64,000 nt of DNA, taken from positions 4,476,582 through 4,540,581 of the forward strand of contig NC_014364.1 in NCBI RefSeq assembly GCF_000143985.1, in the 5' to 3' direction. Positions 1-64,000 of this stretch are shown one piece after another; positions within the stretch are counted from its first letter, which is position 1; every line of letters begins with the position of its first letter. The stretch comes from Sediminispirochaeta smaragdinae DSM 11293 (GTDB lineage: Bacteria; Spirochaetota; Spirochaetia; DSM-16054; Sediminispirochaetaceae). The notes under the pieces were generated by a model that saw nothing but the letters and a program-made list of their open reading frames with translations, was not told where the DNA came from and did no database searches. The position numbers and the translations under genes are program-made.

Positions 1-605
1 AGCATGCGAATCTCCGCGGGAGTTTCAAAGCTGGGCCCTCCCATAAAGGCATAAACCCCTTCCCGAAGATCGATGCCCTTCTCTGCGGCAACCCTTTTGG
101 CAAGGTCCCGCAGCTTACGGGAATAGGCCTCGCTCATGTCGTTGAAACGGGGTCCAAGCTCGTCAACATTTTTTCCCCGCAACGGACTGTCGACGAAGAA
201 TTTTATGTGGTCGGTGATCAGCATAAGGTCTGCGGGATGAAAAGCCATATTGACCCCGCCTGCGGCATTGGTCACCAGAAGGTTCTCAATACCCATGACC
301 TTCATCGCAAGGACCGGAAAGGTGACCTGGTCGAAGCCGTATCCCTCGTAAAAATGGAAGCGTCCCTGCATCACCAAAACCCGACGCCCCTCCAATTCAC
401 CAACGACAAGACGACCGGCATGGCCGGGAACCGTCGATACGGGGAATCCGGGTATATCCTTGTAATCAATTATAACGGGTCGTTCAATTTCATCTCCAAG
501 AACCCCAAGCCCCGAACCAAGAATCAGACCAATTTCGGGAGGAGTACCGATCTTGGAAAGAATGAGTTCCACGGCTTTTTGGGCTGCCGCTAATCTTTCG
601 CTCAT
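1..605 (-). CDS. punA: Purine nucleoside phosphorylase, C-terminus outside window
   Basis: This gene should catalyse cytoplasmic phosphorolysis of purine nucleosides to free base and (deoxy)ribose-1-phosphate. The visible part, about 200 residues, reads MSERLAAAQKAVELI, then the phosphate-binding ILGSGLG motif, TVPGHAG, QGRFHFYEGY, and VTNAAGG followed by the nucleoside-binding stretch, ending near FMGGPSFET. This matches the trimeric class I PNP family. The ATG at 603-605 is preceded by AAGGAG at 9-bp spacing. The gene lies downstream of the nucleoside ABC transporter and binding protein on the same strand, so imported purine nucleosides would be its substrate. A hairpin terminator separates it from the binding-protein gene, so read-through or its own promoter is needed. 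The end of the protein lies before base 1. Confidence 0.93.
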   Translation of the reverse strand, partial: MSERLAAAQKAVELILSKIGTPPEIGLILGSGLGVLGDEIERPVIIDYKDIPGFPVSTVPGHAGRLVVGELEGRRVLVMQGRFHFYEGYGFDQVTFPVLAMKVMGIENLLVTNAAGGVNMAFHPADLMLITDHIKFFVDSPLRGKNVDELGPRFNDMSEAYSRKLRDLAKRVAAEKGIDLREGVYAFMGGPSFETPAEIRM

Positions 606-622
606 GATAGCATTCTCCTTAG

Positions 623-653
623 AAAAAAAAGGCCAGACGATATACGCCTGGCC
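623..653 (-). terminator. Rho-independent terminator after the nucleoside-binding protein gene
   Basis: Read on the minus strand, GGCCAG (653-648) pairs with CTGGCC (636-631), followed by an uninterrupted run of eight T (630-623). It lies between the binding-protein gene and punA. It would therefore reduce or end transcription before punA. Confidence 0.8.
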
Positions 654-674
654 GCAATATACAATTCCGAATCT

Positions 675-1733
675 TTAAAGGCCCAGTTCGGCACGGGTGG
701 TCGCAATCTTGACCTTTCCGGCCTTCATATCCCCGATGGCCTTGGCAACGGCATCTTTCACTTCCTGAGGAACGACATCGTTGAACTGGTTGAAAGGGCT
801 GATTCCAGTAGCGTCCTCTTCGATACCGAAGACCTTTGTTCCGCCCTGAAAGGTTCCGTCCTTTACCTCTTCGAGGGCAATATAGACGGACTCGGGGATT
901 TTCTTAACGGCACTGGTAAGAACGGTATCGGGAGCCACAGAACTCTGATCAACATCAACACCGATGGCAAGGACGCCCCGCTCTTTTGCCGCCTGGATAG
1001 CACCGAGACCGGTAAGTCCTGCAGCATGGAAAACAATATCGGCACCCTGATCGATCATTGCAAGGGCAGCCTCTTTTCCCTTAGCCTGGTCCACAAAGGA
1101 ACCGGTGGTAACAGAAAGAACCTTACAATCGGGGTTGACCGACTTCACTCCCTGGATAAAACCGACTTCATACTTCTCTACGGCAGGGATAAACATCCCA
1201 AGCACAACACCGACAACGTTTTTGTCGTTCAGCTTCGGAGAGGCTGAAGCGTACTGCTTTGTCATAAGACCAGCAACAACACCTGCGAGGTAACCGGACT
1301 CCTGCTCTTTATAGAGGATACCGAGGAAGTTTTCGGGGTCACCCTCGCTAGTACCGATATCGATTCCGGCAAAGTAGGTATTCGGATTCTGGACAGCTGC
1401 CTCTTTGACGGCCTGTTCCATCAGATAACCAACGGCAAACACAATACTAGCACCATCTTCGGCAAGACCGGCAAGATTTGGCACATAGTCGGTCTGCTGC
1501 TTTGATTCAACAACTCGGGCTTCAAAGCCGAGAGCCTCACCTCTCGTCAGGCCTTCGTAGGCTCCATCGTTGAAAGATTTATCACCGAGGCCTCCAACAT
1601 CGGTGGCCATAGCCGCAATCAGCTGTCCACTATCTCCAGCAGCCGCGTTGTCTTGCTGACCACCGGCAAATACCATACCGACGGAAAGAAACAGTGCAAT
1701 ACCGATTGCAAGCATTTGAAAGCTCTTTTTCAT
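675..1733 (-). CDS. BMP-family nucleoside-binding protein of ABC transporter (PnrA/TmpC-like)
   Basis: This is a periplasmic solute-binding protein of the BMP/Med/PnrA family, 352 aa, the usual family length. Residues 1-23 form a signal peptide with a basic start and a hydrophobic core ending VFA, followed by GGQQ. There is no lipobox cysteine, unlike the Treponema PnrA lipoprotein. Family features visible are ATDVGGLGDKSFND, GYLMEQAV, a GILYKEQE-like segment and IGVDVDQSS in the C-lobe. It is the last gene of the transporter set: the ATPase and two permeases precede it on the same strand. Purine nucleosides as ligand are inferred from the family and from the downstream phosphorylase. A strong terminator follows it. 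Confidence 0.92.
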   Translation of the reverse strand: MKKSFQMLAIGIALFLSVGMVFAGGQQDNAAAGDSGQLIAAMATDVGGLGDKSFNDGAYEGLTRGEALGFEARVVESKQQTDYVPNLAGLAEDGASIVFAVGYLMEQAVKEAAVQNPNTYFAGIDIGTSEGDPENFLGILYKEQESGYLAGVVAGLMTKQYASASPKLNDKNVVGVVLGMFIPAVEKYEVGFIQGVKSVNPDCKVLSVTTGSFVDQAKGKEAALAMIDQGADIVFHAAGLTGLGAIQAAKERGVLAIGVDVDQSSVAPDTVLTSAVKKIPESVYIALEEVKDGTFQGGTKVFGIEEDATGISPFNQFNDVVPQEVKDAVAKAIGDMKAGKVKIATTRAELGL

Positions 1734-1810
1734 TGTAACTCCTCCTGTTACGTTTTACGTTAGAACGTATAGTATAATCACTCTGCCGTACAGGCACAAT
1801 GATTACCGAT

Positions 1811-2758
1811 TCACTCTCCCGTCTTCTCGATCATAAAATCCTCTCCGTCAGCTTTCGGAGATCGGCTTTTCCTCACCAGCCCGGCAACGGCGATGACCGT
1901 CGCAAGATAGGGAAAGATAATGAAAAGCTCTTCGGGAATCGGCAAAAGCTTGAAAACCTGAAATCGAATTTGAAGCGCATCGGCAAAACCGAAAAAGAGC
2001 GAAGCAAGGAAAGCCCCAACGGGATTCCAGCTGCCGGAAATCATGGCAGCAAGAGCGATAAATCCCTTTCCGTTGCTCATTCCCTCGGTGAAGGAAACCC
2101 CGTTTTCAATGGAAAGAAAGGCACCGGCAAGCCCGGAAGTGAGACCGGAAATAAGCACGCCGAGATAACGCATCTTATAGACCGAGACACCGATGGTCTC
2201 AAGGGCAAGGGGATGTTCTCCTGCAGCCCGAATATGCAATCCGACCTTCGTCTTCTTCAGAAACCAGGTGAAAAGAATGACGAGAACGAAACTCATATAG
2301 ACGATGGGCGTCTGGTTGAAAAGCGCAGGCCCCAATACGGGGATCTTGGACAAAAGGGGAATGGCGAACTGGTATTCGCCAAGCCCTTTGGGTATCGGGT
2401 CGGTGGTCCCGGGATGACCGAAAAAAAGGACCATGAAATAGCGGGTAATGCCGAAGGCAAGTACATTGAGAACGGCACCGGAAACCACATGTTCCAGGTG
2501 AAACGTAACCGTCGCCACCGCGTGAATCATGCTGTAAAGACCGCCGGCAAGCACACCGGCAAGAAGTCCCAGCCAAGGACTACCGGTATAATAGGCGACA
2601 ACCGTTGCAAAAAAGGCACCGACGATCATGATGCCTTCCATGGCGATATTGACGATCCCCGACCGTTCGCAAATGGTTGCCCCGATGGCTGCCAGGGTAA
2701 TCGGCGTAGAAAGGCGTATCATCGCAACAAGAAGATCGGTGTTAAATATTGCAAGCAT
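1811..2758 (-). CDS. Nucleoside ABC transporter permease 2
   Basis: This is an inner-membrane permease of the BPD_transp_2 family found with BMP binding proteins (YufQ/NupQ type), about 315 aa with roughly eight to nine hydrophobic segments. It carries the family stretch AAIGATICERSGIVNIAMEG near the N-terminus and a TIGVSVYKMRYLGVLISG segment on the cytoplasmic side. I placed the start at the ATG at 2758, which has GAGGGG about 10 bp upstream and lies 4 bp after the stop of the previous permease. An upstream in-frame ATG at 2785 has no ribosome-binding site and would overlap the previous gene. It should form a heterodimeric channel with the upstream permease. Confidence 0.9.
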   Translation of the reverse strand: MLAIFNTDLLVAMIRLSTPITLAAIGATICERSGIVNIAMEGIMIVGAFFATVVAYYTGSPWLGLLAGVLAGGLYSMIHAVATVTFHLEHVVSGAVLNVLAFGITRYFMVLFFGHPGTTDPIPKGLGEYQFAIPLLSKIPVLGPALFNQTPIVYMSFVLVILFTWFLKKTKVGLHIRAAGEHPLALETIGVSVYKMRYLGVLISGLTSGLAGAFLSIENGVSFTEGMSNGKGFIALAAMISGSWNPVGAFLASLFFGFADALQIRFQVFKLLPIPEELFIIFPYLATVIAVAGLVRKSRSPKADGEDFMIEKTGE

Positions 2759-2762
2759 CTGA

Positions 2763-4022
2763 CTACCCCCTCGCCTTTGCGGCATCTGGGGCCGCTTTTG
2801 TTTTGCTGCGCCGCTTCAGACTGTTGCCGATATACACATAGATGTATTTTGCCACAATGAGGAAAAGCATGACACCTTTGACAATCTCGACAATGGCATT
2901 CGGCGTCTGGGTTGTTCTTGCCATATATTGACCGCCTGCATCGAGAGCCCCCCAAAGCAGGCCGGTAAAAATGACGACGATGGGATTATTACCGGCAAGA
3001 AGCGCCACACTAATCCCGTTCCAACCGTAGTTTGCCTGAAGGTTCTCAAACAGTTTATGGTCAAGACCGACAACCTGATTCACACCGGCGAAACCGGCAA
3101 GGAATCCGGCGAAAAGCAAGGCACGAAAAATATTTTTTCCAATGCTGATCCCCTGAGCTCTGGCGGCATCCTTATTTGCTCCGACAGCCCTGATCTCAAA
3201 ACCGTATTTTGTTTTATAAAGAATATAATAGACCACAAATGCCATGGCGATAGCGATAATGATTCCCGTATGCAGCCTGTAGTTGGACTTGGGAAGAAAC
3301 TGCTGAAAACGCGGCAGCCATGCCGATTCGAGGATCGTATCGGTAACGTAGGGATGCTTACTCGAGGAAGGATCTCCGCCGAAGGCCCTGATGAAAATTG
3401 GGGAAAGATAACGAGCGACATGGGCCAGCATCATCGTGGTGATAACCTCATGTGCACCGGTTTTCACCTTCAAGAGCGCAGGAACAAAGTTCCAGGCCGC
3501 GGACAGGATACCAGCCACCACAAAGATAAGAATAAGCGTAATAAGGGCAGGCAGGTTGAGTACAAGGCCGAGCCAGGCGGCGGCCATTGCCCCTATGTAA
3601 TACTGCCCCTCGGCTCCGATGTTGAACAAACCCGCTTGAAAAGCGAAAGCGACCGACAGACCGGTAAAAATAAGCGGGGCCGCATTAAGCACGGAAATGT
3701 GCCAGTTCTTGACAAATCCTCCGTAGAAAAGCGCCTTAAAAGCCCGTATAGGATCGTAACCAGTGGCCAGCATGATGACGATGCCGAGGAGAAGCGAAGC
3801 CAGTATTCCAATGATCGGAATGAGGATCGTTCTGCCGTATCGACGTATCATCGACAGAACCTCGGCCTTCCCCTTTTCGAAATAGACATTCACAAGATAG
3901 AGGACCCCGGCCGCCATAATCAGCAAACCACCCCAGAAATAGCTGCCCAGATAGAGAACTGTTCCGGAGATAGCCAGAATCAATACCAGGGCGATCAAAA
4001 GCGTGTTTCGATATGATCTCAT
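2763..4022 (-). CDS. Nucleoside ABC transporter permease 1
   Basis: This 419-aa inner-membrane permease of the BPD_transp_2 family (YufP/NupP type) is longer than its partner, as is usual. It has about ten hydrophobic segments. Diagnostic stretches are FQAGLFNIGAEGQYYIGAM, HEVITTMMLAHVA and the EIRAVGANKDAARAQGISIG loop that contacts the ATPase. The ATG is 5 bp from the end of the ATPase gene and its AAAGGAG overlaps the ATPase stop, so the two are translationally coupled. Confidence 0.92.
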   Translation of the reverse strand: MRSYRNTLLIALVLILAISGTVLYLGSYFWGGLLIMAAGVLYLVNVYFEKGKAEVLSMIRRYGRTILIPIIGILASLLLGIVIMLATGYDPIRAFKALFYGGFVKNWHISVLNAAPLIFTGLSVAFAFQAGLFNIGAEGQYYIGAMAAAWLGLVLNLPALITLILIFVVAGILSAAWNFVPALLKVKTGAHEVITTMMLAHVARYLSPIFIRAFGGDPSSSKHPYVTDTILESAWLPRFQQFLPKSNYRLHTGIIIAIAMAFVVYYILYKTKYGFEIRAVGANKDAARAQGISIGKNIFRALLFAGFLAGFAGVNQVVGLDHKLFENLQANYGWNGISVALLAGNNPIVVIFTGLLWGALDAGGQYMARTTQTPNAIVEIVKGVMLFLIVAKYIYVYIGNSLKRRSKTKAAPDAAKARG

Positions 4023-4026
4023 CGCC

Positions 4027-5556
4027 CTACTCCTTTCCGCCGGTCATATAGAAACCGACCTGTTTTTCAGTGGTTTTTTCGGGAGACAGCTCCTTTACGA
4101 CCTTTCCTTCATATAAAACAATGATACGATCGGAAAGGGAGAAAATCTCCTCAAGCTCAAGACTGATCAGCAGGATAGCAACATTCTGGTCCCGCATCGC
4201 CAGGATCTGATTGTGGATATACTCGATGGCTCCGACATCAAGGCCCCTGGTGGGCTGGCTTACCAGAAGAAAGGTCGGTTTACGGGAAAATTCTCTGGCA
4301 AGAATGACCTTCTGCTGATTACCACCGGAAAGGTTACCGGCCTTCACATCAACCGCAGGAGGACGAATATCAAAACGCTCGACAAGTTCTGTCGCATATT
4401 CGTCCATTGCACGAAAGTTTAAATTAATGCCCCGTACGTTGGGAACACGATCGTGATACCCGATAGCGATGTTTTCGCTTACGGTCATGGGCAAAACAAG
4501 GCCGAAACGTTGTCGATCGGCAGGAACATAGGAAATACTTCGTCCGATCAACGCTTTGGTACTCATGCCGGTAATGTCGTCACCATGATGAAAAATTCTT
4601 CCGTCCGCCACAGGCCGCAGTCCCATGATCGCCTCGGCAAGCTCTGTCTGACCGTTACCGTCCACACCGGCGATACCGACGACCTCTCCGGGACGGACAT
4701 GAAGAGAAAGATCGTTGACCGCAGGAAATTCCTTATCGTTTAAGACTTTCAGATTCTCGATACGAAAAACATCCTCGCTTCCTGGGGCCTTTGGTTTCTT
4801 TTCGACGGTGAGCACAACGCTTCGACCGACCATCAGGTTCGCAAGCTCCTCTTTCGTACACTCTTTTGTCGCCCGTTCCCCCTCTATCTTCCCCCGTCGG
4901 AGAATATAGACACGGTCACTGATCTCCATTACCTCTTCAAGCTTGTGAGTAATGATGATAAGAGAAACCCCACCCTTGCGCAGCTCCTTGATCACATCGA
5001 AAAGCTCTTCCACCTCCTGAGGGGTAAGAACCGCCGTCGGCTCATCGAGAATAAGAATCTTTGCCTTTCGGTAGAGCGCCTTGAGGATTTCAACACGTTG
5101 CTGGAGCCCCACCGAAAGGGTCTCGATTTTCGCATCGGGATCGACTTTCAAACCATATTTCTCGGAAAGGGCAGACACCTCCTGCCGAGCCTTTCGGTAA
5201 TCGATCACAGCACCATTTCCAGGCTCGGCACCCAGAATGATGTTTTCCGTAACGGTAAGGGTTTCCACCAGCATAAAATGTTGATGAACCATCCCCAGAC
5301 CGAGACGAATAGCATCTTTGGGAGAGTCGAACTGGACCCGCTTTCCGTCAAGGAGCATCTCACCGGAAGTGGGTTGGTATAGGCCATAGAGAACATTCAT
5401 TAGCGTCGATTTACCGGCGCCGTTTTCACCGAGGAGGCTAAGGATCTCCCCTTCTTTCAGGATGATACTGATGTCGTCATTAGCAAGCACCTTGGGAAAC
5501 TGCTTTACCACGTGACGGGTTTCCAGGATCACCTTTCCGTTACTTTCGGAACCCAT
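4027..5556 (-). CDS. Nucleoside ABC transporter ATPase with two ABC domains
   Basis: This 509-aa protein has tandem ABC cassettes, as in NupA/YufO and sugar transporters of the RbsA type. The first half has Walker A GENGAGKST (about residue 43), signature LSVGLQQR and Walker B ILILDEPTAVLTP. The second half has a modified Walker A GVDGNGQTE, signature LSGGNQQK and a degenerate Walker B (LLVSQPTRGLD). The second site lacking a canonical P-loop is normal for this family. It is the first gene of the transporter operon. A good sigma-70 promoter lies about 100 bp upstream. Confidence 0.94.
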   Translation of the reverse strand: MGSESNGKVILETRHVVKQFPKVLANDDISIILKEGEILSLLGENGAGKSTLMNVLYGLYQPTSGEMLLDGKRVQFDSPKDAIRLGLGMVHQHFMLVETLTVTENIILGAEPGNGAVIDYRKARQEVSALSEKYGLKVDPDAKIETLSVGLQQRVEILKALYRKAKILILDEPTAVLTPQEVEELFDVIKELRKGGVSLIIITHKLEEVMEISDRVYILRRGKIEGERATKECTKEELANLMVGRSVVLTVEKKPKAPGSEDVFRIENLKVLNDKEFPAVNDLSLHVRPGEVVGIAGVDGNGQTELAEAIMGLRPVADGRIFHHGDDITGMSTKALIGRSISYVPADRQRFGLVLPMTVSENIAIGYHDRVPNVRGINLNFRAMDEYATELVERFDIRPPAVDVKAGNLSGGNQQKVILAREFSRKPTFLLVSQPTRGLDVGAIEYIHNQILAMRDQNVAILLISLELEEIFSLSDRIIVLYEGKVVKELSPEKTTEKQVGFYMTGGKE

Positions 5557-5653
5557 ACAAAAATCCTTTACATCAATTGAATTTGTTTTCGGGGAGAAGA
5601 ATTGTACCGCATAAAGAAGCTCGTGAAAAGGAAAATTTGAAACATCTTACAAC

Positions 5654-5682
5654 AGATTACGCCCCGACCACTTTAGTGTCAA
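5654..5682 (-). promoter_or_regulatory. Sigma-70-type promoter for the nucleoside transporter operon
   Basis: On the minus strand TTGACA (5682-5677) is followed after exactly 17 bp by TAATCT (5659-5654). Transcription would begin near 5647 and give a leader of about 90 nt before the ATPase gene. I saw no convincing riboswitch fold in the leader. The divergent alkaline phosphatase gene shares this 214-bp region. Confidence 0.7.
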
Positions 5683-5770
5683 GCAATTTACAAAATATCG
5701 ACAGATCCATAATCAAGTACTGACAATTGATTAATAAGCTCTCCTTACAAAACCAAAAAAGGAGACGATC

Positions 5771-7252
5771 ATGACCAGGATGAAAAGGATTCTTGCACTG
5801 ACCCTCTCGCTTCTTGTTTCCGCCGCCCTTTTTGCCGGAGGGAATGCCGAGACGGTAAACACGGAAGCACAGACCGACCAGGCAGAAACGGCCCGGGCAA
5901 AGTACGTTTTTTTCTTTATTGGAGACGGTATGGCACTGCCTCAGATCAATGCCGCCGAAGCCCTTCTTGGAACGAAAGATAATCAAGGCACCCCGAAAAA
6001 GCTCACATTTTCGAAATTTCCCGTACAAGGTTTGACAACGACCTACGCAGCCAATGCCTTTATTACCGACAGCGCCGCGGCAGGGACCGCCCTTGCAACC
6101 GGGCACAAAACCAACTCGGGTGTCATTTCGATGGATCCCACCGGTTCGACCAGCTACAAGACCCTCGCAGAAATGGCGAAAGAAGCAGGAATGAAGGTAG
6201 GAATTGTTTCAAGCGTAAACCTCGACCATGCGACTCCTGCAGTGTTTTATGCCCACAAAAAAAGCCGCAGCGACTACTACGCCATCAATGTTCAGATGGC
6301 TGAGAGTAACTTCGACTACTTCGGCGGAGGCATGGTGCGGATAGACAAGACCCCTGCAGGTGAAAAAAGCGCCCACGACATCATGAAGGAACGGGGCTTT
6401 GTCATTGCATCGGACAGGGAGCAGTTCAACGCCATGAAGCCGGAAGCGGAAAAACAGTACTACGCCTATAACACCGGTTTTGCCGCAAACGCCCTGGATT
6501 ACACCATCGATATGGATAGCAGCGCGATCACCCTTGCAGAGTTTACCCAAAAGGGAATCGAACTTTTGGATAACGACAAGGGATTCTTCATGATGGTGGA
6601 AGGTGGAAAAATCGACTGGGCATGTCATGCCAACGATGCCGCCGCGTCGATTTACGACACCATTGCCTTTGACCAGGCGATACAGAAGGCCGTTGATTTC
6701 TACAACCGCCATCCCAATGAAACCCTCATTGTCGTGACCGGTGACCATGAAACCGGTGGGCTCTCCCTCGGCTTTGCCGGCACACAGTACGATAGTGCTT
6801 TCGATGAAATCGCAAAACAGAAAAAGTCTTTCGAGTGGTTCGATACCTACGTCCTGAAACCCTATAAAGAGAACAAGCCCAATGGTTCTCTTGCCGATCT
6901 GATGCCGAAGATCGAAGAAACCTTCGGTCTTACCGATCTGACTGATTACGAAACGGCTCAGCTGCAGGAAGCCTTTACTCGCTCCATGGGGGGAGAGGTC
7001 GAACGGCCCAAAAGCCAGGATGAGTACCTTCTCTACGGAGGTTATGAACCCCTGTCGGTTACCATCACCCATCTGTTAAACCAGCGGGCGGGAATCGCCT
7101 GGGCAAGCTACAGTCATACCGGTGTTCCGGTTGCCACCTTTGCCCTTGGTGCTTCAAGCGGTCAGTTCAACGGGTATTACGACAATACCGATATTTTTAC
7201 CAAGCTCTCCAATGCCATGTTTGCCGGTGCTTCCGTCGCCATGGCCCGATAA
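5771..7252 (+). CDS. phoA: Alkaline phosphatase, exported
   Basis: This is a phosphomonoesterase of the PhoA superfamily, 493 aa with an N-terminal signal peptide ending LFAGG. Visible active-site elements are IGDGM (first metal aspartate), TDSAAAGTALATGHKT (phosphoserine nucleophile), HATPAVFYAH, MMVEGGKIDWACHAND (metal ligands), VVTGDHETGG and SHTG near the C-terminus. The start ATG follows AAGGAG at 8 bp. It acts outside the cytoplasmic membrane. It is divergent from the nucleoside ABC transporter, so it could release nucleosides from external nucleotides for uptake; that link is inference. A strong terminator ends the gene. Confidence 0.94.
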   Translation: MTRMKRILALTLSLLVSAALFAGGNAETVNTEAQTDQAETARAKYVFFFIGDGMALPQINAAEALLGTKDNQGTPKKLTFSKFPVQGLTTTYAANAFITDSAAAGTALATGHKTNSGVISMDPTGSTSYKTLAEMAKEAGMKVGIVSSVNLDHATPAVFYAHKKSRSDYYAINVQMAESNFDYFGGGMVRIDKTPAGEKSAHDIMKERGFVIASDREQFNAMKPEAEKQYYAYNTGFAANALDYTIDMDSSAITLAEFTQKGIELLDNDKGFFMMVEGGKIDWACHANDAAASIYDTIAFDQAIQKAVDFYNRHPNETLIVVTGDHETGGLSLGFAGTQYDSAFDEIAKQKKSFEWFDTYVLKPYKENKPNGSLADLMPKIEETFGLTDLTDYETAQLQEAFTRSMGGEVERPKSQDEYLLYGGYEPLSVTITHLLNQRAGIAWASYSHTGVPVATFALGASSGQFNGYYDNTDIFTKLSNAMFAGASVAMAR

Positions 7253-7272
7253 CATCATTCCCTATACCTCTT

Positions 7273-7305
7273 GCGGGAAGGGCACTCGTCCTTCCCGCTT
7301 TTTTT
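7273..7305 (+). terminator. Rho-independent terminator after phoA
   Basis: GCGGGAAGG (7273-7281) pairs with CCTTCCCGC (7290-7298) around an 8-nt loop and is followed by seven T. The T run ends 3 bp before a MITE-like element. Confidence 0.92.
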
Positions 7306-7308
7306 ACT

Positions 7309-7457
7309 TAGTGTTCGGAATCCTGGTGGTACACATGCCCTTTAGCTGGTAGATACCTTTCTTTTATGCCGGTGCATACGTTTTCCCATGATTTGGCTTT
7401 CAATTGACGGAGAGAAAAGAAATTGCCGCCTTTCAACCACCAGGATTCCGAACAGTA
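7309..7457. mobile_element. 149-bp MITE-like element, copy 1
   Basis: This short non-coding element starts TAGTGTTCGGAATCCTGGTG and ends with the near-perfect inverted repeat CACCAGGATTCCGAACAGTA. A second 149-bp copy, visibly most of the way identical, lies at 60195-60343. The element has no coding capacity. The ends resemble the terminal repeats of the IS at 17246-18486 (TGTCCGGAATCGTGGTG), and all three elements have TA at the outer edges. The element sits between the phoA terminator and the TTG start of the next gene, whose ribosome-binding site begins 13 bp after it. Confidence 0.85.
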
Positions 7458-7482
7458 GACTTTTTCGACAAGGAGAAACAGA

Positions 7483-8637
7483 TTGATCGATACAAAAGAA
7501 AAAAAAGAACAATTTTTCGTCTTCCTGATTTTTGCCGGATTTGTCGCCCTGCTCTTTGTTCCCACCGGTTTTCAGAGGCCGGGGAGGGAGTTGCAAAGAC
7601 GAGTGCGAGCGGTCGTACTCACCACCGATGAAAGCGATGTGGCCCACAACGGTATCATTCGCACGGGAACCCAGCACCTGCACGTTAGGATTGCCTCCGG
7701 CCCCTTTAAAGGAAAGGAAGAGGAGTGCGACAACCTCCTGATGGGAAAACTCGAGCTTGACCGTTTCTACACACCGGGAAATACGATCTTGGCTGTACTG
7801 CAGCTTAATGAAGCCAAAGATGAGATTCTTACGGTACAGCCGGTCGATCACTATCGGATCAGGGTAGAGGCGCTGCTGGTCCTTGCCTTCTTCGCCTTCC
7901 TGCTCCTTTACGCCAGATGGACGGGACTGAAGGCCATCGTCAGTTTTCTCTTTACCGCAGCGGTTATCTGGAAAATCCTGATACCAGGGTTTCTCAAGGG
8001 GCTGCCCCCGATTCCTCTTACCATGATCGTCACCGCCATCATCACGGCGGCCATCATCTTCCTCGTGGGAGGCAGGGGTAAGCGAAGTCTCATAGCCTTC
8101 CTCGGGGCAATGGTTGGGGTGATTGCCACCGCCATCCTTGCCGTCGGTTTCGGAAAAGCTTTTCGGGTTCACGGCGCCATAAAGCCCTTTTCCGAGATGC
8201 TCTTGTACGCAGGCTTTCCCCACCTCGATCTGACGAACATCCTCTTCGCAGGAATCTTCCTTGCAAGCAGTGGAGCGGTGATGGACATCGCCATGGATAT
8301 TGCGGCTTCCATGGAGGAGATTGTCTTACACAATCCCACTGTCGAAAGAAAGAAACTGATCCACTCGGGATTTGCCGTCGGACGGGCCGTTATCGGTACC
8401 ATGACCACGACCCTACTTCTTGCATACTCTGGAGGATACACCGCCCTTTTGATGGTTTTCATGGCCCAGGGAACGCCGGGAATCAACATTGTGAACCTCG
8501 GTTATGTAGCGGCGGAGATACTTCACACCCTGGTGGGAAGCTTCGGTCTGGTCCTGGTTGCTCCATTTACCGCCATCATAGGGGGAGTTATGCTTCGCCC
8601 TTCAAAGGAAAAGGGGGATCAATTCACGCCGTCATAG
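7483..8637 (+). CDS. YibE/F-family integral membrane protein
   Basis: This 384-aa protein matches the YibE/F family, membrane proteins of unsettled function. It has one N-terminal hydrophobic segment (residues 10-27), an extracytoplasmic domain of about 100 residues, then seven or so membrane helices from about residue 130. The conserved block ASSGAVMDIAMDIAASMEEI is present. The start is TTG at 7483, supported by AAGGAG 7 bp upstream; no better ATG exists. Its promoter region is occupied by the MITE-like element. Its last 19 bp overlap the 3' end of the convergent EAL/GGDEF gene. Confidence 0.85.
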   Translation: MIDTKEKKEQFFVFLIFAGFVALLFVPTGFQRPGRELQRRVRAVVLTTDESDVAHNGIIRTGTQHLHVRIASGPFKGKEEECDNLLMGKLELDRFYTPGNTILAVLQLNEAKDEILTVQPVDHYRIRVEALLVLAFFAFLLLYARWTGLKAIVSFLFTAAVIWKILIPGFLKGLPPIPLTMIVTAIITAAIIFLVGGRGKRSLIAFLGAMVGVIATAILAVGFGKAFRVHGAIKPFSEMLLYAGFPHLDLTNILFAGIFLASSGAVMDIAMDIAASMEEIVLHNPTVERKKLIHSGFAVGRAVIGTMTTTLLLAYSGGYTALLMVFMAQGTPGINIVNLGYVAAEILHTLVGSFGLVLVAPFTAIIGGVMLRPSKEKGDQFTPS

Positions 8638-10430
8638 TCGTAAACCCGCCGCTCCCGTAAAAAGCCGGAGCGGCCGGTCGCGGCATTTCGTTCCTTTATT
8701 TTGCGTTTCAAAAGGGCGACACTCTGTCCTAATTTACCAGGATGAGGGGGCCGGAGAAAATTTTCATTGGTTACCACCGCGAGACTTACGGTCACCAGAG
8801 GAACATCGACCTCTTCTCCTATTCTATTAAGAGCGTGGTAGCAACCGCATTCTATATCTTCCTGCCGAAACAGTGATTCTTTTTTCCGATCAAAATCCTC
8901 ACAGAGGTGAAGAAGCTGCTCATCGTCTACAATTCCTTCAACAAGCACAATAAAGTCATCACCACCAACATGGCCGAGTCGGGCAACAGAGTCAAAATGT
9001 TGAACATGGTTCTGGAGAAGTTCCGCCAAAAGCTTGATCATATCATCACCGGAAGAAAAGCCGTATGAGTCATTGTACTCCTTAAATTTGTCGAGATCGG
9101 CATAGATGATGGTAAAGAGGTCCCGATGCAGGAGGTCCTCAAGCCAGACTCGAATCACCATATTGCCCGGTAGCTGGGTTAAGGGGTTTGCGCTAACTGC
9201 GAATTTCACCTCCACATCGAAGGCTTTTGCGAGGAGCTGCTTCATGGTGATGGTTCCGGAAAGCTTTCCTTCATCATCCACCACGACCACAGGATCATAG
9301 ACCTCATCCTCGGGACGCCCCATAGCAAGTTTGCTCAGTACGCGAAGGTCAGTCCCCTCCTCCACAATGAGGAAATCCCTCTTCGCAATGGCATCGACCG
9401 GTTTTCGCTGAAAAACGGAAAATCCGTAGCGCCCGGAAAGAAGAGAGTAAAAGTATTGGCGGGTAATTAACGTGAGGGGGTGATCCGATTCATCGACAAC
9501 GACGATGTGACTCACGCTGTTGTGCCCCGAAAAGAAAAGATCAAGGGCATTACAGGTCATGGTCCCCGGAGTAACCGTCTCGGGGCGTACTACCATTCGG
9601 TAAAGGGAGAAATCGAGGGACCAGTAGCTGTGACGATACTCCTTTCCAAGGCGAGCTAAACAGTGAACAGCCTCAGGATCGGGAGCCCGGGGTTCCGAAG
9701 CCGGCCTTCCAAAAAAAAAGCCTTGTCCGTAGCGGGCACCAAGACGCAGTAAGGTATTGAGCTCCTCTTCCGTCTCGATCCCCTCCCCCAGGATATGGCT
9801 CCCCACGCTGTCGGCAAAGGTTGCAATATGCTTTACCAGTCCTTGTTTATAGTGGTTACGGTGAATTCCCTTCACCAACTCGCGGTCCAGTTTCAAATAG
9901 TGAGGCGTGATGGCAACCAGGGTGATAAGTCCGGAATGGCCCGCTCCAAAATCATCGAGAGCGATGTGAAACCCCTCGGCAACATAGTGACGAATCATCT
10001 CATCAAAAACGGTATAGTCGCTGACACTGGTGGTTTCGGTAATTTCAAGCACAATGCGGCTGCCGTCGATTCCACGTTCCTTGAGAGCATGTACGGTAAA
10101 ACCGTTGCGAAACCCGCTGCTGGTAAAAACATTGGGGCTTACATTGATAAAAAAAGAGACTCCGGGCAGCTCCTCATGCCGTTCGGCTATGGCATTCAGG
10201 GCAGCCCGTCTGCAGGCATATTCTAATTCCCAGCCGAGATCAAGGCGGTCGGCTTCCGCAAAAAGGGCTGCAGGAGAAAAGAGCCGGCCACTTCCCCGGA
10301 CCAGCATCTCGTAACCGAACACGCGGCCCGTGTAGAGATCGACGATGGGCTGAAAATAGCTTCGAATCTCTCCGCTTGCGAGATAGCGGAGAAAAACCTC
10401 TCGTTCCAGGTTCGGACCATCAATATCCAT
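8619..10430 (-). CDS. EAL-CBS-GGDEF cyclic-di-GMP signalling protein
   Basis: This 603-aa cytoplasmic protein has no membrane segment. The EAL phosphodiesterase domain comes first (about 20-250) and looks catalytically complete: EML at 41-43 in place of EAL, FFINVSP, LEITE, LDDFGAGHSG, LKLDRE, GEGIETEEE and YGQGFFFGRP. A CBS pair follows (about 270-400) and could bind adenine nucleotides. A C-terminal diguanylate cyclase domain (about 420-590) has the signature GGDDF instead of GGDEF. Having EAL first and GGDEF last is the reverse of the common order. Whether the cyclase half is active cannot be told from sequence. The gene is monocistronic and converges on the YibE/F gene. Confidence 0.9.
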   Translation of the reverse strand: MDIDGPNLEREVFLRYLASGEIRSYFQPIVDLYTGRVFGYEMLVRGSGRLFSPAALFAEADRLDLGWELEYACRRAALNAIAERHEELPGVSFFINVSPNVFTSSGFRNGFTVHALKERGIDGSRIVLEITETTSVSDYTVFDEMIRHYVAEGFHIALDDFGAGHSGLITLVAITPHYLKLDRELVKGIHRNHYKQGLVKHIATFADSVGSHILGEGIETEEELNTLLRLGARYGQGFFFGRPASEPRAPDPEAVHCLARLGKEYRHSYWSLDFSLYRMVVRPETVTPGTMTCNALDLFFSGHNSVSHIVVVDESDHPLTLITRQYFYSLLSGRYGFSVFQRKPVDAIAKRDFLIVEEGTDLRVLSKLAMGRPEDEVYDPVVVVDDEGKLSGTITMKQLLAKAFDVEVKFAVSANPLTQLPGNMVIRVWLEDLLHRDLFTIIYADLDKFKEYNDSYGFSSGDDMIKLLAELLQNHVQHFDSVARLGHVGGDDFIVLVEGIVDDEQLLHLCEDFDRKKESLFRQEDIECGCYHALNRIGEEVDVPLVTVSLAVVTNENFLRPPHPGKLGQSVALLKRKIKERNAATGRSGFLRERRVYDYDGVN

Positions 10431-10489
10431 GTGAAAATGATAGTATCCCCGCTTCCGATCGGAACAGTGAGATTTTGATGAGAAATCTA

Positions 10490-12205
10490 TTAGAAAGCGT
10501 GCCGCCTATAGAGTGAGGCGTAATAGCCTTTCCGGACAAGAAGTTCATCATGGCTTCCCGACTCAACAATCTTTCCCGCCCGCATCACATGGATGGTGTC
10601 GACGTTACGCACCGTAGATAGACGATGGGCAATAATGATGGTCGTGCGATCCTTTGAAAGACGAAACATCGCTTCCTGTATCATTGCCTCGGACTCATTG
10701 TCCAGAGACGAGGTTGCCTCATCGAAAATCAGGATGGGGGGATTTTTCAGAAAGACCCGCGCAATGGAAATCCGCTGCTTCTGCCCACCGGAAAGTAACA
10801 CGCCCCGCTCTCCGACCTCGGTGTCGAATCCTTCGGGTAAGGATTCGATAAAAGAAAGGATATTCGCCGAGGCGGCAGCTTCCCTCATCCTTTCTTCCCC
10901 GGCATCATGATTGCCGTACATGATATTCTCACGAATCGTCGCATCGAAAAGAAAGACGTTTTGCTGAACAATGCCGATTTTTTCCCGAAGGGATACCCGG
11001 GTAACATCACAGATATCCTGCCCTCCAATGAGAATCCGTCCCCCGGTAGGCTCATAAAATCGCGGAAGGAGGGTAACGAGGGTACTCTTTCCCGCACCGG
11101 ACTCACCGACAACGGCAACGGTCCCGCCGGCAGGGATATTAAGATTCACCTGAGAAAGGACCTCCCCGGTCTCTTTCTGATAACGAAAGGAGACCGAATC
11201 GTAACAGATAGGCAAACGATTCCCGGAGAGAGGCCTTGCCCCCTTTTTATCGACAATGTCCGGCTCGATATCCATAATCTCGATAAAACGCTCGAAGGAG
11301 GCGGATCCTTGCTGAAGCTGTTCGTTGAAGTTGATCAGACGATCGATGGGAGGCAGCACGATACCCACAAAAAGAACGAAGGACAAAAGATCGTACACTT
11401 CAATCACACCTTGAAGTATCAGAAGTGCACCCCCGCCAACCACCGTAAGATAGTACATATCCCGAAGGAAATTCATGACCGAATGGAAGCGCGCCATCTG
11501 GGTATAGGCCTGGGATTTTGCCTGTTTAAAGTTATCATTGGAGACCCGAAATTTCTCTTCTTCCAGCCATTCGTTGGTGAAGGCCTGCACCTCTCTTATC
11601 CCCTGCACCGCGTTTTCGACGGTGCTGTTGATCTCCGCGACCTCTTTTCTCACCATCCGAAAACCGCCGCGCATCTTGCCTCCCATAAAAATCCCCCAGA
11701 CCAGCATGAGCGGTAGGGGAATCAGGCTGATGAGGGCAAGGGGAACGCTGAAAAAGAACATGAAGAAATATGCGCCGATAAGAACCACGATGGAAATGAG
11801 AAGATCCTCTGGAGCGTGATGTGCAACCTCGGTAATCATATTCAGATCATTCGAAATACGTGACATGATATGACCTGTTTTCACCCGATCATAATATGAG
11901 AAGGAGAGCTTCTGGAGATGGCGGAACAGCTCACGCCGCATATCGGTTTCCATCCTGACACCGAGGATGTGCCCCCACTTGATCCTGATATAGTTTAAGC
12001 CCAAGTTGACCAGATAGATCGTCACCATGATCACAAAGGTCTGGAAGATGAGAGCCGAATTTCTCTGGGGAATGTAGGTACGGAGGAGCTCCCTTGTCAG
12101 ATAGGGGAAAAGAATAGAGAGCCCGGCCATCACCGTGGCCGCCGCCATATCAATGATAAAAAGAGCCCAGTGGGGACGGTAATATGAGATGAATCGTTTC
12201 AGCAT
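10490..12205 (-). CDS. ABC exporter, fused permease-ATPase (MsbA/BmrA-like)
   Basis: This 571-aa half-transporter probably works as a homodimer. Six membrane helices occupy about residues 15-305, and the ATPase domain follows with GESGAGKST, the Q-loop GIVQQNVFLFDATI, signature LSGGQKQR, Walker B ILIFDEATSSLD and switch IIIAHRLSTV. Substrate is unknown; lipids or drugs are typical. The ATG at 12205 (MLKRF) is preferred. An upstream in-frame TTG at 12223 lies inside the terminator tail of the upstream gene. Neither start has a good ribosome-binding site. Confidence 0.9.
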   Translation of the reverse strand: MLKRFISYYRPHWALFIIDMAAATVMAGLSILFPYLTRELLRTYIPQRNSALIFQTFVIMVTIYLVNLGLNYIRIKWGHILGVRMETDMRRELFRHLQKLSFSYYDRVKTGHIMSRISNDLNMITEVAHHAPEDLLISIVVLIGAYFFMFFFSVPLALISLIPLPLMLVWGIFMGGKMRGGFRMVRKEVAEINSTVENAVQGIREVQAFTNEWLEEEKFRVSNDNFKQAKSQAYTQMARFHSVMNFLRDMYYLTVVGGGALLILQGVIEVYDLLSFVLFVGIVLPPIDRLINFNEQLQQGSASFERFIEIMDIEPDIVDKKGARPLSGNRLPICYDSVSFRYQKETGEVLSQVNLNIPAGGTVAVVGESGAGKSTLVTLLPRFYEPTGGRILIGGQDICDVTRVSLREKIGIVQQNVFLFDATIRENIMYGNHDAGEERMREAAASANILSFIESLPEGFDTEVGERGVLLSGGQKQRISIARVFLKNPPILIFDEATSSLDNESEAMIQEAMFRLSKDRTTIIIAHRLSTVRNVDTIHVMRAGKIVESGSHDELLVRKGYYASLYRRHAF

Positions 12206-12215
12206 TTGACCATGA

Positions 12216-12254
12216 TAAAACAAAAGGCCCCGAAAGCCTATCGCCTTCGGGACC
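12216..12254 (-). terminator. Rho-independent terminator after the FlgD-like/OmpA gene
   Basis: On the minus strand a 12-bp stem, 12254-12243 against 12237-12226 with two weak pairs, is followed by TTTTGTTTTA. It lies 40 bp beyond the stop of the envelope protein gene and immediately before the ABC exporter gene. Confidence 0.75.
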
Positions 12255-12293
12255 CCGGATCTTCAAATTCTTATCAGTGACGACCAGGCATAG

Positions 12294-14792
12294 TCACTGG
12301 TCGTTTTGAGGCGACGCTTCCGGCGGGACCATCACAAACTCGACACGGCGCACCTTCCACCAGAGGCTCCTGTCGGTGACATCAGCATTGGGAAAGCGAC
12401 CACCAAAGGCTTGCGTCTCGATCTTCTCCTCCGACATACCCTGATCCACAAGCGCGTTCTTTACCGTAGCCGCCCGCCTTTCGGTCAGAGGCTGGAGGAT
12501 CGCCTCCTCCCGCGCTTCCCGGCCGGTCCCCCGATAGATATTGAGAGCATGCCCTTCGAGGATGAGATCATAGCTGGGGTAGCGATCGTAGATACCGACG
12601 ACCCGATCGATGGTCTGATTGTTGCGTGTAAGCATTTCCGCTCCCGCAGAATCAAGCTCCGACCGATAGGCGCCAAAAATGACGTTGGGAACCGAGAGGT
12701 AGAATTTTCCGTCTTTCTTCACCAGCAGAATATCGAGAGGAACGGGTTCGGTGAAGGTTGCAACATTTCCACCTTCGTCCGCCACACTGAGGCGAAGCGA
12801 GAAACGGGAAGCATCAACATTTGGAGCCTTGAGGTCGGTTTTTTGGTTCCAGGTAATATCCCCGGAAGGATCCCCTGCACCGTCGTAGGCTCGCAGTACC
12901 TCTCCCTTTTCGTCTACCAACTCCATGGACCAGTCGGCGATGCCGTCGTTATCCTTTGCCTGAACGGTGATGAACACCTCTCCCTCGACCCCTTCGTCGG
13001 TCTCGGCAAAGGGGCTGCTGGTCACCGCCAGGTTGACCTCGGGAGGCGTGGTATCGAGAAGGAAGGAGTCGCTTGAGGCCTCGGCCGTTGCCCCTTTAAG
13101 ATAATCAACCGTCAGTGCTGCCCGGTATCGGCCTTCGGGGGCGGCAGCGTATTCAGCCTTGTCCGAAAGACTTCCGTCCCACGTCATCTGCTGCGGCAGG
13201 GTGTCGGTACCGCCATACTCCTGCACCGTGGTTCCCGATTCGTCGATGAGCCGCAACCTCCAGCTTTCAACATCTGTATACTGGCTGGAATCGATAAGCA
13301 CGGGCATGATATCGCCTTTGCCGTCGCCGTTGGGGCTAAAGGCCTTTGTCGCGGAAGCCGCAAGGCTTACCGGGGCGGTATCGAGACGGAAGATTGCGGG
13401 ACTCGGCCAGGTCGTATTCCCGGCCCTGTCGGTGAAGCTGGCCATCACTGAATAGGGTCCGTCGGGAGCCTCTTCTCCGTCGGAACGACGTCCATCCCAG
13501 ACCACCAGGCTGCTTGTTTGCGAAGAGTCGGTGGAAAGGACCTCTTCTCCAGCCTCATCGAGCAGTGCCCCTTCCCAGGTAACCGTCTCGTCGGCGTTGA
13601 AGGTGATTCTTGCCTTATCCCGCCGACCGTCACCATCGGGACTAAATACCGGGTCTTCCACAACGATGGAAACCTCGGGCGGGGTCAGGTCGATAGTAAA
13701 GGGTTCCTGCACCTGCGGGCGATTACCGTTTTCGTAGGAAAGGGAATAGGAAAAGGAGTAGTCCCCTTCAGGAAGAATCGTACCGCTGGTATCGGTGCCG
13801 TTGTAGACCAGTTCCAGCGGAGGCTCGTCCGCCCCTTCGGAGTCGATACGAACGGCTCCTTCGGCATCCAGAACCGACCAGCTCCAGGCAACCACACCTT
13901 CGGTCACCTTCCTGTCGAAATAGATGGTCATGGAGTCCTGTACGCCGTCACCGTTGGGACTAATATGATCGGGGCTGAGCATAAGCGCTATGGGCGTTTC
14001 AAGGCGACTGAGTTCGATACCCGTGAGGGTAATCTCACCGGAATCGTTGCCCGCTTGATCGACGGATTGAAGGACATAGGTGTAGGTTCCTTCGGCAGCC
14101 GGAGAACCGTTGTCATCAAGGCCGTCCCATACCACATCCGCAGGAACGCCTTCCCAAGCCCAGTTTCTCACAGCCTCTCCCGCTGCATTTACCATTGCAG
14201 CGCCCCACGAGACCTCTTCACTTGCCTCTACATGGGTGATCGTGATGGTATCCATATGCCCGTCACCATTGGGACTAAAGATCAAGGAACCTGGGGGAGC
14301 AATCTTTGCAGAGGGCGCTACCGTATCTATGACGAAGTCATCAAGTTCGCTTTCCTGTCGATGTCCGTTTGCATCCACTACCCAGATGGAGAGCTTGTAG
14401 CTTCCGTCGGGAAAGGGTTGTCCCGATTCCTGCAAACCGTCCCAGGTTACCTGACGAGTAAGCGTAAACTCTTTGTAGCCGGAAAAGAGGGCGGCAAAGA
14501 ACCCAATGTCCCGTTTCTCTTTCTCTACGATAGTCCTCAGCACCGTACCCGAGGCGTCCTTGATCTCAAGGCCGTACTCTGGCACGTAACCCTCTTTGCT
14601 TTTTACAAAAATCCGCACAGAGAACGAGAGGGTTGCCTCATCCTGCACACCATCGCCGTTTGGTGAAAGATATTGGGTACCGGATGTAACCGGAGGAATT
14701 TGGGGAATTTCCTTGTTTCCCCCGGCAAAAAGAGTAGCGACACTCAACACAAACAATATGCTTACCACGAGGACGCTTCGCATCCATTTCAT
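12294..14792 (-). CDS. Exported protein with FlgD-like Ig repeats and C-terminal OmpA domain
   Basis: This 832-aa envelope protein has a signal peptide ending LFAGGNKE. At least five repeats of about 100 residues each carry SPNGDG or SPDGDG followed by an acidic/polar calcium-binding-like stretch (around residues 43, 165, 283, 383 and 480) and a TWDG or VWDG turn. These resemble FlgD Ig-like domains. The C-terminal 130 residues form an OmpA-like peptidoglycan-binding domain (VIFGAYRSEL, LEGHALN, LTERRAATVKNAL). A role tethering an extended beta-rich stalk to peptidoglycan is inference. It is a single gene between two terminated units. Confidence 0.85.
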   Translation of the reverse strand: MKWMRSVLVVSILFVLSVATLFAGGNKEIPQIPPVTSGTQYLSPNGDGVQDEATLSFSVRIFVKSKEGYVPEYGLEIKDASGTVLRTIVEKEKRDIGFFAALFSGYKEFTLTRQVTWDGLQESGQPFPDGSYKLSIWVVDANGHRQESELDDFVIDTVAPSAKIAPPGSLIFSPNGDGHMDTITITHVEASEEVSWGAAMVNAAGEAVRNWAWEGVPADVVWDGLDDNGSPAAEGTYTYVLQSVDQAGNDSGEITLTGIELSRLETPIALMLSPDHISPNGDGVQDSMTIYFDRKVTEGVVAWSWSVLDAEGAVRIDSEGADEPPLELVYNGTDTSGTILPEGDYSFSYSLSYENGNRPQVQEPFTIDLTPPEVSIVVEDPVFSPDGDGRRDKARITFNADETVTWEGALLDEAGEEVLSTDSSQTSSLVVWDGRRSDGEEAPDGPYSVMASFTDRAGNTTWPSPAIFRLDTAPVSLAASATKAFSPNGDGKGDIMPVLIDSSQYTDVESWRLRLIDESGTTVQEYGGTDTLPQQMTWDGSLSDKAEYAAAPEGRYRAALTVDYLKGATAEASSDSFLLDTTPPEVNLAVTSSPFAETDEGVEGEVFITVQAKDNDGIADWSMELVDEKGEVLRAYDGAGDPSGDITWNQKTDLKAPNVDASRFSLRLSVADEGGNVATFTEPVPLDILLVKKDGKFYLSVPNVIFGAYRSELDSAGAEMLTRNNQTIDRVVGIYDRYPSYDLILEGHALNIYRGTGREAREEAILQPLTERRAATVKNALVDQGMSEEKIETQAFGGRFPNADVTDRSLWWKVRRVEFVMVPPEASPQNDQ

Positions 14793-14880
14793 GACAACCC
14801 TCCTAACTATTTTCTGATCTATTTCACTGCTTCACCGCACTCGCAGTCCTGTCGAAGGACAGGACTCCTTCATTCGGCCT

Positions 14881-15537
14881 CTATTCGGCCTCAGCGATGA
14901 TGGCAATCCCGCTGCTGGCACCTATCCGATCGGCACCGGCCTCTACCATAGCAAGGGCATCGGCATAGCTGCGAATTCCGCCGGATGCCTTTATCTTCAT
15001 GGTATCACCAACCGACTCCCGCATCAGCTTAATATCTTCGATCTTGGCCCCGCCACTACCGAAACCGGTGGAGGTTTTGACAAAATCGGCTTTGGCCTCC
15101 ATGGCGGCCCTGCAGGCAGCCCGTTTTTCGTCGTCGCTAAGATAACAGGTTTCGATAATCACCTTCACGGTTCGTCCTGCGACCGCATCCACCACCGCAG
15201 CAATATCTTTCCTGACCCGAGTCTCATTCCCAGCCTTAAGGGCCCCTACATTGATCACCATATCAAGCTCTTCGGCCCCCTGGCTTACCGCAAACTCGGC
15301 CTCGGCAGCCTTGATCTCCGAGGCATTCGCCCCCAGAGGAAAACCGATCACACAGCAGGTGCGGACCTTACTTCCGGCAAGTTCACGGCTTACCAGAGCC
15401 ACGTGGACGGGATTCACACAGACCGAAGCAAAGCCGTTTTCCCTTGCCTCGGCACAGAGCCGCTTCACATCCGCCTCGGTGGCGGTTGCCTTTAAAATGG
15501 TATGATCGATCATCGCAGCAAGTTCTTGCTTTTTCAT
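14881..15537 (-). CDS. deoC: Deoxyribose-phosphate aldolase
   Basis: This gene should cleave 2-deoxyribose-5-phosphate to glyceraldehyde-3-phosphate and acetaldehyde. The protein is 218 aa, typical of the short bacterial family. It shows DHTILK near the N-terminus, CVNPVHV, VIGFPLGAN, ELDMVINVGALK, the Schiff-base lysine region DFVKTSTGFG, and the phosphate-binding KASGGIR and RIGASSG. The ATG begins directly after the stop of the upstream nucleoside phosphorylase gene, with AAGGAG inside that gene's end, so the two are coupled. Together they process deoxyribose released from pyrimidine nucleosides. Confidence 0.96.
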   Translation of the reverse strand: MKKQELAAMIDHTILKATATEADVKRLCAEARENGFASVCVNPVHVALVSRELAGSKVRTCCVIGFPLGANASEIKAAEAEFAVSQGAEELDMVINVGALKAGNETRVRKDIAAVVDAVAGRTVKVIIETCYLSDDEKRAACRAAMEAKADFVKTSTGFGSGGAKIEDIKLMRESVGDTMKIKASGGIRSYADALAMVEAGADRIGASSGIAIIAEAE

Positions 15538-16854
15538 CTAAGCCTCTCCTTCATCAATGGTGGTATATATGAGCTTGGGAAGGTCGGGTTTCGCCTCACC
15601 GATGTGGATGCCGCCGCGAAATCGTGCCAGAGCTGCATCGAGATCGCTGTGCTCTCCCACATGGAATTCGGCGATCACATCGCCTACAGCAACCCTATCG
15701 CCCAGCCGTTTTTTCATCCAGTAGCCCACAGCCGGATCGATCGCATCTTCCTTTTTGCTTCGCCCCGCCCCAAGAAGCATAGCGCTGATACCGAGGGAAA
15801 CGGCATCGGTGGAGGCAAGATAGCCCGCTTTTTCCGCCTTTACCGGAAGGATTTCTTTTGCCTGGGGCAGGCGACCGACATCTTCGGTCACCGAGGGATC
15901 TCCCCCCTGCATCTCGATCATACGGGCAAAGCGGCGCAGCGCCTCACCCGAGGCCACGGCCCGATCCAGTTTTTGTCGGGCATCTTTTTCATCACGGCAC
16001 ACCTCGCCAAGCACCAGCATCTTTGCGGCAAGGGCAAAACTCACGGCCTTGAGGTCTCCATCGTGCTTGCCCTGAAGGATCTCGATGGCCTCCCGAACCT
16101 CAAGGGCATTACCGACGGCGTTGCCCAAGGGCTGGTTCATATCGGTTACCAGAGCATGGGTTTCCCTTCCCGCCAGGGCGCCGATCCCGACCATCATCCG
16201 TGCAAGCTCGACGGCACCGTCAAGCTCCTTCATGAACGCACCGCTTCCCGTCTTCACATCCAGGACGATCTTATCGGCTCCGGAAGCGATCTTTTTACTC
16301 ATCACGCTCCCTGCAATAAGAGATACATTATCCACGGTGCAGGTTACATCCCGAAGGGCGTACAGTTTCTTATCGGCAGGAACCAGGTTACCGGTTTGAC
16401 CGATGATGGAAACACCGCAGGTTTTGACGATTTCGGCAAAGCGCTCCATGCTCTGGGAGACCTGAAATCCGGGAATGGACTCAAGCTTGTCCAGGGTCCC
16501 CCCGGTATGCCCCAGCCCACGGCCGGACATCTTGGCAACCCTTCCGCCGCAGGCCGCAACCAAAGGCCCAACGATGAGGGTGGTGGTATCGGCAACCCCG
16601 CCGGTGGAGTGTTTATCGACCTTAATCCCGGGAATGGCGGAAAGGTCGACGGTATCGCCGGATGCGACCATGGAGAGAGTCAGATCGGTGGTTTCCCGTT
16701 TGTTCATTCCCTTGAACCAGATACTCATTAAAAGGGGAGCAACCTGATAGTCGGGGATCTCTCCGGCGACATATCCGCGGATGAAAAACTCAATCTCTTC
16801 CTTGGAGAGTTCTCCCCCGTTTCGTTTTTTTTCGATGATATCTACTATTCGCAT
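15538..16854 (-). CDS. Pyrimidine-nucleoside (thymidine) phosphorylase
   Basis: This gene should catalyse phosphorolysis of thymidine, deoxyuridine and possibly uridine. The 438-aa protein has the family start MRIVDIIEKKRNGGELS, the signature SGRGLGHTGGTLDKLESIPGF, and the phosphate/sugar-site stretches KHSTGG and KIASGADKIVLDVKTGSGAFMK. The ATG at 16854 has AGGAG 8 bp upstream; an upstream in-frame ATG at 16899 lacks one. The pdp and deoA types cannot be separated by eye. It is the first gene of the two-gene unit with deoC. Confidence 0.93.
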   Translation of the reverse strand: MRIVDIIEKKRNGGELSKEEIEFFIRGYVAGEIPDYQVAPLLMSIWFKGMNKRETTDLTLSMVASGDTVDLSAIPGIKVDKHSTGGVADTTTLIVGPLVAACGGRVAKMSGRGLGHTGGTLDKLESIPGFQVSQSMERFAEIVKTCGVSIIGQTGNLVPADKKLYALRDVTCTVDNVSLIAGSVMSKKIASGADKIVLDVKTGSGAFMKELDGAVELARMMVGIGALAGRETHALVTDMNQPLGNAVGNALEVREAIEILQGKHDGDLKAVSFALAAKMLVLGEVCRDEKDARQKLDRAVASGEALRRFARMIEMQGGDPSVTEDVGRLPQAKEILPVKAEKAGYLASTDAVSLGISAMLLGAGRSKKEDAIDPAVGYWMKKRLGDRVAVGDVIAEFHVGEHSDLDAALARFRGGIHIGEAKPDLPKLIYTTIDEGEA

Positions 16855-17245
16855 GACGTATCTCCTGCCTGTAGTATAGCAGGAGGCAACAAAAAACAAC
16901 AGACTTTGTTCTTTCGGGACCCTTTTGGGGCGCTTCGGCCGCAGGGTGCTCCTGCGGCCATCTCCGGCTCTGCGGGGCTGCGGGCGCGTGTCCGGTCGCT
17001 GGTTCGGACCTGTGGCAGGTGAAGAAGGACTTGGTTGTATTCAAGTCATATGACAAATACACGAAGTACGTGCGTCTATCACCACGGGCAAGGTCCGAAA
17101 TGCGCGACCGGCGCCCTCCGGTACCGGCCCACGACAGCGTTTTATCCCTGCCATTTTTGTTTCCCCACCCTCTTTCATCAAAAGCCGGGCCGGTACCCTT
17201 CGGCCCCTCCGATCCGGGCGCCGGGTCCTATTCAGCAATCCTTAA
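16855..17245. other. Gene-free GC-rich stretch upstream of the phosphorylase
   Basis: No coding frame here looks like a known protein. The only clear structure is a perfect hairpin, GGCCGCAGG at 16937-16945 and CCTGCGGCC at 16951-16959. It lies about 90 bp upstream of the phosphorylase start and could be part of its leader. The right edge is the IS at 17246. Confidence 0.5.
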
Positions 17246-18486
17246 CTACTGTCCGGAATCGTGGTGGAAAATGAATAAAATCTCCTTTTCTCGTAGTTAC
17301 TTATAGTAAGAACAATACGAAAAAGGAGTTTCCCATGTTTCATCCCCCCTTCTGCCCCAATCCCCATTGCCTCAACCACTTCTCTCCAAAAGGCCACTGG
17401 TTCTTTAGAACAGGCTCCTACTCTACCCAAACCTCTCCCCGCATCCAAAAGTTCAAATGCAAAACCTGCCACCTCTCCTTCTCCACTCGCACCTTCAGCA
17501 TCGACTACTGGACCCATTTCCACCTCCCCTACACAACCATCCTCTCTCACCTCGTCACCAGCTCCGGTATCAGAGACCTCTCCCGTATCCTTAAGGTCTC
17601 ATGCTCCACCATCTCAGACCGTATCCGTCGCCTTTCCCACCAGTGCCTTGCCTCTTCCGCCTCCCTCACCTCAGACATGAACCTCCACGAAGACCTGGTC
17701 GCAGACGGCTTTGAAAGCTTTGTCTGTTCCCAGTACCTCCCCAACAACATCCACATCCTGGCAGGAAAAGACTCCCAGTTCTGGTTCCTCTCCGACTATG
17801 CACAGCTGACCAGAAAGGGACGAATGACCTGCTATCAGAAGAAGAAAAACAGGGTGATCAAAGAGAAGCTAAAGGTCTATAGAGGAAGTGTTTATCAGTC
17901 GTTTCAGAATGTCGTGGCAAAGGTGCTTGCCCTGACCGAGCAATCGGAGAGGGATAGGGTGAAGTTGTATACCGATGAGCATACGCAATACAAAAGGGTG
18001 ATGAAGGGGCTACCGGCAGAGATGGCAGGAATGATAGAGCACCACAGGATCAGTTCGAAGAGGGTTCGGGATCTGTGTAATCCCCTCTTTAGTGTGAATT
18101 ACCTTGACAGGGAGATACGGAAGGATGACTCGGATCATGTGAGGCAGACGGTCCAGTTTGCAAGGAGTACGGTGAACATGCTGGAGCGGCTTGAGATCTA
18201 CCGGTATTATCACAACTTTATGAAGCCCTATCGGGTTGGGGGAAAGGATGAGAAGCGGGGGCAGACACATGGGGTGGTGGCTGGGATAGAGGGAAAGAGG
18301 ATAGCGTCCGAGCTGAGGACTCTTTACAGTAGGCGGAGGTTTTTCTTACGGAATCAGCCCATGAATCGGAGTGGGAGGGAGCTGTGGGTCAGGTGTATTC
18401 CTACACCCTTACGGTGGATGATTGACTATCTGCCCTCTTATGCATGGGCTTAAAGGTAAAGGAATCACCACGATTCCGGACAGTAG
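17246..18486 (+). mobile_element. Insertion sequence with 21-bp perfect terminal inverted repeats
   Basis: The 1241-bp element is bounded by CTACTGTCCGGAATCGTGGT at the left and its exact complement, ending GATTCCGGACAGTAG, at the right. It encodes one transposase with its own AAGGAG. The outermost TA on each side may be a duplicated TA target or part of the repeat. The family is uncertain. Its right edge abuts the remnant of an acetyltransferase gene, and the base composition changes sharply to AT-rich beyond it. Confidence 0.92.
17335..18453 (+). CDS. IS transposase with zinc-ribbon N-terminus
   Basis: This 372-aa protein begins with two CxxC-type pairs (CPNPHC and CKTC, residues about 7 and 42) forming a zinc ribbon, then a probable helix-turn-helix (about 75-105: LVTSSGIRDLSRILKVSCST). 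A DDE-like catalytic region is suggested by VADGFES, KLYTDEH and NMLERLEIYRYYHNF. The ending KPYR and the conserved FARSTVNMLER block are common in uncharacterised spirochaetal IS transposases. It looks intact, and the ATG follows AAGGAG. IS1/IS1595-like architecture is possible, but I cannot assign a family. Confidence 0.85.
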   Translation: MFHPPFCPNPHCLNHFSPKGHWFFRTGSYSTQTSPRIQKFKCKTCHLSFSTRTFSIDYWTHFHLPYTTILSHLVTSSGIRDLSRILKVSCSTISDRIRRLSHQCLASSASLTSDMNLHEDLVADGFESFVCSQYLPNNIHILAGKDSQFWFLSDYAQLTRKGRMTCYQKKKNRVIKEKLKVYRGSVYQSFQNVVAKVLALTEQSERDRVKLYTDEHTQYKRVMKGLPAEMAGMIEHHRISSKRVRDLCNPLFSVNYLDREIRKDDSDHVRQTVQFARSTVNMLERLEIYRYYHNFMKPYRVGGKDEKRGQTHGVVAGIEGKRIASELRTLYSRRRFFLRNQPMNRSGRELWVRCIPTPLRWMIDYLPSYAWA

Positions 18487-18488
18487 AT

Positions 18489-18710
18489 AAAGAATTAGTT
18501 GGATATCTTTGTTTTGGCGAATCTGCACAAGTACCAATTGGCAAAACGCTGAATTCCTATGATGATAAGAGTTTCATTGATATCGGGTTAGGGTTACAAC
18601 CAGAATTATGCGGAAAAGGATATGGATTTGACTTTACTATATGTGGATTACGATGTGCGAAAAATATGCTCTCGGCTAAGCATAAAGCGTTATGTGTAAT
18701 TGCCCTATTT
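18489..18710 (+). pseudogene. Remnant of a GNAT acetyltransferase, cut by the IS
   Basis: Just right of the IS the reading frame gives ELVGYLCFGESAQVPIG, then LGLQPELCGKGYGFDFT, the acetyl-CoA binding loop of a GNAT protein. The N-terminal half is missing and is not found left of the IS. The C-terminus is also lost: after MLSAKH the frame becomes nonsense near GTTATGT (18691). It is probably non-functional. Confidence 0.7.
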
Positions 18711-18729
18711 TTAAAGGACTGGAGAATAC

Positions 18730-19518
18730 ATGATATTTACATCGACATTTGGAGAAATCAATTACGAGATAACAGGTACCGGAAGTCCATTATTAATGAT
18801 TCATGGTACTCCATTTTCCTCTAAAGAATGGTCCCAGATAAAAGATGCTTTAAAATATAAGTATGAAATCTATACATATGATTTGTTGGGATATGGGCTT
18901 TCTGAAAAGGCTGAAGATGTTTCTCTTGCAATCCAAAATAACGTATTATGTGAACTTTTGGATTTTTGGGATCTTGATAACCCAGATGTTGTCGCTCATG
19001 ATTTTGGAGGGGCAACACTTCTTCGCTCAATACTTCTGAATAATTGTCATTACAATAAAATAATGCTCATTGATGTTGTTGCATTAGCGCCATGGGGGTC
19101 GCCTTTTGTGCAGCATGTCAGAAAACATGAACATGTATTTAATGGAATACCCGACTATATTCATAAAGCCATGGTCCAAGCGTATATTAAAGATGCAATT
19201 TACTCAAAAGTAACAGATAAAGATATTGATTTTCTTGTTCAACCATGGCTATCAAGTTCAGGGAAGAAAGCTTTTTACCGGCAAATAGCTCAGATGGATC
19301 AAAAATATACAGATGAGATTGAAGATCGTCTTTTTCAAATAAAAAATGAGACAAGAATTTTGTGGGGCGAAGAAGATAATTGGATTCCTCTAAAAATCGG
19401 AAAACAATTACATAAAAAATTACCCAGTTCATCATTTAGAGCAATTCCGGAATCAAATCACTTGATGCAAATAGATAAACCAAATGAAATAATCAAGGAA
19501 ATAGAAGAGTTCTTCTAA
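18730..19518 (+). CDS. Alpha/beta hydrolase with aspartate nucleophile
   Basis: This 262-aa cytoplasmic hydrolase has an oxyanion motif MIHGTPFSSKEW (about residue 24), a nucleophile elbow VVAHDFGGAT (about 87) with Asp where esterases have Ser, a likely acid in WGEEDNW (about 216) and a catalytic His in ESNHLMQ (about 243). An Asp nucleophile is the rule for haloalkane dehalogenases and epoxide hydrolases, so a related reaction is likely, with the substrate unknown. The gene stands alone in the AT-rich region, with no strong ribosome-binding site; GGAG lies 7 bp upstream of the ATG. Confidence 0.75.
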   Translation: MIFTSTFGEINYEITGTGSPLLMIHGTPFSSKEWSQIKDALKYKYEIYTYDLLGYGLSEKAEDVSLAIQNNVLCELLDFWDLDNPDVVAHDFGGATLLRSILLNNCHYNKIMLIDVVALAPWGSPFVQHVRKHEHVFNGIPDYIHKAMVQAYIKDAIYSKVTDKDIDFLVQPWLSSSGKKAFYRQIAQMDQKYTDEIEDRLFQIKNETRILWGEEDNWIPLKIGKQLHKKLPSSSFRAIPESNHLMQIDKPNEIIKEIEEFF

Positions 19519-19681
19519 GATCATAAAAGCTCTAAAAAAACCAAAACCGACATTCGTGTCAGCCGCCTTGATATCAAAAACGTCGAAAGCCCATTAAGGG
19601 GGATGCACAAAATAGGAATTGAAGGGATGGTATATGCATGATATGCTTGAGGATAAAGAAAGTTGGGATGAAAGTTAGATT

Positions 19682-20167
19682 ATGAATGAAAAAGTTATCC
19701 CCTATAGTCCTAAGAATGGAAAAATCGGCTGCATGGTAGGAAAAGAGATTAAAGTAACACACAGTGTGTTACTTAAAGCACTCCAATTCTATATAACCGA
19801 CTATGGTCTACCGCAATCAAATTACAGCTATGGAATTTTACAATTCTCCGAAAAGAATAGCTTATTTACATTACTAGAAGAATCCTATACAGAGGCGAAA
19901 GAAATAAATGGAGAGATGTGGGTAAAAAATGAGCTACATAAACCTCTTTTGCTTCAACCAGGAAGATATCTAATGTTTATGAAATGGAATACTCCTCCTG
20001 GAGATAGAGGTACAAGCGCTCAGACCATAGGTTTTATCGAGTCGGATAATTGCCCTGATATAAGTTGGATGAATTGGAGTGGTTCCAATAATGATTGGCA
20101 TAAAGATACTGGCCCATACAAAGGTAACTTTATGATTGAACCTATCTATATTGAGATAGTTGAATAA
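19682..20167 (+). CDS. Hypothetical protein, 161 aa
   Basis: I do not recognise this protein. It has no signal peptide or membrane segment, and it is rich in short beta-type stretches and aromatic residues (LLLQPGRYLMFMKW, TIGFIESDN, FMIEPIYIEI). That suggests a small beta-sandwich. The ATG lies 1 bp after GTTAGAT, a sequence that fits an integron core site, and there is no good ribosome-binding site. A gap of more than 500 bp follows. Confidence 0.5.
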   Translation: MNEKVIPYSPKNGKIGCMVGKEIKVTHSVLLKALQFYITDYGLPQSNYSYGILQFSEKNSLFTLLEESYTEAKEINGEMWVKNELHKPLLLQPGRYLMFMKWNTPPGDRGTSAQTIGFIESDNCPDISWMNWSGSNNDWHKDTGPYKGNFMIEPIYIEIVE

Positions 20168-20686
20168 TCGCACGCTCGACTTCATTTAACACATATTAGG
20201 ATTCGAACTGTCAAGCATGAATTCCATCTAACTTTAAAGATTATTGTAATCGGATATTATTCTGATTGCAAAAGTCAGCAATCCTGTTATTCTCCTGATC
20301 ATGGAATGACGTATCCCCTAGGAGGAACGGGTATTGAATTGTTGCCGTCCTTTTATGGAAATGACAAGGTGATTCAAATTGTTAGAGAGAATACCCTGAA
20401 ATGAAGGCTCTTTCAGCTATAATCATGAAGCGAATGGATATAGCTAATACGAGAATGGTCATAGTAACAAAACAGGGCCAACTGAAAACGAACTAAAGGC
20501 AATACCCCAAAATTACTCAGGCTGTATATGGACTGAAAGAATAGATCGAATAGGAAGATTATATAAGCCAAATCTTTAAAAAATGGGTCTTGAAAAGCCG
20601 CTATCAAAGAAGAAGAATTTATGCATTATCTTCGTATCCATGGTCAATTTAAAGTAAAGAAATTATACTACCGTTTATGAGGGAGA
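20168..20686. other. Gene-free stretch with possible short remnants
   Basis: There is no convincing gene. Two short plus-strand frames of about 32 codons overlap by ATGA near 20401 (IELLPSFYGNDKVIQIVRENTLK, then a second frame ending VIVTKQGQLKTN). They may be debris of a longer gene. The first is preceded by CCTAGGAGG but has no recognisable homology. I see no promoter or terminator I would defend. Confidence 0.35.
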
Positions 20687-21262
20687 ATGATGAGCAAGCA
20701 ATTACTATTTCATTCTAGAGACGAATTCAGAAAATGGTTGCAAAACAATTGTTCCCAAGATGAAAGTGTCTGGTTACTATTTGAAAAGGGCAAGGATTCA
20801 ACAACCTTGTCTGCACACGATGCACTTAAAGAAGCTCTATGTTTTGGCTGGATTGACGGACAATTCGGCAAAGCTAATGAGAGTGATGATACAAAATATA
20901 GTAAGAAATTCTCACCTCGTAGGAAAAAAAGTAAATGGTCTGAGAAAAATAAGAAATTAGCAGAAGCATTAACTCAATCAGGATTAATGACTGAATATGG
21001 TCTTCAAGCTATTGAAGATGCAAAACGTGACGGAATGTGGAATCCCCAAAAAAAGAAAGACAACTTGGCAGAAAAGATATTGTTATTAGAATCAGCATTA
21101 ATAGAGTTTCCGGAACTATATGATACGTTTAAACATTATCCGCCGTCTGGCAGGAAAACATTATCATACTATTTTGCAGATGCTAAAAAAGAAGAAACCA
21201 AAAAGAAAAGGTTGACTCAGATAATAGATGCAATAAAGAGTAATAAAAAAAGCGTAATGTGA
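20687..21262 (+). CDS. YdeI/OmdA-family protein
   Basis: This 191-aa protein fits the YdeI/OmpD-associated family, with the signature segments ESVWLLFEKG, ALKEALCFGWIDGQFG, YSKKFSPRRKKSKWSEKN and, near the C-terminus, PPSGRKTLSYYFADAKKEETKKKR. Members have been linked to resistance to antimicrobial peptides and are otherwise poorly characterised. Two adjacent ATG codons (20687, 20690) follow GGGAG closely. It is a single gene. The next gene starts 89 bp after its stop, and GTTATGC lies in that gap. Confidence 0.8.
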   Translation: MMSKQLLFHSRDEFRKWLQNNCSQDESVWLLFEKGKDSTTLSAHDALKEALCFGWIDGQFGKANESDDTKYSKKFSPRRKKSKWSEKNKKLAEALTQSGLMTEYGLQAIEDAKRDGMWNPQKKKDNLAEKILLLESALIEFPELYDTFKHYPPSGRKTLSYYFADAKKEETKKKRLTQIIDAIKSNKKSVM

Positions 21263-21350
21263 TCTTGCTTAATGGCCTAATAGCAACTCGCATATTCACA
21301 AAACGTTATGCGTAAGTTTGATTCAAAAGGTAATAGGAGGAGAAATCACA

Positions 21351-21761
21351 ATGAAAAGTCGAATATCTACTGCTACAGAGGTCTTGAATTCCAGAATCGA
21401 AAAGGTCTGGGATGCTATTACGGATAATGAAAACTGGCAATGGCGAAGTGATCTTCAGAATCTTACAATACTTAGTGATAAGGAGTTTATCGAATACGGT
21501 AAAGGTGGAATGGAAATTCACTTTACAATAACGAAAAAAGAAGAATATAAAGTCTATGGTTTTACCATGGACAGCAAATATTTTTCTGGAGAATGGATAG
21601 GCAATTTTGAAAACTTATCGGATGGAAAGACAAAGATTACATTTACAGAATCCTTAGTGTATAAGAAACTGTTCCTCAGAATATTTGCAACGCTATTTAT
21701 TAATCTTAAGGCCATTCAAGACGTATATATGCGTGATTTGAAGAATAAACTGAATGAATAG
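21351..21761 (+). CDS. SRPBCC-fold protein (polyketide cyclase/START-like)
   Basis: This 136-aa protein with the SRPBCC pattern (STATEVLNSRIEKVWDAITDNENWQWRSDL, then alternating strands and a long C-terminal helix) probably binds a hydrophobic ligand. Its function is unknown. The start at 21351 has AGGAGG at good spacing; upstream in-frame codons lack one. GTTATGC lies 45 bp before the start. Confidence 0.78.
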   Translation: MKSRISTATEVLNSRIEKVWDAITDNENWQWRSDLQNLTILSDKEFIEYGKGGMEIHFTITKKEEYKVYGFTMDSKYFSGEWIGNFENLSDGKTKITFTESLVYKKLFLRIFATLFINLKAIQDVYMRDLKNKLNE

Positions 21762-21824
21762 CGCATGCAATTTCCGACCAACCATTTCTAAAAAACATAA
21801 ATTTTAACAATTAACGGGGTTACT

Positions 21825-22380
21825 ATGTCAATGAACCAACGCAATTATTTCATTCTTACTGGAGCAATGGGAGGTGGGAAGTCCACAATACTAAAGCTAC
21901 TGAAAAAAATGGATATTAATTGTGTCTCTGAACCAGCCAGAGTAATTTTGTATGAACAACGCTTGATATCAGCAGCTGGTGTTCCGGAAAATGATCCGAA
22001 TCTATTTACCCAATTGATGCTTTCAAGAGCTACAATTCTTTACAAGAATAATGCAGTTGAAAGAAGTCTGTTACATGTTTTTGATAGAGGAATACCTGAT
22101 CTAATTGCTTATGCAGAGCTATTTAATCTTGAAACAAACATCTACTATAATGCAGCTGAGGCATACAGATATAATCCAAATGTCTTTTTCTTCAAGGGAT
22201 GGGGGGGGAATTTATACAACTGATGACGAAAGAAAAATGACATATCAGCAAGCGAATGAATTTGGAGAAAGAGTTGCTGAAATATATAAAACTTTAGGAT
22301 ACAATATAATTGAAGTTCCGAGGGTTTCAGCTGAAGAACGGGCTGCATTTATTTATCAGAAGTTACATGAAATGAGTTAA
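21825..22380 (+). pseudogene. P-loop ATPase/kinase gene, frameshifted at an eight-G run
   Basis: The first frame (133 codons) carries the P-loop TGAMGGGKST (about residue 13), SEPAR and FDRGIPD, typical of small AAA/kinase-like ATPases. It runs out at FFFKGWGGN. The second half continues in another frame after GGGGGGGG (22201-22208) with IYTTDDERKMTYQQANEFGERVAEIYKTLGY, the usual C-terminal half of the family. One extra G explains the break. It could be a mutation, a sequencing error or a slippage-prone switch. If restored, the protein would be about 185 aa. Confidence 0.75.
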
Positions 22381-22492
22381 TTGAGTCATAAATTTGATAA
22401 ACGGAATGGTCAGGAATAGCGGATAGGTAATTTCGCATTGCTTCATCAAAATTGGCCATTGGGCGAAGATTAAAAACGATACAGAGGAAACC

Positions 22493-23038
22493 ATGGAACA
22501 AACAATTCCTAAAAAGAAAAACTATGTCATTAACATTGAATCAAATAGATTGCTGTTACGAAATATTTTACCCAAAGATAAGAATTTTATAATTGACCTT
22601 TGGACCAATTCAGACGTTACAGAATACATGGGTGGCCCTAGAGATAGAAACAAAATGAACATCGACGTACAGGAAAATATTGATAATCCTTTTCAAGACG
22701 AATATGACCTTTGGATTTTGGTAGATAAAGCTACAGGAACTTCAATTGGACATTGCGGATTACTTAAAAAAGATGTAGAGGGAATCGACGAGACTGAAGT
22801 AATCTATGTCATAGATATCAAATTTTGGGGAAAAGGCTATGCCACAGAAATTGCGCATATGCTTATTGATTATGCTTTTAAAGTAAAAAAACTCAATAGC
22901 GTTATTGCATTAATAAAACCTCAAAATACGGCATCTGAAAAAGTAGCTTCCAATATAGGCATGAGACTGGAAAAAGAAATTATCAGACAGGGAAATATAC
23001 CAATGCTGCTGTATAGAAAAGAAAATGATAAAACATAG
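22493..23038 (+). CDS. GNAT acetyltransferase (RimJ/RimL-like)
   Basis: This 181-aa protein has the ribosomal-protein-acetyltransferase layout: ESNRLLLRNILPKDKNFI near the start, IGHCGLLKKD in the central sheet, and the acetyl-CoA loop FWGKGYATEIAHML (about residue 118), then a NTASEKVASNIGMRLEKE ending. The acceptor is unknown. The ATG has a weak AGAGGAAACC upstream. An imperfect palindrome follows its stop at 23069-23104. Confidence 0.83.
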   Translation: MEQTIPKKKNYVINIESNRLLLRNILPKDKNFIIDLWTNSDVTEYMGGPRDRNKMNIDVQENIDNPFQDEYDLWILVDKATGTSIGHCGLLKKDVEGIDETEVIYVIDIKFWGKGYATEIAHMLIDYAFKVKKLNSVIALIKPQNTASEKVASNIGMRLEKEIIRQGNIPMLLYRKENDKT

Positions 23039-23068
23039 ACTTCAATCGATAACTACAGGGAATACATT

Positions 23069-23104
23069 GCAGCTTTGGCAAATTACCCATTTGCACAGTT
23101 CTGC
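23069..23104. repeat. Imperfect inverted repeat after the acetyltransferase gene
   Basis: GCAAAT (23078-23083) pairs with ATTTGC (23089-23094), and GCAG (23069-23072) with CTGC (23101-23104), with unpaired bases between. There is no T run, so it is not an ordinary terminator. It resembles the extrahelical-base palindromes of cassette recombination sites only loosely. Confidence 0.35.
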
Positions 23105-23212
23105 AAAAAGTATGATATACTTTTTCCCAATTATTCATACCTACAAGGGGCCTGGTTAACTTCGAATGTTCACGGAATGCGATAGAATATCGGAGACAAA
23201 AGGAAGAATTAC

Positions 23213-23770
23213 ATGATAAACATTAGGCATGCAAATATTTCTGAAAAAGAAAAAACGTATAGATGGTTATGTTTATCTGATACAGCTAATTTACACATGG
23301 GTATACCGGATTATCCAGAAAGTCCGATACCTGATTGGGTTCAATTTCAAAATGAGTTTGAAGATTTTTACTATCTCGAGAGTGGAAGGCAAAAAGGCTC
23401 TATGATGATCATCGAAAGTGATAAAGAAGAAATTGGATGCTTATGTTATGCCTGCTTTCACTTAAGACCAGATTCTGCAGAACTGGATATTTGGCTGAAG
23501 GAAAAGAGGTATTGCGGGAAAGGGTTCGGACCGCAAGCACTGCACCTACTTGTGCAATATGTAGCTGAGAAGCAAAACGTTAAAAAGTTTATCATTAGGC
23601 CATCTGAAAAAAACATTAGGGCAATCGCGGCATATGAAAAAGTTGGTTTTATCAGAACCAGGAATAAAGAAAATACAATTCGGAAATATCTAAAACACAC
23701 ATATTTGAAAAAACATGGTGCAGGTGATTATGGTTTTAGAAATACAGCAGTCCTAATAATGGAGAAATAA
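23213..23770 (+). CDS. GNAT acetyltransferase
   Basis: This 185-aa protein has a conserved IRHANISEKEKTYRWLC start, IESDKEEIGCLCY and DIWLKEKRYCGKGFGPQALHLLV, the last being the CoA-binding segment. RPSEKNIRAIAAYEKVGFIRT follows, which is typical of small-molecule or aminoglycoside N-acetyltransferases related to AAC(6')-like proteins. The substrate is unknown. The ATG is preceded by GGAAG at 7 bp. The next small gene begins 3 bp after its stop. Confidence 0.82.
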   Translation: MINIRHANISEKEKTYRWLCLSDTANLHMGIPDYPESPIPDWVQFQNEFEDFYYLESGRQKGSMMIIESDKEEIGCLCYACFHLRPDSAELDIWLKEKRYCGKGFGPQALHLLVQYVAEKQNVKKFIIRPSEKNIRAIAAYEKVGFIRTRNKENTIRKYLKHTYLKKHGAGDYGFRNTAVLIMEK

Positions 23771-23773
23771 TGT

Positions 23774-24055
23774 ATGCATCTGTTAGCAGAAAATGCTTTA
23801 TGGGAAACTATTTCTGAGTTTGTAACTCCTGATGGAAATGTAATAAACGCAAGAGGAGAAACAGAGATTATCATTAATAAGAATAAAATAGAAAATAGTG
23901 ACATGAATGGGTTTGAAGTGATTATCCGCAACAACCATGTATGTAAAGCTTATGGAGCTCTCTATAATAACGATGAGCTAATCAATTCCTGGAACGCAAA
24001 TATGAATCGGAAGGGAAAAGCGCATAATAAAGCATCACGGTACATACACTTTTAA
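23774..24055 (+). CDS. Hypothetical protein, 93 aa
   Basis: I do not recognise this protein. It is polar and without membrane or signal segments. The frame starts right after the acetyltransferase stop and ends 13 bp before the next VOC gene, so it would be co-transcribed with both. The sequence stays open and has plausible composition, but there is no clear ribosome-binding site. It may be a real small gene or the remains of a larger one. Confidence 0.4.
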   Translation: MHLLAENALWETISEFVTPDGNVINARGETEIIINKNKIENSDMNGFEVIIRNNHVCKAYGALYNNDELINSWNANMNRKGKAHNKASRYIHF

Positions 24056-24068
24056 ACAGAGGCTAATA

Positions 24069-24461
24069 ATGAAACTGGAAGGATTTGGAATATTCGTCAA
24101 CGACATGGCATTGATGGTTCGCTTTTATAGAGACGTTTTAGGGTTTGATATCAAAGAAGATGAAAACACAACAAATGTATTTTTAGAAAAAGATGGAACA
24201 TTGTTCTTGCTTTATCGTAGGACTGATTTTGAAAAGATGGTAAATCACAATTTTAAATATGTACAAAAATTAAATGGTCATAGTGAGATAGCTTTAAGCG
24301 TAGAGAATTTTGAAGCTGTTGATAGAACATATAATGAAGTCCTTAGCAAAGGGGCTGTTTCCGTACTTGAGCCGACAACAGAACCATGGGGACAAAGAAC
24401 CTGTTATATAGCAGATCCTGAAGGGAATTTAGTTGAAATTGGTTCATTTCAGAAGGAGTAA
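24069..24461 (+). CDS. VOC (glyoxalase/bleomycin-resistance fold) protein
   Basis: This 130-aa two-module VOC protein has FGIFVNDMALMVRFYRDVLGF at the start, ALSVENFEAVDRTYNEVLSKGA in the middle, and TCYIADPEGNLVEIGSF at the end. The terminal Glu in LVEIG is a likely metal ligand. Relatives are lyases, dioxygenases or antibiotic-binding proteins, and the exact role cannot be assigned. It lies 13 bp after a hypothetical gene. Confidence 0.82.
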   Translation: MKLEGFGIFVNDMALMVRFYRDVLGFDIKEDENTTNVFLEKDGTLFLLYRRTDFEKMVNHNFKYVQKLNGHSEIALSVENFEAVDRTYNEVLSKGAVSVLEPTTEPWGQRTCYIADPEGNLVEIGSFQKE

Positions 24462-24603
24462 TTGGAATCAGCACCTATCTGAAATGATGAAAAACGTTTT
24501 ATTAATGTTCCTTCCTGTCTTGATTTGAGGCTTCTCTTAGAGTTGTGAGATATTTCGAAAATCGATATCATAATAGGCTGATAGGATCAATCAAGGAGAT
24601 GGA

Positions 24604-25023
24604 GTGAAACAATCAATTGTTCATATCGCTTTAGTTGTTAGAGATTATGATGAAGCCATTGATTTCTATACGCAGAAGTTAGGGTTTACTTTATTAGAAG
24701 ATACTTACCAGCCTGAGCAAGATAAACGATGGGTTGTCGTAGCCCCTCCTGGTTCGGAAGGAACTTCCATTCTCTTGGCTAGAGCTTCAAAAGAAGAGCA
24801 GGTTCCATTTATCGGAAATCAAGCAGGTGGGCGGGTTTTCCTATTTCTCCGTACCGATGATTTTTGGCGTGATTATGATAGAATGCAATCGATTGGAATT
24901 ACGTTTGTGAGGTCACCCAAAGAAGCAGAATATGGCATAGTTGCGGTATTTGAAGATTTATATGGGAATTTATGGGATCTGGTTCAATTTGCAAAGGACC
25001 ATTTGCTAACAAAGGGGTTATAA
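24604..25023 (+). CDS. VOC-family protein
   Basis: This 139-aa VOC protein starts at GTG (24604) with GGAG 5 bp upstream. It shows VHIALVVRDYDEAIDFYTQKLGFTLLEDT and ends AVFEDLYGNLWDLVQF. Between these, VVVAPPGSEGTSILLARA and FLRTDDF are typical of the family. In the last motif Asp replaces the usual metal-binding Glu. It could be a binding protein rather than a metalloenzyme, with the function unknown. Confidence 0.8.
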   Translation: MKQSIVHIALVVRDYDEAIDFYTQKLGFTLLEDTYQPEQDKRWVVVAPPGSEGTSILLARASKEEQVPFIGNQAGGRVFLFLRTDDFWRDYDRMQSIGITFVRSPKEAEYGIVAVFEDLYGNLWDLVQFAKDHLLTKGL

Positions 25024-25373
25024 AGAAATCTTGTCAAGGAAGATCATATTATGATACATGGCTATCCATCTACATCTTTCCTGATCTTTGTCACATTTGG
25101 TTTTCCCATGTTTTTTTACGTATGGTACTATTGTTTTGGACCGCTGATTTGGTGCGAAAGACATATGCCGACCAGCTCCACCGGTCCTGTAAGTTCGTAT
25201 ATCCTCGGACGGTACATGAAAATTTCGACTAAAATTCGTAAATGAAGCCTTATCAGCCATGGTTATCTGCATAAAATTCATGTTGATAAAAGAAGTTATG
25301 CGAAAGTCTTTTTCAGAAGAAATTTGAAGAGTTATCGTGCCATCCTTAGCACGATTTGAAGGAGAGGAAGCGG
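25024..25373. other. Gene-poor stretch with one doubtful small frame
   Basis: A plus-strand frame at 25051-25245 (64 codons) has one strongly hydrophobic segment (FLIFVTFGFPMFFYVWYYCF) and could be a small membrane protein, but it has no ribosome-binding site or recognisable homologue. GCATAA (25270) and TTATGC (25297) form a short inverted pair. The second is part of GTTATGCGAAAGT, closely like GTTATGCGTAAGT at 21303. Confidence 0.35.
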
Positions 25374-25684
25374 ATGATCAAAATAAAAAGTATTGATGAA
25401 AACACTTACAAAAACTTTTTGAGAAGATGGTTAAACTCTATGCAGAAGAATCAATTCAAGCGGGAAGATGGAAAGAATCAGAAAAATTATTACCTAATAA
25501 ATATGAAACTCCAAATAATTATATGTACAATATTCTAAATGATGAAGCAGTTGTCGGATATATTTGGGCAGGAAGTGATGGTCCTGAGAAAAAAGAAGTT
25601 TTTATTTATGCTTTTGAAGGATTTGAAGACTTAGACTCTGCAATAACCATCCGTGGTTATTGCAGGAGAGTTCAAACTTCCTGA
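25374..25684 (+). pseudogene. Frameshifted and truncated GNAT-like gene
   Basis: The ATG at 25374 has GGAGAGGAAG upstream and begins MIKIKSIDENTYKNFL. The frame is then lost at a T run near 25415, and the next frame continues MVKLYAEESIQAGRWKESE, PNNYMYNILNDEAVVGYIW and KEVFIYAFEGFEDL. Those are the N-terminal two-thirds of a GNAT protein. The CoA-binding loop that should follow is absent; the frame ends after a perfect hairpin. It is almost certainly non-functional. Confidence 0.7.
25638..25665. repeat. Perfect 12-bp hairpin inside the GNAT remnant
   Basis: CTGCAATAACCA (25638-25649) and TGGTTATTGCAG (25654-25665) are exact complements around TCCG. There is no T run on the plus strand. It lies where the acetyltransferase frame stops resembling its family, 30 bp before the large palindrome at 25696. 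Confidence 0.7.
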
Positions 25685-25695
25685 AAAAGACCTAC

Positions 25696-25793
25696 GCATA
25701 ACAGGGGCTATGTGCTTCGTCGCTATACGTTCCTCGGGCTTCGCCAAACTGGCCCTGCGGGCAACGACACATATTCGCGGGACGTTTAGACGC
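25696..25793. repeat. attC-like imperfect palindrome
   Basis: The stretch starts GCATAAC and ends CGTTTAGACGC. TATGTG (25709-25714) pairs with CACATA (25768-25773), and CGTCGC (25718-25723) with GCAACG (25761-25766) with one G-T pair, leaving two unpaired bases on the left arm. GGGC/GCCC pairs nearer the centre, and the outer ends pair roughly. It is GC-rich in an AT-rich setting and has no T run. This is the layout of an integron cassette recombination site, but the terminal boxes deviate from the textbook RYYYAAC/GTTRRRY consensus. Confidence 0.45.
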
Positions 25794-25885
25794 CACTTAA
25801 GCGATCATTTAAATCAACACGCTTGAAATTTCAAATCAGATTATATATATTAGAGATAAGAACAATGTAAGAACGGAGGTGCGTC

Positions 25886-26092
25886 ATGATTAAACAACTT
25901 CAAAAGATCGGCAATAGTCGAGGAATAATTATTGATCGTGCCATTCTCGATCTGCTCAATGTGCCAGAAGATTCCTCTTTCGAAGTAACCCAGGAGAATG
26001 GTGGATTGTTCCTTCGCCCTCTTTCTGTCAAAGAAGCATATGAACAGGTCGCCAAGAAGCACCGAAAGTCACTAAACAAGCTCGCTAAGTAA
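25886..26092 (+). CDS. AbrB/MazE-type antitoxin
   Basis: This 68-aa protein has a SpoVT-AbrB swapped-hairpin DNA-binding domain: MIKQLQKIGNSRGIIIDRAILDLLNV, then SFEVTQENGGLFLRPL. A short helical tail (residues 46-68) would neutralise the toxin encoded 1 bp downstream. The ATG has a strong GGAGG. It should autoregulate the pair. The pairing of an AbrB-type antitoxin with a Doc-type toxin is known in bacteria. Confidence 0.85.
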   Translation: MIKQLQKIGNSRGIIIDRAILDLLNVPEDSSFEVTQENGGLFLRPLSVKEAYEQVAKKHRKSLNKLAK

Positions 26093-26093
26093 T

Positions 26094-26444
26094 ATGAATA
26101 TTCGCTTTCGGACACTCGAGGAAGTGCAAGAGATTCATAGAAGTGAGATTGCAACAGCTGGTGGTGCTCCTGGGATCAGAGATATAGACAGACTCAAGTC
26201 TGCCATTGGAGCAGCACAAACTACATTTGATGGCAAGCTTCTAATGGGCACGTTTGAGATAGCAGCTACGTATGTTCATTCCATCGCATTCAATCATCCT
26301 TTCCTCGATGACAATAAAAGAACAGCAACTGCAGCAGGCCTCACATTTTTGTTTTTGAATGGTTATACACTTGAAGAAGGCTACGACGAGGAGCTTACCG
26401 ATACAGTCCTTAAGCTGGTGAAAGGTGAAATCAGTCTCTTTTAA
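26094..26444 (+). CDS. Doc-type toxin (Fic fold kinase)
   Basis: This 116-aa Doc-family toxin has the active-site motif HPFLDDNKRTA (about residues 68-78), in which D replaces the usual G after the first acidic residue. Doc proteins phosphorylate elongation factor Tu. The upstream TAGGGA-type family feature GGAPGIRDIDRLKSAIG is present. The ATG lies one base after the antitoxin stop, so translation is coupled. A nested palindrome follows at 26463-26536. Confidence 0.88.
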   Translation: MNIRFRTLEEVQEIHRSEIATAGGAPGIRDIDRLKSAIGAAQTTFDGKLLMGTFEIAATYVHSIAFNHPFLDDNKRTATAAGLTFLFLNGYTLEEGYDEELTDTVLKLVKGEISLF

Positions 26445-26462
26445 TGATTTCAAAAAAGAGGC

Positions 26463-26536
26463 GTTAAACGATCATGAAGTTCTTTATAGCGAAAGTTCTG
26501 TTGAGGCACCCTCATTCACCTACGGCCAACTTTCGC
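26463..26536. repeat. Nested palindrome after the Doc gene
   Basis: GTTAAAC (26463-26469) is followed by GCGAAAGTT (26489-26497), an inner hairpin TGAGG/CCTCA (26502-26514), and AACTTTCGC (26528-26536), which is exactly complementary to the outer arm. There is no T run. It is either a toxin-antitoxin transcription end or a cassette-type recombination site. Confidence 0.5.
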
Positions 26537-26605
26537 CATTTGCTGGAAGTTATAGGAAATTTAAAATAACTTGATTTATACTTATCTTATAATTATAATA
26601 TAATT

Positions 26606-26860
26606 ATGATATCCTTTGAATGGGATAAGGCAAAAAATGCGATCAATATTCAAAAGCATGGCGTTTCATTTGAAGAAGCACAATCCGTGTTTTATGATGA
26701 ATCGCACTCTGATTTAGAAGATAGATTCATTATGTTGGGATTTAGTAGCCACTTACGCTTATTAGTTGTTTGCCACTGTATACGAAAGAAAAAATCCGTA
26801 ATCCGAATTATCTCAGCTCGTAAAGCTACTACTAACGAATCAAAATACTATGGAGGGTGA
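26606..26860 (+). CDS. brnT: BrnT-type ribonuclease toxin
   Basis: This 84-aa protein has the BrnT pattern: FEWDKAKNAINIQKHGVSFEEAQSVF, then a middle sheet with LLVVCHCIR and the terminal IRIISARKAT. BrnT is an RNase with a RelE-like fold that halts translation. The ATG follows an AT-rich promoter-like stretch and has no clear ribosome-binding site. The frame ends 4 bp before the start chosen for the antitoxin. Confidence 0.9.
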   Translation: MISFEWDKAKNAINIQKHGVSFEEAQSVFYDESHSDLEDRFIMLGFSSHLRLLVVCHCIRKKKSVIRIISARKATTNESKYYGG

Positions 26861-26864
26861 TATT

Positions 26865-27080
26865 ATGAGAGACGAATATGATTTTTCTAGAATGAAATCT
26901 CGTAAGAATCCATATGCAAAAAAGCTCAAGAAACAAATTACTATAAGGCTTGCAGTAGAGACTATAGATTATTTTAAGGGCTTAGCGGAAGAATCTGGCT
27001 TACCATATCAAACCCTTATAGATTTATATTTAGATGATTGCGCTAGAAATAACAAGAAAATGGAAGTTAAATGGAACTAA
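26865..27080 (+). CDS. brnA: BrnA-type ribbon-helix-helix antitoxin
   Basis: This 71-aa antitoxin starts at ATG 26865, with GGAGGG upstream inside the brnT end. The N-terminal arm DEYDFSRMKSRKNPYAKKLKKQITIRL would wrap the toxin and includes the beta-strand. The ribbon-helix-helix domain follows (AVETIDYFKGLAEESGLPYQTLIDLYLDDCA). It should bind the promoter as a dimer and repress the pair. A degenerate paralogue of this protein follows at 27110. Confidence 0.88.
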   Translation: MRDEYDFSRMKSRKNPYAKKLKKQITIRLAVETIDYFKGLAEESGLPYQTLIDLYLDDCARNNKKMEVKWN

Positions 27081-27109
27081 GAGTATTTTTGACTTCCGAT
27101 AGCAGAGGA

Positions 27110-27348
27110 ATGATGCGATATGAAGAACGAGGTTACATACGACAAGGATTGTTAGCGGCTAAAGAGGTGGAAGATGTACTTCCCCCTCCAGAGTTGTTAA
27201 TACCAAGAGAAGAGACAAAAAAATAGCGATCACACTTTCTAAAAAGAGCATTGCCTTCTTCAAACAAATCTCAGAGGAAACAAATACTCCATATCAACAA
27301 ATGATTCGTAAGGTTTTAGATAGATATACAGATCATTATGTAAAATAA
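27110..27348 (+). pseudogene. Ribbon-helix-helix antitoxin gene, frameshifted at a seven-A run
   Basis: ATG 27110/27113 follows GAGGA and opens MRYEERGYIRQGLLAAKEVEDVLPPP, ending at TAG 27224 right after AAAAAAA (27217-27223). In the -1 frame from that run, the sequence continues IAITLSKKSIAFFKQISEETNTPYQQMIRKVLDRY, a clear ribbon-helix-helix parallel to the BrnA domain. Restored, it would be a protein of about 78 aa. No toxin partner adjoins it. The seven-A run is slippage-prone, so mutation, error or programmed -1 reading are all possible. Mutation is likeliest. Confidence 0.72.
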
Positions 27349-27723
27349 GGGAAATGGGCACGGTTGATATGCGGTTCCATCATCATTCGCGTGTGATGTA
27401 AACCGTGTTGAATTCCCTTCAAATTATGTTAATAGAAACGTCAATAAAAACTTTCTGAGGATGCCTAGTTACAGAATTTTACTAGTGTGTTACCCTATAA
27501 AAATAGGCGAAAAACAGGCAATCTGTACTTCGGGAGTAAAAAGAAGCACAAATGGATACATACACAGATAATATTGAGGGGAGGTAGGTGTGATATCTGT
27601 ATTCCAATCAAATAATCACCATCTGTACTTCCTCAAATAGATTCTTGCATTCTGGGGGGATTATTGGGCTAGAATATTTCACTCCCTCAATGACAAGTTG
27701 GAAATAGTATAAAGGAAAAATAT
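27349..27723. other. Gene-free stretch with a stem structure and a spaced direct repeat
   Basis: GGGAA (27349) and CACGGTT (27359-27365) pair with AACCGTG (27401-27407) and TTCCC (27413-27417), with CATCA/TGATG further inside, giving an interrupted palindrome of about 69 bp. ATCTGTACTTC occurs at 27521 and again at 27621, exactly 100 bp apart. I see no gene. The promoter of the next gene should lie near the right edge. Confidence 0.5.
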
Positions 27724-28485
27724 ATGAGCGATTGGTTCACCATAGATGAAATTGATGAAAAAACTTTTATTATCAGCGAATATCGCCATTGGGAAGAAAC
27801 GCATTGTTATCTTTTAAATGGATCTGGAATGAGTTTGCTGATCGATACCGGTCTTGGCATATGTAATATATATGATGAGGTTCTTAGGCTCACTGAAAAT
27901 CCAATAACTGCTGTGGCAACGCACATTCATTGGGATCATATTGGAGGTCATGAATACTTTCCTGATTTTTATGCACATCAAGATGAATTGAATTGGCTGA
28001 ATGGAGAGTTCCCTCTGACAATGAATCAGATTAAAGATATGGTCGTTGATCGTTGCGACCTGCCAGAAGGGTATGATGTAAATGAGTACAAATTTTTTCA
28101 GGGAAATCCAACAAGGGTCCTGAACGATAATGATACGATAGATATTGGCGGCCGCTCTATTCAAATTTATCATACACCAGGACATTCCCCAGGCCATATG
28201 TGTTTCTGGGAAAAAGAACATGGTTATCTTTTCACCGGAGACTTAGTTTACAAAGATACTTTATTTGCCTATTATCCATCCACCGATCCAGAGGCATATC
28301 TCAACTCTTTGGAAAGGATAGCAGCATTGCCAGTGAAGCGTGTGTTCCCGGGGCATCACTCCCTGGACATTCACCCAGAGATTCTGACAAGAATGCGTAA
28401 CGCTTTTCGACAATTGCAAAATGATGGCAAATTACATCACGGTAGCGGTACATTTGAGTATGGCGATTGGGCAGTATGGCTGTAA
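27724..28485 (+). CDS. Metallo-beta-lactamase-fold hydrolase
   Basis: This 253-aa protein has the di-metal motif HIHWDHIGG (about residues 63-71), HTPGHSPGH for the next ligand, and FTGDLVY with the bridging Asp. The last His is in FPGHHSLD. This is the glyoxalase II-like branch. The N-terminus lacks a signal peptide, so it is cytoplasmic. The substrate is unknown. The ATG has AAGGA 7 bp upstream. Confidence 0.88.
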   Translation: MSDWFTIDEIDEKTFIISEYRHWEETHCYLLNGSGMSLLIDTGLGICNIYDEVLRLTENPITAVATHIHWDHIGGHEYFPDFYAHQDELNWLNGEFPLTMNQIKDMVVDRCDLPEGYDVNEYKFFQGNPTRVLNDNDTIDIGGRSIQIYHTPGHSPGHMCFWEKEHGYLFTGDLVYKDTLFAYYPSTDPEAYLNSLERIAALPVKRVFPGHHSLDIHPEILTRMRNAFRQLQNDGKLHHGSGTFEYGDWAVWL

Positions 28486-28598
28486 TTTGATACCTGAATT
28501 TAAATATTAGTGCTGGATACAGCAGATACATTTGAGGACCAATACTAAAAGTGCGAAAGTTTTAAGCGCTACCGGGTTAATAGCTGATCCTCAAAATT

Positions 28599-28638
28599 CA
28601 TCCCCAACTGTTGCCAATTAGCAATTGGATTGGGGATG
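28599..28638. terminator. Hairpin between convergent genes, possibly bidirectional terminator
   Basis: CATCCCCAA (28599-28607) pairs with TTGGGGATG (28630-28638), and an inner CCAATT/AATTGG pair closes the loop. On the plus strand TATCATTTT follows; on the minus strand AATTTT follows. It lies between the 3' ends of the hydrolase gene and the glycyl radical enzyme gene. Confidence 0.6.
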
Positions 28639-28765
28639 TATCATTTTGAACCAATATACTTACCCCATTCATACCCTCTCTTAGATCGGTTTTTGCCGGA
28701 GCGGGATAATGGTCGAGGATCATAAGAATACACTTCACCAACGCTGAAGCTCCCAAAATCAGCAT

Positions 28766-31108
28766 TTATTTGTGTTCTGTGCGGCGGATAATATCCTCCT
28801 GCAGATCTCTGCAAATCGCTGTAAAAAATACGGAAAAACCGGCAACGCGAACGACCAGGTTGGCATATTTTTGAGGTTCTTTCTGTGCTTTCAGCAGTGT
28901 CTCACGACTCACAACGTTGAATTGCACCTGACCAATGCCCAGATCCCTGCATGCCTTAATAATGGAAACCAATACCTCAATACCGTCTTTTCCCTGAACA
29001 ACCGACGGATTCAATTTGATATTGAACAATGAGCCATTGGTAAACTGGCATTGGTCAATGCAGCTGACCGATTTTATCAGCGCAGTAGGTCCAAGCTTGT
29101 CGCGCCCCTGTGCTGCGGAAACCCCGCCATCGGCCAGTACTTCGCCGAACCGTTTGCCGTCGGGGAGATTACCTACCGCTTCGGAAAATGCAATATGAGT
29201 GGAAATACTTTGGAATCCCACGGTAAAGATGCCTCCGCGTGCATTTTTCATGCTCTTGAATTGGTCGCAGAATTTTTGAGAGATATCCGCTGCGATGTTG
29301 TCGACATACGGATCGTCATTCCCATATTTGGGCTGGGCCATCAAGTAACTCATAAACCCTGCATCGGGAGCAGAACTATCAAGGATTTCAACCAATTTTT
29401 CAAGCGAGACTGTTTTTTCGTCGTATACGATTTTCTTTATTGAAGCCAATGAATCGGCAGCATTCACCATTCCAACAGCATTGACCGCACTGAAATTATA
29501 TCGTGCACCGCCTTCTTCAAAACTTTTACATCTTTCGACACAGTCTTCAATAAATAGAGACGCAAATGGACTTGGCGTTAGCTTACTATGCATTTTTTCA
29601 ATAATATTGGCTCCATGGGTAAGCAAAAAGCAAAAACGCGCCACTTGTTCGTCATATGCCCGCATAAAATCGGCAAACGTTTTAAGTGAACAAAGCTCTC
29701 CAGTGTTTGGTCCCACCACAATACCGGTTATAGGGTCGATACCGTTATGCAGCACAAGCTCAACACACTTTGCAAGACAGACATAGCCCGCTGTATAAAA
29801 TCCTTGGGTAGTACCTGGAACTTGCGGTTCCACACAACCGACCTCACCATATTGCCTTGCTTCCTCCAATGTATATCCGGCCTTTGTAAGTGCTGGTATA
29901 ATCACATGATCATTGAAAAAAGCGGGCATTCCAAGTCCCAAAGCGGCTACTTCTGCTGCAGCCGAATAGAATTTATCAGATTCGGTTGAAGAAATACGAA
30001 CCGACAGGGATGGCTGTGGCAGACGTGTTTCGGCCGTTGCCTCTAGGCATATATAGGAAAGCTCGTTTACGACATCATCCCCTTCCTCATTGATACCACC
30101 CAGGATTACATTCTGAAAAAGCGGATATCCGTCAAAACATTTCGATCCCTGAATATCTCGTATCTTGTTGAAATGATTGAATTTTATCCACAGACTGTCT
30201 ATCAGTTCTTGGATGAACTGAGGACTTGTTCCTTTCGCAATCTCTTTTAGATAATAAGGATACATATACTGATCAAATCGACCTGGTGAAATACTATGGC
30301 CGTTCGTTTCAATATTCAGAATTGTATGGACAATAAAAAAACTTTGGACCGCTTCATACAAATCATTCGCCGGGTTCTCCGGTACTTTATCCAAGATTTC
30401 CGCCATCCGGGAAAGTTCCTGTGACCGTTCTGTCTCCTTCTCCTTTTTGGACAACTCCGTTGCAAGAGAACTGTAGCGTTTTGCAAAACGAATTGCCGCT
30501 TCAAGCACAATGATGCCGGAATCCAGAAAATCCTGCGCCTCCTGCGAAACTTCTTTTTCTTTCTTCTGCTGTAATAACGTAAGTAGATTCTTTACACCAT
30601 GCTCAATAACCATTTCATAATCAATGATCATGTGACCTGTTCCTGAACTTAATCCAGAATGAATGATTGCCAACGTTTTTTCAGCATCCTTGATTTCATC
30701 CGAAAGATTATTCATGATATGATCATTGACATTTCTACCGTTCCATTTCGTCAGTACCTTTCTCAGAATTTCCTTTTTATCATTTGCAATCTTAAAACTA
30801 CTGCTTTTTCTCAGATGTAAAACATCCAGTTCGCTTAGCAACCATTTTGTCGCAAACTCGGGAAATACGGGCGCGCTTCTAGGGGCGGAAGCCTGATTTC
30901 CTGCGATAAGTTCACCCGGTAAAATATATAACGTCATATGGTCAAGAACATTGGCAATGGCATCCGCCCGTTTACAGATGATGCTCTGATGCGCGCTATT
31001 CTCATATCCTTCGTCATACAAAACCGCTCGTTCAATGCACAAAGTCGGTTCATATCGCAAAAAATCCTTAACTAAGAAAGAAATTCTTTTGCTTGCTTTT
31101 CGAATCAT
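28766..31108 (-). CDS. Glycyl radical enzyme, eliminase (GCVEP) class, substrate unknown
   Basis: This 780-aa protein has complete glycyl radical enzyme architecture. The thiyl-radical Cys425 lies in GEVGCVEP with Glu427 as likely general base, and the radical site is Gly757 in RVAGFSVFF near the C-terminus. Other landmarks are GHMIIDYE (about 158), GHSISPGRFDQYMYPYY (about 270), GYPLFQNVILGG (about 327) and LADGGVSAAQGRDKLGPTA (about 658). The adjacent cysteine pair of pyruvate formate-lyase is absent. GCVEP is shared by dehydratases and C-N or C-S lyases such as glycerol, propanediol and hydroxyproline dehydratases, so C-O elimination is likely. It is the last gene of a minus-strand series with its activase, a TRAP transporter and an aldolase/aldehyde dehydrogenase pair. 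The enzyme is oxygen-sensitive and cytoplasmic. Confidence 0.92.
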   Translation of the reverse strand: MIRKASKRISFLVKDFLRYEPTLCIERAVLYDEGYENSAHQSIICKRADAIANVLDHMTLYILPGELIAGNQASAPRSAPVFPEFATKWLLSELDVLHLRKSSSFKIANDKKEILRKVLTKWNGRNVNDHIMNNLSDEIKDAEKTLAIIHSGLSSGTGHMIIDYEMVIEHGVKNLLTLLQQKKEKEVSQEAQDFLDSGIIVLEAAIRFAKRYSSLATELSKKEKETERSQELSRMAEILDKVPENPANDLYEAVQSFFIVHTILNIETNGHSISPGRFDQYMYPYYLKEIAKGTSPQFIQELIDSLWIKFNHFNKIRDIQGSKCFDGYPLFQNVILGGINEEGDDVVNELSYICLEATAETRLPQPSLSVRISSTESDKFYSAAAEVAALGLGMPAFFNDHVIIPALTKAGYTLEEARQYGEVGCVEPQVPGTTQGFYTAGYVCLAKCVELVLHNGIDPITGIVVGPNTGELCSLKTFADFMRAYDEQVARFCFLLTHGANIIEKMHSKLTPSPFASLFIEDCVERCKSFEEGGARYNFSAVNAVGMVNAADSLASIKKIVYDEKTVSLEKLVEILDSSAPDAGFMSYLMAQPKYGNDDPYVDNIAADISQKFCDQFKSMKNARGGIFTVGFQSISTHIAFSEAVGNLPDGKRFGEVLADGGVSAAQGRDKLGPTALIKSVSCIDQCQFTNGSLFNIKLNPSVVQGKDGIEVLVSIIKACRDLGIGQVQFNVVSRETLLKAQKEPQKYANLVVRVAGFSVFFTAICRDLQEDIIRRTEHK

Positions 31109-31152
31109 CTGGTTTCTCCTTTACTATCGATTACTATCGATTGAAAAAGCAT

Positions 31153-32064
31153 TTAACTCATTACTACTGCTTTTATTCCTCTGTCTCTGAAAATCCCGGT
31201 AATCTCCGAAAGCTCTCTGTCGGAATATTCGACTACATCCTGGTATTCGTATGACATTCCAAGAGCCTGGTATTTACCTCCGCCCAGGCGATGAAAAGGT
31301 AGTATCTCCACTTGTTCGAATTTGTCGGAATAGGGTGCAAGATACGTTGCATACTCATTAACCTGTTCCTCCGTATCATTAAATCCCGGGATGACGGCAA
31401 AACGAATGCGTACTCGTTTTTTGAGCTCAAAAAGTGACGTAAGATTTTGAATAGGTTTTTTTAGGTCCTGGCCCAACATGCTAATCGAAGCTGATTCGTC
31501 AATTGTTTTTAAGTCGAATAGAACCAGATCACTTTCCTTAGCCAGATGTATAAAATCGGTTTCATCAACATAGCCACAGGTTTCAAAGGCAGTTGAGATA
31601 TTATGTGCCTTTAGTTCTTTTAATAACTCACAGGAGAATTCCGAAAACATAACAGGCTCGCCACCGGAGAGGGTCACGCCTCCTCCCGAATGAAAATAAA
31701 ACATAGAGTCTGCGAGGCAGATCTCCACCACGTCTTGTACCGTCATGGGTGTACCGGAAACCTGACGAGCCCCGGTATAACAAACGGATGCGCATTCACC
31801 ACATCCAACGCATCTTGCCTGAATGGTTTCAAAGGCGGGGCCAATTGCCTTATTGGGACAAACTGATATGCATTTGCCACAGTGAATACAAAGGCTTTCA
31901 TAGTAAAAAATCCTGGTTTTTTTTAACTGGCCTTCAGGATTACTACACCATCCGCAACGTAACGGACACCCCTGGAAGAACACGGTCGTTCTGATCCCCG
32001 GTCCGTCATGAAGACTGAATCTTTGTATTTTGAAAATATTTACAACGTGTTTTTCTTGATCCAA
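31153..32064 (-). CDS. Glycyl radical enzyme activating enzyme (radical SAM)
   Basis: This protein would put the glycyl radical on the enzyme encoded 44 bp downstream. The radical SAM motif CPLRCGWC (CX3CX2C) sits in GIRTTVFFQGCPLRCGWC near the N-terminus. A ferredoxin-like insert follows with two four-cysteine groups (CIHCGKCISVC and CVGCGECASVC), as in activases of the dehydratase subclass. TLSGGEP and FETCGYVDE lie in the SAM-binding half. The start is uncertain: no ATG precedes SLHDGPGIR closely. I chose TTG 32064 with GGAA upstream, giving about 303 aa, the family length; an ATG at 32193 would add 43 unlikely residues. Confidence 0.88.
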   Translation of the reverse strand: MDQEKHVVNIFKIQRFSLHDGPGIRTTVFFQGCPLRCGWCSNPEGQLKKTRIFYYESLCIHCGKCISVCPNKAIGPAFETIQARCVGCGECASVCYTGARQVSGTPMTVQDVVEICLADSMFYFHSGGGVTLSGGEPVMFSEFSCELLKELKAHNISTAFETCGYVDETDFIHLAKESDLVLFDLKTIDESASISMLGQDLKKPIQNLTSLFELKKRVRIRFAVIPGFNDTEEQVNEYATYLAPYSDKFEQVEILPFHRLGGGKYQALGMSYEYQDVVEYSDRELSEITGIFRDRGIKAVVMS

Positions 32065-32182
32065 AATGATTTCCACAATATATCTACTAGTAAAGTAAGT
32101 ATTGATTTTACATCCTACACGCTTCGATCTATCGTCCAAGAAATGGAGGTCATAAATAGCCACGTATAGAAAACCGTATGGT

Positions 32183-32412
32183 CTAATGAACAATGCATTT
32201 TGCCACTATAATCTGTTCGACGCGCTGTTTACTAACAATTCCTACAGCGCAGAGATTTACCGTCATTCCAAGATGAATCCCGTCGATGCCGAAAGTCATG
32301 GCCCTTGGCTGAAATATCGGCATCAAAAAAACATAATGGAAATACCTTCACCCCTTTGGTACATGCTTTTACACATGCACCGCAGCAGCTTATGCATAAT
32401 TGCTTATAATAG
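32183..32412 (-). pseudogene. Possible decayed remnant with a CxxCCxxCxxxC cluster
   Basis: Between the activase and the TRAP gene, one minus-strand frame reads LCISCCGACVKACTKGVKVFPLCFF (32412 leftwards), a ferredoxin-like cysteine pattern. An overlapping frame, 32323-32183, reads FGIDGIHLGMTVNLCAVGIV, faintly like the end of a TRAP large subunit. A run of seven T lies between them. I cannot name the parent gene. It may be debris of an inserted or deleted gene inside the operon. Confidence 0.3.
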
Positions 32413-32430
32413 CGCCTACCCGGTGACTGG

Positions 32431-33728
32431 TTACTGAAAAAATAAATTGGGTAACCATTGTGAAAGCGCAGGTATAAATATAACTAATAATAGAGTAATA
32501 ACCATTGAAGGCAAGTACTTGACACTTTCTCTGGTTACTGCTGATACAGGCAATTCCGCCACATCGGCCATAACAAATAGGCATATACCAAAGGGGGGGG
32601 TAATGATACCCGTCATCAATGCAACTACCATAACAACACCAAAATGTATAGGATCGATTCCCAAATTATTGATGATAGGCATCAGTATCGGAGTAACGAG
32701 TAATATGGCTGCAGTGGTGTCAAGAAAACATCCCGTTACAAACAATACTGCTGCAATTATCAATAAAGCCGCTGTCTGGCTGGAATTACAGATTGGCATT
32801 AAGAAATTGTATATAACTATTGACAACCCTTCCCGGGTAAGAATCCATGTGAAAAAACCAGCTGTAGCGATAATAAACATGAAAATTCCTGATGTCGTAA
32901 CTGTATCTTTTAGCGTCTCTATTAAACTTTTCCAGGTGATCTCATGGTAAATTAGGCCTAAAATAAATCATAGTCAATTGCAATTACAGCTGCTTCAGTA
33001 GGGGTGACAATACCTAATGAAATACCACCTATGATTATTATCGGTGTAAGCATGGGAGGCAAAGCCTTAACGATAGACTTTGGTATTTCCTTTGCAGGTA
33101 CTTTAATAACCGGCCAGCTTTTTCCATCCCCGAAATGAGCTCTTAGAGCGATAAAAATCATCAGGCTTCCAGCCATAAGAAGCCCCGGCAAAATACCTCC
33201 TAGAAAAAGACGCCCTATAGACATTCCTGCCGTCGCTCCCAGAACTACCATTGCAACACTAGGAGGAATTAATGGTCCCAGTACACTTGATGCTGCTGTG
33301 ACCCCTGCTGAAAAATCTTTTTTAAATCCTGCTTTTGTCATCATCTTCATCTCAATTTGTCCAAGCCCCCCTGTATCACCTACAGCCGTACCTGACATGG
33401 AAGCGAAAAGCATACTGGTTATAACGTTGGAATGAGCCAATCCGCCTCGAAAACGTCCGACCAGGGCTATCGCAAGGTCAAATAACCGATTGGTTACTCC
33501 GGAACTATTCATCATACGTCCTGAGAGCAAAAAAGCAGGAAGTGCTATCAATACAAAGTTAAACAATGGTGAAGTCATGCTGTGTGGTATAAATTCAAGC
33601 GGCATTCCATTCATAAAAAGATACAGCATACCAGGGACCCCTAATGCAAATGCAACAGGCATTCCCGCAACGAGCAGAAGAAGAAACAATGCCACCATAA
33701 TAAATATTGTAAACCCCATATGAAACAA
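32431..33728 (-). pseudogene. dctM: TRAP transporter large permease subunit (DctM), frameshifted
   Basis: The 5' part (33728-32958, 256 codons) begins MFHMGFTIFIMVALFLLLLVAGMPVAFALG and runs through SMSGTAVGDTGGLGQIEM and PLIPPSVAMV, ending EAAVIAIDYDLF. The 3' part continues in the -1 frame with GLIYHEITWKSLIETLKDTV and TGCFLDTTAAILLVTPILMPI, then TGIITPPFG, to 32431. Joined, the two give a DctM of about 430 aa, the normal length, so a single missing base near 32960 (TTATTTTAGG) is the only defect. A C8 run in the TPP motif keeps frame. Sequencing error, recent mutation or ribosomal slippage are possible. Confidence 0.85.
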
Positions 33729-33811
33729 CCTTCTTTCACAAGATTTCTCGCATAATTGGTGATCTCAGCTGAAACCATCAATGCTTGATATATTAATGTT
33801 AATCTATGAAA

Positions 33812-34318
33812 TTATTCTGATACCTTAATTCTTAAACTTTGGATTATCTCTATCAGTTCTACGACATAAACTACAGTCATATAAAATGAGACTATCAATA
33901 TAGGCAGGTAAAAGTATACTCTTGGTATATCAAGCGCCACGCTGGCATGAGTATCCATTTGCGGCAGCAGGATAATCGAACCTAAAAATATCAATATCAT
34001 TAAAAAAATAATCAAGATAACGGTACACATTTTAACTATATCTCTATGCTTAGGTGATAGCTTTCCCGTAATAAAATCTACCGAAACATGTCTTCTTTTT
34101 GCCGAGGCAACACCAGCACCTAAAAATGAAAGCCATATAAAAAGAAATGTACAAAGTTCTTCGGTCCAATCGAATGGGCTATTGAAAACATATCTACTAA
34201 TAATTCCCGCTGTCATTACTAATATTATGGTACCCAGTACTAAAACCCCCGCAATCATTTGGATTTTTTCACCCAACATTACGAGACCTTTTAATGTTTT
34301 CAACATTGTTTTCACCAC
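33812..34318 (-). CDS. dctQ: TRAP transporter small permease subunit (DctQ)
   Basis: This 168-aa inner-membrane protein has four helices. It shows the family region NSPFDWTEELCTFLFIWLSFLGAGVASAKRRHVSVDF. It partners DctM to form the channel for the binding protein encoded 5 bp upstream. Spacing to the broken dctM is 83 bp. Confidence 0.9.
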   Translation of the reverse strand: MVKTMLKTLKGLVMLGEKIQMIAGVLVLGTIILVMTAGIISRYVFNSPFDWTEELCTFLFIWLSFLGAGVASAKRRHVSVDFITGKLSPKHRDIVKMCTVILIIFLMILIFLGSIILLPQMDTHASVALDIPRVYFYLPILIVSFYMTVVYVVELIEIIQSLRIKVSE

Positions 34319-34323
34319 CTCGT

Positions 34324-35328
34324 CTATTTAATTGCTTGTATTCTGGCGTATAAACCTTCTGCCCATAAACCTGACTTTTCAAGTTCTTCTGCCTTTTGGG
34401 CAACCCTTTCTCTCATGGCAGTAACGTCGGACTCAATAAACTGGGTACCGTCGGCTTTCATTTTATCAAGATAATCGTTAAGCGACTCCTTGACTGATTC
34501 GGAATACCAGTCACCGGCTTCGTTGCTTGCGGCAAGCAGAATTTCCTGCTGGTCCTGACTAAGTGAGTTGTATCTTTTCTCATTAATCATTACCACAATA
34601 TTATCTCGCTGGTGCTCTGTTACTGATATTAATTTCGAGGGTTCATAGAATTTCATGGTATACATGTTATCCATTGGAGCCTCGCAAGCATCAACAACTC
34701 CCTGCTTAAGAGCAAGATATGTCTCTCCCCATGCAATCTGAGTTGGTTTTGCTCCCAAGGCCGCTACTGATTCCAGATATCCCTTAATATCAGGAACTCT
34801 CACTTTTAACCCTGTAAAATCATCAAGCGTCCTGATTGGTTTTGTTGCTGCTACCGAGCGGGGAATTCTTACCCAATTATTCGCCAGCACCCGAATACCT
34901 TTTTCTTCACGAAATGTATCTTCAAACTCTTGCATAATATCACTGCTTAGATATTTGCGGTAATGATCCTCATCCCTAAATGTAAAGAACAGCGTTTCTA
35001 CTTGTTTGTCGGGTACAAAAGTAGCCCCCCATGATCCGGAATCAATAAACATATCCTGTGAGCCCATACTAACGGCTTCAACCTGATTGATAGCAGCCCC
35101 AAGCTGACTGGCTGGGAAAACCTGTATTTCAATACTACCGCTACTTTTTTCCTTTGCAATATCGGCAAGCTTTTGCATTGCCTCCGTTGAGATATCGTCT
35201 ACAGCCTGAATACCTCCACATTTTAAGACTACCTTGTTCGAAGTTTGTGATTTTTGACCGCAAGATACTAATGAAATAAGTACACAAAAAACAAGAATAC
35301 TAACCAGAACCTTCACCAATGATTTCAT
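34324..35328 (-). CDS. dctP: TRAP transporter substrate-binding lipoprotein (DctP)
   Basis: This 334-aa extracytoplasmic binding protein has a lipoprotein signal with the lipobox LVSC at about residue 23. The family pattern is clear: EIQVFPASQLGAAINQVEAV, RVPDIKGYLESVAALGA, and WGETYLALKQGVVDACEAPMDNMYTMKFYEPSK. The arginine in VRVP is the usual carboxylate-binding residue, which supports an organic acid as ligand. A perfect palindrome lies upstream at 35359-35382. Confidence 0.92.
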   Translation of the reverse strand: MKSLVKVLVSILVFCVLISLVSCGQKSQTSNKVVLKCGGIQAVDDISTEAMQKLADIAKEKSSGSIEIQVFPASQLGAAINQVEAVSMGSQDMFIDSGSWGATFVPDKQVETLFFTFRDEDHYRKYLSSDIMQEFEDTFREEKGIRVLANNWVRIPRSVAATKPIRTLDDFTGLKVRVPDIKGYLESVAALGAKPTQIAWGETYLALKQGVVDACEAPMDNMYTMKFYEPSKLISVTEHQRDNIVVMINEKRYNSLSQDQQEILLAASNEAGDWYSESVKESLNDYLDKMKADGTQFIESDVTAMRERVAQKAEELEKSGLWAEGLYARIQAIK

Positions 35329-35358
35329 CTTTTCCTCCTTTCATATTTTCTAGAAAAT

Positions 35359-35382
35359 TTCATATGTTTTATAACATATGAA
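35359..35382. promoter_or_regulatory. Perfect 10-bp inverted repeat, candidate operator before dctP
   Basis: TTCATATGTT (35359-35368) and AACATATGAA (35373-35382) are exact complements around four bases. It sits in the 81-bp gap between the aldolase and dctP genes, 31 bp upstream of the dctP start. There is no T run, so an operator for an internal promoter is more likely than a terminator. Confidence 0.6.
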
Positions 35383-35409
35383 TAATTCCCGTTTGCAATA
35401 AACATGAGC

Positions 35410-36423
35410 TTACCGCTCCTCCTTTGCCGCTTTCGACATTTCATATGCTACATCGATGCAAAGATCCTCCTGCCCTTCGGTGCATTTTCTCGCACCGACC
35501 TCGGCAATCACTTTTCGTGAATCGACGCCATATTTTTCGGCGGCTCTCTGGGCAAAAAGGCGGAAACTGGAATACACGCCGGCATAGCCCAGCATCAAAC
35601 AGTCGCTTGTAAGGTCCATCGGTCTCGGCATCAGCGGTACGATCAGTTCATCGCCAATATTTAGTATTTCAAAAAGGTCAATTCCGGTCTCGATGGAAAG
35701 TCTATTAGCTGCCGCTACAAGAAGCTCAGTGGGGCAATTGCCGGCTCCAGCTCCGAAGCCCTTTAGACACGTATCGATATGTTCCGCTCCGCATTCTATT
35801 GCAACCAGCGAGTTGGCAAGGGCAAGCTGCAGATTATTATGTCCGTGAAATCCGATGGGCACGTTAAGCGCTTCCTTCATTGCCGTAAACCGTTCCCGGA
35901 TCTGCCCCGGAAGCATGTATCCGGATCCATCAAAGAGATAAACGACATCAGCACCATACGACTCCATTAATTTTGCCTGTCTGACAGTTGCCTCCACATC
36001 CAGAACCTGCGCCTGAGTCAAAATCGCCCTGGTTTCAAAACCCATTTTTTTTGCCATTTCAATATGCTGCATGGCAATGTCGGCTTCCGTTATTTGTGTG
36101 GACACTCGAACTATTTGTACTCCACACCGTTTCGCCATTTCAAAGTTCTCTCTGGTGCCGATACCCGGAAGTACGATAATTGCAAGTTTCGCATGTTTGA
36201 GCACGGAAGCAGCGGCCGTCAGATATTCCTCATCGCTTGCATATCCGATACCGTATTGACAGGAGCTTCCCGAAAGGCCGTTACCATGTCCGACCTCAAT
36301 GGCATCCACACCAGTTTTATCAAGTCTTCCGGCTATTTCAGCCACCTGATCAGGAGTGAACTGATGAGATAAAGCGTGTTGTCCGTCTCTAAGCGTATCA
36401 TCAAGTATTTTGATTTTTACCAT
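35410..36423 (-). CDS. mhpE: 4-hydroxy-2-oxovalerate aldolase
   Basis: This 337-aa DmpG/MhpE-type aldolase should split 4-hydroxy-2-oxopentanoate (or a homologue) into pyruvate and an aldehyde, using a divalent metal. The HMG-like TIM barrel shows LDDTLRDGQHAL at the N-terminus (metal and catalytic residues), EVGHGNGL, FHGHNNLQLA with metal histidines, and CLKGFGAGAGNCPTE. The C-terminal communication domain pairs with the dehydrogenase encoded just upstream. The two family members form a channelled complex. In this anaerobic setting there is no ring-cleavage pathway around it; the glycyl radical enzyme is the neighbour instead. Confidence 0.93.
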   Translation of the reverse strand: MVKIKILDDTLRDGQHALSHQFTPDQVAEIAGRLDKTGVDAIEVGHGNGLSGSSCQYGIGYASDEEYLTAAASVLKHAKLAIIVLPGIGTRENFEMAKRCGVQIVRVSTQITEADIAMQHIEMAKKMGFETRAILTQAQVLDVEATVRQAKLMESYGADVVYLFDGSGYMLPGQIRERFTAMKEALNVPIGFHGHNNLQLALANSLVAIECGAEHIDTCLKGFGAGAGNCPTELLVAAANRLSIETGIDLFEILNIGDELIVPLMPRPMDLTSDCLMLGYAGVYSSFRLFAQRAAEKYGVDSRKVIAEVGARKCTEGQEDLCIDVAYEMSKAAKEER

Positions 36424-36444
36424 AATGACTGTTCCTTTTTCCTT

Positions 36445-37350
36445 TCACACTGATTCCTTCAGTTGCATTTCCGACAATAATTTTCCTGCAACCACATCTC
36501 CAACCGTCTGTGCAGCCGATGTCATAATGTCAAGGTTGCCTGCATACACCGGGAGGAAATCGCCCGCACCCTGCACCTGTACCATGACCATTATTCTCTC
36601 TCCGTCAAACTGTGGTGGCACTTTTAAGCGATAGCCCGGTATATAGTTCTGCAATTCGGAAATCATGTTATTCACCGATTCAGTAACTTCCCGTTCACTG
36701 TATTCCTTGCACATTGCATAAATTGTGCAGTTCATCATCATCGGTGGATCTGCGGGATTCAGGAGAATAATCGCCTTGCTGTTTTCGGCCTTCCCTAATT
36801 TGATGATGCCGTTTGCAGTAGTAGTAGTGAATTCGTCAATATTGACACGCGTTCCCGGACCTGCACTCTTGCTTGCCAATGTAGCCACGATTTCAGCGTA
36901 AGATGTTTTTGCAACCCTTGAGATTGCATAAACGATGGGTATGGTTGCCTGCCCTCCACAAGTTACCATGTTGACATTTAAGCCATGGATGTCCTGCGAA
37001 ATTAGATGATCTAGATTAATAACCGGTATAACAAATTCTCCAACGGCAGCAGGAGTCAAGTCTATCGCTATTTTTCCCGCCTGCTTTAACAGGGGAGCAT
37101 GCTTAAGGTGAGCACCGGCACTTGTTGCGTCAAACACAATCCGGATGTCTTTTTCTTGAAGAATGGCATCAATACTTCTTGCCGATGTTGTGACACCATG
37201 CTCCCTGGCAAGTTTCATTCCACTGGAATTTTTATCGATACCCGAGAACAGTTTCAGCTCCATATTGCTGCTACGTTTTCTGATCTTAAACATAAGGTCT
37301 GTACCAATATTGCCTGTACCCAATATTGCCACCTTTATTTTCTGCTTCAT
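36445..37350 (-). CDS. mhpF: Acetaldehyde dehydrogenase (acetylating)
   Basis: This 301-aa DmpF/MhpF-type enzyme should oxidise acetaldehyde or propanal with CoA and NAD to the acyl-CoA. The Rossmann start KVAILGTGNIGTDLM, FDATSAGAH, the catalytic cysteine in NMVTCGGQATIP (about residue 130) and SAGPGTRVNIDEFT are in place. It begins the minus-strand operon, with AAGGGG before the ATG, and lies 21 bp before the aldolase gene. A strong promoter is at 37389-37416. Confidence 0.95.
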   Translation of the reverse strand: MKQKIKVAILGTGNIGTDLMFKIRKRSSNMELKLFSGIDKNSSGMKLAREHGVTTSARSIDAILQEKDIRIVFDATSAGAHLKHAPLLKQAGKIAIDLTPAAVGEFVIPVINLDHLISQDIHGLNVNMVTCGGQATIPIVYAISRVAKTSYAEIVATLASKSAGPGTRVNIDEFTTTTANGIIKLGKAENSKAIILLNPADPPMMMNCTIYAMCKEYSEREVTESVNNMISELQNYIPGYRLKVPPQFDGERIMVMVQVQGAGDFLPVYAGNLDIMTSAAQTVGDVVAGKLLSEMQLKESV

Positions 37351-37680
37351 AAGACCCCTTCTTTTTGTGTTGGTAATTTATGTATTTCACTATACAACAC
37401 ATCCTATCCCAGTCAAGTTGCGAACTATGTACAAATATGACAAAGATTTATGTTATTTTTGTATTATTTGGACAATAGCAAGCTTGAAACGATTTATATC
37501 AATTAGCTCGTGTTTTTTGTTACGCCCGGTTCTGGGACCAACAAAAAAGAATAGGCAGGGCTTCCGTCACGGTAGCAAATTCGACCACAGGAGCAGGTTC
37601 ATTTTATTCTTGACATACAGGTAACTCCAAGGATTATGCTAATCGCAGAATCTTTAGAGGTAAGGATGGAGTGATTAGCC
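37351..37680. other. Divergent promoter region of the glycyl radical operon
   Basis: This 330-bp gap holds no gene. It contains the minus-strand promoter described separately and, on the plus strand, TTGACA at 37611-37616 followed after 19 bp by TATGCT, a weaker candidate for the next gene. The stretch 37520-37600 is less AT-rich than its surroundings and may be old coding debris, but I cannot identify it. Confidence 0.5.
37389..37416 (-). promoter_or_regulatory. Sigma-70-type promoter of the glycyl radical operon
   Basis: On the minus strand TTGACT (37416-37411), a 16-bp spacer, and TATAGT (37394-37389). The expected start near 37382 gives a leader of about 30 nt before the acetaldehyde dehydrogenase gene. 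A near-consensus promoter suggests control by a repressor or by anaerobic factors acting on top of it. Confidence 0.7.
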
Positions 37681-38139
37681 ATGAAGGAATTCAAATCTTA
37701 TACGTGTATTTTGATAATTCTGATGATAACAGCCTTGCCGGCCTGCGGTACCGATAATATAGTTGGAAACAATTCAGGAACGGATAATACCATGAGATTA
37801 CAAATCGGAGAAAAAATCTTGACAGCAACATTGGTAGAGAACTCTTCAACGCAAGCGTTGAAAGAGTGTCTTAAGGCAGGTCCTATTACAATTGATATGC
37901 GGGATTACGCAAACATTGAAAAGGTCGGTGGCTTGGGAACAAGTCTGCCAAGAAATGACAGACACATTACAGCTCAACCCGGCGAGTTGATATTGTATCA
38001 GGGAAACGCTTTTGTCATTTATTACAAACCGAACTCCTGGAATTTCACAAGACTCGGCAGAATTGACGATCTGACACAGGAAGAACTAATAGATATCCTC
38101 GGCGAAGGGGATGTGACAGTAACACTCTTTTTAGATTAG
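37681..38139 (+). CDS. Cyclophilin-like-fold lipoprotein
   Basis: This 152-aa protein has a lipoprotein signal (LIILMITALPAC, Cys at about 22). The mature part looks like the small cyclophilin-like family: MRLQIGEKILTATLVENSSTQALKECLKAGPITIDMRDYANIEKVG, and QPGELILYQGNAFVIYYKPNSWNFTRLGRI. Such proteins are single-domain beta barrels of unknown role. It lies between the glycyl radical operon and its likely regulator. Confidence 0.8.
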   Translation: MKEFKSYTCILIILMITALPACGTDNIVGNNSGTDNTMRLQIGEKILTATLVENSSTQALKECLKAGPITIDMRDYANIEKVGGLGTSLPRNDRHITAQPGELILYQGNAFVIYYKPNSWNFTRLGRIDDLTQEELIDILGEGDVTVTLFLD

Positions 38140-38256
38140 ATCAGAAACAAAGACTCTGGGATATGGATATCCAGCACAGAAGCCTTACCCCAATGATCAT
38201 GCTATACTACAGAAATCTTTTATGATATGGCTTTACCGTAATGAATGGAGTCTTGT

Positions 38257-39417
38257 ATGATAGATAAAGATATAGCACAGCGGCTGATTAATAAGATTTC
38301 CCATCAATTTAAATATGATATTAATGTCATGGATGAAAAAGCGATAATTATTGCCAGTACCGACACCTCCCGCATCGGAGATTTTCATGAGGGTGCTTAT
38401 AAAATCATACAAGAAAACAAGGCCGTTCATATTGCTACTGAAACAAAAGGTCTAATAGGTATAAAGCCTGGTGTCAGTATGCTAATTCGTATAAAACACA
38501 AAACCATGGGTGTGATAGGTATTTCCGGTGATCCAGAAACAGTTGAGCCAATTGCCGGTCTTACAAAACTCACATTTGAAACCATGATCGAACACGAGCT
38601 ATATAAAAGAGCTCAATATCAAAGACTAAACAAGAATAAAAATTTTATAAATGCTCTGTTTTACGAGTCACCAATCAATATAAAAAAAATATGTAAATAT
38701 GCCAAACAGGAAGATTATCAAGAGGATATTTATCGTCTACCTATGTTAGTTCGATTTGATTTTTTTGCAGATTTGAACTACATTCAAAGAACATATAAAA
38801 ATAGGTTTATTAATTGCGATCAGGATATCATTTTTTCTCTGAATTCAAGTACTCTTGTGATTTATAAAGCCATGCCAAAAAGCAAGATCGAAAAATATAA
38901 GGATTTCGCGGCTTTTAGTAAATCGACAATCAGTGCCAACATCCTAAATACTTTGTTTCACGAACAAGAAAGTAAAAAAGAACTTCGATTCTATGTATCA
39001 TTACCAACGCATTCATTTTGTGATTATGCAATAAATTTAAAATATCTTGAATGGATGGAATCTTATTTAGATACATACAGTGGCAATTCTTGCTGTTTTT
39101 TCACCGATTACATTTTTGAATATGTAATGGAACAAGTCGAATCTCAAAATTTAAACCCAGTGATCGACTTTTATGAGAATTTAATTAATCAGTCTTACAT
39201 GGGATCAGATGTTTTTCATAAAATGATAGATGTGTTTTTTAATTGCAATATGAATATAGACGAATGTGCAGATCAGCTATTTCTACATAAAAACACCGTA
39301 AAAAACCGTTTAAATAAGGTAAAAATGATGACAGAAATAAATAATTTTAAAAATATTCGGGGATGTATTTTTCTCTTATTTCTTAGTTATCATTATAAAA
39401 ATCGCAATAAAAGATAA
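38257..39417 (+). CDS. CdaR-like sugar-diacid-type transcriptional regulator
   Basis: This 386-aa protein has an N-terminal diacid-recognition domain (IDKDIAQRLINKISHQFKYDINVMDEKAIIIASTD; GLIGIKPGVSMLIRIKHKTMGVIGISGDPE) and a C-terminal PucR/CdaR-type helix-turn-helix (CADQLFLHKNTVKNRLNKVKMMTEIN). Relatives activate catabolic genes in response to sugar diacids, glycerate or similar hydroxy acids. The ATG at 38257 has GGAG 6 bp upstream, better than the ATG at 38245. It is divergent from the TRAP/glycyl radical operon and is its most likely activator, which suggests a hydroxy-acid inducer. Confidence 0.87.
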   Translation: MIDKDIAQRLINKISHQFKYDINVMDEKAIIIASTDTSRIGDFHEGAYKIIQENKAVHIATETKGLIGIKPGVSMLIRIKHKTMGVIGISGDPETVEPIAGLTKLTFETMIEHELYKRAQYQRLNKNKNFINALFYESPINIKKICKYAKQEDYQEDIYRLPMLVRFDFFADLNYIQRTYKNRFINCDQDIIFSLNSSTLVIYKAMPKSKIEKYKDFAAFSKSTISANILNTLFHEQESKKELRFYVSLPTHSFCDYAINLKYLEWMESYLDTYSGNSCCFFTDYIFEYVMEQVESQNLNPVIDFYENLINQSYMGSDVFHKMIDVFFNCNMNIDECADQLFLHKNTVKNRLNKVKMMTEINNFKNIRGCIFLLFLSYHYKNRNKR

Positions 39418-39745
39418 TAAGATTAAAGTTGATTTGGATCGCGTCAGAACATGTTCGCACTTTAGATACATTAAAAGGAGACGCCTTTGAAAGGATGTAT
39501 CGATTTTGAAAATTTCCTCACCCTCTCAGAATGGAGTTTGTCATCACATCTATTCTCATTTCAGGTAAACACCTCGTATCTTTAATGTAACATATTTATG
39601 CAATCTTTTTTGGCAATATCAATACATATTTCTCAATCCATGTAGGAATAGGCAATGTAAATGTTGAAATAGACATTTCTTTCTCCCTCTAAATCAACTA
39701 TGTTGAATTATAAAGCAGATGAATTGTCCTAAAGGAGGTTATAAG
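39418..39745. other. Gene-poor gap with a 26-codon minus-strand frame
   Basis: The only candidate is a minus-strand frame from ATG 39676 to a stop at 39596, with AGGGAG upstream (MSISTFTLPIPTWIEKYVLILP). It may be the start of a lost gene or a real peptide. The plus strand shows AAAGG/CCTTT short pairing near 39475. Otherwise I see nothing. Confidence 0.35.
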
Positions 39746-40072
39746 ATGCGGAATCTAAAAGTAACAGCAGGACGGGATCAATTGGGAGATTTTGCGCCCC
39801 AGTTTGCCGAGCTGAATGATGATGTACTCTTTGGCCAAGTATGGTCCCGGGATAGTGAGCTTTCACACAGAGACAGAAGTTTAATTACACTTACAGCCCT
39901 GATGGCAAGCGGCATTTTGGATGAGTCTCTCAGTTTTCATTTGCAGAACGCTAAAAAGAATGGTGTCGGCAAGAACGAAATTGTAGAAGTTCTGACACAT
40001 CTTGCGTTCTATGTGGGCTGGCCGAGGGCATGGGCCGTTTTCCGAATGGCAAAGGAAATCTGGAACGAATAG
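39746..40072 (+). CDS. Carboxymuconolactone decarboxylase-family protein
   Basis: This 108-aa protein of the CMD/AhpD-like fold has VWSRDSELSHRDRSLITLTALMASG and LSFHLQNAKKNGVGKNEIVEVLTHLAFYVGWPRAW. The CxxC of AhpD is absent, so it is not an AhpD-type reductase. ATG 39746 follows AAAGGAGG at good spacing. It forms a set with a cupin and an aldo-keto reductase gene, an arrangement often seen for oxidative or aldehyde stress. That role is inference. Confidence 0.85.
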   Translation: MRNLKVTAGRDQLGDFAPQFAELNDDVLFGQVWSRDSELSHRDRSLITLTALMASGILDESLSFHLQNAKKNGVGKNEIVEVLTHLAFYVGWPRAWAVFRMAKEIWNE

Positions 40073-40151
40073 AAATCATTCCGCACGGTAAGGTTCTTTT
40101 ATTTAATTCGAATTTAGTTCGAATATCTTAAGTTACCAAGGAGAGTTGATC

Positions 40152-40586
40152 ATGAAGTATAGTAACAAGGAAGAATTTGAAAAAGTGAATATCTTTGGAA
40201 CGGGTGTTCCCAACGAAAAGTTTGAAAAATATTTCATTGGAAATTCCTTTCTGAATTTTCTGGTAGAACCGGGCAAAACCCCCATTTTTCTGGCAAATGT
40301 AACGTTTGAACCGGGCTGTCGGAATAACTGGCATATCCATCAGGCTGAAAGTGGCGGGGGACAGATGCTGATCTGTACGGCAGGCGAAGGATGGTATCAG
40401 GAAGAGGGGAAAAAAGCAGTTAGCCTGAAGGAAGGTTCTATTGTAAATATTCCTGCAGGAGTAAAGCATTGGCACGGAGCAAAAGCGGACAGTTGGTTCA
40501 GCCATATTTCCGTGGAAATCCCGGGAGTTGCATGTAGTAACGAATGGTTAGAGCCGGTCAATGATGAAGAGTATAATAACCTATAA
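40152..40586 (+). CDS. Cupin-domain protein
   Basis: This 144-aa single-cupin protein shows the metal-binding motif NNWHIHQAESGGGQMLICTAGEG, with the second half IPAGVKHWHGA. The ATG at 40152 has AAGGAG 8 bp upstream. Its end overlaps the region of the next gene's leader, so the two are co-transcribed. The substrate is unknown. Confidence 0.87.
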   Translation: MKYSNKEEFEKVNIFGTGVPNEKFEKYFIGNSFLNFLVEPGKTPIFLANVTFEPGCRNNWHIHQAESGGGQMLICTAGEGWYQEEGKKAVSLKEGSIVNIPAGVKHWHGAKADSWFSHISVEIPGVACSNEWLEPVNDEEYNNL

Positions 40587-40599
40587 AACAGGAGATGAT

Positions 40600-41466
40600 A
40601 TGATGATTTTAAACGAAAATTTTACACTTTCTAATGGTGTTGAGATCCCGAAACTGGGACTCGGAACCTGGTTTATCAGTGACGATGATGTAGTGAAGGC
40701 TGTGAAAGACGCTGCCGAATTAGGCTACAGACATATTGATACAGCTCAAGCATATGGCAATGAAAGAGGTGTCGGAGAAGGTATACGGACTTGTGGTATA
40801 GACAGGAAAAAAATGTTCGTTACCACCAAGCTGGCTGCAGAAGTGAAATCATATGAAGAAGCGGTTGCATCTATTGACAAGTCACTAAAAACTTTGGGAT
40901 TGGATTACATAGACATGATGATCATTCACAGTCCGAAACCTTGGGCGAAATTTCACGAAGACGACTCCTTTTCCGAAGGGAACAGGGAAGCATGGAGAGC
41001 CCTTGAAGAAGCCTATACAGCCGGAAAAATTCGTGCGATCGGGGTTTCCAACTTTCAGCAACAGGACCTGAAAAACATCCTTACGTTTTGCACAATACAA
41101 CCTATGGTGAATCAAATTCTGGCACACATCAGCAATACCCCTAAAGAATTAATCGATTATTGCCAGGAAACGGGCATCCTCGTAGAAGCCTATTCACCGG
41201 TTGCCCACGGAGAATTGATGAAGAATCAGACTGTAACTGAAATGGCTAAAAAGTATGGGGTTTCTGTTCCCCAATTATCTATTCGTTACTGTCTTGAGCT
41301 TGGGCTCCTTCCATTACCGAAAACGGCAAATCCCGACCACATGAAAAACAATGCAGAGGTGGATTTTGCCATATCCAAGCAAGACTTAGAAGTATTGAAG
41401 AACTTGGAACAGATCAAAGATTATGGTGATGCCAGCGTGTTTCCTGTGTACGGCGGAAGATTATAA
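40600..41466 (+). CDS. Aldo/keto reductase
   Basis: This protein of about 288 aa (start at ATG 40600 or 40603, AGGAG upstream) is an NADPH-dependent aldehyde/ketone reductase. It shows GTWFISDDDV, catalytic Asp/Tyr in HIDTAQAYGNERGVG, Lys in VTTKL, His in MIIHSPKP, and AIGVSNF and LPLPKTANPDH for cofactor binding. The three-gene set ends in a terminator. Confidence 0.93.
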   Translation: MMILNENFTLSNGVEIPKLGLGTWFISDDDVVKAVKDAAELGYRHIDTAQAYGNERGVGEGIRTCGIDRKKMFVTTKLAAEVKSYEEAVASIDKSLKTLGLDYIDMMIIHSPKPWAKFHEDDSFSEGNREAWRALEEAYTAGKIRAIGVSNFQQQDLKNILTFCTIQPMVNQILAHISNTPKELIDYCQETGILVEAYSPVAHGELMKNQTVTEMAKKYGVSVPQLSIRYCLELGLLPLPKTANPDHMKNNAEVDFAISKQDLEVLKNLEQIKDYGDASVFPVYGGRL

Positions 41467-41493
41467 TAATACGAAACACAAAACTATTTTATG

Positions 41494-41525
41494 CCGACCT
41501 TATTGGGTCGGTATAAAATTCTTAT
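41494..41525 (+). terminator. Terminator after the aldo/keto reductase gene
   Basis: CCGACC (41494-41499) pairs with GGTCGG (41506-41511), flanked by AT/TA pairs, and a T-rich tail follows (AAATTCTTATTTT). Confidence 0.65.
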
Positions 41526-41632
41526 TTTAACTTGATAATCAATTATAACAGAAGTTGCACATTCCTGTCATTTACGTCCTAACATCAGTAATATCTCTTT
41601 AAAAAACAAAACATTAAAGATAAGATACTGTT

Positions 41633-42145
41633 GTGGAGATTCTGAAGTGTGATGAAAGCTTTACGGAGACATTAGTCGCCATCGGGAAAAAAACCTATTT
41701 TGATACGTTCGGCTCAATGAATACCGAAGAGACTATGAGGCGTTATTTAGAAGAGGCTTTTAATCCCGAACGGATCAGGCAAGAACTTAAAAATCCTATC
41801 TCACAATTCTACCTCTTATGCGAAAATCAAAAAACAGTAGCTTATTTTAAAATCAATTTTGCACCTGCTCAAACCGATATAAACGATCCGGAGTCACTAG
41901 AACTTGAACGTATTTATGTAATAAAAGGGTTCAAAGGTCGAGGCATAGGCCGCCTTATGATAGAAAAAACAGAGGAAATTGCTCGAAACGCTGGTTGCCG
42001 GTATATCTGGTTGGGAGTATGGGAAAAAAACAAATCGGCAATAGCCTTTTATAAGCGTAATGGATTTATTCGGTTTAATGAACACTTCTTTCGGATGGGT
42101 GATGAACTACAAAAGGATTATCTTTTAAGAAAAGATATAAACTGA
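41633..42145 (+). CDS. GNAT acetyltransferase
   Basis: This 170-aa GNAT protein has VAIGKKTYFDTFGSMNTEE, LELERIYVIKGFKGRGIGRLMIEKTEEIA (acetyl-CoA site) and WLGVWEKNKSAIAFYKRNGF, like spermidine/spermine or PaiA-type acetyltransferases. The start is GTG at 41633 without a clear ribosome-binding site; an alternative start is not visible. The acceptor is unknown. Confidence 0.82.
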   Translation: MEILKCDESFTETLVAIGKKTYFDTFGSMNTEETMRRYLEEAFNPERIRQELKNPISQFYLLCENQKTVAYFKINFAPAQTDINDPESLELERIYVIKGFKGRGIGRLMIEKTEEIARNAGCRYIWLGVWEKNKSAIAFYKRNGFIRFNEHFFRMGDELQKDYLLRKDIN

Positions 42146-42208
42146 AGCAGCCTTCTCTATTCAAAGTTAAATACTTTTTTGTAAAATCACATAGGATGAG
42201 GAAGTAAA

Positions 42209-42646
42209 TTGAATGATTTCTTAATAAGAAAGATGGAAATTGCAGATATCGATGAAGTAGTAGATATTTGGTATGAAGCATCAATAGTGGCTCATAATTT
42301 CATCCCGAAAGATTTTTGGGACGCCAATAGAGCCGTGATGAAAAGCACGTATATGCCAATGTCAGAAGCATATGTATTCACCGAGGGAGAGCAAATTCTT
42401 GGATTTGTTGCACTAATAGACGAATATCTTGCTGCAATTTTTGTAAAACCGGAAAGGCAAGGGAGAGGCATTGGGAGTTCATTACTATCACATGTTAAAA
42501 ACCTTCGGAATCATCTTCAATTGAAGGTATATGATAAAAACAAAAAAAGTATCAATTTCTATAGGAATAAGGGCTTTTCGGTCATATCAGAATCATTCGA
42601 CAGCGATACGGGAGAACATGAGCTTATTATGGAATGGACAAAATGA
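42209..42646 (+). CDS. GNAT acetyltransferase (YjaB-like)
   Basis: This 145-aa GNAT protein has IRKMEIADIDEVVDIWYEASIVAHNFIP, AAIFVKPERQGRGIGSSLLSHVK and YDKNKKSINFYRNKGF. The start is TTG at 42209 with AGGAAG upstream. Its stop overlaps the start of the next MFS gene (ATGA), so they are coupled. Confidence 0.83.
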   Translation: MNDFLIRKMEIADIDEVVDIWYEASIVAHNFIPKDFWDANRAVMKSTYMPMSEAYVFTEGEQILGFVALIDEYLAAIFVKPERQGRGIGSSLLSHVKNLRNHLQLKVYDKNKKSINFYRNKGFSVISESFDSDTGEHELIMEWTK

Positions 42647-43803
42647 TGCGGCTTAATCTTCTGCATATTCTCAATGACGGATTTCTTGCCAGCCTTCCAT
42701 TATTACTTCCCTTTATACAGAAAGATCTCGGCATTGAATTTAGTAAAATAGGATTGCTCACGGGTTTGCTTAATAGTGCGAGTGTTATTCTTGCCTTGCC
42801 GGCAGCTTCAATCGCAATGCGTTTTGGAGGATATAAGGTCCTGTTGATGTCTATGGTTTTGTATTCCTGCGCATTTATCATCACAGGATTATCTTCAGGA
42901 TTTATGTTACTAACATGTGCCTTTATTTTAGCCAGCATTGGCTTCGGTCTATTTCATCCCATCAGTTTTGCACTTATTGCAAATAGCAGCGACCAGAACG
43001 ATATAGGGAATAGGATGGGCAGTTTTACTGCAATGGGTGACATAGGAAGAGTAGGAATAGCTGCATGCGTTACAATCTTCGTCTCAATAGTTGATTGGCG
43101 TAATACCGCCTTTATGTATGGCGTTCTGCCCTTAGTAATGGCAATCCTGTCACTCATCTTCCTTTATAAAGTGGATTTTTCATCTTCTTTAGCCGAAAAA
43201 GCGAAAATACGTAAAATACATGGACTACACAAGAGTAAGGAATTCATTATTGCAATTCTGACTAGTTTTATTGATTCACTTGCAAGCTCATCGCTATTTG
43301 TTTTTCTACCATTTCTTTTTGTATATAGAGGAGCATCAACTGCAATATTGGGCTCCTTGTCCGGTGCTTTTTTTATAGGAAATATGATGGGGAAAATAAT
43401 GATTGGGAAGATAACGGATCGAATTGGTTGCAAGAAAGTATTCATTATCTCAGAAATACTAATGTCGCTTTTGCTCATTTCCATCAGTATTGTTAAAGAC
43501 ATAATCATGATTTCGATTGTTTCAATAATGCTTGGAACAGTAACAAAAGGAACGGTGCCTATAATCAATACGTTAATAGCAAAGGCAGTACCTGATCGTA
43601 AACTAAATGAGAAAGCTTTCAGTATTGTTTCATTTGTAAGTGGAATTTCAGCCGTTATTGCTCCTTTGCTTCTGGGATTTTTAGCTCAAAAATATAATAT
43701 CATTTTCGTTTTCCATATTAGTGCGCTTTTTGCCTTTATTGCTGTGCTTCCAATACTTATCACTACGTTATTCTTCAAAAAACATACATGTATTTCAGCA
43801 TAA
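42643..43803 (+). CDS. MFS efflux transporter (Fsr/fosmidomycin-resistance-like)
   Basis: This 386-aa protein has twelve membrane helices. The N-terminus MMRLNLLHILNDGFLASLPLLLPFIQKDLG resembles fosmidomycin-resistance-type pumps. The MFS loop after helix 2 (AMRFGGYKVLL) and the KITDRIGCKKVFI loop after helix 8 are present. The start at 42643 overlaps the stop of the acetyltransferase gene. Resistance to a small molecule is likely, with the substrate unknown. Confidence 0.85.
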   Translation: MMRLNLLHILNDGFLASLPLLLPFIQKDLGIEFSKIGLLTGLLNSASVILALPAASIAMRFGGYKVLLMSMVLYSCAFIITGLSSGFMLLTCAFILASIGFGLFHPISFALIANSSDQNDIGNRMGSFTAMGDIGRVGIAACVTIFVSIVDWRNTAFMYGVLPLVMAILSLIFLYKVDFSSSLAEKAKIRKIHGLHKSKEFIIAILTSFIDSLASSSLFVFLPFLFVYRGASTAILGSLSGAFFIGNMMGKIMIGKITDRIGCKKVFIISEILMSLLLISISIVKDIIMISIVSIMLGTVTKGTVPIINTLIAKAVPDRKLNEKAFSIVSFVSGISAVIAPLLLGFLAQKYNIIFVFHISALFAFIAVLPILITTLFFKKHTCISA

Positions 43804-43840
43804 ATGTTTGATGTCTATGTTGACATGATAGTAGATCTGC

Positions 43841-43865
43841 AATAAAATGAATGATTCATTTTATT
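43841..43865. promoter_or_regulatory. Perfect 25-bp palindrome, TetR operator upstream of tetR
   Basis: AATAAAATGAAT-G-ATTCATTTTATT is a perfect 12+1+12 palindrome 16 bp upstream of the regulator's start. Its core, AATGAAT-N-ATTCATT, recurs upstream of the acyltransferase gene at 44579-44593. Confidence 0.85.
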
Positions 43866-43881
43866 GCAGGGAATTTCTCTT

Positions 43882-44541
43882 ATGGAAAGAGTAAAACTGA
43901 TACACGATGCCGCGGCAATGCTTTTTATTCGGCAAGGATATTCAAAAACGCAGATTAGCCATATTGCTGAAGCAATAGGAACATCAGTGGGGACTATATA
44001 CCATGATTTCAAAGGCAAAAAGGAGATAAAAAACTTCATTCTCAAATGTGCAATTGACGACTCGTTCATGAATAGAAGCCTTGAAAGACCCATAGCAGAA
44101 TCGATGTTCCAACATCTCGAAACCGAAATTCTTGAAAGCTTTCATGCAATCTCAGCGCGGTTTGCAAGCCATTTAGAAGATAGGGGTGAACACTACAGCT
44201 TTGAAGAATTGATCTCCGATGCATTTGATTTACTATCAAGCCATGCAATAGGCTGCCTATTCATCGAAAGGAATCAGGCTGATAGCGGCCGGCTCACAGA
44301 GTATTACAAGGATTATCGTAAAAGGTTCTTTCGCACCATGGCAGAATATCTCTCCATTTTTGTTGAGAAAAACGAAATCAGGCCGCTGCCTCATTTGGAA
44401 TTGACGGCAACCATGATTATTGAAATCTTGACATGGTGGGCAATGGACAGCAGATACTCTTCTTTTGAGATTATTGAAGTTTCTCCAGAAGCAGCTAAAG
44501 AATTATGCATGGACAATATTATCACCGCATATAAACAGTAG
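43882..44541 (+). CDS. TetR-family transcriptional regulator
   Basis: This 219-aa regulator has an N-terminal helix-turn-helix (IHDAAAMLFIRQGYSKTQISHIAEAIGTSVGTIYHDFKGKKEI). The C-terminal ligand domain is specific and unknown. ATG 43882 is preferred to the upstream TTG 43864. The palindromes on both sides of the gene imply autoregulation and control of the following acyltransferase. Confidence 0.9.
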   Translation: MERVKLIHDAAAMLFIRQGYSKTQISHIAEAIGTSVGTIYHDFKGKKEIKNFILKCAIDDSFMNRSLERPIAESMFQHLETEILESFHAISARFASHLEDRGEHYSFEELISDAFDLLSSHAIGCLFIERNQADSGRLTEYYKDYRKRFFRTMAEYLSIFVEKNEIRPLPHLELTATMIIEILTWWAMDSRYSSFEIIEVSPEAAKELCMDNIITAYKQ

Positions 44542-44578
44542 AGGATCAACAGTATCGATTTATATTAATCTACAATTG

Positions 44579-44593
44579 AATGAATCATTCATT
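44579..44593. promoter_or_regulatory. Second TetR-type operator, upstream of the acyltransferase gene
   Basis: AATGAAT-C-ATTCATT matches the core of the operator at 43841-43865 in reverse orientation. It lies 20 bp before the acyltransferase ATG, a position that would block transcription start or elongation. Confidence 0.8.
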
Positions 44594-44613
44594 TTAACGA
44601 GGGTTTTGACATC

Positions 44614-45753
44614 ATGGAACATAAAGATCGTGAATATTATCTGGATTGGTTACGAGTCATTGTAGTTGCTCTTTTAATTCCACATCATGCAGCAATTACC
44701 TTCTCTCACCTCGGAGATGCCTATATATATAGCGACCATCAGATACCGTCGCTTTATTATTTTATTCAGTCCAAATTTCTTAATTTATGGTTTATGCGAT
44801 TACTCTTTCTTGTTTCAGGATTTTCTTCGTTCTATGCACTGAAAAAAAGGAATTTCAGAGAATACCTCTTAGAACGGGTAAAGAGACTTATGGTTCCATT
44901 ATGTTTTGCCATTGCTTTTATTTGCCCCCCAACTGCCTATCTCATGGCAATAAAAACATATCATTTTGAAGGGAACATAATTGACTTTTATCCGGAGTTT
45001 TTTAAGGGCTTTGTAAATAGATATCTTGGTTGGGGGCATCTGTGGTTTCTGGCCTATCTTTTCGTTTTTTCCTTAATCTTGATAGTACTGCTTAAGATTC
45101 TGCAAAACAACATAGCCTATATAGAAAAAGCGAGCCGTTTTTTGTCCGAGCATATTTTATTTCCTATGATCGTTATTATCTTCCTTGAGGTACTACTCCG
45201 TCCTTTCTTTCCCGGACTTCAAAATCTATATTCAGACTGGGCAAATTTTTCGGTTTATCTAACCTTTTTCTTGTTAGGCTATCTCTTTGCTTTCAGAAAA
45301 ACGAGTACTGCAACAATCCTCAAATATACACGCATGTTTGGAATTCTCTCTCTTACACTGACCATCGTATTCATCTATCTACATCATTGGTTCTTCATTT
45401 CCGAAAAACCTTTTCCCAGATATGGAACAATGCTTTTAGCCCTTATACAGGGAAGCGATGAGTATGTACTGGTTCTGTTTTTCATCGGTATGGCAAAGAG
45501 ATATATACATAAAAGAAGTCCATTATTATTATACTTATCCCGAACTTCCTTTGCCCTTTACCTGTTCCATTATCTGATTCTCAGCGCAGTGATATACGGC
45601 TTGCTGCGAACAGGCTTACACCATTATGTCATATTTGTCATTTCAGTCCTTCTTACGTATGCAATTTTCTTTATTCTGTTTGAATCAGTGATAAAAAGAA
45701 TTGGAATACTACGGTATGTTTGTGGAATAAAGAAAGCCACAGCGAACCATTAG
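44614..45753 (+). CDS. Acyltransferase family 3 membrane protein
   Basis: This 379-aa protein has about ten membrane helices and the family start YYLDWLRVIVVALLIPHHAAITFSH, with the catalytic-type His in HHA. FMRLLFLVSGFSSFYALKKR and GHLWFLAYLFVFS are typical. It probably transfers acyl groups to a cell-envelope glycan or lipid. It is preceded by a TetR operator. Confidence 0.88.
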   Translation: MEHKDREYYLDWLRVIVVALLIPHHAAITFSHLGDAYIYSDHQIPSLYYFIQSKFLNLWFMRLLFLVSGFSSFYALKKRNFREYLLERVKRLMVPLCFAIAFICPPTAYLMAIKTYHFEGNIIDFYPEFFKGFVNRYLGWGHLWFLAYLFVFSLILIVLLKILQNNIAYIEKASRFLSEHILFPMIVIIFLEVLLRPFFPGLQNLYSDWANFSVYLTFFLLGYLFAFRKTSTATILKYTRMFGILSLTLTIVFIYLHHWFFISEKPFPRYGTMLLALIQGSDEYVLVLFFIGMAKRYIHKRSPLLLYLSRTSFALYLFHYLILSAVIYGLLRTGLHHYVIFVISVLLTYAIFFILFESVIKRIGILRYVCGIKKATANH

Positions 45754-45827
45754 AGAATATACCCGCTTTTACAAAAGCTCGGAACAACCAAGGGCACCGC
45801 ATGAATGACGACCGTTTGGAGACAGTA

Positions 45828-48122
45828 TCATGAATGCCGTTCATGAGAACAATCTTCAAAATATACATGATATTTCTGATTCGTTACCACAGCGAGAGGA
45901 ACAAAATCTACATCATCTTTCTGAAAGCGCATATTGCTTATAGAAGCTGTCAGGACTCTATCATCCCCGGTAAGTTCGGGAAACGGAAGATACTCTTCTT
46001 GATCGGATAAAGCGGCAAGAATATAAGGTCCATATGCCATGCAGGCATATGGCTTTCCGTCGGGAACCGGAAGTTTACGAAAATGGTAAGGAGTGAGAAT
46101 CTCTATCCGATCACCTTCTCTCCAATCACGATGTAGGTAGAAATATCCATCTTGGGCCATTTCTTCCACGGACTCTTGATTGTTAATTGTTACCTTGTAT
46201 TCATCCTCTGCCCAGTGGGGTATACGAAAAGCTAAGTTCCTCCAGCCCGAAGAATGAATAAGAAAGATAAAAGTCCCAGCTGCATCTGATGCCGTGGTCT
46301 GCTCGATCCGAAAATTCTCCCATTCGACGGCAGATGGAATATAAAGGTTTATATAGAGGGTATCATGATTACAGGCATAAATATCTTGTACATACCGAAA
46401 ACGGGTTTCAAGGCCCGAACCATGGCAGCAGGTATTTTCTTTCGTGTTGAATTCTTTATGGCCGCCTGGGCGAAGGGGCATAAAATACGTGGTACCTCCG
46501 TCTGATTTATGGCTGAATGAAGATAATATATGATTGTAGAGGACAGTTTCGTAGAAATCCATTTTTCGTCTTTCAGGCTCTAAGGCAAACAATTGTCCGG
46601 TCAATCGTAATATATTATAGCTGGCACAACTTTCCGCCGTCTTATCGGTAATATAGGTCATAATCTCATTGGGTTCATGAAACATTTCTGTTTCTCCAAT
46701 ACCACCGATACTATATACATGAGATGCGGTTACAATGTTCCAAAAATTTTTTGCAATATCGTAATATCTGCCAGATCCATCAGCTTCATAAAGTTCTACC
46801 GCACCCATAATCTGCGGTATATGCTGATTGGCGTGCATATCTTTTAAGGTGTCGATATTTTCCTGCATCGGATAAAACAGCTTTTCATTGTCGAAATAAT
46901 AAGCCGTTTGCAGATACGTTTTCTTTTTTGTGAGAGTATAGAGTTTAACCATCACAGAAATCATTCCGCCAAATTCCCCGGCAATGTACATCGACCACAT
47001 TTTATCAAGTTGGTTTCTTGAGAGGCGGGACAATCTTTCATACACCCAGTCTCCCATTTTGCAAAGGATATTCAACGCCAGACTACTGTCGGCCAAGCTG
47101 TAACAATCGTACAAACCTGACATGATCTTATCCAGTGTATAGTAAGGTGCCCAAATCGTTGGATATGGTGTATAGGTCTCCAACAGATCGAACTGCCTTT
47201 CAGAATAAGCGCTTAAAAAGCCTTTGCTACAACCTCTCTCTTCAAGGGCATTCTGACACTCCGACAGGGATTCGATCAGGTACACAATTTTATCCATGAG
47301 CTCTGTCTTTTTTGTTACACTCCAGCCTAAAGCCAAAGAGGAAAGATAATGGCCGGTAGTATGCCCCCGTAGATTGCAGCTGGGAGCATCCCAGCCTGTC
47401 ATGGGCAGAGCCCCTCGGGTATCCACTCCTGCTGCAACCCGGAAATTGTAGAGCATCTGATCATCATCTGTATCAATAAGATGCTGTATCATCTTATCTT
47501 GTTCATCGCAAAATACGCTGCCCTCTTTTAGCATCACGCTTCCCGGGGACAGAGGCCAGACCTTCCGGCCTCTGTTTGCTTTTACATCAACCACATGTTC
47601 AGAAAGAAATTGTATCACGGCAGATGGTTTCAGGTTCGTCTCTTTTACAGTTCCGGTAAGGCGAATTGTTGTCGGTTCTTTGGGAGCTTCATAGTGATCC
47701 CATTGTACTGGTAATGTTGTTTTTAGCCCTGTGCTTTCTTCCGCTATTACGATCGGCGGAAGATCTATGTTATTCGGTAGAATGGCCGTTAGGTATATCG
47801 GATAGAGTTCGGTAATGACAGCATCCTTGGATTGTTCAATAACGGTCACCTGATACTCTTTCGTTGCCATTGCTCCTTCATATTCGGCCGTGACAACCAA
47901 TGAAACAATACGGTTTCCTACTCCGCTGATCGGTCTGGTAACTTTTCCATCATGGCCGACAAAAAGCGTTTCCATTGATTTCCAACTAAATGTTGACCCT
48001 AATCTTCCCTTTTCCGGAAGAGCCAAGTCTGTATCTACCGTATGTAGATTGCCAAGATATATTTCTTCCAGATCTCGTTTCAGGATTTCCTTTTTCTCGT
48101 TATGATCAATATGGCTGTTCAT
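45828..48122 (-). CDS. GH127-like glycoside hydrolase (DUF1680) with N-terminal Ig-like domain
   Basis: This protein of about 764 aa has no signal peptide, so it is cytoplasmic. Residues 20-200 form an Ig-like region (VTAEYEGAMATKEYQVTV; QWDHYEAPKEPTTIRLTGTV). The (alpha/alpha)6 part begins about residue 210 with GWDAPSCNLRGHTTGHYLSSLAL. TAESCASYNILRLTG (Glu and Cys) and NTCCHGSGLETRFRY (double Cys) parallel the zinc/cysteine nucleophile site of GH127 beta-L-arabinofuranosidase. The start at 48122 has AGGTGA; a GTG at 48143 is possible. A divergent AraC regulator is next to it. The substrate probably includes a furanoside or related deoxysugar, but this is a different clade from the enzyme at 52894. 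Confidence 0.82.
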   Translation of the reverse strand: MNSHIDHNEKKEILKRDLEEIYLGNLHTVDTDLALPEKGRLGSTFSWKSMETLFVGHDGKVTRPISGVGNRIVSLVVTAEYEGAMATKEYQVTVIEQSKDAVITELYPIYLTAILPNNIDLPPIVIAEESTGLKTTLPVQWDHYEAPKEPTTIRLTGTVKETNLKPSAVIQFLSEHVVDVKANRGRKVWPLSPGSVMLKEGSVFCDEQDKMIQHLIDTDDDQMLYNFRVAAGVDTRGALPMTGWDAPSCNLRGHTTGHYLSSLALGWSVTKKTELMDKIVYLIESLSECQNALEERGCSKGFLSAYSERQFDLLETYTPYPTIWAPYYTLDKIMSGLYDCYSLADSSLALNILCKMGDWVYERLSRLSRNQLDKMWSMYIAGEFGGMISVMVKLYTLTKKKTYLQTAYYFDNEKLFYPMQENIDTLKDMHANQHIPQIMGAVELYEADGSGRYYDIAKNFWNIVTASHVYSIGGIGETEMFHEPNEIMTYITDKTAESCASYNILRLTGQLFALEPERRKMDFYETVLYNHILSSFSHKSDGGTTYFMPLRPGGHKEFNTKENTCCHGSGLETRFRYVQDIYACNHDTLYINLYIPSAVEWENFRIEQTTASDAAGTFIFLIHSSGWRNLAFRIPHWAEDEYKVTINNQESVEEMAQDGYFYLHRDWREGDRIEILTPYHFRKLPVPDGKPYACMAYGPYILAALSDQEEYLPFPELTGDDRVLTASISNMRFQKDDVDFVPLAVVTNQKYHVYFEDCSHERHS

Positions 48123-48381
48123 TTGAAGTCTCACCTCTCTCACATTCTTTCGTGTTTATTTTTATAGATATTTTTAGGATTCATTTTACCGTTGAGTTTG
48201 AATCGATCATACGTTCTCCTCTATTCCCTTTTTATCCCTGGATCTTCCCGTTGTAAATCGATAAAAACAACAATTTATATAATTATATAAACCAGTATAA
48301 TATAACGATATATAAAAAATATTACGGATATCGTGGATATCATGATAAAATAATACAAGAGCGAAGAGGAGACTGCTTGCC

Positions 48382-49278
48382 ATGTATATCAACTTTACAT
48401 GCCCGCCCATACCACATTTGATTGTCGGTGGGATTTCTGTTTATAGGAAGGGAGATAAGCACGAGAGACGTTCTATTCATAAGACATTTGATTTAATGTA
48501 TGTGCACAAAGGGTGTCTTTATATGGATGAGGCCGGAAAAAGATTCGACATCCATGAAGGAGAATTTCTGATTCTGGCACCGGAACGTCTGCATTATGGC
48601 TATCAGTACTGCAGAGAAGATACGGTGTTTTACTGGGTGCATTTGTATACGGAAGGAGAGTACTCATACAGTAATGAACTGCTTCCTTATACGGCTACAA
48701 AGATGAACAAAAACAAATACTACCATAGGGATACGTTCATGATATCGTTGCCGCAATTTGGGACAATAGGTCATGATCGTCAAGACAAAATGAAAGGTTA
48801 CCTTGAGAAAATTTCTCTGGTTAAAATCGATAGGTATAATCAACAAAAATTGTTTTTTGACTCTATTTCTTCCCAAATCAATTATCAAATTCTGTTCATG
48901 CAGATTCTTTCTATAATCTGTGAAGTATCGCCTTCTCCCGTAAAGAACGATATAGCAGAAGATATTCGTGAATATCTGGAGCAAGCCTATGCTGATCCTT
49001 TTAGCCTTACCCAATTATCTCATAGGTTTTCATTCCATCCACTGTACATTACCCGCTGTGTAAAACAGAAATATGGGCGTACACCATTACAGCTACTGGT
49101 GAAGATACGGATGGAAGAAGCCAAGAAACTGCTTCGAACTACGAATCTCAATGTTAATATTATCGGGCAGAAAGTAGGCTACGCTGATGCTGCTTATTTC
49201 TCGAAACAATTCAAGAAAATTACAGGCATGACAGCGAAAGAATACAGAACAAGCAAACAGGATTCTTCCATGGTATAA
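48382..49278 (+). CDS. AraC-family regulator with cupin N-terminus
   Basis: This 298-aa regulator has an N-terminal cupin sensor (about 10-110: MYVHKGCLYMDEAGKRFDIHEGEFLILAPERLHYG) and two C-terminal helix-turn-helices (SLTQLSHRFSFHPLYITRCVKQKYGRTPLQLLVKIRMEEAKKLL; IGQKVGYADAAYFSKQFKKITGMTAKEYR). It is divergent from the GH127-like gene. GGATATC is repeated directly at 48326 and 48335 in the shared upstream region, a plausible site. It probably activates the hydrolase gene in response to a sugar. Confidence 0.9.
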   Translation: MYINFTCPPIPHLIVGGISVYRKGDKHERRSIHKTFDLMYVHKGCLYMDEAGKRFDIHEGEFLILAPERLHYGYQYCREDTVFYWVHLYTEGEYSYSNELLPYTATKMNKNKYYHRDTFMISLPQFGTIGHDRQDKMKGYLEKISLVKIDRYNQQKLFFDSISSQINYQILFMQILSIICEVSPSPVKNDIAEDIREYLEQAYADPFSLTQLSHRFSFHPLYITRCVKQKYGRTPLQLLVKIRMEEAKKLLRTTNLNVNIIGQKVGYADAAYFSKQFKKITGMTAKEYRTSKQDSSMV

Positions 49279-49507
49279 AACGGGATGTGTCGGATGAAAG
49301 CTGCTTTCACGGCAAATATTGTCGTTCCGGGCCTGTCAGCCTCCTTACGCACAAATCCGGCCCTGACCATTTACGCCGATTTCTATCCAGGAATTCATAA
49401 TAAGATTCATAATAAAAAAACCGAGTGACAATACCATCGAAAAAAGCAATAATGGTTAAAACACGATCCGTATAATTAGATATATTCCACAGACAAAGGG
49501 AATATAC

Positions 49508-50356
49508 ATGCACGATATCGCAAAAATAATACTTGCAATAGAATATATTGAGGACCACCTAACCGAAAGGCTCGATTTGAAATCGATTGCCAGCGCAATT
49601 CATGTATCCCCATATCACCTTCATCGGACATTCACCCTGGCCACAGGAATGACTATTCATGACTACCTTAGGCGTCGTCGACTAACCGAAGCCGCAAAAA
49701 TGCTTTGCCGCTCGGACATGCCAATCTTAGAGATCGCCCTTTTGTCCGGATACGAAAGCCAACAAGCCTTCAGCAGAATTTTTACATCACTGTATAAGTA
49801 TCCTCCAAACACATTCAGAAAAAAGAAGCTCTTTTACCCCCTGCAGCTACGGTTCGATTTTAAAGCGGATTTCGATATGCTTAACAAAAAAGAAGTGAAT
49901 ACTCACCTGGATATTAGGTTTGCACAAGAGGCCGATATTCCGGCATGGATGGATCTTGTACGACTTGTAGTAGATGGATATCCCTTTCTTAATGAAGATG
50001 AATATATACAAGTAGTAAAGAAGAATATTGATAAGAAACAAGCATTAATGGTCAATGCCGGGAATATCGTTGTAGGCAACATGCTCCTTTCATATCAGTC
50101 GGGAAGCATCGACTTTTTAGGAGTACACCCGCTGTTCCGCAAGAGAACAGATCTTACGATGATACTTCTCGAGAAAGCAATAGATGCATTGCAAAACGGA
50201 AGAAAAGAAATCAGCATCACAACCTATCGAGAAGGAGACAAGGCAGATACTGGCTATAGGAAGGCCCTTCAAAGCTTCGGCTTTAGCGAATCGGAATTCC
50301 TGGTCGAGTTTGGGTACCCCACGCAAAAACTTTTATTTCATCAAAAATCTTCATAG
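49508..50356 (+). CDS. AraC-type DNA-binding domain fused to a GNAT-like domain
   Basis: This 282-aa protein starts with an AraC-type double helix-turn-helix (IAKIILAIEYIEDHLTERLDLKSIASAIHVSPYHLHRTFTLATGMTIHDYLRRRRLTEAAKMLC ... ALLSGYESQQAFSRIFTSLYKYPPN). From about residue 135 a GNAT-like part follows (IRFAQEADIPAWMDLVRLVVDGYPFLNEDEY; GNIVVGNMLLSYQSGSIDFLGVHPLFRKRT), in which the RxxGxG/A loop is replaced by FRKRTDLT, so catalysis is doubtful. It ends 10 bp before the MATE pump gene, which it probably controls. Confidence 0.85.
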   Translation: MHDIAKIILAIEYIEDHLTERLDLKSIASAIHVSPYHLHRTFTLATGMTIHDYLRRRRLTEAAKMLCRSDMPILEIALLSGYESQQAFSRIFTSLYKYPPNTFRKKKLFYPLQLRFDFKADFDMLNKKEVNTHLDIRFAQEADIPAWMDLVRLVVDGYPFLNEDEYIQVVKKNIDKKQALMVNAGNIVVGNMLLSYQSGSIDFLGVHPLFRKRTDLTMILLEKAIDALQNGRKEISITTYREGDKADTGYRKALQSFGFSESEFLVEFGYPTQKLLFHQKSS

Positions 50357-50366
50357 GAAACACACC

Positions 50367-51728
50367 ATGCATGCACAAGAAAGCTCTGACCATGATACGT
50401 ATAATCCGCTATCTCGATACCATACGGTCGGCTCTCTTCTAAAGTTCTCTTTTCCGACTTTATGTATGATGGTATTCTCCGGGCTCTACACCATCGTTGA
50501 TACAATATTCGTATCACGCCTTGTGAACACCGATGCCCTCTCTTCTATCAATATCGTAACTCCGATGATTAATATCATCGTCGGTTTGGGAGCCATGTTT
50601 GCAACGGGTGCTAGTGCAATTGTGGCTCGCAAACAGGGAGAAGGGAAGGATATTGAAGCAAGGAAAGATTTTACTCTGATCATCCTTACAGTTTTGGCTC
50701 TTGGTGTGATTATCGCCCTTGTTGGTCTATTCTTTCTTGAACCGATCATATATGCTCTCGGAGCCAATACTGTGCTTCTTCCTTATGCCAAAGAATATCT
50801 CTCACTATTATTTGTCTTTGCACCGGCCAACATGCTGCAGGTTCTTTTTTCAATCTTTCTTATTACGGCCGGAAATCCCGGGCTCGGCTTTATCTTAACG
50901 CTGTCGGCGGGACTTACAAACGCATGCTTTGATTTCATTTTTATGGGCCCGCTGCACATGGGAATACGCGGCGCTGCATTAGCGACAAGTATGGGCTACC
51001 TCATCCAAACAACAGGCGGAGTGATTTTTTTCCTGCGCAATAAAGGCAAGGCTCTTCATTTTGTTACACCACATATCGCTATACCGGTAATCACCGAAAG
51101 CCTTTCCAATGGACTATCAGAAATGGTGGGTCATCTCTCTTCGGCCGTAACGACGTTTTTGTTTAACAAAACGATGATGAAGCTTATAGGAGTGGATGGG
51201 GTTGCCGCCATAACTATCATTATCTACTCCCAATTTTTACTTTCTACTTTCTATATCGGATTCTCCATGGGAGTCGCACCCATTTTCAGTTACAATTACG
51301 GAAATCAGAATCATGTACACATGAAACGGATATTTAAAATCTGTATCTCTTTTATACTTTCCGTATCCGTGCTTGTTTTTTCTATCGCCATGATCGGAGG
51401 GCCATATCTTGCAGGAATTTTCACGCCGAAAGGTTCCGGGGTCTATTCGATCACCAAAGCCGGCTTTCTGATTGTCTCTTTTTCCTTTCTCTTCAGTGGC
51501 GTGAACATCTTTTCTTCTGCTCTTTTTACAGCCCTCTCCAATGGAAAACTATCTGCGATCATTTCATTCCTAAGAAGTCTGGTCCTCCTTTCCATCGGGA
51601 TTTTGCTATTGCCCCTCTTCCTTGGAACAGAAGGACTTTGGCTTGCAATTCCCTTCGCGGAAGGTACTACGTTTTTGGTTTCAATACTGTTTATATGGAA
51701 AAAGAAAGAGATATATCATTACATATAG
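50367..51728 (+). CDS. MATE-family efflux transporter
   Basis: This 453-aa protein has twelve membrane helices, with the family start HTVGSLLKFSFPTLCMMVFSGLYTIVDTIFVSRLVNTDALSSINIVTP and, later, KTMMKLIGVDGVAAITIIIYSQFLL and GMAPIFSYNYGNQN-like motifs. The ATG at 50367 has AGGAAA upstream. It should export drugs or metabolites using a Na+ or H+ gradient. It is coupled to the AraC-GNAT regulator. Confidence 0.92.
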   Translation: MHAQESSDHDTYNPLSRYHTVGSLLKFSFPTLCMMVFSGLYTIVDTIFVSRLVNTDALSSINIVTPMINIIVGLGAMFATGASAIVARKQGEGKDIEARKDFTLIILTVLALGVIIALVGLFFLEPIIYALGANTVLLPYAKEYLSLLFVFAPANMLQVLFSIFLITAGNPGLGFILTLSAGLTNACFDFIFMGPLHMGIRGAALATSMGYLIQTTGGVIFFLRNKGKALHFVTPHIAIPVITESLSNGLSEMVGHLSSAVTTFLFNKTMMKLIGVDGVAAITIIIYSQFLLSTFYIGFSMGVAPIFSYNYGNQNHVHMKRIFKICISFILSVSVLVFSIAMIGGPYLAGIFTPKGSGVYSITKAGFLIVSFSFLFSGVNIFSSALFTALSNGKLSAIISFLRSLVLLSIGILLLPLFLGTEGLWLAIPFAEGTTFLVSILFIWKKKEIYHYI

Positions 51729-51819
51729 GCTCTCACTCCCCAGAACTTCATGATTTCTCTTGCAATCTTTCGACTTCATAGCCGACATGTGTAACACAGA
51801 AACCATTTGTCGTTAGACT

Positions 51820-52884
51820 TTACCTCTTTTGTATTTTGGTCGATTCCTTTTGTTTCAGGATGCACGGTATCTTGATGAGAGAAGAGGATTCCGCAGGGGC
51901 CGTGCCCCCGATAAGCGAGAAAAGCGTTTTCGCAGCTTCTCTGCCGATATCGGTAAGGGGTAGCGCTACGGACGATAGGGTTGGAGAATATGCTGTACAG
52001 ATCTCCCTGTCGTCGAATCCGATCAAGGCGATATCGGTCCCAACGGAAATACCGTGTTCGGTCGCATATGCCAGTACACCGCCGGCGAGCAAATCGTTCA
52101 TGGCAAAAATGGCATCGACGGGCTGAGAGAACAAAGAGGTACAGGCACGGTAACCGCACTCGAATTCCCATCCCCCGGGAACGACGAGGGCGGGATTGAA
52201 CAGGATTTCGTTGTCGTACAGCGCCCGCTGATAGCCTGCGAGGCGCCACGCCGTATGTACGCTGTTGCTTTCTCCGCAAATGACGCCAATGTGACGACGG
52301 TTACCGGCGATCAAGGCGGTCGTCGCGTCGTAGGCGGCTCGTTCATCGTCGAAGATGACGGAAGGGATCCTGCCGTTGCTGCCAAAACTGTACGCAAGAA
52401 CGACGGGAATGGGAATTCCCGAGAGATCCAGGGAAAGTTCCCGCACATGGCAGCCAACATAGATGACGCCGTCGATACGTTTCGTCATTAGGACCTTGAT
52501 CCTGTTCGCGATATGGGAATGATGCTGGTTGGAGTTATAGAAATCGGCATGAAACCGTTTGTAGAACCGGAGATTTTCGATGAGGACTTCATACCCCTGC
52601 CGTTCACTGTATTCCTCAATTCCATCGACAATTTCTGGTGTATTGAATACCGTTAAATCTTCCGTGATGATACCGATGGTCTTCATATTTTTCGGCGCTT
52701 TCAGGCGCCGTGCAAATGCATTGGGACTGTAATGCAACTCTTTGATGACGGAGAAGACCTTTTTCTTCGTCGCCTCGCTGGCTCTCCCCTTGTGGTTGAC
52801 AATATTCGAGACCGTGGTAGCGGAAACGCCGCACCGCTTCGCGATCTCACTGACTGTGGCCATAGTGTTGTTGTCTTTTTTCAT
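51820..52884 (-). CDS. LacI-family transcriptional repressor
   Basis: This 354-aa protein has a LacI helix-turn-helix (MATVSEIAKRCGVSATTVSNIVNHKGRASEATKKKVFSVIKEL) and a periplasmic-binding-type sensor domain. DRIGFDDREICTAYSPTL-like ligand residues are visible (IGFDDREICT). It is the last gene of the carbohydrate operon, so it probably controls its own operon. The two palindromes at 60011 and 60053 are the likely operators. Confidence 0.93.
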   Translation of the reverse strand: MKKDNNTMATVSEIAKRCGVSATTVSNIVNHKGRASEATKKKVFSVIKELHYSPNAFARRLKAPKNMKTIGIITEDLTVFNTPEIVDGIEEYSERQGYEVLIENLRFYKRFHADFYNSNQHHSHIANRIKVLMTKRIDGVIYVGCHVRELSLDLSGIPIPVVLAYSFGSNGRIPSVIFDDERAAYDATTALIAGNRRHIGVICGESNSVHTAWRLAGYQRALYDNEILFNPALVVPGGWEFECGYRACTSLFSQPVDAIFAMNDLLAGGVLAYATEHGISVGTDIALIGFDDREICTAYSPTLSSVALPLTDIGREAAKTLFSLIGGTAPAESSSLIKIPCILKQKESTKIQKR

Positions 52885-52893
52885 ACTCTCCGC

Positions 52894-54846
52894 TTATTTC
52901 TTGCCCTCGTCAGGGAGCCTGATGAGTTCCTTCAGCCACACCGCCATTTCCCCGGGAGTCCTGTTGCCCCAGCAATAATAGGGAACGGCAACAAATTCGG
53001 TCTTTTCCATGATAAACGAATCGTCTGTCGAATACAATGCAGTGCTGTTTCCGGTCCGGCGGTAGCCGGAGAAGTGGACCGTTACAACACCATTTTCCGC
53101 CCTCTGCTCCTCGGGCCTGTGCGAAGTATCGACGTACACGGCAGACAGAGGCTTCCCGTTGTCCGTCTCTTCTGCACAATATACCTGCGGTCCCCGTTTG
53201 ATCGCTACTTTACCCGCGTCGGCGGCAACGCGGGAATTCGCACGGACGAACACCGGAGGCGCTTCGAACGTTATGCGTATCGATACGGTCTGTACGCCGT
53301 CCAGCGCAATATGGCAGTATCCTCGATGCAGTGTTTTCGCATACGGAATTTCCTGCGATCCAAGAATGACCCGGTAATTACGGGCAAAATGCGGCACACG
53401 GATAGCCAGGGTCCTTATTTCCTTTATCTCCGACATCATCACCTCAATAGTATTTTCCCTCGGATAGTCCGTCTTCACTTCGATATGCGTCCCATCGGGC
53501 AGGTCCGCCGTATTTGAAACGAAGAAGTTGAGGAATACGGTCGCATCTTCAAGGCTGTACACAAATAGCCCCAGTGAAGCAATCGTCCGGGCAATGTTGG
53601 GAGGACAACAGGCTACGCCAAACCACTTTTGCCTGACCGGCTTGACGTGCGCCATGCTTGTATGGCTCATGCATGTCTCGGGAACGACTTCCAGGGGATT
53701 AACGTAGAAAAAGCTCTTGCCGTCCAGAGCAACGCCGGCAAGAACAGTATTGTACAGCGCAAGTTCAGCGACATCGATATAGGAGGCATCCTTATACAGC
53801 CGGGCCAGCCGAATTCCCAACTGCAGCAGTCCTATAGACGCACAGCTTTCGCTGTAGTTGCGTTCGTTAGGTAAATCGTAATCGCACGTAAAGCGTTCCA
53901 GCACCCCTGAGGAACCGATACTGCCGGTCAGATACATGCGTCGTCCGACGATATTATCCCAAATGGTCCCGGCGGCACGCAAAAGCGTTTCGTCCTGTGT
54001 ACGTTCCGCCACATCGACCATTCCGCAGTACAGATACACGGCCCGTACGGCATGCCCCTCGGCGGTCTTCTGTTCTCTGACAGGGAGATGGCTCTGTGAA
54101 TAACGGGGATCATAATCGGCGAATTCGGGAAACTGGTGATGGAAACCCGGCCGTTCTTCTTCCGCAAGGAACCAATTTTTTCCCGAGCCCCGCCTGTCCA
54201 GAAAATATTTCGCTTGCCTGAGATATGCACCGTTTCCCGTCACATCCGCCAGCTTCACAAGCGCCAGCTCAATCTCCGGATGTCCGGGATATCCGTGGAT
54301 CTGCCCATCCCCGTCCCCGAATGTTTGGCAGATGAGATCGGCGAAACGGGTTGCAACGGTGAGTATCATATGCTTGCCCGTTGCGCAATAGTAGGCGACC
54401 GCCGCTTCGATGAGATGTCCGGCACAATACAGTTCATGCCCTTCCATAAGGTTGGACCAGCGCTCATATTCCGGATGCAGAATGACGTACGTATCGAGAT
54501 AGCCGTCGTCGCACTGGGCTTGGGCTATCAATTCCACGACCTTGTCCGCCTGCTGTTCCAAGAACGAATCGCAGCGCTGGGCCAGGATGTAGGAGACACC
54601 TTCGAGCCATTTATAGACATCGGTATCCTGGAAAAGCGCCCCGTAGTAGGCCCCTTCTTTCTCGTGTGCCGCAATTCTGAAGTTTTCAATGCTGTGGCTT
54701 GGCGGGGCTTCGGGAATCTCGTCGTTGATTGCCTTCCACTGGTACGGCAACATTTCATATTGAACAAGGTCCAGGTATCTGGACCAGAATTCGTCGGTGA
54801 TATGTATCTTGTCAAGCGATACGGTTTGTCGGTTTTGCATGGACAT
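52894..54846 (-). CDS. GH127 beta-L-arabinofuranosidase
   Basis: This 650-aa cytoplasmic GH127 protein has the family start QTVSLDKIHITDEFWSRYLDLVQYEMLPYQWKAIND, ENFRIAA, LYCAGHLIEAAVAYYCATG, and the full active-site set: NYSESCASIGLLQLG (Glu and Cys) and WFGVACCPPNIARTIASLG (double Cys, zinc-binding with catalytic thiolate). It should cleave terminal beta-L-arabinofuranosyl residues from imported oligosaccharides. It follows two ABC permease genes with one-base overlap (TAATG). Confidence 0.93.
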   Translation of the reverse strand: MSMQNRQTVSLDKIHITDEFWSRYLDLVQYEMLPYQWKAINDEIPEAPPSHSIENFRIAAHEKEGAYYGALFQDTDVYKWLEGVSYILAQRCDSFLEQQADKVVELIAQAQCDDGYLDTYVILHPEYERWSNLMEGHELYCAGHLIEAAVAYYCATGKHMILTVATRFADLICQTFGDGDGQIHGYPGHPEIELALVKLADVTGNGAYLRQAKYFLDRRGSGKNWFLAEEERPGFHHQFPEFADYDPRYSQSHLPVREQKTAEGHAVRAVYLYCGMVDVAERTQDETLLRAAGTIWDNIVGRRMYLTGSIGSSGVLERFTCDYDLPNERNYSESCASIGLLQLGIRLARLYKDASYIDVAELALYNTVLAGVALDGKSFFYVNPLEVVPETCMSHTSMAHVKPVRQKWFGVACCPPNIARTIASLGLFVYSLEDATVFLNFFVSNTADLPDGTHIEVKTDYPRENTIEVMMSEIKEIRTLAIRVPHFARNYRVILGSQEIPYAKTLHRGYCHIALDGVQTVSIRITFEAPPVFVRANSRVAADAGKVAIKRGPQVYCAEETDNGKPLSAVYVDTSHRPEEQRAENGVVTVHFSGYRRTGNSTALYSTDDSFIMEKTEFVAVPYYCWGNRTPGEMAVWLKELIRLPDEGKK

Positions 54847-55679
54847 TACCCCTTTACGGCACCGGCCGTCATACCTCCGATGATCTTGTCGGTAAGGAAG
54901 GCATAAATAATGATGGTAGGCAGAATCGAAATAACCATTGCCGCAAAAGCATGGGCATAGTTAGCACTGAAGGTGGTAAGGAACGAACGGATGGCGACCT
55001 GGATAGTCCGGGACACATCGCTCTGGCTTAGGAGATTGGCGAACAAGAGTTCGTTCCAGCAGTTTATGATGATGAAAATACATGCCGTAACGATTCCCGG
55101 AACGCTTATCGGCAGCACAATTTTTCGCAGGATCATGTGGGAAGAGGCTCCGTCGATATCGGCAGCTTCAAGAATCGTTTTGGGAATTGAACCCATATAT
55201 CCTTTGATGATCATGAGGCTCTGCGGTAAGTTTATCCCAGCATAGACAAACATGATTCCCATGGCGCTGTCGTACAGCCCGATTTTCGTGATCATAACAT
55301 AATACGGTACCAAAAAAGCATTGGTAGGTATAAACAGTCCGATCGCCAGGAAGGCAGCCACCTTCGTAGCAGCGGGAAAGGCATACATGAATGCATACGA
55401 AGCCAAGACAGAAACGAATGAACAGAGGAATGTCGCACATACAGCTACGACGACGGTATTACCGAAATACAGGAGGATCGGCTGGCTTTTGAATACCGAA
55501 ACGTAATTTTGGAACGACAAGTGCCGGGGTACGGCGAAAGGTTCCCTGAATAATTCTGTATTCGGCCGGAATGACGAGATGATGAGCCAGGCAAACGGAA
55601 GAATCATGATGATGAGGACACAGATAAGGAACAGCGAAAGCAAGACCCTGCTTACCGGAAATATAGTATGTTTTGTCAT
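54846..55679 (-). CDS. CUT1 sugar ABC permease (MalG-like)
   Basis: This 277-aa permease has the EAA loop AADIDGASSHMILRKIVLPISVPGIVTACIF and about six helices. The start at 55679 (MTKHTIF) has AGAGGA and overlaps the stop of the upstream permease by 4 bp; an ATG 57 bp upstream is inside that gene. It forms the channel with the MalF-like protein. No ATPase gene is in the operon, so a shared MsiK-type ATPase must be elsewhere. Confidence 0.93.
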   Translation of the reverse strand: MTKHTIFPVSRVLLSLFLICVLIIMILPFAWLIISSFRPNTELFREPFAVPRHLSFQNYVSVFKSQPILLYFGNTVVVAVCATFLCSFVSVLASYAFMYAFPAATKVAAFLAIGLFIPTNAFLVPYYVMITKIGLYDSAMGIMFVYAGINLPQSLMIIKGYMGSIPKTILEAADIDGASSHMILRKIVLPISVPGIVTACIFIIINCWNELLFANLLSQSDVSRTIQVAIRSFLTTFSANYAHAFAAMVISILPTIIIYAFLTDKIIGGMTAGAVKG

Positions 55680-56542
55680 AGTTCCTCTTCTTTCATGCGT
55701 TTTTGTACCCACAGGATAATTCCCATCACGATGCAACCGAGAATGATGGTCGCGAGACCGCCAACCATTGAGTATCCGTAGCGATTGGACTGCATCATTT
55801 CCCGGTAAATGTATAGCGATAGGTTCATAGTGGAGTTTGCAGGTCCGCCGCCGGTCATAAGAAATGGATATTCGAAGGTCTTCAGGCAGAACGCCAAGTT
55901 AAGCATAAGGTTTGTGATGATGGCGGGACGGACCAGAGGAAGAGAGATATACCAATCCTTCCTCCAGCCCACGGCTCCGTCGATCCTCGCTGCTTCGAAG
56001 ATATCGGGAGAGATGGTGGATAGCTGCGTCATGAAGATGACCATGGTAAGTCCGACATATAAGGCAAAAGGCACTTGGTTGCAAAACAATGCCGTCGCAG
56101 GCTCATTGAGCCAACCGTGCCGGTACGTACCCAGCCCGATAAGCTCAAGGATGCCGTTGATCAAACCGAGATCCACATGATACAGGAAATACCACAGGAA
56201 GGCTATCGCGGTCGTCGATATGATATTCGGGATGAAGAAAGCGAAACGGTATACCTTCCATCCTCTCGGCCTCCTGTCTAGCAGGAAGGCTAGTAAAAGA
56301 CCGAGCGGAACATGAATGAACGTCGCTGTCAGCATCCAAATAATGGTATTGCGTACGGAAATCCTGAATACGGGATCTGCAAGTACCTTACGGTAGTTTC
56401 CGATCCCGACGAATTTCATTGGGGTCAAACCATCCCATTGGAAAAATCCGACGTAGAGCAGATAGACGAACGGGACGATGAAAAATATGACGGTCATACA
56501 TATGGCAGGTAGCAGATAGAGCGTTCTTTGCTTTGTGGTCAT
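55676..56542 (-). CDS. CUT1 sugar ABC permease (MalF-like)
   Basis: This 288-aa permease has MTTKQRTLYLLPAICMTVIFFIVPFVYLLYVGFFQWDG at its start, about six helices, and the EAA loop EAARIDGAVGWRKDWYISLPLVRPAIITNLMLN. ATG 56542 is preferred to the in-frame ATG at 56602, whose extra 20 residues look non-native. A perfect hairpin lies between it and the binding-protein gene. Confidence 0.92.
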   Translation of the reverse strand: MTTKQRTLYLLPAICMTVIFFIVPFVYLLYVGFFQWDGLTPMKFVGIGNYRKVLADPVFRISVRNTIIWMLTATFIHVPLGLLLAFLLDRRPRGWKVYRFAFFIPNIISTTAIAFLWYFLYHVDLGLINGILELIGLGTYRHGWLNEPATALFCNQVPFALYVGLTMVIFMTQLSTISPDIFEAARIDGAVGWRKDWYISLPLVRPAIITNLMLNLAFCLKTFEYPFLMTGGGPANSTMNLSLYIYREMMQSNRYGYSMVGGLATIILGCIVMGIILWVQKRMKEEEL

Positions 56543-56608
56543 AGTGCAAAAGCAATCCTCGTACGTTGCGTGTGCCGTAATAACGGCAGAAAGGAGAAAC
56601 AATGCGTT

Positions 56609-56635
56609 CCCTAGCGAAGGAGGCCTTCGCTAGGG
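56609..56635. terminator. Strong hairpin without T tail between binding-protein and permease genes
   Basis: CCCTAGCGAAG (56609-56619) and CTTCGCTAGGG (56625-56635) are exact complements around five bases. No T run follows on the minus strand. It probably slows decay of the upstream binding-protein message or causes partial termination. Confidence 0.6.
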
Positions 56636-56644
56636 ACATATCGT

Positions 56645-57925
56645 TCATTGATTGTCTTGTGCCAATTGCTGCGCGAATTCCTGTGGAGTGATCATACCAA
56701 GCGCCAGGCTTTCCATCAGCGAAGGAATCTGGGCATTCGCGGCCAGCTTGAGATTCCTCTGGATGTTCACGATACTCTCAGGAGCCGTGGAATTGATGGT
56801 TATATACTGGACCATGAGCGGATCGACATTACCGAGATCAACACCGTCCAAATCGAGATGAGGGGAAAGAAAGACACTACCGTTGAGCGTCAGATCCCTG
56901 GTATTTTCCGCATTGGTGACGAATTTCATAAATTCCACGATGGCTTCCTCTTTCGCCTTATCCGTTTGCGTTGAGGCAGCCCACGGGGTTTGGGCATCGG
57001 TAACCGTAAAACCCGGTTTTACGACGCCGTCGCCGAACGTTGGTGCAGGGGCAATGGCCACATGCCCCTTGATATCGTCGTCAAGAGAGCCTATCAGCCA
57101 CGGGCCGTCTATGACCATAGCAGTCTTCCCGGCAGAAAAATTATTTACGCTGACACTGTAATTCGCCCCGATGGCGTCTCCGGTCGTCATGGCGAAAGCC
57201 TTCGCAAGGTAGGTGGCACCTTTTATCATTGCGGGAGTATTGAGATCGACATCCGTCTTGTTAAAGAATTCCGTTCCTCCAGCGCTTGCCGCAAGGTAGG
57301 AAAGAAGATTCGTCGCATGCCATGCATCGTCCGCTGTATAGAGGGAAATACCCTTCATGCCGTCTTTCCCAAGCTTCTCGAACGCCTTGAACAATTCATC
57401 CCAGGTAGTCGGGAACGATGTATATCCGTCCTTTGCGAACAGATCCTTGTTGTAATAGATAAGGGCACCAGCTTTCTCAAAGGGTATGGAAGTCAGTTTC
57501 CCGTCGATCGTCAACGCCTTGAGGTCTCCCTCATTGAACCGCGATCTCCATGTATCGTCCATGTAGGGGGCGAAATCCATCAATTTACCCGACCGCTGTC
57601 TGGACAGGTCATTCGGATTAAAGTTGTAGTGAAAAATATCCGGAGGATTCCCCGCCGATATCATGGCCTTGATCTTTTCCTGGTAAGCGGGAAAGTCCGG
57701 GTTGATGTCTACGTTGACCTTGATGGACCCGGCATGTTCCTCGTTGAATTTGGCGATGATATCGTTGAGGGCCTTTCCACGCTGGGTGTCAGTACTCCAG
57801 CTGTGGTAGAGACTAATCTCGATGACATTCGCCTTTCCCGACGTCGCCTGTTCTTCCTTGTTTCCCGTTGCAAACAGCGGGAAAAGACAGAGCAGGAACA
57901 TGAGACACAAAATGATCTTTTTCAT
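56645..57925 (-). CDS. Extracellular sugar-binding protein (CUT1)
   Basis: This 426-aa binding protein has a signal peptide ending LFATGNKE. Family stretches include ISLYHSWSTDTQRGKALNDIIAKFNEEH, MISAGNPPDIFHYNFNP, FPTTWDELFKAFEKL and GKTAMVIDGPWLIGSL. It should capture an oligosaccharide with arabinose or a similar sugar for the adjacent permeases. The ATG overlaps the stop of the upstream 689-codon gene (ATGA). Confidence 0.93.
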   Translation of the reverse strand: MKKIILCLMFLLCLFPLFATGNKEEQATSGKANVIEISLYHSWSTDTQRGKALNDIIAKFNEEHAGSIKVNVDINPDFPAYQEKIKAMISAGNPPDIFHYNFNPNDLSRQRSGKLMDFAPYMDDTWRSRFNEGDLKALTIDGKLTSIPFEKAGALIYYNKDLFAKDGYTSFPTTWDELFKAFEKLGKDGMKGISLYTADDAWHATNLLSYLAASAGGTEFFNKTDVDLNTPAMIKGATYLAKAFAMTTGDAIGANYSVSVNNFSAGKTAMVIDGPWLIGSLDDDIKGHVAIAPAPTFGDGVVKPGFTVTDAQTPWAASTQTDKAKEEAIVEFMKFVTNAENTRDLTLNGSVFLSPHLDLDGVDLGNVDPLMVQYITINSTAPESIVNIQRNLKLAANAQIPSLMESLALGMITPQEFAQQLAQDNQ

Positions 57926-59991
57926 TTTTTTCTCCTTTCATCTGCTGCAAGATTCTTGCAGAATTTTTCATAACGGGTAATCCCGTCGATCGTCGCACTG
58001 TATATCCATCCGAGAGAGCCCCAGACGTCTCCCTTTTCGATCAAGTCGTCGTCGCATCCTTCGGGACATATGCCCCAGCCTTCCGGCTGCATGCCGATGC
58101 CTGCGAAGCCGAAAGTGCAGCCGGGATACGAAATGCACTGTGCGGAAGCGCGCACAATTTCATCCGCGGCCTTCAGAAAAATCGGCTCATCCAGTTCACG
58201 GCCCAGATACACCAGTTCCGCCGTATGAAACAGAGCGTAAATGTCCACTACGCCGCCGCCCCATATCGAGTTAATCCCGCCCATCCCGCGCGTCCTGAAC
58301 GTGCAGCGGTCGGTGAATGCCCCCTCCAAGTTTGGTGCATTCCAAGTATAGATCCAGCTCAAAAACTGATAGGCGGCACATCTCGCACCTTCCAGGTAGT
58401 CTTTCCTTTTCGTCAAACGATAACAGGCCACAAGAGCCGCCATGGTATATTGGGCGGCTTCCTTGTCGACAACATTCGGATTATCCATGGTCCCCCCGCG
58501 AAAACATTCGCTTCGCACAGAGGAACGGAGAAGGTGCTCGGCCCCTTTCCCTATGGATGTCCGGAGCGCCCGTGTGTCTTCTCCGTCGGTCTCAAGGAAC
58601 TCACAGAGAGCACACAGGAACGGAAGGGGGATGGGCGTACCGCTCTTCTCCGCACTGCGGTCCGGCTGACTTTTGTCGACTGCAGCGGGAAGGCCGTCGG
58701 GTCCGTAGCCGCGGTACCATGATCCGTCGGTATCCTGTGCGCGAACAAGGAATGCGGCAAAAGCCAGGATACACGCCTTCCAGCGCGGTTTCTCCGTGCC
58801 ATACTGCGCAAAAAGCCGATAGCATCGGAGCAAATCGAAAATCGGTTCAACCATCGTCCTGAGATAATTGCCCTTTTTGTCTGTGTTCCATACGTAATGG
58901 AGCCGCGGGGCATTGGGGTCACCGAATGAGAAAACCGGTTTTTGGGCACTGATATCGTAGAGCGAATAGACCCATCCGGAAGCGACGGTACACCGATCTA
59001 CGAAGAAATCGATCACAACCTCACTGCGTTCCAGCCACTGGGCGGGGTCGGCTTTGGCCAAAAGATATGCAGCATTGAGCTGCCTTCCTGTAAAGCCGTA
59101 CTCCAGTACATGCGAATAGGATGTTTCTGGAATAGTACGGAATGAAGAACCGAAGCCGGAAGGTAGCGATCCGTATCCCTTAGTCGGGTCGAAATGGAAA
59201 AAGAACCCGGCCCCCCTACCTTCCTCGAATGTCCGGTAAGTCTCGGCCAGGGAACGTATTTTATAGGTGACGGCATCCTCCGCCGAAAGGTTCCCCCCGC
59301 AAGGAGAAGGCGTACACTCGAAGCTTCTTGTGTATTCCCGGAAGATCGCTTCAGAATAGGAAGCCGCCTTTTTCGAGGAAAGCGTAAACACAAAAGAAAA
59401 GGTTCTTTGCGCTCCGTTCATCGGATAGAATGCCTCCGGAGCCGAACCGTTCCGATCAAGGGATATGCTGCCTTCCGTTTCCCGATATGGCCAATGAAAC
59501 AGGAACATTCCCTTCTTTGTATACCCAAGCGAGGAAATATCGGTTTCGTGCAGATATTTTGTTGCCCCTTTCCTTCGGTGGGGGCGGCGACAAAAGAGAG
59601 AAACCGAATCCTTGGAAAAGCCGAATGCGGTTCCGTCCGACTGGTGGTATACAAGAACGAACGGTGATGGCAGACGATCTTCGCGGTATTCGGCAGTCTC
59701 CGGCCCCTCTTCTGGTCCGTATTGCAACGACGGAACGCAGACTCTTCCCGCCATGTTTTCAACAGCAGCAGTCATGCTCAGGCGGATCCCCGTACCGATA
59801 TCGCCGGCGGCAACAGGCAGGGAAAAGCGCAGAGACAAAACCGTATCATCCTCTCCTGCAGCTTTGGCTTCAAGGAAGACAGCAGTATCGTAGGCGGCCG
59901 TGTCCCGCACGGTCTTCTGCGCGTCGAGCGTCTGGATAGTTATGGTAACGGAACAGGGGATATTCCCGATCCTTATCTCTTTTCTGATCAT
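57922..59991 (-). CDS. Uncharacterised protein, probable alpha-toroid carbohydrate enzyme
   Basis: I do not recognise this 689-aa protein as a named family. It has no signal peptide. The N-terminal 250 residues are beta-rich; from about residue 290 long helical repeats follow, with SGWVYSLYDIS, YLRTMVEPIFDLLRCYRLFA, DGSWYRGYGPDG, DKEAAQYTMAALVACYRLT and GGINSIWGGGVVDIYALFHTAEL, the style of (alpha/alpha)6 glycosidases or sugar epimerases. It is the first gene of the operon, coupled (ATGA) to the sugar-binding protein and followed by permeases, GH127 and LacI. It is therefore likely to act on the same imported saccharide. The two LacI-like operators lie 20 and 62 bp upstream. Confidence 0.72.
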   Translation of the reverse strand: MIRKEIRIGNIPCSVTITIQTLDAQKTVRDTAAYDTAVFLEAKAAGEDDTVLSLRFSLPVAAGDIGTGIRLSMTAAVENMAGRVCVPSLQYGPEEGPETAEYREDRLPSPFVLVYHQSDGTAFGFSKDSVSLFCRRPHRRKGATKYLHETDISSLGYTKKGMFLFHWPYRETEGSISLDRNGSAPEAFYPMNGAQRTFSFVFTLSSKKAASYSEAIFREYTRSFECTPSPCGGNLSAEDAVTYKIRSLAETYRTFEEGRGAGFFFHFDPTKGYGSLPSGFGSSFRTIPETSYSHVLEYGFTGRQLNAAYLLAKADPAQWLERSEVVIDFFVDRCTVASGWVYSLYDISAQKPVFSFGDPNAPRLHYVWNTDKKGNYLRTMVEPIFDLLRCYRLFAQYGTEKPRWKACILAFAAFLVRAQDTDGSWYRGYGPDGLPAAVDKSQPDRSAEKSGTPIPLPFLCALCEFLETDGEDTRALRTSIGKGAEHLLRSSVRSECFRGGTMDNPNVVDKEAAQYTMAALVACYRLTKRKDYLEGARCAAYQFLSWIYTWNAPNLEGAFTDRCTFRTRGMGGINSIWGGGVVDIYALFHTAELVYLGRELDEPIFLKAADEIVRASAQCISYPGCTFGFAGIGMQPEGWGICPEGCDDDLIEKGDVWGSLGWIYSATIDGITRYEKFCKNLAADERRKK

Positions 59992-60010
59992 TGTATTGAT
60001 ACCATCATGG

Positions 60011-60022
60011 TTTAACGTTAAA
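60011..60022. promoter_or_regulatory. LacI-type operator 1
   Basis: TTTAACGTTAAA is a perfect 12-bp palindrome with the central CG usual for LacI-family sites. It lies 20 bp upstream of the first gene of the carbohydrate operon. Confidence 0.72.
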
Positions 60023-60052
60023 TCAAAATTCCAGAAAATCCTCTATATTTAG

Positions 60053-60064
60053 TTTAACGATAAA
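60053..60064. promoter_or_regulatory. LacI-type operator 2
   Basis: TTTAACGATAAA matches operator 1 except at one position and lies 42 bp further upstream, four helical turns away. Paired sites of this sort suit cooperative repressor binding. Confidence 0.68.
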
Positions 60065-60194
60065 TCATTTAATTTCTTATGTAAACCCTTTTTTCCAGAA
60101 ACCGATATATATAGCCAAATACCAGCAGCTTTGCTATTTCGTCAAATTCTTCATAAGGCCTACTTTCTGCTTCAGTTAAGTTTTGAAAAATATA

Positions 60195-60343
60195 TAGTGT
60201 TCGGAATCCTGGTGGTGCACATGCCGTTTAGCCGGTAGATACCTTTCTTTTCTGCCCTTGCATACGTTTTCCCATGGTTTGGCTTTCAATTGACGAAGAG
60301 AAAAGGAATTGTCTCCTTTTAACCACCAGGATTCCGAACACTA
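60195..60343. mobile_element. 149-bp MITE-like element, copy 2
   Basis: This element has the same length and high visible similarity to the element at 7309-7457. The terminal repeats here are perfect (TAGTGTTCGGAATCCTGGTG and its complement) with TA outside both ends. It sits at the 3' end of the aconitase X pseudogene and extends that frame with meaningless codons. Confidence 0.87.
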
Positions 60344-61407
60344 AGTAAAAAATTTGGAGCCCCCAGCGTATCCCTTGGATTGGCTCTGAAACCTTACTAT
60401 AAAAACCCATTTTCAGTGAATTTGTCGCCATTACCCTATGACCTTGCTTTTGTAAAAGATTCCTGGGCATGTTTCCGAGACAGGTGTCACATACCATTCG
60501 ACCGCCAGCTTCTTCTATGACTTTCACATAGCCCATCTTTTCAGCGAATGATTTTACCTCCCTGGAGGTCAAAACCCAAAGCGCCACTCCGGAATGCACC
60601 TTTTTCCCGGAAAGGAGCTTCGCAATAGCCTCGATTTCGTTAGTTGAGCAATGAGGACAACCGATCAATACGAAGTCGACTTCTTTGGCAGTTGTTTTTG
60701 AAATTAACTCCTCAGTCTCCCGAAGTTCCTTTTCCCCAAACTCATAACGCTCCAAATCCACCGGTTTCTTATTTCAGAAGGCAGCTTCTTCGGTTGGGGC
60801 CTCCGGCGTGACACCCACAACGTGATGAAGAGCAACACTACCCGAAGTCGATGCAGCGGCTCCGAGCAAGCCCAAGTCACCCCACGTCAAAGGAAGCGAC
60901 AGACCTGTCACGGCAGGAATCCTGTCCTGAGCTACCGTACCGACGAAATAGCCCAAGGTTCCATAATCATGACGATCCTTGAGTTTCGCCGTAACCGAGA
61001 TCTTTAATTCCGCGCGGAGATTTCGGTCGGGATGAAGGCCGTACTCGGGTACCCTCCCCACTATGGCGGCAGCCAAAGGAACAGGTTCAGCGTCCCTGTT
61101 TGTTCTGGCACCAAGGACAGAATTCGCGAAACTGATCGCCGAGGATTCAGTCCAGGAAACATGCTGCCCACAAGAGGGGATATTACCCATCACATGCGGG
61201 GTACAGGTACTGGCGACATAAGCTCATAAACATCGCCCCGGCCTTACCTGCAAGAAAGCGTCCTCCTCCTGCATGAGCAGACACGATAGGTATCATCCTG
61301 GCAGCGTCATAGCACTTACCTACGCGAACAAGGATTTCCATCGATTTCCGGACAGCGTTACCGTACTTGCCTTCCAACATCTTCTCTTCTTCTATAGTTA
61401 GATGCAT
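60344..61407 (-). pseudogene. Aconitase X catalytic domain gene, decayed
   Basis: Three pieces fit one aconitase X (AcnX) protein. The N-terminus (61407-61183) is MHLTIEEEKMLEGKYGNAVRKSMEILVRVG. A middle part in another frame reads CTPHVMGNIPSCGQHVSWTESSAISFANSVLGARTNRD. The C-terminal part, VDFVLIGCPHCSTNEIEAIAKLL, is separated from the middle by one in-frame TGA at 60774-60776. About 70 residues are missing at the first junction. A MITE-like element has replaced the 3' end. AcnX enzymes dehydrate cis-3-hydroxyproline or mevalonate-5-phosphate; this copy is dead. Confidence 0.82.
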
Positions 61408-61419
61408 ATGACCTCTTTA

Positions 61420-61806
61420 TTAAGTATTACCGGGTTCTTTTGCATGTGAGTCGTTGAGATGCATATATGCCCATTTAAAAATCTCATAGTAAACAGGCAT
61501 TAAATCTTTTCCTTTATCAGTTAAATAGTATTCAACATGAGGAGGAATTTCATTGTATTGGATTCGATGAATCAGACCATAGGATTCCAATTCGCGTAAT
61601 GTCGCAGCCAACATTGTGTTCGTGATTTCAGGTACTAATTTTTTTATTTCACCGAAGCGCATCCTGCCATGGCACAATAATTCATAAAGAATATGATTCT
61701 TCCATTTGCCCTGCAACATAACAAGAGCCTGAGTAACGGGATGTTCCCGACTAATTTCCGGTAATGTATTCGTCTTAACTGCTTGCAGGAACTCGTCATA
61801 GGTCAT
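61420..61806 (-). CDS. HxlR-family transcriptional regulator
   Basis: This 128-aa winged-helix regulator has LVMLQGKWKNHILYELLCHGRMRFGEIKKLVPEITNTMLAATLRELESYGLIHR, typical of HxlR. The start at 61806 (MTYDEF) is preferred over 61884, which adds 26 non-native residues. It is divergent from the MFS gene and probably represses it. A palindrome at 61891-61905 is a candidate site. Confidence 0.9.
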   Translation of the reverse strand: MTYDEFLQAVKTNTLPEISREHPVTQALVMLQGKWKNHILYELLCHGRMRFGEIKKLVPEITNTMLAATLRELESYGLIHRIQYNEIPPHVEYYLTDKGKDLMPVYYEIFKWAYMHLNDSHAKEPGNT

Positions 61807-61890
61807 AGTAAAACCCCTGTGGCGCTGCTTAGCTTCTTTTACGATACTAAGACAGATTATTTTATATACTTGAATTAAAAACAATTTTTA

Positions 61891-61905
61891 GTATATTTTA
61901 TATAC
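61891..61905. promoter_or_regulatory. Candidate HxlR operator
   Basis: GTATAT-TTT-ATATAC is an inverted repeat in the HxlR/MFS divergent region. TTTATATAC also occurs at 61861, 37 bp away, so two half-sites may be used. Confidence 0.5.
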
Positions 61906-62061
61906 CATAGAAAGTCAATGAGGATCAAAGAGACCCATACAGGTAGTCGTTGCATTTACCGGCGGGCTTCAGAAAAGATGATGATTTTGTATGAAAGGAG
62001 GTCCTTCCGGGTCATGCGAAATTATCAACGAACTTATACATGAAAAGGCGAAGTTTGTTTT

Positions 62062-63240
62062 ATGAAAAACTCAGGAAAAGTCAAACTGGTATCACGAAAC
62101 TACCTGATTTTAATCGCTGTTAATCTATTTTTTTCCACTAATGTCTATTTACTCTTTGTCATCACGCCGGAATTCGCGATGAATGTTTTTCACGCGTCTT
62201 CCGCACAGGCCGGATTGGCCGCGAGCGCGTATATGGCCGGAGCCCTGCTGACCCGTCTTGTGGCCGCGAAACTGCTCTCGCGTTTCGGCTATAAACGAAC
62301 CATTGTTTACGGGTGCGTGGTCAACACGGTTATGTGTATCCTGTATTTTTTTGTCAGGAGCATTCCACTGCTCATCGTTGTACGATTCCTGAACGGTATT
62401 GCGTACGCCCTTGTGTCTACGGCGGCGGCCACGATACTTTCTCATGTAGTGCCTTCCGAGCGCAGAGGTGAAGGGATCGGTTATTTCGCGTTATGTCAGA
62501 CCTTATCCAATGCGATTGGCCCGTTCCTCTCGATAAAGCTGAGTGGCGGTGGTAACTACAACCTCATTTTTGGTATGTGCGTACTCATCTCGGTGTTCAG
62601 TGTCATCCCTTCGGCTTTATTGTCCGTAAAGGCATATAATTTTACGGAAGAGCAGCGCGAGGATATGCCCGGTTTTAAGATCAGCAGCTTGCTCGACGCA
62701 GGTGCTTTTCGCGTTTCGCTGACGATACTGCTTGCACAGATCTGCTTTGCGGCACTCTCCTCGTTCATGAAGATTTTTACGGAAAACATCGGCCTGGCGG
62801 CAGCATCCGCTTATTTCTTCCTCATCTATGTTTTGGCTGCTATGATATCCCGTCCCGGTGCCGGCAGGCTCTCCGACAGCAAGGGGGAAAAATCAATGTT
62901 ATACCCCGGAATTATAGTCAACGCCGTGGGGTTTCTGCTGTTCGCGTTGAGTAAGTCAAGTTATATGCTGTTCACCGCAGCGATTTTCATCGGCTTGGGA
63001 CTCGGCACGATTCAATCGATAACCCAGACCCTGGTTGTAAAAATAACGCCCTCCCACCGGCTTGGACCGGCCAACGCTACATATTATTTGTGTATCGACC
63101 TCGGCAACTGTATCGGCCCGATACTTGCAGGCCTGCTGATTCCATTTACCGGGTACGGCGGAATGTTTATGGCAATAGCCGGTATAGCGTTCTTTACATT
63201 CTTTGAATTCTGGTTCGTTTATGGCAGAAGAGCCAACTGA
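62062..63240 (+). CDS. MFS efflux transporter
   Basis: This 392-aa protein has twelve helices. The start ISLNYLILIAVNLFFSTNVYL-like segment, RLVAAKLLSRFGYKRTIVYG (loop between helices 2 and 3) and SRPGAGRLSDSKGEKSMLYPG (loop 8-9) fit the drug-export branch. The ATG lies 255 bp from the HxlR start. The substrate is unknown. GC content is higher than in the AT-rich region 2. Confidence 0.9.
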   Translation: MKNSGKVKLVSRNYLILIAVNLFFSTNVYLLFVITPEFAMNVFHASSAQAGLAASAYMAGALLTRLVAAKLLSRFGYKRTIVYGCVVNTVMCILYFFVRSIPLLIVVRFLNGIAYALVSTAAATILSHVVPSERRGEGIGYFALCQTLSNAIGPFLSIKLSGGGNYNLIFGMCVLISVFSVIPSALLSVKAYNFTEEQREDMPGFKISSLLDAGAFRVSLTILLAQICFAALSSFMKIFTENIGLAAASAYFFLIYVLAAMISRPGAGRLSDSKGEKSMLYPGIIVNAVGFLLFALSKSSYMLFTAAIFIGLGLGTIQSITQTLVVKITPSHRLGPANATYYLCIDLGNCIGPILAGLLIPFTGYGGMFMAIAGIAFFTFFEFWFVYGRRAN

Positions 63241-63293
63241 AGTTCCTGCGAAATTCACTGGAACTTTTTGAATAATAAAAAAAAGAGCACGGT

Positions 63294-63790
63294 ATGAATA
63301 ATTTTTACAGCAGTCCATTGCTTGTGCCGATCGATGAACGATGTTATCCCCCATGAATTAACGGTGGATGAAATTAAGCAAATCGTGGAAATGTTTGGTG
63401 ATTATGCTTTCTTCTACAAGCGAGGCGGTTACGACGGCGTCGAGATCTCAGGCGCTCATGGCTACCTTATTGCTGAATTTATGTCTACCTATGCGAATAA
63501 GAGAAGCGACGAATACGGCAGAACTCTGGAATGTACAACGTCACCCATGAGCTATCCTCCCGCTTATCTGGCTGATTATGCAAAGGAGATAAAAAGCGTC
63601 GTCAACAAGTCGGAGAGAATCTGTTTGATGGATGAGCTAAAAATCAAGTCTCTCACGGATGCCAAGGTCGTAGAAATCCAGGAGGACGGCATTATTGTCA
63701 ATAAGGACGGTGAAAACATCAAACTTGTGTGTGATACGGTCGTATTGGCTTTCGGTACACTTCGGAAACATCCCTTTATGAAAAACTTAA
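63294..63790 (+). pseudogene. Old Yellow Enzyme/FadH-like reductase gene, degenerate
   Basis: A frame starting at 63294 reads SSPLLVPIDERC and stops. The next frame continues IPHELTVDEIKQIVEMFG, KRGGYDGVEISGAHGYLIAEFMSTYANKRSDEYGRT, the FMN-binding barrel of the family. It then jumps to YPPAYLADYAKEIKSVV and to LTDAKVVEIQEDGIIVNKDGENIKLVCDTVVLAFG, which belongs to the far C-terminal NAD/FAD domain. So several hundred residues are deleted internally, besides the frameshift. It is non-functional. Confidence 0.78.
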
Positions 63791-63823
63791 GGACATCTTA
63801 CCTCCTAAGCTTTTGTACCGTTA

Positions 63824-64000
63824 TTATAAGCTCCTTTCAACAAATTGAATTCTCATACCATTGGGATCTAAAGCAATGATAAATCTTGTTTTCGGATTGG
63901 GCTGAACTGGACCTTCAACGATTTCTATGCTCTCTTCCCTAAGAATCTGTATGGTGTCATCAAGAGAGCGCACTTCAAATCCTATTGAAATGTCTTTACC
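63824..64000 (-). CDS. VOC-family protein, N-terminus outside window
   Basis: The last 58 residues read GKDISIGFEVRSLDDTIQILREES, then TRFIIALDPNGMRIQFVERSL. This is the C-terminal module of a glyoxalase-fold protein with the metal-binding end replaced by IQFVE. The start lies beyond base 64000. The function is unknown. Confidence 0.75.
   Translation of the reverse strand, partial: GKDISIGFEVRSLDDTIQILREESIEIVEGPVQPNPKTRFIIALDPNGMRIQFVERSL

Follow-up and report, generated by a model that had tools for sequence, protein, structure and literature searches.

An unclassified two-domain toroid protein, possibly a glycosidase, at the head of a CUT1-GH127 operon in Sediminispirochaeta smaragdinae

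A minus-strand gene in the 64-kb stretch of the Sediminispirochaeta smaragdinae genome analyzed here (the window) encodes an unclassified 689-aa protein, which represents one branch within a large, unnamed group found in several phyla. We propose, with about even confidence, that this protein is a cytoplasmic exo-glycosidase, probably inverting, that acts together with a GH127 enzyme on imported arabinosides. The proposal draws on the operon that the gene leads, on the predicted fold, and on a set of carboxylates conserved across the group, for no member of which do we know of an activity.

Results

The gene and its operon

The open reading frame from 59991 to 57922 on the minus strand is intact and begins with ATG, while the plus strand across 57922-59991 is interrupted by stops. 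The original prediction had placed the gene correctly and left its strand unstated. Nine relatives in other genomes are 39-45% identical to the protein in the best segment and cover it from residue 4-99 to residue 674 or beyond, and we therefore consider it the product of a real gene. Judged by eye, the protein has no signal peptide, which fits the cytoplasmic location originally predicted; two Bacteroidota relatives have a signal-peptide-like N-terminus by the same criterion. Pfam searches of the neighboring genes gave the following order on the minus strand:

57922..59991, minus: unclassified 689-aa protein (beta-sandwich 1-208, linker helix 212-226, (alpha/alpha)6 toroid 237-688)
56645..57925, minus: CUT1 solute-binding protein (PF01547, E 3e-38)
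55676..56602, minus: CUT1 permease A, MalF/UgpA type (PF00528; NCBIfam GlcT and UgpA models below cut-off)
54846..55736, minus: CUT1 permease B, MalG type (PF00528; NCBIfam GlcU and MalG models below cut-off)
52894..54846, minus: GH127 enzyme with a CCPPN stretch (PF07944, E 8e-103)
51820..52884, minus: LacI-family regulator, last gene of the operon (PF00356, PF13377)

The 689-aa gene and the solute-binding protein gene overlap by the stop codon of the former and the ATG of the latter (57922-57925). The closest solved relative of the GH127 enzyme is the GH127 beta-L-arabinofuranosidase 4qjy (617 bits), and an L-arabinose isomerase (PF02610) is encoded in the same genome. The operon with a CUT1 importer and GH127 was thus recovered as first described, with a LacI regulator in addition, and the gene order places the 689-aa gene at its head. 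Two candidate operators upstream are suggestive of the same arrangement:

60011..60022, no strand assigned: palindrome TTTAACGTTAAA, candidate LacI operator
60053..60064, minus: TTTATCGTTAAA, second candidate operator, at a distance of 42 bp from the palindrome

Exact matches to TTTAWCGTTAAA occur at two sites in the 4.65-Mb genome, both at most 75 bp upstream of the start of the 689-aa gene, and the control, the same pattern read backward, matched once. Because the pattern was derived by eye from these two sites themselves, the genome-wide result is suggestive and not an independent test. When one mismatch was allowed, the scan gave 4 matches versus a mean of 0.95, with at least 4 in 5 of 100 shuffles, which is unremarkable on its own. 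CG-centred palindromes were found in 4 of 11 stretches from relatives' loci (L001, L118, L121, and L060), against a background of 23 such palindromes in the window.

Sequence searches

The protein had been called unrecognised, and no match to an established family emerged from Pfam, NCBIfam, PHROGs, or PDB sequences. The best hits in Pfam (DUF6093, E 0.21) and NCBIfam (pec_lyase, E 0.076) were not credible and were taken as chance; PHROGs returned nothing at E 1, and phmmer found nothing at E 10 among PDB sequences. The protein matched none of the GH127 models PF07944, PF20736, and PF20737, it lacks the CCPPN motif, and it did not match the AGE (N-acylglucosamine 2-epimerase) model PF07221 at E 1. 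No PL27 chain was found in the PDB at E 10, either by phmmer with the protein or by profile searches with alignments A1 and A2; the same searches at E 10 did not return the solved structures of the former GH154 dehydratase (8oi4, BcGDH) or the GH139 chains 9hyq and 9hmb, entries whose presence in the searched set is unconfirmed.

Searches with more distant members of the group gave similar results. A profile of 15 distant relatives had only a lytic endopeptidase (E 1.2) as its best PDB match, the relatives L105 and L128 retrieved nothing from PDB sequences at E 1, and the best hit of the B. finegoldii relative was only LANCL1 (E 0.15). Among 10 distant relatives scanned, 7 matched PF07944 at E 0.1 and 3 passed its cut-off (L105, L113, and L123) over stretches of 28-167 residues; weak, below-cut-off matches to PF07221 appeared in three distant relatives (L105, L106, and L118). 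Echoes of Pec_lyase (PL10), GH76, GH88, and C5-epimerase in distant relatives were short, rose above cut-off in a single case each for Pec_lyase and GH76, and were read as toroid repeats.

Distribution and neighborhoods of the relatives

Among sampled genomes, relatives were found in 50 of 295 from the Paenibacillus paridis family, in 16 of 299 from the Diplocloster family, and in 16 of 392 from the organism's own phylum (its own genome counted); four plasmids from other phyla also encode relatives. F5/8-type C, SLH, or ricin-lectin domains occur in large members that are presumably secreted. None of 77 pattern-matching stretches in viral contigs encodes a relative, and viral predicted structures gave one match, unnamed, at E 0.001 or better.

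A survey of gene neighborhoods, which the original prediction had suggested, found relatives mostly at loci that include sugar-import genes: CUT1-like genes are present in 36 of 43 examined loci and absent from 7. Of the 15 members of the close branch (the window counted), 14 have the matching importer trio immediately downstream, and 5 have a GH127 gene in the same locus. GH127 is missing from all 9 loci of Paenibacillaceae-level members and, in a search of genomes that excluded that of relative L003, no GH127 match at all was found in the genome of one such member (G396); the GH127 partnership is therefore not obligatory. Within a more distant branch, one member (L121) adjoins GH127 and two flank a GH43 beta-xylosidase (L120). 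Two Bacteroidota members sit next to GH43 genes, at loci that also contain SusD-type genes, and the B. finegoldii relative adjoins a GH88 gene.

Predicted fold

The beta-rich start and alpha-toroid first read from the sequence are borne out by an AlphaFold model (pLDDT 88.4, pTM 0.93), in which the strands of an N-terminal beta-sandwich extend up to residue 208 and 12 toroid helices follow from residue 237. The fold comparison proposed earlier yielded a lyase as the best whole-chain match and mostly sugar 2-epimerases as the best toroids. Foldseek placed the PL27 L-rhamnose-alpha-1,4-D-glucuronate lyase BACCELL_00875 first (5no8, E 6.5e-10); its entries 5nok and 5no8 held ranks 1-2 for both models and aligned along the whole chain, and a structural alignment gave Z 22.7 over 490 residues at an rmsd of 6.1. 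The lyase is similar in length and has the same architecture, an N-terminal beta-sandwich followed by an (alpha/alpha)6 toroid (PMC8377490). Next in Foldseek came cellobiose phosphorylase (8ho7, 8hob, and 8ho9), with an rmsd of 24.9 over the aligned chain. The closest toroids were those of cellobiose 2-epimerases such as 5zig and 3wkf (Z 26.2, 357 residues, rmsd 3.2). GH76, GH116, GH94, and GH52 share the toroid, or the beta-sandwich and toroid, but are only ~10% identical, and the whole-chain matches to GH94, GH116, and GH52 have an rmsd of 22-25.

All 50 of the 50 Foldseek matches listed are sugar enzymes or AGE-family proteins. The VIA-align matches listed include non-sugar proteins (drimenyl diphosphate synthase in 7 of 50, and a virus tail protein with Z ~20.7), and the toroid by itself therefore says little. 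GH154 and GH139 are absent among the fold matches listed, an absence that proves nothing. According to PMC12282258, GH139 has a third, C-terminal beta-sheet domain, whereas the 689-aa model has none and ends in a helix (662-688).

Conserved residues

Conservation was assessed in alignment A4, which contains the window protein and 58 of 70 listed relatives (the list omits proteins of <590 aa or >850 aa or containing X), and in a comparison of 78 aligned rows for which proteins of >850 aa were trimmed to the domain. D509 is present in 78 of 78 rows, E637 in 77 (with 1 gap), W657 in 77, E511 and Y91 in 76 each, D503 in 75 (E in the remaining 3), R378 in 72, and D583 in 71. The losses fall by group: two groups lack D583, one lacks R378, and part of one lacks E511. 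In a 9-sequence alignment that includes Bacteroidota, Pseudomonadota, and Deinococcota members, D503, D509, E511, R378, and E637 likewise show no variation. No histidine is conserved family-wide, the maximum in any column being 27 of 78 rows; H365 is kept in the close branch only, and H266 occurs in all but one of the 15 close-branch members and in two of another group. In the model, D503, D509, and E511 lie at the start of helix 8, the loop preceding helix 12 contains E637, and Y91 and R106 are carried by loops of the beta-sandwich.

Discussion

The original prediction offered a new glycoside hydrolase, lyase, or epimerase family. Its account of the anatomy and genomic context holds up, and the protein matches no family in Pfam, NCBIfam, or PHROGs and no PDB sequence. 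The gene had been described in isolation; it is now seen to belong to a large group. Of the three options, the conserved residues favor a glycosidase, an AGE-type epimerase is disfavored, and a lyase or dehydratase is less likely. In the proposed pathway, the CUT1 importer would take up a small plant oligosaccharide that contains arabinose, sugars would be stripped from its non-reducing end by the 689-aa enzyme and GH127, and the LacI regulator would turn the operon on in the presence of the sugar. The toroid pocket would hold the sugar under a roof of beta-sandwich loops (Y91, R106), and this pocket would be shared by the putative catalytic pair, E637 and one acid of the D503/D509/E511 cluster, one residue as acid and the other as base. 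Hydrolysis would probably proceed with inversion.

Conserved carboxylates in the absence of a family-wide histidine favor an acid/base glycosidase over an AGE-type sugar epimerase or isomerase. AGE enzymes use two catalytic histidines, which lie in the toroid pocket, and are not known to have a beta-sandwich. Cellobiose 2-epimerases are the closest toroids (Z ~26 over ~357 residues) and a few distant relatives have weak PF07221 scores, but the 689-aa protein has conserved acids in place of a family-wide histidine pair, an extra domain foreign to AGE enzymes, and no PF07221 match, so that we regard this activity as very improbable. A GH94/GH65-like phosphorylase, cleaving an imported pentoside by phosphorolysis in the cytoplasm, is also improbable: cytoplasmic enzymes with a beta-sandwich and toroid include phosphorylases, and cellobiose phosphorylase follows PL27 in Foldseek, yet that match has the high rmsd given above, several carboxylates are conserved instead of one, and some relatives carry SLH domains or lie in SusD-type loci, where phosphorolysis would be out of the ordinary.

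PL27 enzymes are lyases that act on Rha-GlcA with a tyrosine base, and the uronate dehydratases of former GH154 (BcGDH, BT_3677) have a toroid fold. The 689-aa protein could likewise catalyze C4-C5 elimination in a uronic acid of the imported oligosaccharide, a possibility that we consider unlikely. It is consistent with the PL27 entries leading Foldseek for both models along the whole chain and with the good conservation of Y91 and R378, and the whole-chain and toroid matches of the model, to a lyase (5no8) and to epimerases, would count against a glycosidase. The GH88 gene beside the B. finegoldii relative points the same way, former GH154 being an unexpected enzyme of glycan-use loci with GH88/GH105 as frequent partners; that a family once called GH154 proved to hold dehydratases also counts against a glycosidase (PMC12269599). 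However, the match to PL27 has high rmsd (6-9) and 7-8% identity, and the sequence searches at E 10 returned no PL27 chain from the PDB. The most constant residues are carboxylates, as opposed to the two tyrosines and arginine proposed as catalytic in the dehydratase, and no uronate-processing partner gene was recognised in the operon, whose sole Pfam-recognised CAZyme among six genes is GH127.

GH127 itself, which has a Cys-rich Zn site (CCPPN, from HypBA1), resembles its operon partner in having a toroid (4qjy); unlike in the 689-aa protein, the toroid comes first. A pairwise profile comparison yielded a probability of 96% for the protein as a divergent GH127. We rejected this membership because the value lacks calibration against a database and because, in the profile alignment, the invariant acids miss the GH127 motifs. 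A remote common origin of the two toroids is possible in view of the short PF07944 matches above cut-off in three distant relatives.

Novelty was judged against Pfam, NCBIfam, PHROGs, and PDB sequences, and the protein is therefore only a candidate for a new CAZy family. Pfam and NCBIfam together do not cover all CAZy families, and the protein may belong to one outside these databases and the PDB, which would be compatible with any of the activities considered. We judge this rather doubtful: the four plasmid-borne relatives are all still labelled 'hypothetical protein', and a limited search of open-licence papers turned up no description of such an enzyme.

More broadly, and more tentatively than for the glycosidase itself, we suggest that the protein may belong to the founding branch of a new superfamily of two-domain toroid glycosidases that spans several phyla and has its own catalytic set (D503/D509/E511 and E637, with Y91 and R106 in the roof). 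The close branch would cut a pentosyl linkage, one that no known enzyme cleaves, in plant glycans rich in arabinose. The operon points to a concrete substrate class and partner enzyme. One assay on a single member could annotate a large group and might close a gap in the known degradation of such glycans.

Operon structure and candidate regulatory sites

The gene for the 689-aa protein has the coordinates given in the original prediction and lies on the minus strand; the plus strand of the same stretch is interrupted by stops.

59991-57922, minus strand: gene for the 689-aa protein

Its stop overlaps the ATG of a CUT1 solute-binding protein gene, which is followed on the same strand, as assigned by Pfam, by two CUT1 permeases, GH127 and a LacI regulator, so that the importer and the GH127 predicted for this operon are both found downstream. 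The nearest solved structure to the operon GH127 is the GH127 beta-L-arabinofuranosidase 4qjy (617 bits), and its match to the NCBIfam aceric acid hydrolase scored 386 bits where 950 bits are required. L-arabinose isomerase is also encoded in the S. smaragdinae genome.

Close upstream of the gene, 42 bp apart, are two candidate sites, TTTAACGTTAAA and TTTATCGTTAAA. No exact match to either was found elsewhere in the S. smaragdinae genome, and a control pattern read backward matched the genome once. At L001, the locus of a relative, two identical copies of a different CG-centred site lie 43 bp apart before the first operon gene (GH127); 7 of the 11 stretches from relatives searched for CG-centred sites had none. 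The arrangement fits a LacI-controlled operon that would start at the 689-aa gene, consistent with the predicted leading position, but falls short of proof.

Just upstream of the operon is a broken aconitase-X (AcnX, PF04412) gene (window positions 60393-61407, minus strand), comprising an N-terminal part (profile positions 1-62) and then positions 113-383 with an internal TGA. These pieces are the sole AcnX matches in the S. smaragdinae genome, and the gene looks like a pseudogene.

Recognition and distribution of the protein

That the protein is unrecognised was borne out: no match of weight was found in Pfam (best E 0.21), NCBIfam (best E 0.076), PHROGs (zero matches) or PDB sequences (nothing at E 10). 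A profile of the close branch (15 members, this protein included) found nothing in the PDB, and a wider profile found only two terpene cyclases there (E 0.05 and 0.5). Among ten distant relatives scanned, the cut-off for PF07944 (GH127) was passed by three, that for Pec_lyase by one and that for GH76 by one, all over short stretches, apart from which the distant relatives are without a family name. It is possible, if doubtful, that the protein already belongs to a numbered CAZy family, whichever activity it has.

A scan of genome contigs yielded nine relatives (39-45% identical over their best-matching segments) from Paenibacillus, Faecalicatena, Mediterraneibacter, Diplocloster and a Clostridiales strain. 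Of the 392 genomes sampled from its own phylum, 16 had a match, S. smaragdinae included, the other 15 relatives being distant (16-21% identity). Profile matches at E 0.001 or better occurred in 50 of 295 genomes of the P. paridis family and in 16 of 299 of the Diplocloster family. Relatives in plasmid records, from Bacteroides finegoldii, Segatella hominis, Catenovulum and Deinococcus, are all four labelled 'hypothetical protein'. Clustering of the 78 aligned proteins at about 30% identity gave eight groups, with 15 members in that of the window protein. Very large relatives (about 1300-2000 aa) are found at L113:3369-9362, L114:15981-19871 and L115:1169-5113; those of L113 and L115 each carry several F5/8-type C domains, and that of L113 also has SLH domains.

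Predicted fold and proposed activity

AlphaFold gave pLDDT 78.3 and pTM 0.88 with 25 sequences, and 88.4 and 0.93 with 59. Residues 1-208 are mainly beta strands and residues 237-688 form twelve long helices, matching the predicted beta-rich start and toroid-like helices. With the whole chain, Foldseek ranked the PL27 lyase BACCELL_00875 first (E 6.5e-10, rmsd 8.9), followed by cellobiose phosphorylase, AGE epimerases, GH116, GH76 and GH52. The best toroid matches by VIA-align were cellobiose 2-epimerases (Z 26.2, 357 residues, rmsd 3.2), and 5no8, a structure of BACCELL_00875, aligned over 490 residues (Z 22.7, rmsd 6.1). GH154 has a toroid fold. Drimenyl diphosphate synthase is also on the VIA-align list, as is a virus tail protein (Z about 20.7), so the shared toroid is uninformative on the reaction. 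Comparisons with PL27, former GH154 and GH139 drew on PMC8377490, PMC12269599 and PMC12282258, respectively.

Across the 78 proteins, D509 and G339 are kept in all, E637, W657 and P87 in 77, E511 and Y91 in 76, D503 in 75 (E in the remaining three), R378 in 72, D583 in 71 and R427 in 62. When nine proteins, the four plasmid relatives among them, are aligned, D503, D509, E511, R378, R427, E637, Y91 and R106 show no variation. By sequence position in the AlphaFold model, helices 4 and 8 have R378 and E511, respectively, in their first turns. D503 and D509 come immediately ahead of helix 8 and D583 immediately ahead of helix 10, and E637 is in the loop preceding helix 12. Both D583 and R427 are lost in one group of 3, Cys replaces R378 in a group of 6, and R427 is absent from a group of 7; in a group of 5, some of whose loci have GH127 or GH43 next to the member, E511 is present in 3 and D583 in 2.

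Histidine is never found in over 27 of the 78 proteins at a single alignment position. An acid cluster without a family-wide histidine points to a glycosidase that uses an acid/base pair, and on this basis the glycosidase is favored among the three activities originally offered, with lyase and epimerase ranked lower. An epimerase would agree with the best toroid matches; AGE enzymes have a catalytic histidine pair, and we consider this reading very improbable. A lyase or dehydratase would agree with the first-ranked PL27 lyase, which reportedly uses a tyrosine base, and is unlikely given the conserved acids. A phosphorylase would agree with the cellobiose phosphorylase that comes after PL27 in the Foldseek ranking, and seems improbable. 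The likeliest reading, at about even odds, is that the 689-aa protein is an intracellular exo-glycosidase acting with GH127.

Gene neighborhoods

In the neighborhood survey called for by the original prediction, 14 of the 15 close-branch members are followed immediately by the matching importer genes (solute-binding protein and two permeases), and 5 of the 15 have GH127 in the same locus (the window, L001, L002, L008 and L122). At L008 a different CUT1 set is located upstream of the member. The L009 contig ends before the GH127 position is visible, and GH127 genes are present on other contigs of that genome. GH127 was found in none of the nine Paenibacillaceae-level loci, and a search for it in one relative's genome (G396) gave zero matches. 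Response regulator-like and sensor kinase-like genes, assigned by eye, are present in these nine loci and in L002, L009 and L122.

In the wider group, 36 of the 43 loci with wider flanks have at least one CUT1-like gene, which is absent from L047, L048, L058, L116, L120, L129 and L130, and 11 of 14 loci holding distant relatives from the own phylum have LacI together with the CUT1 set. GH127 is a neighbor at L121, and GH43 occurs at L123 with aldehyde dehydrogenase, FAA hydrolase and dehydratase genes. Two Bacteroidota members adjoin GH43 in loci with SusD-type genes. At L120:7740-14109, a GH43 beta-xylosidase gene has a paralogue of the group on either side, all three on the same strand. Directly downstream of a distant relative, an about 810-aa protein is encoded at L118:11028-13457 and L119:11052-13496; the L118 copy had no Pfam match at E 1e-5, and the protein is possibly another unnamed enzyme.

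The B. finegoldii member has GH88, GH2 and GH130 neighbors too, and GH101-like and GH95-like proteins lie beside the L007 member (L007:96-5456), a glycan theme other than arabinosides. Because of these neighbors, substrates surely differ across the group; pentose-rich plant glycans are the theme common to its loci.
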